Shown here: positions 1 to 44,096 of the stretch, piece by piece
Position numbering within the stretch: position 1 is the first letter of the stretch
Layout of the letters: each line of letters begins with the position of its first letter
Assembly: GCA_016213895.1 (NCBI GenBank)
Contig: JACQZJ010000137.1
Coordinates: 1-44,096, forward strand
DNA: 44,096 nucleotides
Direction: 5' to 3'
Source: Planctomycetota bacterium
GTDB taxonomy: Bacteria; Planctomycetota; B15-G4; JADJEK01
The notes under the pieces: generated by a model
What the model was told of the DNA's origin: nothing
Seen by the model: the letters and a program-made list of their open reading frames with translations, nothing else
Databases searched by the model: none
Program-made: the position numbers and the translations under genes

Positions 1-2
1 AG

Positions 3-893
3 GAGCCCGGCACCTGGACGTCGCGCAGCCAGGTGAAGAAGGCGATGGGAGGCTTCTTCCTCGAGGAGCTGACCGTCATCGACGCCGGGCCGGCGGCCCC
101 CGCGCCGATTGTGTTCCGTTCGTTTTACGGCTACGACGCGGAGCGCGGCAAGTACATGAGCTGCGGCGTCGGCAACATGGGAATGGTCAGCCTCTCCGAG
201 ATCCACTGGGTTGACGAGAACACGATGGTGTCCGCGCAGAGCGCCATCGAGGACGGCAGCTTCGTCACCGACCGCTGGATCACGACCCTCGAGGCGGACG
301 GTTCCTCGTTCGTGGGGCAGCGCGCGGTCGGCGGCGGCGAGTTCTTCGAGCACGTGCAGGGCCAGATGAGGCGCAGCGAGGAGCCGTTCGAGGCGCCCGA
401 CCTCGAGACCGCGCCCGGGCTGGCGCCGGCCGGTCCCGAGATGCAGAGGCTGAACAGGATGGCGGGCCGCTACCGCTTGAGCGGCTCCTTCCAGATCATG
501 CCCGGCGCGCCGCCCATGGAGGTCTCGGGCGACGAGCGCATGCGCCCACTCTTCGGCGGTTGCGTGCTCGAGGCGACGGTCCACGGGGACCCGATCCCGG
601 AGTTCGGCGGCTACGAGGCGTGGGCCGCCTTCGCCTGGGACCCGGCCGAGGAGTGCTACGCCTGCGTCTACGTGAACAGCATGGGAGAGATCTCGAAGAG
701 CGAGGCGCGCTGGGTGGGCGACTGCCTGGTGAGCACGCACGCGGTGCTGCGAACCGGTCAGCCGTCGGTCTCGCGCGGGATCGTCTTTACCAACGAGCGC
801 GGCGCCATCACCAAGGTCCTTTCCCACAGCATCGTCGGCGATGAGGCGCCCTTCCAGGATTTCGAGGGGACCTACGTCCTGCAGAAAGAGTGA
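3..893 (+). CDS. Tandem DUF1579 domain protein, 5'-truncated by the window edge
   Basis: The reading frame is open to the left edge of the window, so the gene almost certainly begins upstream; the GTG at 33 has no ribosome binding site in front of it. The visible part holds two copies of a DUF1579-like unit. The first has GGFFLEE, FRSFYGYDAERGKY and a GxxWVDENT-type strand pattern. After a Pro/Ala linker the second has MAGRYRLSG, LFGGCVLEA, GYEAWAAFAWDPAEECY and ARWVGD. DUF1579 proteins are small beta-barrel-like proteins, common in Planctomycetota and Acidobacteriota, with no known activity. No signal peptide can be judged because the N-terminus is missing. It is followed by 266 bp without a convincing gene. 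Family assignment rests on recognised motifs; function is unknown. Confidence 0.75.
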   Translation, partial: EPGTWTSRSQVKKAMGGFFLEELTVIDAGPAAPAPIVFRSFYGYDAERGKYMSCGVGNMGMVSLSEIHWVDENTMVSAQSAIEDGSFVTDRWITTLEADGSSFVGQRAVGGGEFFEHVQGQMRRSEEPFEAPDLETAPGLAPAGPEMQRLNRMAGRYRLSGSFQIMPGAPPMEVSGDERMRPLFGGCVLEATVHGDPIPEFGGYEAWAAFAWDPAEECYACVYVNSMGEISKSEARWVGDCLVSTHAVLRTGQPSVSRGIVFTNERGAITKVLSHSIVGDEAPFQDFEGTYVLQKE

Positions 894-1159
894 AGGACTG
901 AGACCCGCGCGGTAGCATGCCCGCGGATCGCCTGCGACCCGGGCAGGGAATCCAGGAGGGCGGCCGCCGAAGGAGGATGTGGAGCCTTCGAGAGCCCGTA
1001 CGGGCGAAGCGACGGACTCCTTCAATAGTCCATGACGAGCGGTGAAGAGCTTGAACGCCGCAGTGACGGCGACCTCGGGAAGGAACCTGGACGCGAGGGC
1101 TACCGGCACGAGCTACACGCTGCTTCGCCCGCATCGCGCTGCGAGGAAGGAACACTCAC
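894..1159. other. Intergenic stretch, no supported gene
   Basis: No convincing gene on either strand. An AAGGAGG at about 970 abuts an ATG with no spacer, and the frame that follows closes after some 22 codons. A 115-codon antisense frame here is rich in Arg, Pro and Ser and has no domain-like pattern. Confidence 0.4.
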
Positions 1160-1405
1160 TTGAGTTCAGGGAACCTCGATGTTTCGGTTGGCGGTGTCGC
1201 AGCGTTGGTCCAGTCGCTGCTGGCGATTGGCGTCTATGGCGACGTGGAGAAGCGTCGTCGGCGCCGACTCGAGACCCGGTTCGGCGGGCGATGGACGTGG
1301 GCGGCGGCAACGTTGATCCTGGGGGTTTTCGGTCTGGGCGCATACTGGGTCATTCACTACTCCACGTTTGCTGCGAAGTCCGAGCCGCCTGAAACCAAGG
1401 CTTGA
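1160..1405 (+). CDS. Small two-helix membrane protein of unknown function
   Basis: An 81-residue protein with a TTG start preceded by AAGGA about 9 bases upstream. The first hydrophobic segment covers roughly residues 10-26 (VGGVAALVQSLLAIGVYG). A very basic loop follows (EKRRRRRLETR), and then a second segment at about 47-69 (WAAATLILGVFGLGAYWVIHY). The basic loop between the helices predicts a hairpin with the loop in the cytoplasm and both ends outside. The layout recalls PLDc_N-type or other short helper membrane proteins, but I do not recognise the family. It lies 63 bp upstream of the toroid gene in the same direction and could be co-transcribed with it. The two hydrophobic helices with a sensible start make it likelier than a chance frame. 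Confidence 0.5.
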   Translation: MSSGNLDVSVGGVAALVQSLLAIGVYGDVEKRRRRRLETRFGGRWTWAAATLILGVFGLGAYWVIHYSTFAAKSEPPETKA

Positions 1406-1468
1406 TGGCAGCACTGCGGCGCCGGACGGTACGCTTCTGCCGTGTCTCAGGTCGAAGGAGGAGCGACG

Positions 1469-3718
1469 ATGAAGAGGCCGATGTCTCCTCGCAGCCGCGC
1501 GGTTTCGTCGGAGAAGCGGGAATGCAGGTGGGAGTGGATCCTGGTCGCCATCCTGTTCCTGGCGCGTCCCGTCGCGGCGGCCGAGGGTCTCGAGATTCTC
1601 GACGAGACCTTCCCCGACGGCGTGCGCGTCCGCTGCGAGGTGGCGTCGCGGGGGGACGGCCGGCGCTTCCTGAACGGCTTCTACTGCCGGTGGGACGCGG
1701 GCGGTGAGAAGGTCTGCTTCGGCCAGTATCGCGACGGCGAGCGCGACGGGAAGTGGAAGGTCAGGTCACCGGGCGGCGCGTGGGAGGAACGCAGCTACGG
1801 GAACGGTTTCCTGGCCGGGACGGTGGTCTCCGCAGGAAGCCGCGCCTCCGACAGGAAGCCCCACGGGGACGCCTCCCTGATCGTGGCGCGGCAGGACGTG
1901 CGCGGCAACAATACGGCCGAGGGCTGTCTCCTGGGCGGTCTGCCGCATGACGTGTGGGTCTTCTACAGGGAGGATGGCTCCCGGCTGTTCGAGGGAACCT
2001 ATTGGCGGGGAGTCCCAGAGGGTGTCTGGGTGGCGTATCTCGCGGACGGCCGCATCGAGCCGGCGCTGATCAGCGGCGTCTACGCCCAAGGCCGGCGCGT
2101 CGCGGATCTGCCTCCGTGGGAGCCGCGGGTCCGGTTCGGAGCGACGGCGACGCCTGGTCCGGTCGCGCCGCTGCCGGTGCCGGAGAATCCGGCCATCGCG
2201 TCCACCATCGCCACGGTCTTCGCCAAGGGCCAGTCGGGACGGACCTCGCACGAGGCTATGATTCTCAGTGGAGACCCGGCGACTGTCCCGCATGTCCTGA
2301 ACGCCCTCCTCGCCCTCGACCTCGCGACCGAGGAGGGGCGCCGCAGGGCGGATCTGGCCGAGGAGCTCTTGCTCAGGCCGCTCTTCGCCGGCAATGACCT
2401 GCCGTGCGGCGGCATCCTCTCTGGCGCGTCCGAGCAAGACGTCAGGCTGGCGGTGCTGCGCTGGCGGCTGGTGTGGGAGGTCGTTCGGGACAAGCCGATG
2501 TGCCTGCTGGTGGACATCCCGCTGGCCAAGGCCACGCTGGCGTCTTCCGGGGAGAACGTGCTGGCGCTGGTCGGCCCTCCCTCCGACGCGCCGCCGGAGC
2601 GGAACTTCTCCGCGCGAGCGCAGAAGGCGGAGCAGCCCATCTCCAAAGCGGTCGCTGCCGGGCTGGACTGGCTCGCACGTCACCAGGAAGAGGACGGCCG
2701 CTTCGACTGCAGGGACTTCTCTTCGCGTTGCGGTTCTGGCGCCTGCGACGGCGAGGGCAACATCTACGACGTCGGGACCACGGCGCTGGCCGTGCTTGCT
2801 TTCCTCGGCGACCCGAGCGCCAAGCAGCGCGCGCATCACGAGGAGCGGGTGGCCCGGGCGGCGCGCTGGCTGATCAAGAGCCTGGATCCGTCGACCGGCC
2901 GCTTCCAGTCGATCGAGGACCACTACGTCTTCGAGGACGGCACCACCGGGTGCGCCCTCAGCCCGCGCGGCAACATCGAGAGCGCCGTCGCCGTGATGGC
3001 GCTCTGCGAGGCGGCCACTCTCTTCCGATCTCCGGTGTGCGCCGCCGCGGCGCAGCGCGGTGTCGACTACCTGCTCTCGGCGCGCAATCCGTACAAGGCT
3101 TGGGGTGACGACTGGGTGCCCGCAGGTAACAACAACATGTCGACCACGGGCTTCTGCCTGCTCGCCCTGGTCGAGGCGCGGGAAGCCGGGCTGGTGGTCG
3201 ACCCGGCGGCCTTCGAGGGCGTCATGCTCTTCATCAGCGAGATGACGGACGAGAACTCCTGGCGGACGGGCTGGGTGGGGAAAGGCGGCTACTCCGCCCG
3301 CCAGCCGGGACTGAATAAGAGATGGCCGGAGAAGATGACCGAGGCGATGACCGCTCTGGCGATGGTGTGCCGGATTCTGATGGGGGAGGATCCGCAGAAG
3401 TCCGTGGCCCTGCGCGGCGGCGCGGACCTCCTGCGCATGCAGCTTCCCTTCTGGGACGAAAAGGAGGGAACGATCGACTACATCTACTGGATGTTCGGCG
3501 CCCACGCCATGTGGCAAATGGGCGGCGCGGACTGGGAGATGTGGCAGAAGCGGATGTTCGATGCCGTGGTCAAGACGCAGCGCCAGGATGGCTGCGAGAG
3601 AGGCTCGTGGGACCCGCAGTACGATCCGTGGGGCCACGAGGGAGGGCGCATCTACGCCACGGCTATGATGCTGCTCGCGCTCGAGGCCCCCGGCCGCTAC
3701 GTGCGCTCTGGATCCTGA
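1469..3718 (+). CDS. Secreted MORN-repeat plus squalene-cyclase-like toroid protein
   Basis: The ATG at 1469 is chosen over an upstream GTG at 1442 because AAGGAG sits 8 bases before it. The 749-residue product begins with a long basic n-region and a hydrophobic core (about residues 23-34) ending PVAAA, which fits a Sec signal peptide cleaved near residue 38. Residues about 60-200 contain MORN/YwqK-like units (FGQYRDGERDGKW, GVWVAYLADGR). Residues about 385-740 form a prenyltransferase/squalene-cyclase-like (alpha/alpha) toroid, with repeats such as GLDWLARHQEEDGRF, TTALAVLAFLG and MMLLALEAPGRY. No DxDD cyclase acid motif is evident, so a scaffold or glycan/peptide-binding role is as likely as catalysis. 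It converges on the peptidase gene across a 68-bp gap. Confidence 0.8.
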   Translation: MKRPMSPRSRAVSSEKRECRWEWILVAILFLARPVAAAEGLEILDETFPDGVRVRCEVASRGDGRRFLNGFYCRWDAGGEKVCFGQYRDGERDGKWKVRSPGGAWEERSYGNGFLAGTVVSAGSRASDRKPHGDASLIVARQDVRGNNTAEGCLLGGLPHDVWVFYREDGSRLFEGTYWRGVPEGVWVAYLADGRIEPALISGVYAQGRRVADLPPWEPRVRFGATATPGPVAPLPVPENPAIASTIATVFAKGQSGRTSHEAMILSGDPATVPHVLNALLALDLATEEGRRRADLAEELLLRPLFAGNDLPCGGILSGASEQDVRLAVLRWRLVWEVVRDKPMCLLVDIPLAKATLASSGENVLALVGPPSDAPPERNFSARAQKAEQPISKAVAAGLDWLARHQEEDGRFDCRDFSSRCGSGACDGEGNIYDVGTTALAVLAFLGDPSAKQRAHHEERVARAARWLIKSLDPSTGRFQSIEDHYVFEDGTTGCALSPRGNIESAVAVMALCEAATLFRSPVCAAAAQRGVDYLLSARNPYKAWGDDWVPAGNNNMSTTGFCLLALVEAREAGLVVDPAAFEGVMLFISEMTDENSWRTGWVGKGGYSARQPGLNKRWPEKMTEAMTALAMVCRILMGEDPQKSVALRGGADLLRMQLPFWDEKEGTIDYIYWMFGAHAMWQMGGADWEMWQKRMFDAVVKTQRQDGCERGSWDPQYDPWGHEGGRIYATAMMLLALEAPGRYVRSGS

Positions 3719-3731
3719 GCCGGGGACGGAT

Positions 3732-3746
3732 GGGGGCCGCGCCCCC
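3732..3746. terminator. GC hairpin between convergent genes, candidate bidirectional terminator
   Basis: GGGGGC and GCCCCC pair around a 3-nt CGC loop in the short gap between the two convergent genes. There is no T-tract on either side, so intrinsic termination is uncertain. Confidence 0.35.
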
Positions 3747-3786
3747 TGTCCGCGGCGCAAGACGTCGACCGGCCGCGGCGCGCTCC

Positions 3787-6414
3787 TCAGCCTCCCATCT
3801 CGCGCAGCCGCTCCTTCACCCAGCTCTCCATCGCCTGGGCGGCGAAGTCCGGCGCCAGCTTGCCGCGCAGCACGAGGCTGCGGATGTTCCACCGCGTCGA
3901 CCCGCGCTGCGCCAGGGCGACGCGGCCAGCGGGCATGTCCTTGAGCGGCAGGTCGACGATGCGCCGGCCGTCCAGGTCGGCGGAGAGGAGCGCGCCGTCG
4001 TAGCGAAGCGTGACCACGCGCATGGCGTCGATGACGGTATCCACCGCGACCGCTGCCGGTTGCTGGCCGGCGCACCGGCCAGCGGCGTTGCAGAACGCCA
4101 GGGTTTCGCCGCCGATCAGGGCCGCGAACGAGCCGTGGATGTCGAGGCACAGTGCGAGGAGGTGGCTGTGGTAGAAGGTCGAGGAGGCCATGCTCAGCGA
4201 CGAGGTGACTTCGACCGTGACGGGCGCGAGGAAGCACGCCTTGTGCACCAGGTTCAGGCTGCCCGTGGCGCGCAGTCCGTCGCTCGAGACCTGCCAGTCG
4301 CGGGGGAGGGTCGGTATGCCCAGGAATCCCTGCAGGGGATCCGGCGGATTCCACTCCACGTCGAAGTCCAGCATCTCGTTCGGCTCGCGGAAGCCGTAGC
4401 GGAACTCGAGGCAGCCGTCGGCGCTCGCCACGGGTCGCACGGTAAAGGAAGCACAGGCCAGGTCGTCGCGCTCGAACTTCTTCTCGAGCAGCGAGCGGGC
4501 CACGGCGAGGAGCGTGTCGCGCAGGCTGCTCGCTGACTGGCAGGTTTCGCCAGCTCTCAGCACGAACTCGAGGTCCGCGAGCACCGGGTCCGGGTCCTGG
4601 TTGTCGGCCGGGAGGGCGTCCCTGAGACGCTCCAGCCGCTCGCGCACCTGCGCCGCCAGGAGCAGGGCGGGCCACGCCGCGCGGCGCGCCTGCAGCGCAT
4701 CGCCGGCCGCGGCGTCGAGGCGCGCGCTGGCGGCGTCTTCCTCCTCCCCCCAGAGCAGTGCGATCGTGGCGTCGAGCAGCGCGTTCGACAGCGAGAACTT
4801 CCTGGCGTACTCGACGGTCCTGTTCGGGCCGAAGAGGGCGCGATCAATGCGCGACTCGTTCTGCTTCCAGTCGGAAATGAGGACGACCGCGTCATCGAAG
4901 AACACGACGCGGCGTGCCAGGCCCGGGCCGAAGATGACGTTGACGTTCTTGGTCTTGGCCGCCAGCAGCACGCCGTCGGAGTAGTCCTTGAGCGCGGCCA
5001 GGAACGAGACGACGTCCGCGGCCGAAGGCGCCTGCCGGGCCAGGGCGAGCGCGTCGGCGAAGCGGCCGGCGCCGGCCAGGGACAGCGCGCGGCCGGTGGT
5101 TTCTTCGGCCGTCGCCGGCGGCAGGACGAGCGCCGCGGGCGCGAGGCGCGTGGCCGCCGGCGGTCGCACGTCCGTGCGGATGGCTGGCAGCTCCGGCACG
5201 GCGATGCCGAACTCGTCGCCGGCGAGCTTCAGCACGTACTCCTGGAACTCGCGGTCGAATGCCGCCGCATCCTGGATGCCGAGCGCCAACAGGAAGTCGT
5301 CGTAGCTGCTCTTGCCGCGGAACGCCCCGCGCAGGAACTCTTGAAAGCGGCGCCGCGTTTCGTCCGGCGCGCCCTGGTGCAGATAGTAGGCCAGCATGTT
5401 CGAGGCCGGATAGAGCACGCCCATGGCCGCGGCCTGCTGCAGCTCGCTGAGGCTCCTTCCCATGCGGTCGGCGGCGATCGGCACCAGCATGAAGATATTG
5501 CGCACGCGGAACAGGTCCTGGATGCCCGGGAAGACCTCGCGCGTCTCCTCGTGGTGCAGGATCGCCGCGCAGGTCCTGAGATCGTCGCGCGACAGGTGCG
5601 CGAACTCGATCGAGCCGGAGCGCACGAAGCCCCGGAAGGTCGAGACGTACTCGGCCAGTCCCTCGACGAGCCAGAGCGGCATGGTGTCGATGCCCGTGGC
5701 CGAGTAGGCGTCCGTCAGCGCATGGACGACCTCGTGGCAGACGGTGCGCATCTTCTCGTCGCTGTTTCGGCGGTTGATGGCCGTCCCGTCCTCGAACGTG
5801 ATCGAGAACTTGTGGCGGGGGTTGTAGTGGGCGAGGCTCACCTGCAGGCCGAAGCCGTGCGGCCGCGCCTCGCCGTAGTCGTCGTAGTTGCCGCGGCTGG
5901 CGAGCACCACCAGGACCGTGAGCGGGACGCGGGGGCCGCGCTCGAGACCGAGCGGCTCGACGTATCGCTTGCAGAAGTGGTATTGCACGGCCCGCACGTG
6001 ACCGCCGTACTCGCGCTTGATGCCGTCGACGTAGAGGTTGGGCGGCTTCGCGGGAAGCTGGACGAGCAGGAGCACGTCGTTCTCGCCCTCGACCCTCTCG
6101 AACTTCTGGCGCGCGAAGAACCGATCCTTGCGCAGGGTCTCGTCCACCGCGCCCAGGAACTGCTTCCTGGGATCGGGCGGCGCCTTCTTCCGTTCCGCGG
6201 CAGCCTGCTTCTCGCGCTCCCACTGCGCGCGCAGGAGCAGAAGCTCTTGGTCCGTGACCTTCTTGCCGTTCTTCTCCTCGAAGGGCGTGAAGTCGTAGAA
6301 GCCGGCGTCGGCGCCCCAGTAGGCCTCGGTGTAGCCGGGCAGGTGCTTCTCGGGATTGAAGTCCACTCCCAAGAGGATCCCGACCGTGAGACCGAGCAGC
6401 GCCAGGGTCTTCAT
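3787..6414 (-). CDS. Exported MA-like zinc metallopeptidase with C-terminal beta-sandwich
   Basis: An 875-residue protein with a short hydrophobic start (MKTLALLGLTVGILLGV) that fits a signal peptide or anchor. A basic, charged stretch follows at about 55-80. The peptidase signature is H227-E-V-V-H231, followed by WLVEGLAEY with E251 as the likely third zinc ligand. This is the gluzincin (clan MA) pattern seen in DUF1570/peptidase-MA-like proteins. The middle is helical. The last 220 or so residues look like a laminin-G/keto-disaccharide-hydrolase type beta-sandwich (TLRYDGALLSADLDGRRI), probably for binding. The start is well supported by AAGGAGGG upstream. It converges on the toroid protein gene. 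A similar peptidase/toroid convergent pair occurs at 29658-32066. Substrate unknown. Confidence 0.75.
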   Translation of the reverse strand: MKTLALLGLTVGILLGVDFNPEKHLPGYTEAYWGADAGFYDFTPFEEKNGKKVTDQELLLLRAQWEREKQAAAERKKAPPDPRKQFLGAVDETLRKDRFFARQKFERVEGENDVLLLVQLPAKPPNLYVDGIKREYGGHVRAVQYHFCKRYVEPLGLERGPRVPLTVLVVLASRGNYDDYGEARPHGFGLQVSLAHYNPRHKFSITFEDGTAINRRNSDEKMRTVCHEVVHALTDAYSATGIDTMPLWLVEGLAEYVSTFRGFVRSGSIEFAHLSRDDLRTCAAILHHEETREVFPGIQDLFRVRNIFMLVPIAADRMGRSLSELQQAAAMGVLYPASNMLAYYLHQGAPDETRRRFQEFLRGAFRGKSSYDDFLLALGIQDAAAFDREFQEYVLKLAGDEFGIAVPELPAIRTDVRPPAATRLAPAALVLPPATAEETTGRALSLAGAGRFADALALARQAPSAADVVSFLAALKDYSDGVLLAAKTKNVNVIFGPGLARRVVFFDDAVVLISDWKQNESRIDRALFGPNRTVEYARKFSLSNALLDATIALLWGEEEDAASARLDAAAGDALQARRAAWPALLLAAQVRERLERLRDALPADNQDPDPVLADLEFVLRAGETCQSASSLRDTLLAVARSLLEKKFERDDLACASFTVRPVASADGCLEFRYGFREPNEMLDFDVEWNPPDPLQGFLGIPTLPRDWQVSSDGLRATGSLNLVHKACFLAPVTVEVTSSLSMASSTFYHSHLLALCLDIHGSFAALIGGETLAFCNAAGRCAGQQPAAVAVDTVIDAMRVVTLRYDGALLSADLDGRRIVDLPLKDMPAGRVALAQRGSTRWNIRSLVLRGKLAPDFAAQAMESWVKERLREMGG

Positions 6415-6421
6415 GATCCCT

Positions 6422-6436
6422 CCTTCAGCCTGAAGG
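6422..6436 (-). promoter_or_regulatory. Hairpin overlapping the ribosome binding site of the peptidase gene
   Basis: On the minus-strand transcript CCTTCA and TGAAGG pair around a 3-nt loop, and the 3' arm contains part of the AAGGAGGG ribosome binding site just before the ATG at 6414. This could hide the site and reduce translation. It may be chance. Confidence 0.35.
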
Positions 6437-6455
6437 CGTTTCCTTGCCGGCCCGC

Positions 6456-6461
6456 AGTGTA
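6456..6461 (-). promoter_or_regulatory. Possible -10 element for the peptidase gene
   Basis: The minus strand reads TACACT about 40 bases upstream of the ATG, matching 4 of 6 consensus positions. No good -35 box is seen (TTCCGC at an 18-base spacing), so this is weak. Confidence 0.25.
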
Positions 6462-6631
6462 CACGAAGCCCGCCGGCGCGCGGAAGGAGCCGTTGGCGCG
6501 GCGCCAGGTGCGCTGCACATGTGCTTCCCGCCGCGTTCGCTCGGCGGCGCGGCGCCGCTCGTGCGGGCGCCGGTCGCGATGAAGCAGAGGACGGCCGGTT
6601 GTTGCTTGACCCGCATTACACGGAGGAACAC

Positions 6632-7309
6632 ATGAACAGGACCCGGTTGCTTTGCGCGTCAGTCCTCACGGCGCTGTGCGCCGCGGGATGCACCACGCGC
6701 GGCATTCCCCATCACGGCGGCGGGAAGCGTTTTGCCGAGGAGCAGTACATCCTCGCGAACGCCACCCGCAAGGCCACCGAAGGCATCAACTGGGAGGTGG
6801 TGAAGGACAAGAACGTGGTGCTGACCGTCTACTCGATTGGCGACGAGGGCGGCGGCGCCGGCGGCAGCGGCGGACTGGGGTTGACCGGTCTCCTGTCCAG
6901 CGGCTTCGGGGGCGGGTCCAGCGCCGGCGACATGGAGTACGTCAAGGGCGTCCTCGCGCAGAAGATCATGGATGCCGGCGGCACGATCGCGACCACCGGC
7001 AAGGACGACATCAACGGCGAGGTCATCGTGGTCGTGGGCCGGGTCGGCACCAACCGGCACACCGACAGCAACGTGATCTTCTGGACCGACCGGCTCGACG
7101 CCGAGGTCAAGATGAGCGCCCATTACCGGGCGCTGGACAACGCTGGCGGCGGTTTCCGGCCGGCCCAGCCCCTCAAGGGAGGCGAGTCCTGCTGGTTCTA
7201 CTCGGGGCTGTACTTCCTGGGAATCGGCCCGGTGAACGGCGTGTGCGCGGCGAGAGTGTGCCCTACTCCCGGACCAGCATGCGCAGCTCCTCAAGGGTGT
7301 CCTCGGTGA
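6632..7309 (+). CDS. Lipoprotein of unknown function (possibly DUF6655-like)
   Basis: The ATG at 6632 follows GGAGG by 5 bases. The 225-residue product starts MNRTRLLCASVLTALCAAGC, a lipoprotein signal with Cys20 as the acylation site, although Ala rather than Leu is at -3. The mature part has a Gly-rich insert at about 72-97 (GGGAGGSGG, GFGGGSSAG) inside an alpha/beta domain: YVKGVLAQKIMDAGGTI, then EVIVVVGRVGTNRHTDSNV, then DAEVKMSAHYRALD. This resembles planctomycetal DUF6655-type lipoproteins, but I am not certain. The last 20 or so residues are rich in Cys and Pro, unlike the rest, and their codons overlap 47 bp of the convergent gene's 3' end. The true C-terminus may have been lost, with the frame now running on to a chance stop. 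Confidence 0.6.
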   Translation: MNRTRLLCASVLTALCAAGCTTRGIPHHGGGKRFAEEQYILANATRKATEGINWEVVKDKNVVLTVYSIGDEGGGAGGSGGLGLTGLLSSGFGGGSSAGDMEYVKGVLAQKIMDAGGTIATTGKDDINGEVIVVVGRVGTNRHTDSNVIFWTDRLDAEVKMSAHYRALDNAGGGFRPAQPLKGGESCWFYSGLYFLGIGPVNGVCAARVCPTPGPACAAPQGCPR

Positions 7310-8825
7310 TCTCCGGCAGCTCGGCGAGGTCTTCGAGGGAGGCGAAGCCGCCGAGGCGCGAGCGCCGCTCGGCGATGGCGCGGGCTTGTGCGTAGTTGAC
7401 GCCCGGCAGGGACATGAGGAACTCGACGGGCGCGGTGTTGAGGTCGAGGAAGAGGGGCGAGGCGAAGGAGCCGAGGATCGGCAGGGTGAAGCTGACCTCG
7501 TCGTTCCTGAGCCAGATCTCCGGGGCCACGCGCGCGAGGGGGAGGGTCGGATCGGCGACGTAGCTCTCGAGGGCCTCGCGGAAGCGCGTGCCGAGGCCGG
7601 GCAGGCGCTGGCGGAAGCCGGCGATGTCGAGCCGATGGCCGGCCTGGTGCAGGGAGGCGTAGATCTCGGCCGCGTCCGGCAGGACGAGTGTGTAGTGGAA
7701 GACCTCGAGGGCGACGCGGGCGATGCGCCGGCGCTCAGCCTCGCCCGCGGCCTCGAGCAGCTCCTCGAGGAAGACGAGCACGGCCGGCGCGCGCTCCAGG
7801 CGCTCGGGCGTGAGCTGCGAGAACGCGGCGAAGAACGCGGCGTAGCGCCGCGGGTCGGGGAGGGGCGGCGCGGCTGGGTCCGCGGGCTCCGCGCCCGCGT
7901 CCGGGGTCGTGGCCAGCCGATAGAAAAGCGCCGCGATCACGCCCTCGGAGGCGACCATCTGCTCGAGCGTCCTCAGCCGGGCCGGGTCGTACGTGGTGTC
8001 GGTCCAGCGCGCCAGGAGCTCGGCGGCGCTGGGCCGCTCTCCCGCCACGTAGCGCTCCTCGACGCGCGGCAGGAAGGCGAAGACGTTCTCCTTGATCGCG
8101 GTGTAGCGCCGGTAGCTCTGCGAGTAGGTCATGAGGTCGAAGGCGGGCCGCGTGCTGTCCCCGCGCTCGGGCGGCGCGTCGGCGCGGAAGTCGTCGCGGC
8201 GCACCTCGCGCCAGTGGGCGGCGTTCTCCGGGCGATCGCCGGCGAGCGTCTCGAAGTGGATGCCGAAGCCCTCGGAGAAGGCGGTGACGGCGTCGCTGAT
8301 CGCGCCGGTGGTGTGCGGCAGCGAGAAGGGACGAAAGGGAAGATCGCCCTGCAGGCACTCGTTCATCATCACGTGGCCGTACTCGTGCGGGATGAGCGTG
8401 ACCGCGCCCTCTGCATCGAGCTCCACGTAGCAGGTGTCCGGGTACTCCTCGACGCCGCCCTGCCGCTGGATGGCAAGCCCCTGCTGCGGGCGGTTCCCGC
8501 CGTCCATCAGCACGAACCAGGCCGGCTGGCCGAAGCGCTTCTGGCCGTCCTCGGGCGGTCCGGCGAAGCGCGCAAGGGCGAGGCGCCGCGCTTCCCGGCC
8601 GAGCCCCAGCACGAAGCGGTGGAACGGCCGCGCGAAGACCTCGTCGACCGCTGCGCGGCGCGGGTCGCCCGCGGCTACCTCCTTCATCAGCGGCAGGCCG
8701 CTGGCTTCCTCGCCCAGGACGCGTTCGAGCAGCACGTACGCGGGAGGCTCGGGCGCCTGCGCCTCGACGGCGGAGGCGGCGAGACAACCAAGAAGCACGG
8801 CGGTGAAGAAACAGCGCGCGGGCAT
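7263..8825 (-). CDS. Secreted HExxH metallopeptidase with ComEA-like helix-hairpin-helix tail
   Basis: A 520-residue protein. Residues 1-22 form a Sec signal peptide ending SAVEAQ. The motif H147-E-Y-G-H151, followed by AFSEGFGIHFE (E185), is a gluzincin-type zinc site. The region around it fits a membrane-external protease: the substrate-side Asn-Glu follows the HEYGH helix, and the gap to the third ligand is long. The C-terminal 65 residues read LDLNTAPVEFLMSLPGV, then AQARAIAERRSRLGGFASLEDL. This is the tandem helix-hairpin-helix signature of ComEA/T2SK-like proteins, which bind DNA or act as docking modules in secretion systems. The start at 8825 follows a weak CGGAG. Upstream codons in the same frame overlap other sequence and lack a signal peptide. 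The gene ends inside the 3' end of the convergent lipoprotein gene. The peptidase call is good; the role of the HhH tail is inferred. Confidence 0.75.
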   Translation of the reverse strand: MPARCFFTAVLLGCLAASAVEAQAPEPPAYVLLERVLGEEASGLPLMKEVAAGDPRRAAVDEVFARPFHRFVLGLGREARRLALARFAGPPEDGQKRFGQPAWFVLMDGGNRPQQGLAIQRQGGVEEYPDTCYVELDAEGAVTLIPHEYGHVMMNECLQGDLPFRPFSLPHTTGAISDAVTAFSEGFGIHFETLAGDRPENAAHWREVRRDDFRADAPPERGDSTRPAFDLMTYSQSYRRYTAIKENVFAFLPRVEERYVAGERPSAAELLARWTDTTYDPARLRTLEQMVASEGVIAALFYRLATTPDAGAEPADPAAPPLPDPRRYAAFFAAFSQLTPERLERAPAVLVFLEELLEAAGEAERRRIARVALEVFHYTLVLPDAAEIYASLHQAGHRLDIAGFRQRLPGLGTRFREALESYVADPTLPLARVAPEIWLRNDEVSFTLPILGSFASPLFLDLNTAPVEFLMSLPGVNYAQARAIAERRSRLGGFASLEDLAELPEITEDTLEELRMLVRE

Positions 8826-8929
8826 GCGTGGACTCCGGGGCGGGTCGCCAGCGAGACAAGACGGAGAACGCTGGCGGCCCGCCCGCGGTTCCCGCAAAGC
8901 GAGCCCTTGCCGCCGCTCGCGCTCGCGCG

Positions 8930-10378
8930 CTACTTCAGCTCCTTCAGGAGCGCGGCGAAGAAGTCCCACACCAGGCCGATCGAGCGAACCTCGATCCGCT
9001 CGTCCGGCGAGTGGGGGTTCTTGATGGTCGGGCCGAAGGAGATCATGTCCATGCCCTTGTAGCGCGCGCCGATGATGCCGCACTCCAGGCCGGCGTGGAT
9101 GATCTCGACGACCGGGTCCTTCTGGAACAGGTTCTTGTAGAGCGTCTTGCAGCGGGCCAGCAGCGGCGACTCCATGTTCGGCTGCCACGAGGGATAGCCG
9201 GCGCCGGTTTCCGCCTCGGCGCCCGCGAGGCGGGCGATCGCTTCGATGCGGTGCGTGAGGAAGGCCAGCTTGTCCATGACCGAGCTGCGCTGGCTGGTGT
9301 GGACCACGAGCGCGCGCTTCTCGGTGCGCACCGTGGCCAGGTTGTTCGACGTCTCGACCAGTTTCTCGATGTCGGCCGAGTAGGCGTCCACGCCGTGCGG
9401 CAGCGCGAGCAAGAGATCGACGGCGCGCGCGGTGGAGCGCGCGGCCCAGGGCGTTGCCTCCGCCTTGGGCTGGCTCTTGAGAGTCACCTTGACGTCCGGG
9501 TCGGTGCGGGCGTGCTCGGCGCGCAAAGCGCTCTGCAGCTTGGTGAGCGCCCGCTTGACCGCCGCGACCTTGGCCTTGGGCAAGTAGAGGAGCGCCTCGG
9601 CGTCGCGCGGAATGGCGTTGTGCGCCGAGCCGCCGTGCAGCGAGGCGATGCGCGCGTCGGCCTGCTCGAGCACGGCCGAGAGCGCCCGGCCGAGGGTGCG
9701 GACGGCGTTGCCGCGCTGCTTGTGGATGTCCACGCCGGAGTGCCCGCCCTTGAACCCTCCGACCGCCAGCACGAACGCCTGGTGGCCGCGCGGGGCGGCC
9801 TCGAGCCGCACGGGCAGAGTGATGTTCGTGTCGCGGCCGCCGGCGCAGCCCACGGTGAACACGCCTTCGTCTTCCGAGTCGACGTTCAGCAGGAGCTTCC
9901 CCTTGATGAACCCGGGCTTCAAGAACTTCGCGCCCGTGAGGCCGGTCTCCTCGTCCACGGTGAACAAGAGTTCGAGCGGCGGGTGGGGCAGGTCCGGATC
10001 GGTTGCCGCGGTCAAGGCCATCGCCAGGGCGATGCCGTTGTCCGCGCCGAGGGTCGTGCCGTCGGCCTTGAACCAGTCGCCATCGACCACCAGCTTGATC
10101 GGGTCCTTGCTGAAGTCGTGCGCCGACCCCTTGGTCTTCTCGCAGACCATGTCCATGTGGCCCTGGATGACCACGGCCGGCGCGCCCTCGTAGCCGGGCG
10201 AGCCCGGGACCTCGATGACGACGTTCAGGACGCTGTCGCGGCGCGCCGCGAACCCGTGTTCCTCGGCCCAGGCCACCAGCCAGTCGGAGATCGCGCGCTC
10301 GTTCTTCGAGCCGCGCGGGATCTGGCAGATGCGCTCGAACCAGTTCAGAATCGTCTGTGTCTTCGCGTGTTCGATCAT
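8930..10378 (-). CDS. pepD: Aminoacyl-histidine dipeptidase (cytosol nonspecific dipeptidase, M20C)
   Basis: This 482-residue cytoplasmic enzyme hydrolyses X-His and many other dipeptides with a dinuclear zinc centre. Family motifs appear in order: GHMDMV (metal His and Asp), TLGADNGIALAMAL (bridging Asp), TVDEETGLTGA (catalytic Glu pair), NVDSEDEGVF, GGFKGGHSGVDI, NNLATV and HAGLECGIIGARYKGMDMIS, then SPDERIEV near the end. The length matches E. coli PepD. The gene starts with ATG at 10378; the long frame continuing upstream has no family similarity. No partner genes are adjacent. It most likely has a housekeeping role in peptide turnover, which would suit a cell exporting several peptidases. 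Confidence 0.95.
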   Translation of the reverse strand: MIEHAKTQTILNWFERICQIPRGSKNERAISDWLVAWAEEHGFAARRDSVLNVVIEVPGSPGYEGAPAVVIQGHMDMVCEKTKGSAHDFSKDPIKLVVDGDWFKADGTTLGADNGIALAMALTAATDPDLPHPPLELLFTVDEETGLTGAKFLKPGFIKGKLLLNVDSEDEGVFTVGCAGGRDTNITLPVRLEAAPRGHQAFVLAVGGFKGGHSGVDIHKQRGNAVRTLGRALSAVLEQADARIASLHGGSAHNAIPRDAEALLYLPKAKVAAVKRALTKLQSALRAEHARTDPDVKVTLKSQPKAEATPWAARSTARAVDLLLALPHGVDAYSADIEKLVETSNNLATVRTEKRALVVHTSQRSSVMDKLAFLTHRIEAIARLAGAEAETGAGYPSWQPNMESPLLARCKTLYKNLFQKDPVVEIIHAGLECGIIGARYKGMDMISFGPTIKNPHSPDERIEVRSIGLVWDFFAALLKELK

Positions 10379-10666
10379 CGGTTCACAACAACCTGTCGCT
10401 AAGGACGGCGGCGCTATCCCCGAGGAGGGGGCGCCAGCCAAACGTGGGGGAATCGGGAAACGGGATCTCGGCGAATCCTCGGAACGGCGCATCTTCGTGA
10501 TTCCTGCCGCGCTGGTCAAGTCGGCTGCGGCCGGAGTCGGCGCTCTGGGGACTAATCCGAGGCGGTCGACGTTACGTCTTTCGGCACGGCCGTTTCGGTC
10601 GTTTCCCGGGCTCCTGGTTGGCGGTCCGTCGCCGCCGGAACCTCGAACGATCGCTCCGCTTTCCCT
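10379..10666. promoter_or_regulatory. Divergent intergenic region between pepD and the glycosyltransferase gene
   Basis: No gene is supported here. On the plus strand TCGAAC at 10644-10649, a 17-base spacer and TATGTT form a weak promoter-like pair (3 of 6 and 4 of 6 matches). The -10 contains the ATG at 10667, which would favour translation from the later ATG at 10730. Confidence 0.25.
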
Positions 10667-12403
10667 ATGTTCTCGCCCTCGAAGCGCCGTGCGACCGGCA
10701 ACCGTTCGCCGCGGCGCGGTAGCAGGCGCATGCAGGGCGAACGACTCCTCGAAGGCGTGCGGATCCTCGCGCTGGCCTCGATCGGCCTGGGCGTCGGCCT
10801 GCACTACGCGCGCATGGGCTACATGCCGCTCGACCACTCGGTCTGCTTCGACGGCGGCTGGCGCGTTCTGTGCGGCCAGGTGCCGTTCCGCGACTACGTC
10901 GCGCCCAGCGGCTTGACCGTGCACGCGCTCCAGGCCGTGTTCTTCGCCCTGTTCGGCGTGACATGGTTCGCGTACTGCCTGCACGCGGCGGTCTTCAACG
11001 CGCTCGCCGTGCTCGGGGTCGACCGCCTGCTCGTGCTGCTTGGGCTCGAGCGCGCGTGGTCCAGCGTCTTCGCCCTGTGCACCGCGTTCGTGTTCTTCCC
11101 GCCGGTCGGCGTGCCGATGATGGACAGCCACGCCTTCTTCTTCTCGCTTGCCGCGCTGCTGGCGGCGCTTGCGGCCGCTCGCGCCGCGAGCGCGCGCACG
11201 CTGCGCTGGAGCGCGTACGCGGTCGGCCCGCTGCTCGCCCTGGCGTTCCTGTCCAAGCAGATCCCGTCGGTGTTCTTCCTGCCGGCCACGCTGGCGCTCG
11301 CTCTGTGGTCGCTCGACCGGCGTCGCACGACGTTCGTGCGCGTGCTCGCCGGCTTGGCGGCGACGGCTGCCGTCTGCGCGCTCGCCCTGGCCGCGCTGGG
11401 GGTCGACTGGGAGCTGGTCGACACCTACTGGCGGCGGCTGCCAAGCGCGGAGGGCTCGCGGCGCCTGGCCCTCTTCTCGTCGCCGCAGAGCCTGGTCCAC
11501 CGCTTCGTCGAGACGTGGCGCGATCTCGGGTTGCTGTCTCCGGCCGCGGCCTTCGGCGCCGGCCTCGCCGGACTCCTGCTGCCTCTGCTGCCCGCGCGGT
11601 TCCGCCGCGGCGCCGCGCTCAGCAGGACCTGGCCGTGCTGCGCCCTGGCCGTGTTCCTGACGCTCGCCGCGCTCTTCTTCGTGACCTGGACCTTCAACCA
11701 GGAGGAGATCGGCGTGCCGCTCGTGTTCGCCGCCTCGGGCTGCGTCGCGGCCGCCAGCCTGCACCTCAGCGCGTCGGCGCGCGAGCACGGCAAGCCGCGC
11801 CTTGCCGGGGCGCTCTGGCTCGCGCTTCCGCTGCTCGCCGCGGCTGCCGTGCTGGACGCCTGGGCCTTCGCGCGCGAGGTCGACGCGACCCGCCGGGCCA
11901 ACGATCTCGTGTTCGACGCGCGGGCCGCCGGCGAGGCGTCGCGCGAGCTGCCCGAGGGTCTCGCCTACCTGCGCTGGTGCGTGCCCAAGCTCGTCCGGTA
12001 CTCCCCCGGCGACCTCTGCGCGCTGGTCGAGTACCTGCGCGCGCGCGCAGGCGGCGTGTTCCTGCTCGGCGACACGTCCATCGTCTACGGCCTGAGCGGC
12101 AAGGAGTCCGTCGCGCCGTCCTTGTGGTTCCACCCGGGCCTGACGGCGCCGCGGCCATACGACCGCGGATTCGAACGCTACCAGGCGCTGCTCCTGCGGC
12201 GCTTCCGTGAGCTCGACGTGCAGACCGTGGTCGTGGAAGGCGAACGCACCTGGGTCGGCTACCGCGCCAATCCGGGCAAGAAGCCGCCCGAGTTCGCGTA
12301 CTTCACGCTCGCCACCTGGCCCAAGCTGGCGCGGCTGGTCGAGGAGCGCCGGCGCGCCGAGCGCTCATTCGGCCCGTTTCGCGCCATCGAGCTCGGTCCC
12401 TGA
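10667..12403 (+). CDS. GT-C fold membrane glycosyltransferase-like protein
   Basis: A 578-residue integral membrane protein. After a basic N-terminus come about ten hydrophobic segments between residues 27 and 405, then a soluble C-terminal domain of some 160 residues. The first extracytoplasmic loop contains GGWRVLCGQVPFRDYVAPSG. This is the pattern of GT39/GT83-like polyprenyl-phosphate-sugar transferases, where an Asp in this loop is catalytic. Other family-like stretches are MDSHAFFFSLAALLAAL and FLSKQIPSVFFLPATLAL. It should transfer a sugar from a lipid carrier to a lipid, glycan or protein outside the membrane; the acceptor is unknown. ATG10667 lacks a ribosome binding site, and ATG10730 (residue 22) is a plausible alternative start. 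It converges on the PNGase F-like gene with a 14-bp gap. Confidence 0.75.
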   Translation: MFSPSKRRATGNRSPRRGSRRMQGERLLEGVRILALASIGLGVGLHYARMGYMPLDHSVCFDGGWRVLCGQVPFRDYVAPSGLTVHALQAVFFALFGVTWFAYCLHAAVFNALAVLGVDRLLVLLGLERAWSSVFALCTAFVFFPPVGVPMMDSHAFFFSLAALLAALAAARAASARTLRWSAYAVGPLLALAFLSKQIPSVFFLPATLALALWSLDRRRTTFVRVLAGLAATAAVCALALAALGVDWELVDTYWRRLPSAEGSRRLALFSSPQSLVHRFVETWRDLGLLSPAAAFGAGLAGLLLPLLPARFRRGAALSRTWPCCALAVFLTLAALFFVTWTFNQEEIGVPLVFAASGCVAAASLHLSASAREHGKPRLAGALWLALPLLAAAAVLDAWAFAREVDATRRANDLVFDARAAGEASRELPEGLAYLRWCVPKLVRYSPGDLCALVEYLRARAGGVFLLGDTSIVYGLSGKESVAPSLWFHPGLTAPRPYDRGFERYQALLLRRFRELDVQTVVVEGERTWVGYRANPGKKPPEFAYFTLATWPKLARLVEERRRAERSFGPFRAIELGP

Positions 12404-12417
12404 GGCGCACGTTCCGA

Positions 12418-14031
12418 TCAGGGCCGGCGGTAGAGGATGAGCTGGGACTCCGTGGTGTGCGTCGGCGCCCAGCTCTGGCCGCGCGCCTCGTTCACGTAGT
12501 CGTCGAGCGCGTAGCCGAGGTCCAGCCGCTTCGCGCCCAGCAGCAGGGCCGTGACGTCCACCTCCCAGGGCGCCACCACGTCGCCCGGCGCCCAGCCGGC
12601 GCGGTCGTACTTCCAGGTCCCGCCCTGCGGCCGGCAGGGATTCAGGTAGTTGTCGGTCTTCCACAGGACGTTTCGGAACGACTCGCCGTTCACGGTCAGG
12701 GTCCGGCCGATCTCCATGAACTCGGCCGCGTTCCGGGTGTTCGGGTGCATGCCGTGGCCGGTCACCACGATCCGCACCTTGGCCGCCGCGGTCTCCTTGT
12801 CGAGCTCCACGCTCCGCGGCGCGTAGAAGTCGGCGACCGGCTTCTCGGGGTTGCCGATCTCGGGGTTCCCGCACCAGAGGTTCACCACGCGGCAGGCGAG
12901 AAGATCGCACGGCCCGGGGTAGAAGTCGAACGCGACCGTGACCACCCAGCCCTCGCCGTAGGTGGTGCACACTTGCTCGATCCTGCGCCGGCCGGAAAGC
13001 AGCGGCCGGAAGTCGCTCACGTCCACCTGCCAGACGTGTCCGCGGTGATAAGGCGTGATGTAGCGCAGGATCTCGAAGCGCTCGCCCTCGTCGTCGTAGG
13101 CGTAGATCGCCGCGAAGCGGTCCCACGGGTCGAAGCGCGTCTCCGGCTGGTCGAGGCGCAGCGTGCACACGATCCGGCCGAAGCGCGCGTTCTCGGCCGG
13201 GAAGTCCACCTCGGCCGCGTTGAGCGCGTGGTCCTTGTCGTTCAGGACGCGCTCCAACGCCGGCACGCGGAGCGGCGGCTCCGCGGGCTCGACGGTCGCG
13301 CCGCAGGCGACGGCGAGGTCGTCGATGAGCACGTCGCCGGCGGTCTCGACGTTCCGCGCCCCGAAGGCTGGCCGGCCGGCGTAGGCCGTCATCCCCGGGA
13401 TGAAGCGCCGCTCGAACACCGCCTCGCCGTCGATGAAAACCGTGGCCTCGGCGCCGCCGGTGACGAAGGCGAGGTGGATGGCCACGGCGTGCGGCTGCTC
13501 GTCGCGGAAGTCGAGCGCGGTCGTCTTCTTGGCGATCTCCATGCCGTCCCAGTGGAGGGAGACCTCGTGCTGCGGCCGGTCATAGGCGTTTCCCGAGCCG
13601 CGGAACGGGTCGCGGTTCGGCGGATTCGAGGCGTCGAAGCCCACGCCGAACGAACCGGCGATGCTCGGCGCCTCCCAGGCCTCGACCTCGGGCGCGGGGC
13701 CCTCCGCGCCGAAGCGGCCGGCGTCGAGCCAGGCGAAGCCGGCCCCCTCGCCGCCGGTGTTCATGATCAGCGCGAAGGACGCGTCGACCGTGGCGGCGGG
13801 CAGGGCGGCGGGCGCCGGGAACGCGGCGCTGGCGGTCGATTTCCACCACGACTGCAGCAGGTAGAGCTTCCCGTCCAGCGCCTTCGGCCCGGCGTCACGT
13901 TCCGCCGCCTCGCCGCTCGCGGCCGCGGCAAAGGGAGGGGCCTGCTCTCCCTCGGCGAAGGTCCAGGCGAGGTCCTGCGCCGCGGCCGGAGCGGCGCACA
14001 GGGCGAAGGTCAGAGTGGCGATGCGGCGCAT
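12418..14031 (-). CDS. Secreted PNGase F-like peptide-N-glycosidase with extra N-terminal lectin-like domain
   Basis: A 537-residue protein with a clear Sec signal peptide (MRRIATLTFALCAAPAAAQ). Residues about 20-225 form a beta-rich domain reminiscent of L-type lectin/concanavalin-like sandwiches (FALIMNTGGEGAGFAWL, VSLHWDGMEIAKK, VFIDGEAVFERRF). Residues about 235-370 match the PNGase F N-terminal domain: DPWDRFAAIY, RYITPYHRGHVWQVDVSDF and LLSGRRRIE. Residues about 385-537 match its C-terminal domain: GHGMHPNTRNAAEFME, VNGESF and GGTWKYDRAGWAPGD. D304 and E437 line up with the catalytic Asp60 and Glu206 of Elizabethkingia PNGase F. The family cleaves the bond between Asn and N-glycans outside the cell. 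The start has a GGAGAG site just upstream. Confidence 0.85.
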   Translation of the reverse strand: MRRIATLTFALCAAPAAAQDLAWTFAEGEQAPPFAAAASGEAAERDAGPKALDGKLYLLQSWWKSTASAAFPAPAALPAATVDASFALIMNTGGEGAGFAWLDAGRFGAEGPAPEVEAWEAPSIAGSFGVGFDASNPPNRDPFRGSGNAYDRPQHEVSLHWDGMEIAKKTTALDFRDEQPHAVAIHLAFVTGGAEATVFIDGEAVFERRFIPGMTAYAGRPAFGARNVETAGDVLIDDLAVACGATVEPAEPPLRVPALERVLNDKDHALNAAEVDFPAENARFGRIVCTLRLDQPETRFDPWDRFAAIYAYDDEGERFEILRYITPYHRGHVWQVDVSDFRPLLSGRRRIEQVCTTYGEGWVVTVAFDFYPGPCDLLACRVVNLWCGNPEIGNPEKPVADFYAPRSVELDKETAAAKVRIVVTGHGMHPNTRNAAEFMEIGRTLTVNGESFRNVLWKTDNYLNPCRPQGGTWKYDRAGWAPGDVVAPWEVDVTALLLGAKRLDLGYALDDYVNEARGQSWAPTHTTESQLILYRRP

Positions 14032-14087
14032 GGTCTCTCCTCGCGTGCGGGCCGTCGGGCCGGCCAGGATAGCGCGCGGCGCGTTTC

Positions 14088-14116
14088 TTGACAGCCTTCG
14101 CCCGCGCAGCTAACGT
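14088..14116 (+). promoter_or_regulatory. Candidate sigma70 promoter for the radical SAM gene
   Basis: A perfect TTGACA at 14088-14093, a 17-base spacer, and TAACGT at 14111-14116 (3 of 6 matches). It lies in the 137-bp divergent gap and would start transcription about 45 bases before the ATG at 14169. Confidence 0.45.
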
Positions 14117-14168
14117 CCCGTGGAATATCGGGGTATCCGCAGGCTGGTCGGCCGGGTCGCTTGCGCTC

Positions 14169-15764
14169 ATGAACAAAGCATTCTGCAATCGCTGTCAGAA
14201 GCTCGTCCCTGCGCGGTCCATCGAGCAGGACGGGAAGGTCTTCCTGGAAAAGGACTGTCCGGACTGCGGCGCCACGCGCACCTACATCTCGTGCGACGCC
14301 GAGCGCTACCGCGGCAAGCGCGCGGTGGACATCGACTACGGCTACACCGGCTGCAGCACGCAGTGCCGCTCCTGCAGTCACCAGCGCCGGCCGCGCTTCA
14401 CCTTCGTCAACGTGACCAACCGCTGCAACGCCAACTGCCCGATCTGCTTCGACAACGTGCCCGGCCTCGGCTTCGAGTTCGAGCCGCCGCTGCAGTACTT
14501 CCGCGCGCTCTTCCGCCAGCTCGCCCAGTACGAGCCCAAGCCGACCGTCTGCCTGTTCGGCGGGGAGCCGACGGTGCGCGAGGACCTGTTCGAGATCATC
14601 AAGCTGGCGCGCAAGCACGAGCTGAAGCCCTGGGTCTTCACCAACGGCTTGCGGCTCGCCAACGAGGACTTCTGCAGGAAGATCGTGGAGAGCCGCGCGC
14701 GCGTCATGTTCTCCTACGACGGCGGCGACCCGGGGACGTATGAGGTGCTGCGCGGCAACGCCAAGGCCGGCGAGCTGAAGGAGCGGGCGATCGAGAACCT
14801 GCGCCGCATGAAGAACGGGCGCGGCGGCAAGGCGACCATGGTGTCGGTCTTCTCCAAGGGGCTGAACGACGGCCGCATGCGCGAGCTGCTCGACTACCTG
14901 CACGAGCGTCGCGACCTGTTCGGCACCATCTACCTCATGCCCCTCTGCCACACCTGGAATCCCGAGGAGTGGGAGTTCAACCCGGAGCGCATCACCACCG
15001 AGGATGTCGAGGCGCTCGTGGACGGGGCCTTCCCCGAGCACAAGGTCGAGTTCCTGCCGCTCGGCTTCGTGGACCAGTTCCAGACGGTGATGCGCTACCT
15101 CGGCCGGGATCCGCTGCCCTACGGCGCCCATCCGAATTGTGAGAGCGTCTACGGCCTGATCTCGGACGGCGAGAAGTGGCTGCCGCTGTCGCACTTCCTC
15201 CGGGGGTCGCCGCTCGACCTGGCGCACGCACTCTTGAAGATGGAGAAACGCATCTCCGAGCGGGAGAAGCGCTGGGAGACGAGCCTCGCCGGGAAGCTGC
15301 TCGCCGCGCTGCGGCTCAAGAACTTCGCGCTCCGGCTGCTGGGAGTGCCGCCCATCGTGTTCCTGCTGCTGCGCCACGTGCGCGTGAGCCGCGCGCTCAA
15401 GGGCCGAGGGCTGGGCAAGCTCGGCCACGCCGCTGCCCTGCTCTGGAACGTGGCTTCGGGGCGCCGCTCGCGGCAAGTGCTCGAGCGCCACACCAACGCC
15501 CAGGGCACGCTCAAGCTCATCGTCCTGCCGCTCGAGGACAAGCACGTGCTCGAGACCGACCGGCTGGAGCGCTGCCCGACCTACCAGGCGTACCTCGAGC
15601 CGCGGACGCAGCAGCTCAACCTGATGCCGCTCTGCGTGTGGAAGCTGCACAACAAGCAGATCCTGCGCGACATCGCCGATCACTACCAGGAGGGGGCCGT
15701 CTCCGCCGAGGATGCGGGCGCCGGCTGCCCGCCTTCCTGCGGCGCGTGCGGCGGCGCGTGCTGA
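14169..15764 (+). CDS. Multi-cluster radical SAM enzyme, Tes/MJ0619-like (membrane-spanning lipid synthase candidate)
   Basis: A 531-residue protein. The radical SAM motif is NRCNANCPIC, with C86, C90 and C93, followed by a LFGGEPTVREDL segment after the first strand. Upstream lie a zinc- or rubredoxin-like four-Cys site (C6, C9, C30, C33) and a GCSTQCRSC cluster (C62, C66, C69). The C-terminus is CPPSCGACGGAC (C520, C524, C527, C531). This order, Cys-rich knuckle, extra cluster immediately before the SAM motif, then a long C-terminal region, is the layout of archaeal tetraether lipid synthase (Tes/MJ0619) and bacterial relatives that couple lipid tails. Membrane-peripheral hydrophobic stretches appear around 395-410 (LLGVPPIVFLLLRHV). 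The ATG at 14169 has no clear ribosome binding site. The substrate is inferred; radical SAM chemistry is certain. Confidence 0.8.
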   Translation: MNKAFCNRCQKLVPARSIEQDGKVFLEKDCPDCGATRTYISCDAERYRGKRAVDIDYGYTGCSTQCRSCSHQRRPRFTFVNVTNRCNANCPICFDNVPGLGFEFEPPLQYFRALFRQLAQYEPKPTVCLFGGEPTVREDLFEIIKLARKHELKPWVFTNGLRLANEDFCRKIVESRARVMFSYDGGDPGTYEVLRGNAKAGELKERAIENLRRMKNGRGGKATMVSVFSKGLNDGRMRELLDYLHERRDLFGTIYLMPLCHTWNPEEWEFNPERITTEDVEALVDGAFPEHKVEFLPLGFVDQFQTVMRYLGRDPLPYGAHPNCESVYGLISDGEKWLPLSHFLRGSPLDLAHALLKMEKRISEREKRWETSLAGKLLAALRLKNFALRLLGVPPIVFLLLRHVRVSRALKGRGLGKLGHAAALLWNVASGRRSRQVLERHTNAQGTLKLIVLPLEDKHVLETDRLERCPTYQAYLEPRTQQLNLMPLCVWKLHNKQILRDIADHYQEGAVSAEDAGAGCPPSCGACGGAC

Positions 15765-15786
15765 AAGGCGGACTGCCGCGCCGCGG

Positions 15787-16671
15787 CTAAGGCGCCCGCG
15801 GTTCGGGCGCCGGGGGAAGGAAGAGGGCGAGCCGCTTGCGTGCATCCGGGTCGATGCTCTCCGGCGCCGTCATGATCGCGTCCTTCAGGGCGCTCCGGCA
15901 GGGGCAGGAGCGCGCGCCGAGGACGGCGGGCGCGGCCGCCGCGACCACGGCGCGCGCCGCGGCCACGGTCCGTTCGAGCGCCGCGAGGACCACGCCGACG
16001 CTGACCTCTTGCGCCGCTTCCCGCCAGCAGTCGTAGTCGGTGATGAGGGCGAGGTTGGCGTAGCACATCTCCGCCTCGCGCGCGAGTTTGGCCTCGGGCA
16101 GCGCCGTCATGCCGATGAGCTCGGCCCCGAAGGAGCGGTAGAGGCGCGCCTCGGCGCGCGTGGAGAACTGCGGCCCTTCCATGCACACGTAGGTGCCGGA
16201 GTCGTGCAGCGGCGCGCCCTGCGCGCGCGCAGCGGCCGCGAGCGCGCGCCGCAGATCCGGGCAGTAGGGCTCGGCGAAGGACACGTGCGCCACGCACCCC
16301 GGGCCGAAGAAGGAGGCGGCCCGCACTCCCTTGGTGCGGTCGATGATCTGGTCGGGAACGGCGATCTCGCCCGGACGGTACTCCTCCTTCAGGCTGCCCA
16401 CGGCGCTGGCGCCGATGACCCACTCGGCGCCGAGCGAGCAGAGCGCCCAGATGTTGGCCCGGTAGGGGACGTCCGACGGCGTGAACACGTGGCCGCGCCC
16501 GTGGCGCAAGAGGAAGAGCACGCGCGCCCCGCCGAGACGGCCCTCGAGGATCGGCGCCGAGGGCCGGCCGAAGGGCGTGTCGAGGTCGACGCTCCGGGCG
16601 CGCGCCAGCCCGGCGAGGTCCTGGAAGCCGCTGCCGCCGATCAGGGCGACGGCCGGGTCGTGCTGCTGCAT
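15787..16671 (-). CDS. mtnP: S-methyl-5'-thioadenosine phosphorylase
   Basis: A 294-residue cytoplasmic enzyme of the trimeric PNP/MTAP family, which splits methylthioadenosine to adenine and methylthioribose-1-phosphate for methionine salvage. Motifs include LIGGSGFQDL, RHGRGHVFTPSDVPYRANIW (phosphate and ribose contacts), GASAVGSLKEEYRPG, CMEGPQFSTRAEARLY, IGMTALPEAKLAREAEM and ALITDYDCW; the last favours MTAP over guanosine/inosine PNP. The ATG at 16671 is preceded by GAGGAGG. Longer upstream frames add only low-complexity codons. It is divergent from the aldolase gene. Its substrate arises from SAM use in polyamine synthesis, and radical SAM enzymes make a different product, so a link to the neighbouring radical SAM gene is only positional. 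Confidence 0.9.
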   Translation of the reverse strand: MQQHDPAVALIGGSGFQDLAGLARARSVDLDTPFGRPSAPILEGRLGGARVLFLLRHGRGHVFTPSDVPYRANIWALCSLGAEWVIGASAVGSLKEEYRPGEIAVPDQIIDRTKGVRAASFFGPGCVAHVSFAEPYCPDLRRALAAAARAQGAPLHDSGTYVCMEGPQFSTRAEARLYRSFGAELIGMTALPEAKLAREAEMCYANLALITDYDCWREAAQEVSVGVVLAALERTVAAARAVVAAAAPAVLGARSCPCRSALKDAIMTAPESIDPDARKRLALFLPPAPEPRAP

Positions 16672-16714
16672 GGCGCCTCCTCGCGGCAAGTTCCGCGCTG
16701 GGTGAGGCGCTACC

Positions 16715-16740
16715 TTGACACTCGCGGCGCGCGCGGTCAA
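16715..16740. repeat. TTGAC / GTCAA inverted repeat in the mtnP-aldolase divergent region
   Basis: TTGAC at 16715-16719 and GTCAA at 16736-16740 are separated by a 16-base GC-only spacer. Each half reads as a -35 box on its own strand, so this could be overlapping divergent promoters or an operator. No matching -10 boxes are strong. Confidence 0.3.
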
Positions 16741-16837
16741 TCGCGCGCCGGGACGGGCGCCCGCGGCCGGGCCGCGGCGTTGCGCCGCGCCTGCGGCCGG
16801 GCTAGGAGAGGGATCTCGACCGCGCGCGCCTCGGGCC

Positions 16838-16866
16838 TCGACCGGGAGCGACCCTCCGCCTAGAAT
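16838..16866 (+). promoter_or_regulatory. Candidate sigma70 promoter for the aldolase gene
   Basis: TCGACC at 16838-16843, a 17-base spacer and TAGAAT at 16861-16866 (4 of 6 and 5 of 6 matches). It would give a leader of about 35-40 bases containing the AAGGAG ribosome binding site before ATG16911. Confidence 0.5.
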
Positions 16867-16910
16867 CCCGCGCGCACGCTCGAGCAAAGCACTCACGCAA
16901 GGAGTCCTCG

Positions 16911-18185
16911 ATGGTCGCCGATTTCGACAAGGCGCTGCGGGTGGGACGCCCGCCGAACGTCACTCGCCTCTTCCCCAACTCGCGCGCGCTGCTCGTCAGC
17001 GGCAAGGTGATCGACCGCGCCCTGCTGGCCAAGGGGCAGGCGATGACCATCGCGGCCAACGGCCGCAACCACTTCGCCATCCGCGGCGCGTTGCGCGCCG
17101 CGCAGCGCGCGAACGCCGCGATCATCATCGAGATCGCCAAGTCCGAGGGCGGGGTCAAGGCCTACTGCGCCGTCAACCTGTGGAACATCGCGCGCCAGGT
17201 CGACCAGGTGTGCAACGAGCTCGGCATCACCGTGCCGGTCGCGGTGCACGCCGACCACTACGGCATCAAGGGGCCGGCGGACGTGAAGCTCGCCCGGGAC
17301 GAGATCCCGTCGCTGTTCGACGCAGGCATCACCTCGATCGCCATCGACGCCTCGCACCTGGTCGACGACGAGAACCTCCTCACCAGCCTCCAGCTCATCC
17401 CCCTGGTGCCGAAGTGGGCCGGCCTCGAGACCGAGGTCGGGGAGATCAAGGGCGACGAGGGGCTGTCCACGGTGGAGGAGGCGCTCTACTTGATTCGCGG
17501 CCTGAACGCGCACGACGTCTTCCCGGACTGGATCGCGCTCAACAACGGCTCCACGCACGGCATCGAGGAGAGCGACCTGGGCATCCAGGTGGACCTGACC
17601 GCGCAGATCCACGAGGCGCTGGCGCCGTACCGCGTGTCGGGCGCGCAGCACGGCACGTCCGGCAACAACTCGGACCGGCTGCGCCGCATCGCCCGGGAGA
17701 CCCAGACGACCAAGGCGAACGTGGCCACCGCCTTGCAGATGATCTCCTGGGGCGTCGAGGTCAACGATTACGGCAACGCCATCACGGACAAGAACGGCGC
17801 CTTCATCAAGGTGAAGGACCGCGGCGTGACGGAAGAGGTGTGGGCGGAGATGGTCGCTCAGGCCGAGGCCAAGGGCTGGAAGAAGGGCAACTACAAGAAC
17901 CTCAACCTGCCCTTCGAGAACCGCTTCCTGGGCCAGCCGCGGGAGATCCGCGAGCGCATGGTCCAGGGCGTCGAGGACTTCGTCCACAAGCTGCTGGTCG
18001 AGGTGTTCAACGCCAAGGACACCGCGCCCCTGGCCATCGAGGCCATCCTCAAGGCGGGCTCCTACGATCTCGCGCCGAAGGCGGCCAGGATCGAGGACCC
18101 GGCGCAGTGGACCGAGAAGAAGCTGCGCGCGGCGGCGGCGGCCCTCCAGGGCGGCAAGGGCGCGGCGGGCAACTTCGACGACTGA
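16911..18185 (+). CDS. fba: Class II (zinc) fructose-bisphosphate aldolase family protein
   Basis: A 424-residue cytoplasmic TIM-barrel enzyme. The class II signature is H113-A-D-H116 in VAVHADHYG, with the zinc-binding and phosphate-binding motifs following: IAIDASHL (for the usual DxSH), GLETEVGEIKGDEG, and SGAQHGTSGNNSDRLRR for the late His/phosphate region. It should interconvert fructose-1,6-bisphosphate (or tagatose-1,6-bisphosphate) with DHAP and glyceraldehyde-3-phosphate. It is longer than the 340-360 residues of E. coli FbaA, with an extended C-terminus (PLAIEAILKAGSYDLAPKA) typical of the long subfamily. The start is supported by AAGGAG 8 bases before ATG. It is followed 25 bp later by the sulfotransferase gene. 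Exact sugar-phosphate preference cannot be told from sequence. Confidence 0.88.
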   Translation: MVADFDKALRVGRPPNVTRLFPNSRALLVSGKVIDRALLAKGQAMTIAANGRNHFAIRGALRAAQRANAAIIIEIAKSEGGVKAYCAVNLWNIARQVDQVCNELGITVPVAVHADHYGIKGPADVKLARDEIPSLFDAGITSIAIDASHLVDDENLLTSLQLIPLVPKWAGLETEVGEIKGDEGLSTVEEALYLIRGLNAHDVFPDWIALNNGSTHGIEESDLGIQVDLTAQIHEALAPYRVSGAQHGTSGNNSDRLRRIARETQTTKANVATALQMISWGVEVNDYGNAITDKNGAFIKVKDRGVTEEVWAEMVAQAEAKGWKKGNYKNLNLPFENRFLGQPREIRERMVQGVEDFVHKLLVEVFNAKDTAPLAIEAILKAGSYDLAPKAARIEDPAQWTEKKLRAAAAALQGGKGAAGNFDD

Positions 18186-18210
18186 CGGGCGCGCGCGGTC
18201 GCGCTGCCGG

Positions 18211-19098
18211 ATGAACGACTGGCCAGGTTTCTTCCTCGTGGGCACGGGCCGCTGCGGCTCGTCGCTCTTGCGCCGGCTCGTGGGCCGCCACCCGGAAGTG
18301 CACGTGCCGCAGGAGACGCACTGGATTCCGATCCTCCACGATTTCTTCGGCACGCGCGAGATCACGCTCGACGAGTTCATCGGCGCGGTGCGCGGCGTCT
18401 ACCTGGCCAAGGGCAAGACGACCTACAACCGCATCCTCAAGCAGAACGGCCATACCCACGGGACCTACTGGCCCGAGTTCGCGGCGCGCGCGCAGGGCCT
18501 GCCGCGTAAGAGCGTCGTCACCCTCACCACGGCCTTCCTCGAGGACATCGCCGCGAAGAACGGCCGGTCGCTCTGGGGCGACAAGACGCCCGACTACGGC
18601 CAGTGCATGGGCCTGCTCGAGCGCCTCTGGCCGGGCGCCCGCTTCGCGCACATCCTGCGCGACGGCCGGGACGTGGCGCTCTCCATGTCCGGCGTGCGGA
18701 GCTTCCGCTTCCTGGCGGCCTGGGGCGCGTGCTACTGGCCGGCGATCGCCTGGCGCATGGCGTACGCCGCGAAGGAGCGCGAGGCGCAGGGGGAGATCCC
18801 CCTGGACGAGTTCTTCGACCTCTGGCGCCGCCGCCTGCTGCGCATCCGCGACGAAGCCGCGCGCCTCGCGCCCGGCAAGTACCTGGAGATCTCCTACGAG
18901 GACCTGCTGGCGGACCCGCGCGCCGTCCTGGCGCGCGTGCACGAGCACCTGCGCCTGCCCGGCGGGCGCGACTGGATCGAGGCGGCGGCCGCCGACGTGC
19001 GCTCCGGCGACGCCGGCAAGAACCGGCAGCGCCCCGAGTACCTCGAGCTGACCAGGCGGCACGCCGCGACCCTGGAGGCTCTCGGCTTCCGGCCCTGA
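18211..19098 (+). CDS. PAPS-dependent sulfotransferase family protein
   Basis: A 295-residue protein starting with the 5'-phosphosulfate-binding loop: FFLVGTGRCGSSLLRRLV (residues 7-24), equivalent to the P-loop-like GTxRSGTT motif. Further features are ETHWIP, a WGDKTPDYG stretch typical of bacterial and Stf-like sulfotransferases, then FAHILRDGRDVALSMSGV (the 3'-phosphate-binding RDPRDVALS-like motif) and YEDLLADPRAVLARVHEHL near the end. It should move sulfate from PAPS to a hydroxyl of a glycan, lipid or small molecule in the cytoplasm. There is no signal peptide and no clear ribosome binding site. The position 25 bp after the aldolase gene suggests co-transcription. The acceptor is unknown; nearby surface-glycan genes make a polysaccharide or lipid acceptor plausible. 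Confidence 0.85.
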   Translation: MNDWPGFFLVGTGRCGSSLLRRLVGRHPEVHVPQETHWIPILHDFFGTREITLDEFIGAVRGVYLAKGKTTYNRILKQNGHTHGTYWPEFAARAQGLPRKSVVTLTTAFLEDIAAKNGRSLWGDKTPDYGQCMGLLERLWPGARFAHILRDGRDVALSMSGVRSFRFLAAWGACYWPAIAWRMAYAAKEREAQGEIPLDEFFDLWRRRLLRIRDEAARLAPGKYLEISYEDLLADPRAVLARVHEHLRLPGGRDWIEAAAADVRSGDAGKNRQRPEYLELTRRHAATLEALGFRP

Positions 19099-19115
19099 GG
19101 CGCGCCCGCGCCCGC

Positions 19116-19134
19116 GGCCGCGCCGCGCGCGGCC
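19116..19134. terminator. GC hairpin between convergent sulfotransferase and carbamate kinase genes
   Basis: GGCCGCG pairs with CGCGGCC around a 5-nt loop in a 42-bp convergent gap. No T-tract is present, so function as a terminator is uncertain. Confidence 0.35.
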
Positions 19135-19140
19135 CACCCT

Positions 19141-20100
19141 CTACCAGCGGCCGACGAAGTGCGTGCCGGCGCGGCCCTCCAGGGCGTCCTGCAGCGACTG
19201 CGGGTTGGTGATGAGCGCGCGCTGGCCTCCGCCCTCGAGGAAGTTGATCACCGCCTCGATCTTCGGCCCCATGCTGCCCGCCGGGAACTCCCCGCCCGCC
19301 ATGAACTGGCGAATCTCCTGCAGCGTGACCGCGTTGAGCTGCTTCTCGCCCGGCTTCTTGTAACCGACGCACACGTTGGGGACGGCGGTCAAGATGATCA
19401 GGAGCTGGGCGCCGATCTGGTTGGCGAGCACGGCGGAGGTCAGGTCCTTGTCGATCACCGCTTCGATCCCCTCGTAGGCGCCTTCCTTGCCCTCGGTGAT
19501 GGGGATGCCGCCGCCGCCGCAGGCGATCACGATGTGGCCCGATTGAGCCGCCTCGCGGATCATCTCGCACTGCACCACCTTGACCGGGCGCGGCGAGGGA
19601 ACCACGCGGCGCCAGCCGCGGCCGGCGTCCTCGACGATCTGCCAGCCGAGGCGGTCGCGCAGCTCCTCCGCTTCCACCTGGGTCAGGAAGCGGCCGATCG
19701 GCTTCGTGGGCCGGCTGAAGGCGGGATCCTGGCGGTCGACGAGCACCTCGCTGATCACCGCGACCACCTGGCGCAGGGCCGCGCGCCGGCGCAGCTCGTT
19801 GAGGAGCGACTGCTGCAGGATGTAGCCGAGGCTGCCCTCGGTCTCGGCGACCAGCACGTCGAGAGGCATGGGCTCGACCTCGCTGCGGCTGAGCTCGTTC
19901 TGCAGCAGAAGGCTTCCCACCTGCGGGCCGTTGCCGTGCGTGATCACGATGTTGTAGCTGCGCTCCACCAGGGTCATGAGCTGCTGCGAGATGGTCGCGG
20001 CGTTGCGCTCGTGGTCCTCTACCGTGCAGCGCTCCCTGGCGCCGATGAACGCGTGGCCGCCCATCGCGATCAGCACCACGGGCCGGTCCTTGGTCGTCAT
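19141..20100 (-). CDS. arcC: Carbamate kinase
   Basis: A 319-residue cytoplasmic amino-acid-kinase-fold enzyme that reversibly makes ATP from carbamoyl phosphate. Motifs are AMGGHAF at the start, THGNGPQVGSLLLQNE, ETEGSLGYILQQSLLNEL, TKPIGRF, VPSPRPVKVV, IACGGGGIPI, AVIDKDLTSAVLAN, LTAVPNV and AGSMGPKIEAVINFL. All belong to ArcC. Length is typical. ATG20100 follows AGGAG by about 9 bases; codons upstream in the frame are low-complexity. No arginine deiminase (arcA) or ornithine carbamoyltransferase (arcB) lies in the window, so the usual arginine-deiminase operon context is missing. It may serve purine/allantoin or cyanate-type degradation, or supply carbamoyl phosphate. Confidence 0.93.
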   Translation of the reverse strand: MTTKDRPVVLIAMGGHAFIGARERCTVEDHERNAATISQQLMTLVERSYNIVITHGNGPQVGSLLLQNELSRSEVEPMPLDVLVAETEGSLGYILQQSLLNELRRRAALRQVVAVISEVLVDRQDPAFSRPTKPIGRFLTQVEAEELRDRLGWQIVEDAGRGWRRVVPSPRPVKVVQCEMIREAAQSGHIVIACGGGGIPITEGKEGAYEGIEAVIDKDLTSAVLANQIGAQLLIILTAVPNVCVGYKKPGEKQLNAVTLQEIRQFMAGGEFPAGSMGPKIEAVINFLEGGGQRALITNPQSLQDALEGRAGTHFVGRW

Positions 20101-20343
20101 GTCCGCTGCTCCTGAAGGAACGTCCGGGCCGCGGGCCGGCCGGGAGGTCGGGAAACCAGCCCTGTTAACCGATCTCTCCCCCGGTTTCCAGCCCGCGCGC
20201 GCCGGCCGGCGTGGAAACCCGCCCCGCGCGAATCCTCTGGACGATTGCGTTCGCAAACGGTCAATTGCCGTTCCTTCGGGCGCGCACGCGGCTACTCGAC
20301 CGCCACTCGCGCGGCGCGCGCCCGCTGCCCGGCACGAACCCGC

Positions 20344-21444
20344 ATGTCAGGACTGTCCCGGAGCCTGGTCAACGCCGTCCTCTGCCTTGGCGCGCTCGCG
20401 GCCACCTGCGCCGCGGTGGCGGCGCTTTCCCCCGAGCCCGATCCCCAATTCTACGGGGCGAAGTTCCGCGCCTTCGAGGAGACGAAGGACGAGTACGACA
20501 TCGTCTTCTTCGGCACGAGTCAGACCTTCTACACGCTCATCCCGGCGACCATCGACCGGCAGCTCGCGTCGGCCGGCCTGCCGCTCCGCTCCTACAACTT
20601 CGGCCTGTTCGGGGCCGAGGGCTTCGAGGTCGACCACATGATCGAGCGCGTCCTGGACCTCGAGCCCAGGCGCCTCAAGTGGATCGTGGCGGAATGGACG
20701 CAGTGGAGCGCCGTGCCGCGCCACGAGGCCAACCTCTACACGGACCGCTCCATCTTCTGGCACACGTTCGGGCGCACGGTGGAGGCGGTGCGCTCGGTGT
20801 GGCTGTCGCACGCGCGCTTAGGGCGCAAGCTCGCGGTCACCTGCGCCCACCTGAACCTCATGTGCCAGAGGTACTCGGGCTACGGCCAGGCGAAGCCGAT
20901 CCTGGAGGCGCTCTTCCCGGGCGGCATGCGCTACCGCCACGAACTCGTCGTGGAGGAGATGCGCGAGAAGCGGGGCAACATGTCGCTGCAGCCGAGCGCG
21001 GAGGTCACCTCCATCGAGGCGCCGGCCGGGGACCTCGATGCGTTTGCCGAGCTCAGGGAGGGGCTTGATGCCGAGAACGCGGCGCAGGTGGACCTCGGCG
21101 TGCACAACGCGCACGTGCAGAGGCGGCAGATCGAGCGCATGGCGGCGGCCGGCGTGGAGGTGCTGTACTTCACCTTGCCGGGGGCGGGACCGGCGCCCGA
21201 GGCGTACCGCCTGGCCGAGCGCGGCGATCTGCCCGCCTTCCTGGGGCTGAACAGCGCCGCCCGCTATCCCGGGATCTACCGCCCCGAGTTCTACTTCGAC
21301 CGGATCCACCTGAACGACCTGGGGGCTGCTCGGGCCAGCTACATCGTCGGGCAGGCGCTGGCGCGGTATTTGAAGGGAGAGGGGAGGGACGCGGAAAAGG
21401 CGCGGCCCGGCGCGCCGGCCGGCGCCGAGCGGGGCCCGCGATGA
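20344..21444 (+). CDS. SGNH-hydrolase-like partner of the MBOAT acyltransferase (AlgJ/DltD type)
   Basis: A 366-residue protein with one N-terminal hydrophobic segment (residues 7-29, VNAVLCLGALAATCAAVAAL) acting as signal anchor. The catalytic Ser block is FFGTSQTFYT with Ser59, and the C-terminal DxxH block is FDRIHLND with Asp319 and His322. These are the SGNH signatures of AlgX/AlgJ/PatB/DltD-like enzymes that receive acyl groups at the cell surface. The ATG of the MBOAT gene overlaps its TGA by 4 bases (ATGA at 21441-21444), so translation is coupled. Together they should acetylate an extracellular polysaccharide. The start ATG lacks a strong ribosome binding site. Overall family is clear; the exact substrate is unknown. 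Confidence 0.8.
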   Translation: MSGLSRSLVNAVLCLGALAATCAAVAALSPEPDPQFYGAKFRAFEETKDEYDIVFFGTSQTFYTLIPATIDRQLASAGLPLRSYNFGLFGAEGFEVDHMIERVLDLEPRRLKWIVAEWTQWSAVPRHEANLYTDRSIFWHTFGRTVEAVRSVWLSHARLGRKLAVTCAHLNLMCQRYSGYGQAKPILEALFPGGMRYRHELVVEEMREKRGNMSLQPSAEVTSIEAPAGDLDAFAELREGLDAENAAQVDLGVHNAHVQRRQIERMAAAGVEVLYFTLPGAGPAPEAYRLAERGDLPAFLGLNSAARYPGIYRPEFYFDRIHLNDLGAARASYIVGQALARYLKGEGRDAEKARPGAPAGAERGPR

Positions 21445-22856
21445 TCTTCACGGAGCTGCGCTTCCTGTTCTTCTTCGTCGTGGTGTTCGGCGTCTACTGG
21501 GCGCTGCGCCGGGAGGGCTGGCGCAAGAACTGGCTGCTCGCCACGAGCTACGTGTTCTATGCCGGGTGGGACTGGCGCTTCCTCTTCCTGATCGTGTCAT
21601 CGACGCTCGTCGACTACGTCGCCGGCTGGCAGCTCGCCGGCGGCCCACTGCAGAAGTCCCGTGGCAAACGCCACGTCTGGCTCCTGTTCAGCCTCATCGC
21701 CAACCTCGGCTTGCTCGGTTTCTTCAAGTACTACAACTTCTTCGTCGATTCCGGGGCGCGGCTGCTCCAGTGGCTGGGCCTGCCGGCCTCGGCGCCGGCC
21801 CTGCACATCATCCTGCCGGTCGGCATCAGCTTCTACACCTTCCAGACGCTCAGCTACACGCTGGACGTGTATCGCGGCAAGATCCCGGTGACGCGCAACC
21901 TGCGCGACTTCGCCCTGTTCGTGGCCTTCTTTCCCCAGCTCGTCGCCGGCCCGATCGTGCGCGCCGCCGACTTCCTGCCGCAGTTCAAGAGCGACCACAG
22001 GCTCGCGGACGTGCGCTTCCGCGCCTGTCTCAGCCTCTTCCTGTTCGGCTACATCAAGAAGGCTTGCGTCTCCGACCAGCTCGCGCCCCTGGTCGACCGC
22101 GTCTTTGCCGATCCGGCCGCGTTCGGCTGCTCCGCGCACTGGCTGGCGGTGTGCGTCTTCTGGGTGCAGCTCTAGTGCGACTTCTCCGGCTATTCGGACA
22201 TGGCCATCGCGACCGGCGGGCTGCTTGGCTACCGGCTGCCGGAGAACTTCCTGTTCCCGTACTTCGCCTTCAACCTGAGCGACTTCTGGCGGCGCTGGCA
22301 CGTCACCCTCTCGACCTGGGTCAGGGACTACCTCTTCTACTCCATCGGCGGCAGCCGCGGCAGCGAGCCGCGCGTCTACTTCAACATCCTCTTCTCTTTC
22401 ACCATCATTGGGCTGTGGCACGGCGCGGCCTGGACCTTCGTGGCGTTCGGCGCCCTGCACGGCCTGTTCCTGAGCGCCGAGCGTCTGTGGGCGCGGCTCT
22501 TGCCGGACGAGCGCTGCCTGCCGCGGCGCGCGGTGCACTGCCTGGGCCCGCTCATCATGAACCTCTGCCACATGGTGGCGATGGTCTTCTTCAGAAGCCG
22601 CGACTTTGCGTCCGTGGGGAGCTACCTGGGAACGATGTTCCTGGGCGGCGGCGGAGTGCGGCGGCTTGATCCGGCCTGGTGGTGGGCGGTGGCCGGCTTC
22701 ACGCTGGCGCACTTCGCCATGTACCGCGGGTTCCTGAGACAGAGGGCGCGCGCCCTGCCGGACTGGGCCTTCTCTATAGTCCTCGGCGTGAGCTTCGGCC
22801 TGGCGCTCGCCTTCTCGGCGCGCGAGGTCGCGCCCTTCGTCTACTTCCAGTTCTGA
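21441..22856 (+). pseudogene. MBOAT O-acyltransferase (AlgI-like) interrupted by an in-frame TAG
   Basis: A 471-codon gene for a polytopic O-acyltransferase that moves acyl groups across the membrane to an SGNH partner. Codons 1-244 encode MBOAT sequence (TELRFLFFFVVVFGVYWALR, GISFYTFQTLSYTLDVYRG, FFPQLVAGPIVRA). Codon 245 at 22173-22175 is TAG, exactly where the family has Tyr or similar in the motif Q-L-Y-C/F-D-F-S-G-Y-S-D-M. The same frame then continues CDFSGYSDMAIA, FWRRWHVTLSTWVRDYLFY and GLWHGAAW, with catalytic His327, to a normal stop at 22856. A single TAC-to-TAG change explains this. Other genes here end in TAG, which argues against a recoded stop. Either a recent nonsense mutation or a base-call error. 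Confidence 0.8.
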
Positions 22857-22903
22857 GAGCCGGCCGCGCTGGCGCGGCAGGCGAGTCCAGCGAGGCGTAC
22901 GCC

Positions 22904-24151
22904 ATGAAGCGTGTGATCGACAGGGCCGCCAAGCCGCTCCAGCAGTTCCTGCGCCTCGAGTCCGCCGGCGGCCTGGTGCTGGTCGGAGCCGCGGTCCTGG
23001 CCCTGATCGTGGCCAACTCGCCGCTCGCGGGGCGCTACGCCGCGCTCCTCGACCTTCCCGTGGTCGTGACGGCTGGCGGGTTCGGCGTGGCCAAGCCCCT
23101 GCTCCTCTGGATCAACGACGGGCTGATGGCGGTGTTCTTCCTGCTCGTCGGCCTGGAGCTGAAGCGCGAAGTGTGCGTGGGGCACCTGTCGGCGCTGCGT
23201 CGCGCCGTGCTGCCGGCGGCCGCGGCAACCGGCGGAATGGCCTTCCCCGCGGCGGTGTTCCTGGCGTTCAACTGGGGCGACGCGGCGGCGATGCGAGGCT
23301 GGGCCATCCCCGCCGCGACGGACATCGCGTTCTCCCTGGGGGTCCTCTCGCTCCTCGGGAGCCGCGTGCCAGCGGCGCTGAAGGTATTCCTGTTGAGCGT
23401 GGCGATATTCGACGACCTCGGGGCGATCGTCGTCATAGCGGTGTTCTACGGCGCGGAGATGTCGGCGGCGGCCCTGTGGACCGCCGCGGCGCTGGTTTGC
23501 GTGCTTGCCGCGCTCAACGCCTGTGGCGTGAGGCGCTTGGCGGCGTACATCCTCGTCGGCAACCTGCTGTGGGTGGCGGTGGTGAAGTCCGGAGTCCACG
23601 CCACGCTCGCGGGGGTGGTGCTGGCGGCCGCGATTCCGCTGCCCGAGGGCGCGAGAAGGGCGCGGAACGGCGACGAGGGCGCCGCGCCGCCCCATCCGCT
23701 GGAGGCAGCGCTGCATCCGTGGGTGGCTTTCTGCGTGCTGCCGGCGTTCGCTTTCGCCAATGCCGGCATCTCGCTGGCCGGGCTGTCGCCAGCCGATCTG
23801 CTGCACCCGGTGCCGCTCGGAGTAATGGCCGGGTTGTTCGCCGGGAAGCAGGCGGGAATCATGACCGCGTGCTGGCTCGCCGTGAAGTCCGGGCTCGCCG
23901 ACCTGGGAGAAGGGATGCGCTGGCGGGAACTCTACGGAGTGAGCGTGCTGTGCGGGATCGGCTTCACCATGAGCTACTTCATCGCCTCGCTCGCCTTCGA
24001 ACAGGGGGGCGGCGCCTACTTCGGCCTGGAGCGGCTCGGCATCCTGTGCGCGTCGCTGCTCGCTGGCGTAGCGGGGTACGCGGTGCTGCGGGGCGTGCTG
24101 GGAAGCGCAGCGGGGACGGCGGCCGGCGCGCGTCTCGACCAGGCGGAATGA
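22904..24151 (+). CDS. nhaA: Na+/H+ antiporter NhaA
   Basis: A 415-residue polytopic inner-membrane antiporter that expels sodium in exchange for protons. Diagnostic motifs are INDGLMAVFFLLVGLELKRE, IPAATDIAFSLGVLSLLGSR (Asp140, equivalent to E. coli Asp133), VAIFDDLGAIVVIAVFY (Asp170 and Asp171, equivalent to the essential Asp163/Asp164 pair), GVHATLAGVVLAAAIPL and GLFAGKQAGI (the Lys300 region). It keeps the standard NhaA length plus a short extra C-tail. The ATG at 22904 is preceded by GAGG; upstream codons in this frame are shadow sequence from the MBOAT gene. It starts 47 bp after the MBOAT gene in the same direction. Sodium export fits a marine or saline habitat, but NhaA is widespread. 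Confidence 0.95.
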   Translation: MKRVIDRAAKPLQQFLRLESAGGLVLVGAAVLALIVANSPLAGRYAALLDLPVVVTAGGFGVAKPLLLWINDGLMAVFFLLVGLELKREVCVGHLSALRRAVLPAAAATGGMAFPAAVFLAFNWGDAAAMRGWAIPAATDIAFSLGVLSLLGSRVPAALKVFLLSVAIFDDLGAIVVIAVFYGAEMSAAALWTAAALVCVLAALNACGVRRLAAYILVGNLLWVAVVKSGVHATLAGVVLAAAIPLPEGARRARNGDEGAAPPHPLEAALHPWVAFCVLPAFAFANAGISLAGLSPADLLHPVPLGVMAGLFAGKQAGIMTACWLAVKSGLADLGEGMRWRELYGVSVLCGIGFTMSYFIASLAFEQGGGAYFGLERLGILCASLLAGVAGYAVLRGVLGSAAGTAAGARLDQAE

Positions 24152-24158
24152 CGGCGCG

Positions 24159-24172
24159 GCGCCGGCCGGCGC
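24159..24172. terminator. Palindrome between nhaA and the convergent phosphoribosyltransferase gene
   Basis: GCGCCGGCCGGCGC is a perfect 14-base palindrome in the 25-bp convergent gap. It can fold into a short hairpin but has no T-tract. Confidence 0.3.
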
Positions 24173-24176
24173 GCCG

Positions 24177-25382
24177 CTACCGCCCCCTGCCGAAGACCAC
24201 GCCGTGCAGGTCCGGATTGTGCTCGCGCAGCGCCTTCTCGGGCTGGCGCAGCTTGTGGATGCTGTGCGGGTAGATGACCTCGCGGTCCACCTGCTTCACG
24301 AAGTAGTGCGGCCGCTGGATGGCGCGCGGCACGGTCCAGGTCGCCTGGCTCTCGGGGTTGAAGTAGACCGCCGCCACGCGCACGCGCTCCAGGTTGAGGT
24401 TGCGGCGCAGCGCCTCCTTGAGCTTCATGAGCACGTCGTTGACCACCTGGCCGCTGCGGAAGGTGGTGTCGACGATGAGCACGTTGTCGTCCTTGTTGAC
24501 GTGGTCGACCAGGTAGTTGATGCCGATGATGTCGGAGCGGTAGCTGGTGCGCGTGCGCGCCGTGGTCAGGCTGATGTGGTCCGGGGAGGCGCGCGCCGGG
24601 TCCTTCTTCGCCGCGTACTTGAGCACCTCGTGCAGCGGCAGCCCGGTGCCGATCCCTCCCGGCCAGAGCGCCACGAGGAAGTCCGGGCGGAAGGAGTCGT
24701 CGCGCGCCACCATCAGGCCGAGGCGGATGGAATCGAGCAGCAGCTCGCGCGCCGAGAGGATGAGGGAGGGGCCAGCGACGGGAAGCGTCACCGGCCGCGG
24801 CGGCTCCTCGTCGCGCAGCAGGCGCCAGATCTCCTCGTCCTTCTCGCGGATCAGGCGCTCCTTCGGGTCGTCCGGCTGCACCAGGTCGCTCAGCTCGTGG
24901 GGGTAATCGATCCACACGTCGCCGTCGATGTCGTGCAGGCTGATGACCGGCGCCGCGTCGAACGGCCCGCGCTCCGGCTTGCGGTGCACGGTGGCGACGC
25001 GGATGTCCGACGGGCAGTTGGCGCGCGCGCGCTCTTCCAGGATGTCGAGGATGCGGCGGATGGTGTGGCCCGTCTCCAGCACGTCGTCCACGATCAAGAG
25101 CCCGTCCTCGCGGCAGATCACGTCGATGAGGTGCTCGAGCCCCTTGACCGTGACCTCGCCCTGCTCGCGGATGCCGGTGTACGACTCGGTCGCGATCGTG
25201 GTGTGGTTCAGGAAGAGGCCGCGCGTGCGGAAGAACTCGTCCACGCCCAGGCCCACCGGCGTGCCGCCGCGCCAGATGGAGATGACGTGCTTGGGGCGGA
25301 AGCCGGTGTCGTACACCGCCCTGCCCAGGCGGAAGGTGTCGACCAGGAACTCGTCCGGCGAGACATGCAGCAGCTTGGTCAT
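24177..25382 (-). CDS. Tandem phosphoribosyltransferase-domain protein
   Basis: A 401-residue protein made of two type I phosphoribosyltransferase domains in tandem. Domain 1 (about 10-150) has ISIWRGGTPVGLGV and the PRPP loop LIVDDVLETGHTI at 96-108. Domain 2 (about 205-365) has LVALWPGGIGTGLPL and LIVDTTFRSGQVV at 302-314. A charged linker (about 165-200) joins them. This resembles COG2236-type hypoxanthine or unknown-substrate PRTases that occur singly in other genomes. In domain 2 the second acidic residue of the PRPP loop (the usual Asp-Asp pair) is replaced by Thr, so it may bind rather than catalyse. ATG25382 is at a sensible place, and codons upstream are low-complexity. Family clear; substrate unknown. 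Confidence 0.75.
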   Translation of the reverse strand: MTKLLHVSPDEFLVDTFRLGRAVYDTGFRPKHVISIWRGGTPVGLGVDEFFRTRGLFLNHTTIATESYTGIREQGEVTVKGLEHLIDVICREDGLLIVDDVLETGHTIRRILDILEERARANCPSDIRVATVHRKPERGPFDAAPVISLHDIDGDVWIDYPHELSDLVQPDDPKERLIREKDEEIWRLLRDEEPPRPVTLPVAGPSLILSARELLLDSIRLGLMVARDDSFRPDFLVALWPGGIGTGLPLHEVLKYAAKKDPARASPDHISLTTARTRTSYRSDIIGINYLVDHVNKDDNVLIVDTTFRSGQVVNDVLMKLKEALRRNLNLERVRVAAVYFNPESQATWTVPRAIQRPHYFVKQVDREVIYPHSIHKLRQPEKALREHNPDLHGVVFGRGR

Positions 25383-25769
25383 GGGGTCGCTCGCAAGGGA
25401 CCGAACCGCCCGCGCGCGGCGGGAGGATGATGCGGGATGAGGGTAGAGAGAGCGCGCGAGCGGCGCCACCCCGGCCCGGCCCGCGCGCGACGGTCGCGCT
25501 TCTCAGTCCTGCAACCTCCGGCGCGCTCTCTCCTCGGGAATCGCACGGCGCCCTGAACTGAGCGGGCGCTGCCGCCGAAAAGGGCCCGGGCGCGCGCATC
25601 GTCGCTCAGCCCGTCGCCACCGAGAGGTCTCGGCCCGGGAAGGGGAGCCGCGACTCTCGACGGTGATGATGCCGCGGAGGTCCTGCCCTCCCGGCAGCGC
25701 CCGGTCCGCCACTCCTGCCCGGAATTCCATGAGACGTTCGCCTTGCGGGCGCCTCGAAGGGAGTACTCC
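25383..25769. other. Divergent intergenic region upstream of the PcRGLX-like gene
   Basis: A 387-base gap with no supported gene on either strand. Apart from the dyad at 25620-25633 I see no convincing promoter boxes. Confidence 0.5.
25620..25633. promoter_or_regulatory. Perfect dyad, possible operator upstream of the lyase gene
   Basis: CCGAGA and TCTCGG flank a 2-base centre, a 14-base dyad about 140 bases upstream of the ATG at 25770. It is the size of a repressor half-site pair, but with no second copy it may be chance. Confidence 0.25.
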
Positions 25770-28319
25770 ATGCTCAGTCGCCTCCCGTGCGGCTTCCTCC
25801 TCGCCGCGCTCGCGGCTCCGGCTGCGGGCGCCGATTCCCTCGACGCCGGCGTCCCCATCGACGTGTTCGACGAGTTGGGCCTGGCGCGCAGCGGAGAGCT
25901 GGTGCGCCTGGCCGTGCCGCTGGCGGAGTCCTCGGCCGTCCTTTGCGCCGCGGACTTGGCGCTGCACCGGCAGGACGGCGTGGAAGTCCCGGTTCAGTGG
26001 CGCGTGCTGACGCGCTGGAAGGGAGCCCCGGCCGACCAGACCCGGCCCATCCGCTTCGCCCTCGCGCAGTTCCAGGTGGACCTCGGCGCCGGACAGGCGA
26101 AGAGCTACGTGCTGCGCCGCCGCCATCCCGGCGACCCTCCGGCGAGCGCGCCGGCCGTGCCGCTCAAGCTCCTCGCCGGCGCCAACTGGATGTCGGTCCT
26201 CACCGGACCGGCGCGCTTCGACTTCCTCCTCTCCTCGTTCAACCTGTTCCAGAGCGTGTGGCTCGACCTCGACGGCAACGGCAAGATGGAGGAAGCGGCG
26301 GGCGAGTGGGTCGTGCGCCACGGACACTCGCTCGGTTCCTGCCTGGTCGATCCCTTCGACGGCGCCTACCTGGGCTGCCTCGACGCCCAGCCCACGTACA
26401 CGATCGAGGAGGCCGGGCCTCTGCTCGTGGTGCTGCGCGTCGACGGGCGCCACCTGCCGGCCGGCGGGCCGGCGCTGCAGCGCGACTACCTCCTCTTCAG
26501 CGCGCGCTTCTACTTCGTGGCCGGCTCGCCGGCCGTGCGCGTGGAGTACACCCTGAAGAACACCTATCTCTCCGATCCGCTCGGGGGCATCACCCTCGCC
26601 CGCTACCTGCTGCACACGCGCCTGGCGGCGAACGGCCTGGCGCAGGTGGCGTTCGGCCCGGACGAGGGACAGGCGCAGCCCGCGGCCGCGGCGCTCCAGC
26701 CGGGACAGGAGGCGTTCCTGGTGCAGGACTCGTCGGGCGGCACGCACTGGAACCACTCGAACAACCCGGGGACGACCTTCTGCGGCTGGCGCAGGTACGT
26801 TGGGCCGCACGCGTGGCTCTGTCCCGAGTCGCTGCCGGCGTACGCTCCGGCGGCGTGCGGCGCTCGCGCCGAGGGTTGGATGGACGTCCGCGACGCGCAG
26901 AAGGGCGTGCTCGTGGCGCTCAGCTACCCCTGGCAGAACTTCCCCTACGCCCTGCGCGGCTGCTTCGAGGGCAGCATCGTCGTCGACCTCTGGCCGGCGG
27001 AGTTCGCTGGCCTGCACTGGCTGGACGACGCACAGCAGAAGACGCACGAGCTGGTCTACTCGTTCCACGCCGCGAGCGGATTCGACGCAAGGCTCGAGGC
27101 GCGGCGCCAGACCCATCCCCTGCTGCCGCACGTGCCGCTCTGGTACCTGCGCGAGACCAAGGCGTGGGGCGACCTCGGCGACCTGCGCGATCCCGGACTG
27201 ACGTTCTCCCAGATGAAGGCGCAGGGCGAGGCCGAACTGGCCGAGGACTACAGCGGCATGGACCTGAACGGCGGCTTCGGCTGGTCCGAGTTCGGGGAGC
27301 CGGTCTGGGCGAAGAGCACGCACACCACCGGCTCGCCGCGCAACCGCCTGACCTACTTCGACCGCTTCATGATCAGCGGGGCGCGCGCGTGGTTCGAGAA
27401 GGAGGAAGTGTTCGCCCTGCACTCCATGGACTTGCGCACCTACCACATCGACGGCTTCCGCAAGGAGGATCACCCCAACACCTACCTCATGGAGGGGCTG
27501 CCGCACTACAACAGCTACGACCAGCTCGGCCGCGACCAGATCAGCGCGGCGCTCGACCCGTACAAGGCCGGCATTCCCGACAAGGGCCACAAGTGGAACG
27601 GCTATGACGCCGACCACATGGTGCTCGACGACCTCTACGAGTACTACCTGTTGACGGGCTCGCGCAATGCTCTCGACGCGGTGCGGAGCATCGCCGAGGG
27701 CATCAACACCTGGGACTCGCCCTCGCCGTGGAAGGCCGCGCACAGCTCGCGCAGCACCGGCTGGACGCTGCGCGCCCTGATGAAGGCGTACGCCGCGACC
27801 GGCGACGCGCGCTTCCTGGCGCGCGCGCAGGGGGTGGTCCAGAGCGTGCAGAACTTCCGCGGCCAGTCCCCTTCACCGCTCACCGGGCTCCTCTACCACT
27901 ACCTGACGCGCCAGGTCTACGGCGCCGCGGGGCACAACATGACATTGGAGTACGACCTGCCCTGGCAGATCGCGGTCGGCATGTACGGCCTGGCGCTCTA
28001 CGGCAGGGAGACCGGTGATCCGGCCGTCGACCCGATCCTCGCCGATCTGTCGAACTACATCATCGACTATGCCGTGGCCGGCGGGGTGGTGCTCGAGGCG
28101 CTCGCCTGCGACGACCACCTCGACGTCAACCCGAAGGAGAGCAACAGCGGCGTGAACTCCTGGATCTCCTCGGCACTGGCCATCGCCTGGCGCGTCACCA
28201 AGCGGGCGGAGACGCTCGCTCTTGCGCAGAAGATCTTCGCCGAGAACAAGACCGGCTTCGGCGACGCGGACGACTCGTACCACTGGTTCCACAGCGTGGG
28301 TGCCGTGCTCGGCAAGTAG
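25770..28319 (+). CDS. Secreted PcRGLX/YetA-like polysaccharide lyase family protein
   Basis: An 849-residue protein with a Sec signal peptide (MLSRLPCGFLLAALAAPAAGA, cleaved near 20). The N-terminal third is a RIFT-barrel-like domain (VPIDVFDELGLARSGELVRL, VPVQWRVLTRW, FALAQFQVDLGAGQAKSYVLR). The middle is a large beta-sandwich (VRVEYTLKNTYLSDPLGGI, SSGGTHWNHSNNP). The C-terminal third is an (alpha/alpha) barrel (HKWNGYDADHMVLDDLYEYY, STGWTLRALMKAYAATGD). This three-part layout is that of PcRGLX (exo-rhamnogalacturonan lyase, PL26) and Bacillus YetA. It likely cuts an acidic polysaccharide outside the cell. GAAGGGAG precedes the ATG at 25770 by 7 bases, supporting this start over 25743. Activity is inferred from family; substrate cannot be told. 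Confidence 0.8.
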   Translation: MLSRLPCGFLLAALAAPAAGADSLDAGVPIDVFDELGLARSGELVRLAVPLAESSAVLCAADLALHRQDGVEVPVQWRVLTRWKGAPADQTRPIRFALAQFQVDLGAGQAKSYVLRRRHPGDPPASAPAVPLKLLAGANWMSVLTGPARFDFLLSSFNLFQSVWLDLDGNGKMEEAAGEWVVRHGHSLGSCLVDPFDGAYLGCLDAQPTYTIEEAGPLLVVLRVDGRHLPAGGPALQRDYLLFSARFYFVAGSPAVRVEYTLKNTYLSDPLGGITLARYLLHTRLAANGLAQVAFGPDEGQAQPAAAALQPGQEAFLVQDSSGGTHWNHSNNPGTTFCGWRRYVGPHAWLCPESLPAYAPAACGARAEGWMDVRDAQKGVLVALSYPWQNFPYALRGCFEGSIVVDLWPAEFAGLHWLDDAQQKTHELVYSFHAASGFDARLEARRQTHPLLPHVPLWYLRETKAWGDLGDLRDPGLTFSQMKAQGEAELAEDYSGMDLNGGFGWSEFGEPVWAKSTHTTGSPRNRLTYFDRFMISGARAWFEKEEVFALHSMDLRTYHIDGFRKEDHPNTYLMEGLPHYNSYDQLGRDQISAALDPYKAGIPDKGHKWNGYDADHMVLDDLYEYYLLTGSRNALDAVRSIAEGINTWDSPSPWKAAHSSRSTGWTLRALMKAYAATGDARFLARAQGVVQSVQNFRGQSPSPLTGLLYHYLTRQVYGAAGHNMTLEYDLPWQIAVGMYGLALYGRETGDPAVDPILADLSNYIIDYAVAGGVVLEALACDDHLDVNPKESNSGVNSWISSALAIAWRVTKRAETLALAQKIFAENKTGFGDADDSYHWFHSVGAVLGK

Positions 28320-28345
28320 GAGGCGCCTCGCCGCGGTTTGGCGCG

Positions 28346-28370
28346 GGGCCGGCGCACCGCTGGCCGGCCC
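28346..28370. terminator. Strong GC hairpin, candidate bidirectional terminator
   Basis: GGGCCGGC pairs with GCCGGCCC around a 9-nt loop, and the flanking GCGC arms extend the stem with one bulge. It sits in the 60-bp gap between two convergent genes. No T-tract. Confidence 0.45.
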
Positions 28371-28379
28371 GCGCCTCAG

Positions 28380-29417
28380 TCACTCCGCTGCGCCTGCCTC
28401 GGCTTCCTGCTGGACCTGGCGCAGCCGGTAGCCGGCGCGGCGCAGCAGGTAGAGGCCGGGGAGCGTGACGATCAGGTAGGTGGGCACGTGGAAGAACGCC
28501 GAGGCGGCGAAGGCGTCGGCCTCGGCCACGCCGAACGGCACGAGCGCGACGTTGAAGGCCGCCTGGATCGAGCCGAGGAAGCCGGGCGCCGCGGGCAGCG
28601 TCACGGCGAAGGTGGTCGCGGCGAGCACGATGAACGCGGCCGAGAGATGGACCCGGATGCCGACGGCGACGAGCGCGGCGTAGGCCGAGAGCCCCATGAG
28701 CGCCCACTGCGCGATGGACGTGGCGATGATGCCGGCGAGGAGCCGCGGCCGCCTGAGCGCGTACAGGCCCTCGACGCCGACCTCGAGCTGATGCAGCACC
28801 GCGACGCGCATCCTCTCGAGGAAGCCGAGGCCGCGCACGCGCGCGAGGCGCGGGAAGAAGAAGGTCAGCCGGCGCAGCGCCTCGAGGAAGGCGGCGGTGC
28901 GGGCGATGTAGAGCGCGGCCACGGCCATGAAGGCCAGGGCGCTCGCGGCGATGACGTAGCCGGCGTGGATGAGGGCCGGCGCCACGCTCTGCGCCGCGAG
29001 CAGCGCCAGCGCCAGGAAGAAGAGCACGGCCAGCATGTCCAGGACGCGCTCGAGCACGATCGTGGCCAGGACCTGCGTCTTGCGCAGCCGCAGCTGGCGG
29101 GCGCCGAGGTACATCCTGGCGAACTCGCCGAGGTGGGCGGGCAGGATGTTGTTGAACATGAAGCCGATCATCATCGGCGGGAAGATGGCGCGGGCGGTCG
29201 TGTCCGTCATGGGCGCGAGCAGCATGCGCCAGCGGATCGCCTTGATCCAGTAGTAGAGGCAGTAGGCGGCGAGCAGCGGCGCGCACCACCAGAATCGCGC
29301 CCGGGCGAGCGCCGCGCCGATCTCCGAGAAGTTGGTGCCGCGCAGGGAGAACCAGAGGAAGAGCACGCTCACGGCGACGCCGAACAGGATGAGGAATCGT
29401 CGCTTGCCTGGGCTCAT
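28380..29417 (-). CDS. UPF0104/LPG_synthase_TM family flippase-like membrane protein
   Basis: A 345-residue polytopic protein. It carries the family motifs YYWIKAIRWRMLLAP, FMFNNILPAHLGEFARMYLG, ATIVLERVLDML and LPAAPGFLGSIQAAF, with about eight hydrophobic segments. The family (Pfam LPG_synthase_TM, AglD2/YbhN-type, the membrane half of MprF) is thought to flip lipids or help assemble glycolipids. Lacking the soluble aminoacyl-transferase half of MprF, it would not itself make lysyl-phosphatidylglycerol. The start at 29417 has no clear ribosome binding site but agrees with the family's N-terminus (a helix right away). It converges on the lyase gene. A lipid- or glycan-transport role suits the surface-polymer genes in the window, though this is inference. 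Confidence 0.85.
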   Translation of the reverse strand: MSPGKRRFLILFGVAVSVLFLWFSLRGTNFSEIGAALARARFWWCAPLLAAYCLYYWIKAIRWRMLLAPMTDTTARAIFPPMMIGFMFNNILPAHLGEFARMYLGARQLRLRKTQVLATIVLERVLDMLAVLFFLALALLAAQSVAPALIHAGYVIAASALAFMAVAALYIARTAAFLEALRRLTFFFPRLARVRGLGFLERMRVAVLHQLEVGVEGLYALRRPRLLAGIIATSIAQWALMGLSAYAALVAVGIRVHLSAAFIVLAATTFAVTLPAAPGFLGSIQAAFNVALVPFGVAEADAFAASAFFHVPTYLIVTLPGLYLLRRAGYRLRQVQQEAEAGAAE

Positions 29418-29537
29418 GCCGTGTCGCGCTGGCGCCTCGCGTCGCAGTCAAAGCGGGACGCGCCGCCGGCGTCCGCAGCGTAAAGAGCGGCACGTTACCG
29501 CGGCCACGCGATGCTGCCAAGGGGGCGGTGCGCGCTC

Positions 29538-29566
29538 TTGCGCCGCGGCGGGGCCGGGCGTACAGT
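29538..29566 (+). promoter_or_regulatory. Candidate promoter for the second MA-like peptidase gene
   Basis: TTGCGC at 29538-29543, a 17-base spacer and TACAGT at 29561-29566 (3 of 6 and 4 of 6 matches). It would leave an untranslated leader of roughly 90 bases before ATG29658. Confidence 0.35.
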
Positions 29567-29657
29567 CGGACCCGGCGGCGGAAACCCGGGATGCAAGCGC
29601 TGGCGCGGGGCGGCACTCGCCGGCCGGGGCCTCGAACTGAACCGTGGAGGCAGGGAC

Positions 29658-31016
29658 ATGTCACGTTGCGGAACCGTCTTCACCGTGCTCTGCGTGGCGC
29701 TCCTGAGCGGCTCGCCGAGCGTGGCGCGGGAACTCTCGAGGATGGGCCCTCACGTGCACGTTGTCTGCGACTTCGACAACGAGCAGATCGCGGACAGCGT
29801 GCTGCAGACCGCGGAGGCGGTCTGGCTGGCCGGCGCCGACCTGTACAGGATCGCCGGCGCGCCCCTGGACGAGCCATGCACGGTGCGCGTCTACCGCACG
29901 ATCGATGCCTACCTCGCCGCGGACAGCCGCCTCACCGGCGGTCTCTTCCAGAAGAACCTCGCCTTCGCCCACCACGCCACGAAGTCCGCGCACGTGGCGC
30001 TCCAGCCCCCGTGCTCCGACGCGCTGCTGGCTGAGATCGGCCTGCCGTATCAAGCCCGAGCCCTCATCGCCCACGAAGTGGCGCATCTCGTTCGCTTCCA
30101 CGCCTTCCGGAACTTCGAGTCCCATCCTCGGTGGCTGGCGGACGGCACGGCCTTCTGCCTCGAAGTGGAGACCTTGATCGCCAAGGGCTGGAGTCCCGGA
30201 TGGAACGAGGATCCCCGGCCGTCCACTTACAGCGTGCTGGTGAAGCGGTTGATCGACTCGGGCCAGCTCCCGTCCGTGGACGAGCTGCTCCGGGATGCGG
30301 CTGCCGATCTGCCCTTCTACGAGGGCTACGCGGTGCACGCCCTGTTCTTCCGGTTCCTGAAGGAGAAGCTCGCCCCCAAGGACTTCCACGCCATTCTCGA
30401 CGAAGCGCGCCGGCTTGGGGGCGGCGAGGGATACCGCGACAAGCTGCACGCGAGCCTGACCGAGATGCTCGGAGCGGAGCGCCTCTCAGACCTGGACAAG
30501 GGCTTGCGAGCCTACGTCCAAGGGATGTCGCCGGCGTGGCGCGAGGAGTACCGGTCGCTCGATACCGCGGCCGACGATTGGCTGCAGATCGCCTTCCCGG
30601 ACACAAACGCCCTTGCCTGGCGCACCCAGCCGGCAGGCAAGAAGCCGTATACCCTGCGCGGGGCGGTGAAGATGCTCCCGGCTGAGAAGTCGCAGATGAA
30701 CGTGCTGCTCGACAGCTCGGACGCCGGGTTCCTCTCCGTGGCGATCGTGGCTGGCAAGGGAGTGGTCGTCTTCCGTTGCCACGCGGAAGGCCCTCGCTGG
30801 GAGCAACTGGGAGTGGGGAGAGCGGCCGGCGTGAACGTGGGCGAGAAGGTGCCCTTCGAGGTGAAGATCGCAAAGAAGTCGCTGACCGTCAAGATCGGCC
30901 GTGAAGACGTCCTCAAGGTCGACCTGGACGCGGAGTTGTCGGGCGGTCCCTGGGGACTCGGCGCTCAGGCCGGATCCGCGGGAATCTGGTACGAGGTCCA
31001 GCAGTCCTCGCCGTAG
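29658..31016 (+). CDS. Exported MA-like metallopeptidase paralogue with beta-sandwich tail
   Basis: A 452-residue protein. Residues 1-23 look like a signal peptide (VFTVLCVALLSGSPSVARE). The peptidase motif is H139-E-V-A-H143, followed by WLADGTAFCLE. Asp162 stands where the related protein at 3787-6414 has the third zinc-ligand Glu (WLVEGLAEY). The domain then follows the MA-like pattern (YEGYAVHALFFRFLKEKL, matching the later helix of gluzincins). The last 130 or so residues form a beta-sandwich (FLSVAIVAGKGVVVFRC, KIAKKSLTVKIGREDVLKVD) like the tail of that same protein. GGAGG lies a few bases upstream of ATG29658. It converges on the cytoplasmic-type toroid gene 33 bp away. Catalytic activity is less certain because of the Asp substitution. 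Confidence 0.7.
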   Translation: MSRCGTVFTVLCVALLSGSPSVARELSRMGPHVHVVCDFDNEQIADSVLQTAEAVWLAGADLYRIAGAPLDEPCTVRVYRTIDAYLAADSRLTGGLFQKNLAFAHHATKSAHVALQPPCSDALLAEIGLPYQARALIAHEVAHLVRFHAFRNFESHPRWLADGTAFCLEVETLIAKGWSPGWNEDPRPSTYSVLVKRLIDSGQLPSVDELLRDAAADLPFYEGYAVHALFFRFLKEKLAPKDFHAILDEARRLGGGEGYRDKLHASLTEMLGAERLSDLDKGLRAYVQGMSPAWREEYRSLDTAADDWLQIAFPDTNALAWRTQPAGKKPYTLRGAVKMLPAEKSQMNVLLDSSDAGFLSVAIVAGKGVVVFRCHAEGPRWEQLGVGRAAGVNVGEKVPFEVKIAKKSLTVKIGREDVLKVDLDAELSGGPWGLGAQAGSAGIWYEVQQSSP

Positions 31017-31049
31017 GGGCGTCGCACGCGTCCGGCCGCCGCGCCCGCC

Positions 31050-32066
31050 TCAATCCCCGAAGCACCTCATGAAGATCCTGCAGATTGCCAGGGTGACCCA
31101 GAGGCGCGTCTCCTGAGCCACGGCGTTCTCTCCCGCCTTGTGGATCGTGGAGTACGAGTGCCGCCAGAGGCCCGAGTCGAGCTGGCGCTCGATCAGCCAG
31201 CGGAGCGCCGTCCGGACGTCCGCGTCTTCCCGCGGGATGCCGATGAGGGAGACCGAATCCAGGGCCGAGACCAGGTCGGTCCAGAAGAAGGGGTACTTGA
31301 AGCGCACCCAGTTGTCTGGGTCCCGGTAGGAGGTCGAGGAGTCTCTCTTGAAGAAGCGGGACTTCAACAGGAGGGCGGCGGCGAGCGCTTCCTTGCGGTG
31401 CCTCCACCTCGGGTGCAGAGCGAAGGCGCGAATGACCATTCCCGTGCCGCTGTGGGTGAAGGGCCTGGCCCGGTCGAAGTCCGTCTTCGTCCCGACGCGG
31501 TGGCTCGTGAGCCTCCGGCGCTCCTCGGCCGAGTAGCGCCCGAAGACTCCGGGACTGCCGATCACCCAGCCGCCGTCGTCCTGGCGCATGGACAGGAGCC
31601 AGTGAAGGCCCTTGGCGACGCGCGCGTCGTCTGCATAGCCTGCGGCAATGAGGTGAGAGAGGATGAGTCCGGTGTAGTAGGGCGCGTACTGGTCGCCGAG
31701 GATGCCGCGAATGTCGCCCTCGGCCGTCTGACAGGAAAAGACGTACTCCGCGGCCGCGCGGATGGCCTCGTGGCGCCGGTCGAACCCGAACCTCGTGGTC
31801 AGCTGCGCGAGCTGCTTGAAGGTCTCGAAGAGGTCGTAGTTGGTGGCGGGAGCCTTCAGCCTGCTGGGGGAGCGGGAGATCCAGCAGCCGGAGGGACCCT
31901 GCTTCCTGAGGATCTTCGCGGCCGCGGGCAGGTCCCAGAGGCAGCTCGCCTCGGGGACTCTCTCGAGGAGCAGGTCCCTCCTGGCGTGGTAGACGACGGC
32001 GGCGTCGCCGCTGGCGAGCAGCGGAGCGACGGGATCGTGGCGAAGCCGAGCGAACCAGCGGGGCAT
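31050..32066 (-). CDS. Squalene-cyclase-like (alpha/alpha) toroid protein, no signal peptide
   Basis: A 338-residue protein. It opens with PVAPLLASGDAAVVYHARRDLL, typical of a family of small prenyltransferase/squalene-oxidase-repeat proteins in Planctomycetota and Firmicutes. Helical repeats then follow: AAEYVFSCQTAEGDIRG, GLHWLLSMRQDDGGWV and ALRWLIERQLDSGLWRHS, with Gly-Trp and DDGGW turns. There is no DxDD acid or DDxxD metal motif, so it is probably not a terpene cyclase. No signal peptide or anchor is visible, in contrast with the secreted toroid at 1469-3718. The ATG at 32066 has GAAGGG a few bases upstream; the longer upstream frame is in the neighbouring gene's shadow. Function unknown. 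Confidence 0.7.
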   Translation of the reverse strand: MPRWFARLRHDPVAPLLASGDAAVVYHARRDLLLERVPEASCLWDLPAAAKILRKQGPSGCWISRSPSRLKAPATNYDLFETFKQLAQLTTRFGFDRRHEAIRAAAEYVFSCQTAEGDIRGILGDQYAPYYTGLILSHLIAAGYADDARVAKGLHWLLSMRQDDGGWVIGSPGVFGRYSAEERRRLTSHRVGTKTDFDRARPFTHSGTGMVIRAFALHPRWRHRKEALAAALLLKSRFFKRDSSTSYRDPDNWVRFKYPFFWTDLVSALDSVSLIGIPREDADVRTALRWLIERQLDSGLWRHSYSTIHKAGENAVAQETRLWVTLAICRIFMRCFGD

Positions 32067-32146
32067 GGACCCTTCGGAAGCGTGCGTGCCGGGAAGCGCG
32101 TGAGGCCCGATCCTACGCCCCGCCGGTTCGCATGTGGAGGGATCCC

Positions 32147-33028
32147 CTACGGAGCGCTGATGGTCACCTCGAGAACGGGCGTGGCGTCGCCGTTGCTGAA
32201 GAACGCCTGCAGGTAGAACGTGCCGCCGATCAGGGCCGGGCGATCCGGGATCTCGACCAGCAGGAAGTTGCGCAGACCGCCGTAGACGGTTGCGCTGACC
32301 GTGCCGGAGTTGATATGGAGCGTGCCGGTGCGGGAGTTGGTGGACAGGTCGATGCCCCAGGCTCCGGGTATGGGGTCGTCCATATTCACCTTGGTCGGGT
32401 CGGCGGGATCGAGGCTCATGGCCGCGTAGATGGTCGCGGTGACGGTCTCGCCGTCGTCGAGCACGTCGTCGATGAGGTAGAAGGACGTATCCGCGATCAT
32501 CGGGTTTGCCGGTCCCGCGAGCGCGATCCCCTTGACGGGGACGACTTTGCGCCCGCCCGATAAGGAAGCGACGTAGCCCGTCTTGCCGGGCTTCGGGACC
32601 GTCGCCTCGCCGTTGCTGCTTGTCGTCCACTCGAACCATGACCACGTCTGCCCGGCCGGGGCTCCGCGGACTGTGATCGAGAACGTGCCGCCGGCCTGCG
32701 GAAGCTTGACGTTGGTCGGCGCGGTCCAGTGGGCAGCAGCGGGCTTGCCGTAAGTGCCGCCGTCCTTCGTCCCCTCGTTCCAGCCGTCGGGCTGGCCGAA
32801 GTCCGTGCTGCTCGGCAGCTTGACATCCGTGGCAGAGGTGACCACATGGAAATCCCTGATCTCCTCCCCTGCCCCCGGAACGACGGTGAACGTCACCGTG
32901 GTCGTGGGGTTGCCGTTTCCATCTTTGCCCTCGACCGGGTCGCTGGGCGTCACCTGGCTCCCTGCCGCGCTGCCAGCTCCGAGGCCGGTGGCGAGCAAGA
33001 TGGCGAAAAGCACTGAACGAGTCGTCAT
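32147..33028 (-). CDS. Secreted beta-rich protein of unknown function
   Basis: A 293-residue protein with a Sec signal peptide (SVLFAILLATGLGAGSAAG, cleavage near 23). The mature part is rich in Thr, Gly and Val with short beta-strand patterns (TTTVTFTVVPGAGEEIRDF, GGTFSITVRGAPAGQTW, TVSATVYGGLRNFLLVEI). It ends GGTFYLQAFFSNGDATPVL. The pattern suggests tandem Ig-like or jelly-roll sandwiches. There is no sortase, PEP-CTERM or lipobox anchor, so it may be released or held by partners. ATG33028 follows AAGGAG by about 10 bases. An apparent extension upstream to 33259 enters the MITE-like repeat and has no signal peptide at its start, so it is rejected. It lies 80 bp upstream of the toroid gene in the same direction and may be co-transcribed with it. 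I do not recognise the family. Confidence 0.65.
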   Translation of the reverse strand: MTTRSVLFAILLATGLGAGSAAGSQVTPSDPVEGKDGNGNPTTTVTFTVVPGAGEEIRDFHVVTSATDVKLPSSTDFGQPDGWNEGTKDGGTYGKPAAAHWTAPTNVKLPQAGGTFSITVRGAPAGQTWSWFEWTTSSNGEATVPKPGKTGYVASLSGGRKVVPVKGIALAGPANPMIADTSFYLIDDVLDDGETVTATIYAAMSLDPADPTKVNMDDPIPGAWGIDLSTNSRTGTLHINSGTVSATVYGGLRNFLLVEIPDRPALIGGTFYLQAFFSNGDATPVLEVTISAP

Positions 33029-33391
33029 TCCCGAAGTCTCCTTCCGCGTGGGATACGCCCCCTCCCACGCCCGGGGTGAACCCGCACCCGAACGGAACCC
33101 TCGTCCGTTCCCCAGCAGCCTGTTGAAGAAGTCATCCTGCCTGCGGCGGCGCCTCTCGGCCGATCTCTGCGTCGCGAGATCCTCGGCGAATCCCCCGATT
33201 CGCCTCCGGTCTCGCTCCTTGATCTCGACCGAGATGCGCTCGCCTCGGCGACGGAGCACTTCTTCGGGCTGCTTGCGCCTCCGCTAATTCTGCGCGCGAG
33301 AGTAGACGCCGGAGGACGGTGCTGTCAAGGGAATCCTCTGGTGGCCCCAACGCTCTGGCACACCCGCGCCGCGCGCGCTATCAGGAGCGCG
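33029..33391. other. Intergenic region holding the MITE-like element
   Basis: A 363-base divergent gap between the secreted-protein gene and msrA. Apart from the hairpin element at 33114-33273 I see no gene or clear promoter. Confidence 0.5.
33114..33273. mobile_element. MITE-like 160-bp inverted-repeat element
   Basis: The left end AGCAGCCTGTTGAAGAAGT (33114-33132) and the reversed right end, AGCAGCCCGAAGAAGT (33258-33273 on the minus strand), are imperfect terminal inverted repeats. At the exact centre a perfect 8-bp stem, GGCGAATC and GATTCGCC, flanks a CCCC loop (33185-33204). Parts of the arms between also pair (a CTCGGCCGA / CTCGGTCGA-like match). The whole piece can fold into one long imperfect hairpin. 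The CAGCCTGTTGAA end resembles ends of some IS1182/IS5-like transposon relatives, which suggests a non-autonomous element. It carries no gene. Target duplication is not obvious. Confidence 0.5.
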
Positions 33392-34033
33392 ATGACGGAC
33401 ATAGCGGCCAGGCTCCTGCTCCTCGTGGCGCCCCTTGCGCTCCTCTCGGCCTGCGGCGGCGGGCCGGGCGATGACGGCGCGCGCAGCAGGACGGCCGCGG
33501 CCCTGCAGGAGGACGCGGTGGAGAAGCCCATGGAAAGCGCGCGCGGCGGGGACATCGAGACGGCAACCTTCGGCGCCGGCTGCTTCTGGTGCGTGGAGGT
33601 GACCTCGGGATACATGGGAGGCCCGACGCCGCGGCCGACCTACCGGCAGGTCTGCACGGGAAGCACGGGTCACGCCGAGGTGGTGCAGGTGAGGTTCGAC
33701 CGCAGGCGCGTCGCGTACGCGAAGCTGCTCGAGTGGTTCTTCGCCCTGCACGATCCCACCACGCTGAACCAGCAAGGGAACGACCTGGGCACACAGTACC
33801 GCTCGGTGATCTTCTGCCACTCCGAGGAGCAGCGCGCCGCGGCCGAGGCGGCCAAGGCTGCGCAGGACCAGTCAGGCGAGTTCTCCTCCCCGATCGTCAC
33901 CGAGATCGCGCAGGCGAGCGACTTCTGGCCAGCGGAAGTGCATCACCAGGAGTACTACCGCTCGAACCGCGCGCAGCCCTACTGCCGCATGGTCATCGCG
34001 CCGAAGCTCGAGAAGCTCGGCCTCGGCAAGTAG
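33392..34033 (+). CDS. msrA: Lipoprotein-type peptide methionine sulfoxide reductase A, with a missing segment
   Basis: A 213-residue protein. MsrA reduces methionine-S-sulfoxide in damaged proteins. The ATG at 33392 starts a lipoprotein signal (LLLLVAPLALLSAC, Cys21), placing it outside the cytoplasmic membrane. The catalytic site is GAGCFWC with Cys64. Family motifs follow: SGYMGGPTPRPTYRQVCTG, TGHAEVVQVRFD, FFALHDPTTLNQQGNDLGTQ, YRSVIF and HHQEYY. Between CFWCVE and VTSGYMGG about 11 residues are absent (a helix usually reading like AVFQRLKGVEK), an in-frame loss close to the active site. It is the first gene after the MITE-like element and lies 60 bp before eda. The missing helix could lower or abolish activity. 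Confidence 0.85.
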   Translation: MTDIAARLLLLVAPLALLSACGGGPGDDGARSRTAAALQEDAVEKPMESARGGDIETATFGAGCFWCVEVTSGYMGGPTPRPTYRQVCTGSTGHAEVVQVRFDRRRVAYAKLLEWFFALHDPTTLNQQGNDLGTQYRSVIFCHSEEQRAAAEAAKAAQDQSGEFSSPIVTEIAQASDFWPAEVHHQEYYRSNRAQPYCRMVIAPKLEKLGLGK

Positions 34034-34093
34034 CGCCCAGCGCGAGCCCTCTCCGGCGGCCCGGGCTGGTAGGCTGCACGCCGAGGTCCGCCA

Positions 34094-34741
34094 ATGAACA
34101 CGACGAACGCCCTGACCACGCTCGAGGCTCTCGGCCGCTTCCGCTGTTCCGCCATACTGCGCACTCCGCACGGCGCCGCGGCCGCGCCTGCCATGGAGGC
34201 GGCCGTGGAGGGCGGATTCCGCGCCATCGAGTTCACCCTCAACACCCCGGGCGCGCTGGAGAGGATCGCCGAGTTCTCGCGTCGCGACGGGCTCCTGGTC
34301 GGGGCGGGCACGGTGCTCTGCGTGGCCGACGCCCGCGCCGCCCTCGACGCGGGCGCGCGCTTCCTGGTCGCGCCGGTCTTCGACCCGGACGTGTTCGCCT
34401 TCTGCGTCGAAGAGGGCGTGCTCGCCATTCCCGGCACGTACACGCCCACGGAGATGCTCTGCGCGCACCGCGCCGGCGCGCTCGCCGTGAAGCTCTTCCC
34501 CGGTCCGGGCGACGGCCCGGCCCACGTGCGCGCCTGCCTCGGTCCCATGCCCTTCCTGCGCATCATGCCCACGTCCGGCGTCACCGAGGAGAACGCCGCG
34601 GCCTTCCTGGCCGCGGGCGCCTTTGCGGTCGGCTTCGTCAACAGCCTGTTCGACCCCGGCGACATGGCCGCGGAGAGGTTCAGCGCCATCCGCGAGCGGG
34701 CGCGGCGCATGGTCGCCGCATGCGCGAGCGCGGGGCGCTGA
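34094..34741 (+). CDS. eda: 2-keto-3-deoxy-6-phosphogluconate (KDPG/KHG) aldolase
   Basis: A 215-residue cytoplasmic class I aldolase that splits KDPG (or 4-hydroxy-2-oxoglutarate) to pyruvate and glyceraldehyde-3-phosphate (or glyoxylate). Key residues are Glu46 in AIEFTLNTP and the Schiff-base Lys133 in AVKLFPGP, which match E. coli Glu45 and Lys133. GAGTVL and IPGTYTPTE, the phosphate-site Thr/Ser motif MPTSGVTEEN, and the typical length agree. It is the first of a tight operon: the GH123 gene starts 3 bp later and an FAD oxidoreductase 8 bp after that. It likely handles 2-keto-3-deoxy sugars from the glycan the operon breaks down; a general Entner-Doudoroff role is also possible, but no edd is near. 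Confidence 0.92.
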   Translation: MNTTNALTTLEALGRFRCSAILRTPHGAAAAPAMEAAVEGGFRAIEFTLNTPGALERIAEFSRRDGLLVGAGTVLCVADARAALDAGARFLVAPVFDPDVFAFCVEEGVLAIPGTYTPTEMLCAHRAGALAVKLFPGPGDGPAHVRACLGPMPFLRIMPTSGVTEENAAAFLAAGAFAVGFVNSLFDPGDMAAERFSAIRERARRMVAACASAGR

Positions 34742-34744
34742 GCG

Positions 34745-37700
34745 GTGGGCCCTGCCGTCGCGCTGCTCTTCCTTGCCGCCCTGGCCGCTCCGCCGCCGGC
34801 CGCTGGTCTTGTTGGCCCGCCGAACGCCTCCTTCGAGGAGGGGACGGACTCGCCTGCCGGCTGGACGCTGAGCGGCGGGACGGGCGGCTGGGAGATCCAG
34901 GGCGCGACCGGCCGGCGCTCGGTGGGCGTGAGCGGGGACGGGTCGGACGCGAACGAGTGGATCTCTGACGGCCTGCGGCTCGATCCCGGTGCGCTCTATT
35001 GCGTGGCCTTCTCGCTGCGCGGCGAAGGCAGCGGCGGCTGCGCCATTGCCGGCCCCACCTCGAACAACCGCGACTTCCTGCCCGCGCGCGAGTGGCGGCG
35101 CCACTCCTTCGTCTTCCGGGCGCCGGACGACACGAGCAGCGTGCGGCTGCGCTTCGGGCAGTGGCGCTGGAACGGCACCGTCTGGTTCGACGACATCGAG
35201 GTCCTGCCGGTCGTGCCCGTCGATTCCCCCGGCGATGGCCTGGTCCTCGGCAGCGGCGAGCACCTGCGAGGCGGCCGCTACCATTTTGAGTCTCTGTTCG
35301 ACGGCTTCGGCTCGAACCACTCCCGGCCGCTCGCGAGCTGCCGCGCCGGCTTCAACACGGACCGCCTCGTGTTCTCGGCAGGCGGCGCCGTGACCTATCG
35401 ATTCGGCCTGCCCGGAGCGCGGTTCACGAGCGGCGCGGCGCGTGTGCACGTCGGCCACCACGTCTCGGGGAGCTGCCTGGTCGAGGCCAGCCTGGACGGC
35501 GCGGAGTGGACCCTGGCCGGCAGCGTTGCCGGCCTCGGCCGGCGGGAGTTTCCCTTGCCGGCGCACCTCTTCCCCGCGGCCGAGGTCTTCCTGCGCCTGC
35601 GCGCCGAGGAGGGCGCCTCGTTCCAGATCAGCGGTCTCGCGTTCACCGCCGGCGTGGACGGACCGGCTGCCGATCAGGAATTGGAAGGAGAGACGCGCTA
35701 CGCCGCGCTCCCCGAGACCACGCCCTCCCTCGCCGCGGACATCGTCTCGCTCGGCGCTCTCCTGCCGGGAGCGGGGAACGAGGTCGTCCTCGACCTGACC
35801 GCAACAGAGGCCCTGCCCGGCGCGCGCGTCGCGCTCGCGCTCCTGAAGGACGGCGCCGCGACCGCGGCCGCGCACGCGGAAGTCAGCCTCAGCGCGCGCG
35901 CCGTGCGCGTCCGCGTGCCGTACGAGGTGCGTGACACGGGCGCGCAGGTCCTCGAGATCGTGGTCGCGCGCGGCGCGGCAGAGGCCGCCGCGCCGCTCTT
36001 TCGCGCGCGCGTCGACTTCGACGTGCCGCCGCTCTACGCCTCCGACTACGGCGCCCTCCTTCTCCAGGACGAGAGCTTCGACCTGTGGTGGTGCGAGGGC
36101 ACGTACAAGGTGAGCCGCACGCGTGCCCTGCCGCAGCGGGCTGACTCTGTCCTGCGCCTCGCCGCCGCGCGGAACGAGTACGAGCCGGTGCAGCTCGTGC
36201 TGCGGCCGCGGCGGCCGCTCCAGGGCCTGCGCGTCGCGCTCTCGCCGCTTCTCGGACCCGGCGGCGCGCGGATCGAGAAGGACGACCTCTCGGTGCGCGA
36301 GGTGCGCTACGTGCGCGTCACGCGTCCGACGGACGCCGCGGGCGGCGCGGGCCTCTGGCCCGATCCGCTCGTGCCGCATGACGCGCCGCTCGACCTCGAG
36401 GCCGGCCTGCAGCAGCCCTTCTGGATCTTGGTGCGCGTGCCGCCAGACGCTCCCGCCGGCGACTATCACGGCCGCGTCTCCCTCGCCGCCGAGGGCTCTT
36501 CCGCCGAAGTGCCGCTCGTGCTGCACGTCTTCGACTTCACTCTGCCCGTCGAGACGCACGTCAAGACGGCCTTCGGTCTGAGCGTCGACCTCATCCGCCG
36601 CTACCACCGCCTGGAGACGGACGCCGAGCTGCGCACCGTGCTCGACCTCTACTTTCGCGACCTCGCCCTGCACCGCGTCTCGCCGTATGACCCGATGGCG
36701 CTCGACCCGATGATCGTCGACTTCGGCGAGCCGTGGGAGGGCGGCGCGCTCGACCAAGAGAACGCGCATGCCGGCCGCCGCGCGCTCAAGGTCGTGGACG
36801 AGTCCGCGACCTCCAATGCGGCCGCGACGCACGCACGGCTGATCCCGATCGACCCGCAGGGGAGTTACCGCGCGTCCTGGGCCGCGCGCGCCGCCGCGCC
36901 CGGCCAGCAGGTGATGCTCACCCTCACGAGCCACGACGCGGAAGGGCGCTGGATCCCGGGCGGCAACATCGACCTCTTGCGCACGGGGAGCGGCGCGTGG
37001 GAGACCTACGAGGACGACCTCGCGGGTCGTTTTCCGCGCCACGCCGCATTCACGCGTCCGGTGCTCCGGCCGGCGCGCTGGCGTGACGACGGCGCCACCA
37101 CGGGCACGGCCTGGTTCGACGACATCGCGCTGCAGGAGGGGGACTCGGGCCCGAACCTGGTCGAGGGCGGCGACTTCGAGCCCGGCTCGGGAACGCGCGG
37201 CGTGCGCATCGACTGGCGCGCCTTCGACCGCGCGGGCGAGGCATACCTCGACGGCCTGCGCTTCAACGCCTTCCGCCTCCCGCTCCAGGGCATGGGCGGC
37301 GGCACGTTCCACGAGCGCGAGAACGGCCGCATCGGCCTGCACGAGCGCGGCACGCCGGAGTACGAGCGCCTCTTCGGCGAGTACGCGCGCCAGGTCGAGG
37401 AGCACCTCGCCGCCAAGGGCTGGCTGGACGAGGCCTACCTCTATTGGTTCGACGAGCCGGACCCGAAGGACTACGACTTCGTGCGCGGGGGAATGGCGGA
37501 GGTGCGGCGCTTCGCGCCCGGCCTCAGGCGCATGCTCACCGAGCAACCCGAGGAGGCCCTGCACGGCGCGGTGGACATCTGGTGTCCGCTGCTCTCGTGC
37601 TTCGACCCTGCCGCCTGCGCGGCGCGCCAGCGCGCGGGCGAGTCGATCTGGTGGTACGTGTGCACCGCGCCCCAGGGGGACTACTGCACGCTCTTCGTGG

Positions 37701-38182
37701 ACCACCCGGCCATCGACCTGCGCATGTGGCTCTGGCAGACCTGGAAGTTCGGCGTCGAGGGGATCCTCGTCTGGTCCGCGAACTACTGGACAAGCTCCTG
37801 CGCCTTCCCGCCACCGGCGCTGCAGGACCCGTACCAGGATCCGATGGCCTACGTCGAAGGCTACGGCCTGCCCGCGGGCCACGTCGGCTTCTGGGGGAAC
37901 GGCGACGGCCGCTTCCTCTACCCGCCCGAGGCCTGCTGCGCCGCGGGCTCGGGCAAGGTCCTCGCCGGCCCGGTCGACTCGCTGCGCTTCGAGCTCTTGC
38001 GCGAGGGCATCGAGGACTATGAGTACTTCCACCTGCTGGCGCGGCTCGTGCGCGAGGCCGAGCCCCTGCTGCGCGTGCCGCCCGAGATCTGCGTCAGCCT
38101 GACCTCCTTCACGCGCGACCCGCGGCCGCTCCTCGAGCATCGCCGCCGCGTGGCCGAGGCGATCGAGCGGCTTTCGCGCTGA
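34745..38182 (+). CDS. Secreted GH123/DUF4091-type glycosidase with carbohydrate-binding insert
   Basis: A 1145-residue protein from a GTG 3 bp after the eda stop, beginning with a signal peptide (VALLFLAALAAPPPAAG). Residues about 25-160 form a CBM4-like sandwich (NASFEEGTDSPAGWTLSGG to WFDDIEVLP). Then come beta domains (about 165-410), a GH123-like N-lobe (about 440-600) and the catalytic barrel. The acid pair is Asp903-Glu904 in LYWFDEPDPKDY, matching the DE pair of GH123 beta-N-acetylgalactosaminidases. The barrel ends LREGIEDYEYFHLLARLV. A second CBM4/9-like sandwich (about residues 659-800, ending WFDDIALQEG) is inserted in the barrel between two family segments (ALHRVSPYDP and GLRFNAFRLPLQGMGGG). 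It should remove terminal HexNAc-like sugars outside the cell. Confidence 0.85.
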   Translation: MGPAVALLFLAALAAPPPAAGLVGPPNASFEEGTDSPAGWTLSGGTGGWEIQGATGRRSVGVSGDGSDANEWISDGLRLDPGALYCVAFSLRGEGSGGCAIAGPTSNNRDFLPAREWRRHSFVFRAPDDTSSVRLRFGQWRWNGTVWFDDIEVLPVVPVDSPGDGLVLGSGEHLRGGRYHFESLFDGFGSNHSRPLASCRAGFNTDRLVFSAGGAVTYRFGLPGARFTSGAARVHVGHHVSGSCLVEASLDGAEWTLAGSVAGLGRREFPLPAHLFPAAEVFLRLRAEEGASFQISGLAFTAGVDGPAADQELEGETRYAALPETTPSLAADIVSLGALLPGAGNEVVLDLTATEALPGARVALALLKDGAATAAAHAEVSLSARAVRVRVPYEVRDTGAQVLEIVVARGAAEAAAPLFRARVDFDVPPLYASDYGALLLQDESFDLWWCEGTYKVSRTRALPQRADSVLRLAAARNEYEPVQLVLRPRRPLQGLRVALSPLLGPGGARIEKDDLSVREVRYVRVTRPTDAAGGAGLWPDPLVPHDAPLDLEAGLQQPFWILVRVPPDAPAGDYHGRVSLAAEGSSAEVPLVLHVFDFTLPVETHVKTAFGLSVDLIRRYHRLETDAELRTVLDLYFRDLALHRVSPYDPMALDPMIVDFGEPWEGGALDQENAHAGRRALKVVDESATSNAAATHARLIPIDPQGSYRASWAARAAAPGQQVMLTLTSHDAEGRWIPGGNIDLLRTGSGAWETYEDDLAGRFPRHAAFTRPVLRPARWRDDGATTGTAWFDDIALQEGDSGPNLVEGGDFEPGSGTRGVRIDWRAFDRAGEAYLDGLRFNAFRLPLQGMGGGTFHERENGRIGLHERGTPEYERLFGEYARQVEEHLAAKGWLDEAYLYWFDEPDPKDYDFVRGGMAEVRRFAPGLRRMLTEQPEEALHGAVDIWCPLLSCFDPAACAARQRAGESIWWYVCTAPQGDYCTLFVDHPAIDLRMWLWQTWKFGVEGILVWSANYWTSSCAFPPPALQDPYQDPMAYVEGYGLPAGHVGFWGNGDGRFLYPPEACCAAGSGKVLAGPVDSLRFELLREGIEDYEYFHLLARLVREAEPLLRVPPEICVSLTSFTRDPRPLLEHRRRVAEAIERLSR

Positions 38183-38190
38183 GCCGGCAG

Positions 38191-39333
38191 ATGGCGGTTA
38201 TGGACTACGACTTCACGATCATCGGAGCGGGCGCCGTGGGCCTGGCGATCGCCGCCGAGCTTTCCCAGCGCGGCAGCGTGCTCATCCTCGAGAAGGAGGA
38301 GGGGATCGGCCGCGGGATCTCGAGCCGCAGCTCGGAGGTGGCGCACGCCGGCATCTACTACGAGCGGGACAGCCTGAAAGCGCGCCTCTGCGTGGCCGGG
38401 CGGCGCAGCATCGAGGAGTGGGGCGAGCAGGGCCGCTTCTCGTACCGCAGGATCGGCAAGTACATCGTCGCGGTCACGGCGGCCGAGCGCGCGGAGCTCG
38501 AGGCGTTGCTGCTGCGCGGCCGCGAGAACGGCGCCGGGGACCTGCGCGTGGTCTCGCACGACGAACTCCGCACGGCCGAGCCGCACGTGCGCGCGGAGTG
38601 CGGCGTCTTCTCGCCGTCGACCGGCATCTTCGACAGCCACGGCCTGATGCGCTTTCTGCTCGAGACGGCCTTGAAGCAGGGCGCCCAGCTCGCGACGCGC
38701 AGTGCCGCGAGCGGCATCCGGCGGCTCGGCGAGGGCTACGAGGTGGCGGTGCGCCAGGGCGCGGCGGAAGAGCGCCTCGCGACCCGCTGCCTGGTGAACG
38801 CCGCGGGCCTGTTCGCCGACGAGGTCGCCGCGCTCGCCGGCATCGACGTCGATGCCGCGGGTATGCGCCTGCACTGGAACCGCGGCGAGTACTTCCAGGT
38901 CGCGCCTTCGTCCCGGGTCAAGGCGAGCCGTCTGATCTACCCCGTGCCCGGCGCGGGCGGGCATCTCGGCATCCACGTCACGCTCGATCTCGCCGGGCAG
39001 CTCAGGCTCGGTCCCTCGGCCGAGTACGTGGGGCCGCGTCCCTTCGCGCTGCGGCGCGAGGACTACACGCAGGACGAGCGCCTGCTCGCGCTCTTCTGGG
39101 AAGCGGCGCGCCGCTACCTGCCGGAGCTGGAGGCGCAGGACCTGCGGCCGTGCGGGACCGGCATCCGCCCCAAGCTCAACGGGCCGGGCGAGCCGGCGCG
39201 CGACTTCTACATCCGCGAGGAGAGCGCGCGCGGCCTTCCCGGCTTCGTGAACTGCGTGGGCATCGAGTCGCCCGGGCTGACCGCGGCGCCCGCCATCGGC
39301 CGCTACGTGGCGCGCCTGCTCTTCAATCGTTGA
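38191..39333 (+). CDS. FAD-dependent oxidoreductase, L-2-hydroxyglutarate oxidase (LhgO)-like
   Basis: A 380-residue protein of the DAO superfamily. It has the dinucleotide fold IIGAGAVGLAIAAELSQRG at residues 10-28 and the LhgO signature SSRSSEVAHAGIYY near 47-60. NAAGLFADEVA marks the second FAD motif, and the end reads VNCVGIESPGLTAAPAIGRYVA. It should oxidise a 2-hydroxy acid such as L-2-hydroxyglutarate to the 2-keto acid, passing electrons to the membrane chain. Two starts are possible, 38191 (MAVMDYD) and 38200 (MDYD). It is third in the eda/GH123 operon, 8 bp after the GH123 stop. In this setting it may act on a 2-hydroxy acid from glycan breakdown; this is inferred. Confidence 0.85.
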   Translation: MAVMDYDFTIIGAGAVGLAIAAELSQRGSVLILEKEEGIGRGISSRSSEVAHAGIYYERDSLKARLCVAGRRSIEEWGEQGRFSYRRIGKYIVAVTAAERAELEALLLRGRENGAGDLRVVSHDELRTAEPHVRAECGVFSPSTGIFDSHGLMRFLLETALKQGAQLATRSAASGIRRLGEGYEVAVRQGAAEERLATRCLVNAAGLFADEVAALAGIDVDAAGMRLHWNRGEYFQVAPSSRVKASRLIYPVPGAGGHLGIHVTLDLAGQLRLGPSAEYVGPRPFALRREDYTQDERLLALFWEAARRYLPELEAQDLRPCGTGIRPKLNGPGEPARDFYIREESARGLPGFVNCVGIESPGLTAAPAIGRYVARLLFNR

Positions 39334-42300
39334 GCAGCGGAGCGAGGCGTGGATCGGCGGCCGCGTCCTCGGCCGCGTCCGGGTCGAGGAGGAGCGCGGC
39401 CTGGACCTCGGCGCGCGCCTCGTCTTGCCGGCCAAGGAGCAGGCACGCGAGGGCGAGGCCGAGGCGGCGCGACGCGCTGTCCCGCGCCAGGCCGCAGGCG
39501 TTGAGTTCGCCGAGCGCGGCGCGCGCGCGCTCGAAGGAAGCGGCGTCGCCGCACGCGGCAGAGACGTCGGCCGCCCGCTCCAGCAGATCGGCGTCCCAGG
39601 GCGCAAACTCGAGGGCAGACGCCGTCTGCTCGCGCGCGCGCTCCGCAGCGAGACCGTCCTCGGCCAGCTCGGCGGCGACCTGCAGCAGGAGCCAGGCGTC
39701 GCACGGCGCGCAGGCGAGCGCTGCGTCGTAGCGCGCCAGCGCCTCGGCGTCGGCGCCCATGACGCGCCGCGCGCGCGCCCGCGCCAGCTCGAGGTCGGCG
39801 CGCAGGCGCGGCAGGGTGTCGAAGCCGGTCAGGGGATCGGGCGCGCCGAGCTTCTCGCGCAGGAAGCGCTCTCCTTCCACGCGCTGCAGGTCGATGAGCA
39901 GCAGGGCCTGCTCGATGAGGGCGGCGGCGCGCTCGTGGTCCCGCTCGGCCGTGGCGCGGCGCGCGAGCCAGGTGAGCGCCGCCAACTCGAGCTTGCCCGC
40001 GCGCGGCGCCAGGCGCCCCGCCAGGGCGCGGAGGGCGGCGCGCGCCGTGCGTGCGCGCCGCGCGCGCCGCCTCCAGCTCCTCGAGCGGCAGGACCAGCCG
40101 GGCGAAGAGCGCCTTCGGCAAGAGGAAGAGGTCGCCGCCGCGCGCGCGCCGGTCCATTTCCACCTCGACCGTTGCCGCCACGTGCGCCGCGTCGCCGCAG
40201 GCCAGCGCCAGGTCGAGGAGCGCCTGCATGATCGTCATTTCGAAGGGAAAGGCCGCGTCCACGTCGTACTGCAGCGCCTCCAGCTCGGCGACGCGGTGGA
40301 AGAGGAGCGCCGCCAGGCCGCTCGCCACCTCGCTCCGTCCGGTGCGCGCCGCGGAGCGCGCCAGCGACTCGATGAGCAGGCGGTCGTCCGGGGCACGCAT
40401 GCCCGAGGCGAGCGTGCGCGCGAGCTGCTCCTGGAAGAGGCCGCAGACCGCTTCCTCGGCCGCGGCGCCGCCGATGCTGGCGAGCGCCTCGGCCGCGCAG
40501 GCGGTGAACTCCGCCGTGCGCGGCGTCCGCAGCAGGTCGACGAGCGCGCCGGCGATGGGGGCGCGCTCTTGGCCGGCGTTCTCGACGATCGCCTGGGCGA
40601 TGAGGTCGTCCTGCTCGCGCGCCAAGAGGTCCTGGAAGAGGAGGGCGAGGCGCTCGGCGTCGTCGCAGCGCACCAGGCCGAGGAACTCGGCGCGCGCCGC
40701 GCCGTCCAGGCGGTCGTACAGGCGCGCGAAGGTGTCGAGCGCCTGCTCGTCGCCGCGCGCCAAGAGCGCCCGCAGGGCCTCGTCGCGCACCGGGGCGGCG
40801 TCGCTTTCCAGGGCGAGGCGCAGCGCGCCCGCGATGCCCGGGCCGCCGCCCGCGCGCAGCGCCACGAGCAGGCGCACGGCCAGGTCGGCGTCTCCTTGCA
40901 GGAGGGCGCGCTGCAGGGCGCGCGCCACGGCGGAGTCCGCTTCCTCGCCCTCGAGGCGCGTGAGCAGGCGCAGCGTGGGGAAGTCGAGGTTCTCGCCGCT
41001 TCGCGCCAGCACGGCCTGTGCCGCCCTGCGCTTGAGCGCGCTCTGCGACAGGTTCTCGAGGGCGTCGCGCGCGTCGGAGCGGAACGGCTCCGGCGCGCCG
41101 AGCGCGTCGATCATGCGTTCAGCGAAGGCGCGCGCGCCGTCGCCGCGCGCGTAGGTCGCCAGCAGGCGGCACATACGCTGGCGCACCCAGTCGACCTTTT
41201 CCTCGAGGACGCGCTCGAGGAGCCACGCGATCTCCTCTGGCGCCGAGGCGCCGTACTGCAGGAGCACGCGGAAGGCGCGCAGGCGCAGGTTGCCTTCCCC
41301 GTCCTCGAGGAGCTGCAGCAGGCCGGAGCGCGCCGCCGGATGGCGCGGCAGATCCTCGAAGGCGCCGCACAACTCCTCGCGCAGGGCGCGCGGCAGCTCC
41401 GGGGAGTAGATCCAGAGCAGGTCGTTCGCGGTCTCGGCCGTGCGGAAGCGGCGCAGGGCGTGCACGGCCGCGGCGCGCGCCTCGTCCGTGGCGGGAGTCT
41501 CGCCGCGGGCGACCGCCAGGAGCGGGCCGCGCGCGGCCGGACCGAGCAGGCCCACGGCCAGGTCTGCCCACGCTCCCGCTTCCTGCGGCGCCGCGCCCGG
41601 CAGCCCCTCGAGCAGGGCGGCGCCGGCGGCGGCAGGGTCGCGCGACAGGGCGAAGGCGGCCGGCCGGCCGACGCGCGGATCGCCCGAGGCGGAGCAGCGC
41701 AGCAGCAGGGCGAGGCGCGGGCCGGCGAGCGGGCGCGCGCCGCGCGCGGCCAGCGCCGCGGCGGCGAGCACGCGCAGGCGGTCGTCGCAGGGCGCGTCGA
41801 GCACCTCTTCGAAGAAGGCGGCGTCCTGAGCGCTTCCGCGCCGCGCCAGGCAGACGAGGATCCGCTCGCCGCGCTCCACGTCGGCCGCGTCGAACGAGGC
41901 GCGCAGGGCGTCGCAGGCCGCGTCCGTTTGCGCGACGAGCAGGCCGCGAAGCGCTGCCTCGGACACGTCGCGGTCGGGATCGGCGGCGAGCGCGCACAGG
42001 GGAGGGACGGCCTCCTCGGCGCGCGTGCGCGCCAGGGCGAGGGCGGCGGCTCGGCGCTCCGCCCAGTGCTCGGCGCGGGCGGCGGCGAGCACCGCCGGGT
42101 GCAGGGAGGCGGCGCCGCGCGCGGCGAGCGCCTTGAGCGCGGCGATGCGCAGGCTGCGGTCGCCGTCTTCGAGCGCAGCGAGAAGGCCGGGATCGAGGTC
42201 GGGCGCGGGGCACTCCGCGAGCGTGAGGAGGGCGGTCTCGCAGAGGTGCGGGTCGGCGGACGCGAGGGCGGCGCAGAGGACCTTGGCGGCGCCTTCTTCG

Positions 42301-42464
42301 CGGCCGATGAGCACGCGCCGGGCGCGCTCGCGCGCCAGCGGATCGCCGGCCGCGAGGAAGGCGGCGGCGGGATCGGCGGGCGCGAGCTCCTGGCCGGCCG
42401 CGGGCCCGCGCGAGGAGGCGGCGCCGCAGGCCGCGGCGCAGAGGATGAGCGCGCGGAGATTCAC
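39323..42464 (-). pseudogene. HEAT-repeat / TPR protein with a frameshift
   Basis: A GTG at 42464 overlaps the TGA of nnrD by 4 bases (GTGA) and follows AGGA by 5, so translation is coupled. A signal peptide follows (NLRALILCAAACGAA). Next come about 750 residues of HEAT-like helical repeats (ALLTLAECPAPDLDPGLLAAL, ALKALAARGAASLHPAVLAAA, and others). Near 40030-40075 the frame must shift by one base to continue as TPR-like sequence (GKLELAALTWLARRATAERD, ALARYDAALACAPCDAWLLL) to a stop at 39323. The total length is one base more than a multiple of three, so a single inserted base in the GC-only tract explains it; the corrected product is about 1046 residues. It probably acts as an exported scaffold. 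Whether the shift is real, programmed or a sequencing error is open. Confidence 0.75.
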
Positions 42465-43327
42465 CGTTTCCTGGAGTAGCGCGCGAAGGCCTCGCCGAGC
42501 GCTTCCAGGAGGTCGCTGGCGATGAGCGCGGCCTGGCCGCGGCAACGGGCGGCAACGTCGCCGGCGAGGCCGTGGAGGCGCACCGCGGCGATGGCCGCGT
42601 CCAAGGGGCTTTCGATCTGCGCGAGGAACGTGCCGGCCAGGCCGGCGAGCACGTCGCCCGTGCCGCCGCTCGCCATGCCGGGGTTGCCGGTGTCGTTCAC
42701 GTACGTGGCCGCGCCGTCGGTCACCACCGTCTCGTGGCCCTTCAGGCAGATGACGGCGCGGAAGCGCGAGGCCGCCTGCTCGGCGCGGCGCCGGCGCTCT
42801 TCGCGGCCGCGGGGGAGCGGCTGCAGGTCGAGGCGCATGAGCTCGCCCGGGTGCGGGGTGAGCACGGTGGCGGCGGCGCGCGCCAGGAGGACTTGCGGCT
42901 CGGCGGCGATGGCGTTCAGCCCGTCGGCGTCGAGCAGGAGCGGCTTCCTGATGGCCGCCACCAGCTTCCGCACGGTGGAGACCGTGCCGCGCTCCACGCC
43001 GAGGCCCGGTCCGAGGACCACGCTGTCGGCTGCCTCGGCGCGCTCGAGCACGAGGCGGCGCGCGGCCGGGGCGAGGAAGCCGCGCGGCGACTCGGGGAGC
43101 GGCAGGTAGGTGGCGCAGGTCACGGCCGGCGCGATGAGCGGCAGCGCCGACTCGGGCGTCGCCACGGTGACCAGGCCGGCGCCGCCACGCAGCGCGCCCA
43201 TGGCGGCGAGCGCGGCCGCGCCCGGCATCTGGCGCGAGCCGGCTACGATCAGCACGCGGCCGTAGGTGCCCTTGTGCGAGTCGGCTTGGCGCGGTTTCAG
43301 CTTCGGGGGCTTCGCGGAACGGGTCAC
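42461..43327 (-). CDS. nnrD: ADP-dependent NAD(P)H-hydrate dehydratase
   Basis: A 288-residue cytoplasmic repair enzyme of the ribokinase-like YjeF C-terminal family. It restores NAD(P)H from its damaged hydrate using ADP (or ATP). Motifs are GTYGRVLIVAGSRQMPGAAAL, GALRGGAGLVTVATPES, VVLGPGLGVERG, LLLDADGLNAIA, VLTPHPGELMRL, VICLKGHETVV and NPGMASGGTGDVLAGL (the nucleotide and catalytic Asp motif). GTG43327 is preceded by GGAG. Unlike E. coli YjeF it lacks the N-terminal epimerase (NnrE) domain, which must be encoded elsewhere or missing. Its stop overlaps the GTG of the HEAT/TPR gene by 4 bases. It is divergent from the bifunctional-nuclease gene. Confidence 0.92.
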   Translation of the reverse strand: MTRSAKPPKLKPRQADSHKGTYGRVLIVAGSRQMPGAAALAAMGALRGGAGLVTVATPESALPLIAPAVTCATYLPLPESPRGFLAPAARRLVLERAEAADSVVLGPGLGVERGTVSTVRKLVAAIRKPLLLDADGLNAIAAEPQVLLARAAATVLTPHPGELMRLDLQPLPRGREERRRRAEQAASRFRAVICLKGHETVVTDGAATYVNDTGNPGMASGGTGDVLAGLAGTFLAQIESPLDAAIAAVRLHGLAGDVAARCRGQAALIASDLLEALGEAFARYSRKR

Positions 43328-43400
43328 GGCGGCTCCAGCGAGCTTCTGGTCCTGGCCCCCGGGCGGCGCGGGCCGCGCGGGCGAGGGCCCGGGCCGGAGA

Positions 43401-43436
43401 AAACGGAGATTCCGATTATCCTGGCCGCGGCCCTGC
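43401..43436 (+). promoter_or_regulatory. Weak promoter-like pair before the bifunctional-nuclease-family gene
   Basis: TTATCC, a 17-base spacer and GACAAT lie in the divergent gap about 70-100 bases upstream of the start (3 of 6 and 4 of 6 matches). Position is approximate. Confidence 0.25.
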
Positions 43437-43507
43437 GCGACAATGGGGAGTGCCGAAGGAACGCGCCGGCCATTCGCCGGCGGCCGATCGGAGCGAGGCC
43501 AAGAGCG

Positions 43508-43918
43508 GTGGCACTGGTCGAGATGGCGCTGTCGCGCATCCTGATCCGCGAGAACAGCGATCAGCAGGTCATCTTCCTCAAGGAGAAGGGCGGCGAGGGG
43601 CGGACCTTCCCGATCATCATCGGCGTGTTCGAGGCGGTGGAGATCAACCGCAAGATCACGGAGGTCGAGACGCCCCGGCCGATGACCCACGACCTGGTGC
43701 GCAACGTCCTGCACGGCCTGGGCGCCGAGCTGGTGCGCGTGGTCGTGGACGAGCTGAAGGAGTCGACCTTTTACGCCAAGCTGCATCTCCGCCACGAGGG
43801 CGAGGAGGTGGTGATTGATTCCCGGCCGAGCGACGCCATCGCGATCGCGGTGGCCGAGAAGGCGCCCATCTTCGTGGACGAGACCGTCCTCGACGAGGTG
43901 GGCGGGCAGACCGAGTAG
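43508..43918 (+). CDS. Bifunctional nuclease family protein (DUF151/BFN)
   Basis: A 136-residue protein. The start GTG at 43508 gives MALVEMALSRILIREN, aligning with the family's usual VEMELxRIxI opening; ATG43523 is an alternative. Conserved blocks are QQVIFLKEKGG, FPIIIGVFEAVEINRKI, RPMTHDLVRNVL, STFYAKLHL, VVIDSRPSDAIAIAVAEKAP and IFVDETVLDEVG. The family (Pfam DNase-RNase) was named for a plant protein with both DNase and RNase activity. In bacteria it is widespread and its job is unproven, with links to stress responses. It is followed 9 bp later by tRNA-Ser, so the two may share a transcript. No signal peptide. Confidence 0.9.
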   Translation: MALVEMALSRILIRENSDQQVIFLKEKGGEGRTFPIIIGVFEAVEINRKITEVETPRPMTHDLVRNVLHGLGAELVRVVVDELKESTFYAKLHLRHEGEEVVIDSRPSDAIAIAVAEKAPIFVDETVLDEVGGQTE

Positions 43919-43927
43919 ACGCAGCGC

Positions 43928-44015
43928 GGAGGGGTGGCAGAGCGGTCGAATGCGGCGGTCTTGAAAACCGCTTAGTCGAAAGGCTACAGGAGTTCGAATC
44001 TCCTCCCCTCCGCCA
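43928..44015 (+). tRNA. serT: tRNA-Ser (anticodon UGA), CCA encoded
   Basis: An 88-base class II tRNA. The acceptor stem GGAGGGG pairs with CCCCTCC at 44005-44011, followed by discriminator G and an encoded CCA. The anticodon stem GCGGT/ACCGC holds loop CTTGAAA with anticodon TGA at 43962-43964. The long variable arm TAGTC-GAAA-GGCTA and T-arm AGGAG-TTCGAAT-CTCCT are intact. UCA/UCG-type serine codons are its targets. Confidence 0.97.
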
Positions 44016-44096
44016 GTTTCTCGTCGCCACGGCGCGCACGGGGGCGCAGGGAATGGAAGATGGGCGCGGGGTGGCGTGCCAGGGCGCGCGCACTTC

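Follow-up and report, generated by a model that had tools for sequence, protein, structure and literature searches.

A multi-copy planctomycete clade of radical SAM enzymes with the tetraether synthase fold, and a linked lipoprotein family with probable selenocysteine-containing members

Introduction

The 44,096-nucleotide stretch of planctomycete DNA analysed here (contig JACQZJ010000137.1 of assembly GCA_016213895.1; hereafter the window) contains, at positions 14169–15764 of the forward strand, an open reading frame that begins with ATG and encodes a radical SAM enzyme of 531 amino acids, called rSAM-C106 here. From the arrangement of its cysteines the first-pass annotation had proposed the layout of a tetraether or membrane-spanning lipid synthase. 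The locus therefore raises the question of whether the protein is such a synthase and, if it is not, on which substrate its radical chemistry would act. Tetraether synthase (Tes) is, to our knowledge, the only solved enzyme known to join two unactivated sp3 carbons via an iron–sulfur cluster, and it is reported to carry bound phospholipid. Homologues of Tes in bacteria, Planctomycetota included, have been proposed to make tetraether or membrane-spanning lipids (PMC8941075, PMC11868695), and bacterial Mss is reported to have the catalytic architecture of Tes (PMC13274423). Gms (GMGT synthase), a further radical SAM enzyme, links lipid chains through a C(sp3)–C(sp3) bond (PMC11186832); its likeness to the clade described below is drawn from this description.

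Overall structure and metal sites

rSAM-C106 is a radical SAM enzyme with four metal sites and the Tes fold, and belongs to a distinct, multi-copy clade of Planctomycetota. In a Pfam search it matches the radical SAM family (PF04055) at 57 bits, with a cut-off of 29.5, and the MJ0619-type N-terminal ribbon (PF23545) at 45 bits. The gene and the elements of the protein are as follows.

14169..15764, + strand: rSAM-C106, Tes superfamily, new bacterial clade (ORF; PF04055, PF23545; full-length 7TOL match)
14175..14291, + strand: N-terminal rubredoxin-like domain, C6-x2-C9-x20-C30-x2-C33 (PF23545 at aa 4–41; column check)
14352..14375, + strand: N-terminal auxiliary [4Fe-4S] motif, C62-x3-C66-x2-C69 (aligned with MJ0619 C73/C77/C80)
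14382..15068, + strand: radical SAM core, partial TIM barrel (PF04055 at aa 80–244; AlphaFold2 pLDDT mostly above 85)
14424..14447, + strand: radical SAM cluster, C86-x3-C90-x2-C93 (invariant in the clade)
14559..14570, + strand: SAM-binding GGEP motif, aa 131–134 (invariant in the clade)
14934..14960, + strand: clade-specific loop, about aa 256–264 (MPLCHTWN; hPLxxxW), where Tes has its Gln268/Ser271/Arg275 loop (column check)
15138..15140, + strand: Cys324, first predicted ligand of the C-terminal auxiliary cluster, in HPNC (kept throughout the clade and in Tes; lacking from TrsS-like proteins)
15210..15506, + strand: helical lipid-pocket domain, aa 348–446, net charge +14, with the hydrophobic helix FALRLLGVPPIVFLLLRHV (AlphaFold2 model, column check)
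15573..15575, + strand: Cys469, second predicted ligand of the C-terminal auxiliary cluster (aligned with MJ0619; column check)
15633..15635, + strand: Cys489, third predicted ligand of the C-terminal auxiliary cluster (aligned with MJ0619; column check)
15711..15761, + strand: Cys-rich tail, aa 515–531, disordered and non-conserved, with no defining site (AlphaFold2 model; orthologue and paralogue comparison)

The cysteines of the N-terminal metal sites (Cys6/9/30/33, Cys62/66/69 and Cys86/90/93) lie where the first-pass annotation had placed them, and all are invariant among the 17 clade members except Cys66, which one member lacks. The suggestion that the two N-terminal CxxC pairs hold a rubredoxin-like iron is supported by the PF23545 match and by the conservation of all four cysteines in every one of the 17. 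Position 71 is a histidine in many clade members, although not in all (column check). The CX3CX2C motif (C86/90/93) and the GGEP motif (G131–P134), both invariant, fit the protein to the radical SAM superfamily. The third cluster is bound, to judge from the alignment, by Cys324, Cys469 and Cys489, which do not vary within the clade and match the C-terminal cysteine trio of MJ0619, and not by the cysteines of the tail. The latter (Cys520/524/527/531) had been picked out as a further Cys-rich site and are indeed present, but a tail cluster was rejected: the pLDDT there is below 50 and the tail is poorly kept, with one of the cysteines missing from a 91%-identical orthologue and the whole tail missing from most paralogues.

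A phmmer search of the PDB with rSAM-C106 finds 7TOL (Tes) at 5e-42, and with a profile of the clade the match to MJ0619/7TOL now reaches the C-terminal domain (5e-61). The AlphaFold2 model of rSAM-C106, built with 21 homologues (pLDDT 83, pTM 0.83), has the four-domain fold of GDGT-MAS. In Foldseek it matches 7TOL and 7TOM over the full length, with TM-scores of 0.74/0.79 over 532 alignment columns for 7TOL and of 0.34 for the next structure, MoaA. MJ0619 (Tes/GDGT-MAS) is the best match in both sequence and structure and the sole full-length one. Because the profile and Foldseek matches to 7TOL are full length, the Tes-layout reading is right, and the model does have matching extra-cluster domains.

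Relation to Tes and TrsS

The layout and a position beside Tes in the tree hold for rSAM-C106, but identity with Tes does not. rSAM-C106 scores 154 bits in the NCBIfam Tes equivalog model (NF045702), for which the cut-off is 450. Bacterial Tes is within reach of this model, since two proteins above the cut-off, L049 and L063, occur at 577 bits in two of the 392 sampled genomes of the phylum. In a maximum-likelihood tree the 16 rows of the rSAM clade form one group (support 100/100, stem 1.8) that is sister to Tes at 99/96, and no firm placement within another radical SAM family is obtained. The exact position is provisional because the stem is long and Mss and Gms references are absent from the tree, for which TrsS-like proteins were chosen as the outgroup. 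The clade lies outside the Tes branch, and forcing it into one clade with Tes alone gives a p-AU of 0.03. On score, signatures and tree together, a true Tes was rejected.

rSAM-C106 and archaeal Tes/GDGT-MAS (MJ0619, 7TOL, NF045702) have in common the full-length fold, the rubredoxin-like site, the N-terminal auxiliary cluster, the CX3CX2C motif and the three cysteines of the C-terminal cluster. They differ in that rSAM-C106, at about 23% identity, falls below the curated cut-off and is multi-copy. In Tes the rubredoxin ligands are C9, C12, C33 and H36, and a loop over SAM carries Gln268/Ser271/Arg275 (PMC9433317). In the clade the fourth rubredoxin ligand is a cysteine in all 17 members, giving Cys4 rather than Cys3His with identical spacing, and the loop follows the pattern hPLxxxW; in rSAM-C106 (P0001) it has M257, C260 and N264, and W263 is invariant instead (column check). 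Met439 of Tes is replaced by Leu in nearly all clade members, in which the three [Fe4S4]C cysteines are kept. The M439A variant of Tes stays active (PMC9433317), and this replacement therefore decides neither for nor against Tes. Finally, the helical domain is longer and more basic, with a net charge of +7 to +21 in the clade compared with +3/+6 in Tes and −4/−5 in TrsS-like proteins (column check).

TrsS (NF045646) and the TrsS-like planctomycete proteins share the N-terminal half (rubredoxin-like site, N-terminal cluster and radical SAM core) and a link to selenium with the system described here. However, the sampled TrsS-like proteins have S/A, T/S and D at positions 324, 469 and 489, and so are without the third-cluster cysteines; moreover TrsS is a selenoprotein itself, whereas here selenocysteine (Sec) would sit in a separate lipoprotein. 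With these differences in the third-cluster cysteines and a score of 129 bits against a cut-off of 490, rSAM-C106 was not taken for a TrsS.

Another planctomycete branch of the Tes superfamily, observed at L015 (G032) and L017 (G014), scores about 313–324 bits and has an extended N-terminus. It nests beside bacterial Tes in the tree and could be Mss or a further type.

Paralogues and gene neighbourhoods

The genome to which the window belongs (5.5 Mb, 95.5% complete) has five full-length copies of the enzyme, and the sister species has the same five, one of them with an internal TAA. The clade is present in seven of the 392 sampled genomes, which are draft assemblies with genes called by a simple codon-usage script and gene absences judged by single family searches, and is scattered over five genera. 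Six of the seven carry 3–7 copies, some of those in G023 and G107 being cut by contig ends. The clade has two old sub-branches, A, to which the window copy belongs, and B; at G283:C61 and G151:C786 one copy of each stands beside the other in the same orientation. Just one near relative is named; it is 91% identical and belongs to a metagenome-assembled genome labelled Phycisphaera mikurensis (Planctomycetota), a label that may be loose. The TGA that ends the C149 paralogue was considered as a Sec codon and dismissed as an ordinary stop codon.

The window copy has no informative neighbours (a PNGase F-like gene, an MTAP/PNP-like phosphorylase, an aldolase and a sulfotransferase), and isolated copies such as this one take their context from relatives. 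The phosphorylase is a possible partner for 5'-deoxyadenosine salvage and is not counted in the system.

15787..16671, − strand: phosphorylase-superfamily gene (MTAP/PNP-like), convergent (PF01048 at 159 bits; order kept in L011)

The gene at 10730–12403, previously described as a nearby membrane glycosyltransferase, is without a Pfam match at E<=1e-3, and this description therefore finds no support here. The PNGase F-like gene (12418–14031, − strand; bacterial type, PF09113) is divergent from the radical SAM gene. Elsewhere in the window, 21441–22175 and 22200–22856 hold what appears to be an MBOAT-like acyltransferase split in two frames, possibly by a frameshift or an assembly error, with an AlgX/SGNH-like gene adjoining (names by eye).

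Among the relatives, a class-A copy at G283:C17 lies directly downstream of MlaE-F-D-C-A (phospholipid transport), the only locus with Mla linkage. SufS-like cysteine desulfurases, with the PLP lysine and the catalytic cysteine kept, lie 3' of four class-B copies or are fused to them. A TusA-domain gene lies upstream of, and overlaps, the class B+A pair in G151, an Rrf2 regulator stands beside another clade copy, and in the two species of the genus the gene directly downstream of the C149 copy encodes an aldehyde ferredoxin oxidoreductase (AOR). One-frame rSAM:SufS-like fusions of about 1000 aa were observed at L046/L035 (G023:C77) and L077 (G107:C64). At L033 (G000:C78) and L040 (G001:C39) a class-B copy, in G001 with an internal TAA, is the first gene of an operon that also encodes a multihaem cytochrome and a molybdopterin/Fe-S subunit that resemble alternative complex III.

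GGGP synthase gave no match in a single family search of the genome that contains the window. BcrAD/BadFG gave two matches there, both in short ORFs (306 and 357 aa) that were taken for other ATPase-family genes; because these are the only matches, a large Ger/PlsA protein is not inferred.

A linked lipoprotein family

Several copies of the enzyme are accompanied by a small lipoprotein of about 150 aa past the lipobox cysteine, with one near-invariant internal cysteine. The family has no Pfam model, its sole NCBIfam match, to NF047817, is short, C-terminal and below threshold, and a fold search with a lipoprotein model returns nothing below E 0.28. Its gene lies between the A and B copies at G283:C61, three genes upstream of the enzyme at C149, and immediately 5' of a B copy at G023:C77, G107:C95 and G151:C5; the order at G151:C5 is lipoprotein, rSAM, SufS, and in G023 and G107 the lipoprotein precedes an rSAM:SufS fusion. 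At L161 a lipoprotein–SufS pair occurs without an rSAM gene.

Matches above 100 bits are found in six of the seven clade genomes and in one of the 385 others (61% complete and from the family to which G151 belongs), a contrast that is partly biased in that the profile was built from clade genomes. The co-occurrence has a hypergeometric probability of 1e-11 by genome and 1e-7 by genus, in which phylogeny is not fully removed. With one genome per genus, adjacency of enzyme and lipoprotein within 5 kb was observed 6 times against 0.26 expected. Remote relatives in clade-free genomes are without the key cysteine. The lipoprotein has five copies in the genome of the window, as has the enzyme; in G066 the clade enzyme is present and the lipoprotein absent.

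Members of the family, some fused to a thioredoxin domain, were noted at L156 (G000:C109; PF00085), L163 (G283:C12), L165 (G151:C604) and L076 (G107:C95). Beside them are ArsR-, permease-, ArsC/ACR3- and redox-disulfide-like genes, most of them named by eye, which hint at metalloid or thiol stress.

Evidence for selenocysteine

One position of the lipoprotein alignment is Cys in 18 members, an in-frame TGA in six and Phe in one, and the six genes contain no other in-frame TGA. Two further members have a TGA, L141 and one in G165, the latter with a second TGA upstream.

TGA-bearing lipoproteins: L120 (G000:C78:34655-35206), L131 (G000:C198:6373-6897), L121, L128, L140, L141, L122 and L200

About 20 nt past the TGA, L120, L121, L128, L131 and L140 have stems of 8–9 bp capped by GGC or GUC, and L122 has a related stem; in the same fold check no matching perfect stem was seen in the Cys homologues. 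An apical G, a spacing of 16–37 nt and an MFE of at most −7.5 characterize bSECIS elements (PMC13188914), and the hairpins 3' of the lipoprotein TGA agree with this model. Folding z-scores for the 57-nt stretches past the TGA are modest (+0.7 to −2.3), and it is therefore the shape of stem and loop, together with the alignment, that carries the selenoprotein case. The codons after the TGA, fewer than 40 in each of two orthologue pairs, indicate purifying selection, more clearly in one pair (dN 0.02, dS 0.33) than in the other (dN 0.06, dS 0.13). G000, G001 and G151 all have tRNA-Sec, which is above the Rfam cut-off and is also recognized by ARAGORN, as well as a SelB that exceeds its cut-off. 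No tRNA-Sec was found in G023, where ARAGORN reads the best match as tRNA-Ser and the lipoprotein genes carry Cys. The genome of the window apparently has two tRNA-Sec genes (G000:C97:39338-39428 and G000:C214:11416-11509) and two SelB genes (C97:40964-42868 and C82:9637-11520).

With known prokaryotic selenoprotein families the lipoproteins share the UGA at a conserved Cys, the SECIS-type hairpin, SelB and tRNA-Sec, and no lipoprotein family is named among the 119 entries of a 2026 inventory (PMC13188914). Our literature search found no selenoprotein lipoproteins of Planctomycetes. On these sequence grounds the lipoproteins are most likely an undescribed selenoprotein family. Neither this linked Cys/Sec lipoprotein nor the five-fold paralogy of the enzyme was foreseen by the first-pass annotation.

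Proposed reaction and alternatives

The reading we favour, tentatively and with somewhat less than even confidence, is that rSAM-C106 carries out Tes-like radical chemistry on envelope lipid chains, for which we infer both substrate and product. The basic, hydrophobic helical domain would bind the membrane surface, and the SAM cluster would generate a 5'-deoxyadenosyl radical that abstracts hydrogen from a hydrophobic chain at an unactivated carbon. A sulfide of the C-terminal [4Fe-4S] cluster (Cys324/469/489) could then trap the carbon radical, as in Tes, the mechanism of which passes through a carbon–sulfur bond to the cluster (PMC9433317), before onward coupling. The chain would most likely come from an envelope (phospho)lipid of the ester type, and the linked Cys/Sec lipoproteins may take part in the same pathway. 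The sulfur of the cluster would be maintained by the SufS-like and TusA partners, and separate paralogues may serve separate chains or partners. This reading is favoured because the Mla operon and the basic, hydrophobic pocket domain point the same way as the fold and the third-cluster ligands, and it is also supported by the sister position to Tes (99/96) and by the SufS-like and TusA partners. Against it are the lack of a lipid-gene neighbour at the window copy, the restriction of Mla linkage to one locus, the GGGP synthase and Ger/PlsA results, and the loss of the Gln/Ser/Arg loop and labile Met of Tes. In addition, 5–7 paralogues per genome and co-occurrence with a lipoprotein are odd for a lipid-coupling enzyme.

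The same co-occurrence, together with adjacency and copy numbers, makes modification of the linked lipoproteins the main rival, although a rather unlikely one. The enzymes would act on the lipoproteins before export, a radical joining or altering the internal Cys/Sec or the lipid anchor, with one paralogue per lipoprotein subtype and sulfur or selenium from the SufS-like enzyme. Strong matches in six of seven clade genomes against one of 385 others, the missing cysteine in remote homologues, the physical linkage (G283:C61, G151:C5, G023/G107), the five copies of each in one genome and the L161 pair all agree with this. It sits less well with a fold and pocket of the lipid-enzyme type, in which no RiPP-recognition domain was found, with G066, and with the window copy and most others, which do not adjoin a lipoprotein; the bias in the bit-score contrast also tells against it. 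Insertion of sulfur is known from LipA and BioB, in which cluster sulfur leaves with the carbon radical. If the radical trapped on the third cluster left with sulfur in this way, a thiol or thioether lipid would result and the SufS-like and TusA proteins would refill the cluster. The adjoining or fused desulfurases with intact catalytic residues, the TusA overlap, the Rrf2 regulator and the carbon–sulfur bond in Tes itself (PMC9433317) are consistent with such a product. It is nevertheless improbable, as SufS is confined to one sub-branch, no sulfur gene stands beside the window copy, and a desulfurase could merely build or repair clusters.

That rSAM-C106 is after all a true tetraether or membrane-spanning lipid synthase, with a brGDGT-like or isoprenoid GDGT product, would suit the Tes fold, the third-cluster ligands and the published proposals for bacterial homologues. 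The score of 154 bits against 450, in a phylum whose true Tes reach 577, and the GGGP synthase and Ger results make it quite improbable. Least credible, and very improbable indeed, is a soluble-cofactor enzyme, for example one for pterin methylation (the older HMPTM annotation) or metallocofactor maturation beside the AOR at C149. The Pfam name of PF23545 and the AOR that follows the C149 copy in both species point that way, but the structure paper does not corroborate a methylase role for MJ0619 (PMC9433317) and the AOR adjoins only one of the five paralogues.

Implications

Several surveys count bacterial Tes homologues as brGDGT candidates, and the rSAM clade should not be counted among them without tests. 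As a deep sister clade of Tes, in which the four metal sites are kept and the SAM loop and pocket domain are changed, it offers natural variants for studying the determinants of substrate and product. It is unlikely, yet worth stating, that this multi-paralogue, Tes-fold clade matures new outer-envelope lipoproteins at Cys/Sec, or attaches a lipid chain there, with dedicated cysteine desulfurases. If true, the tetraether-synthase scaffold would here be directed at proteins or lipoproteins, and the same system would include a new selenoprotein family. The linked lipoproteins are themselves apparently an undescribed selenoprotein family, which is directly testable.
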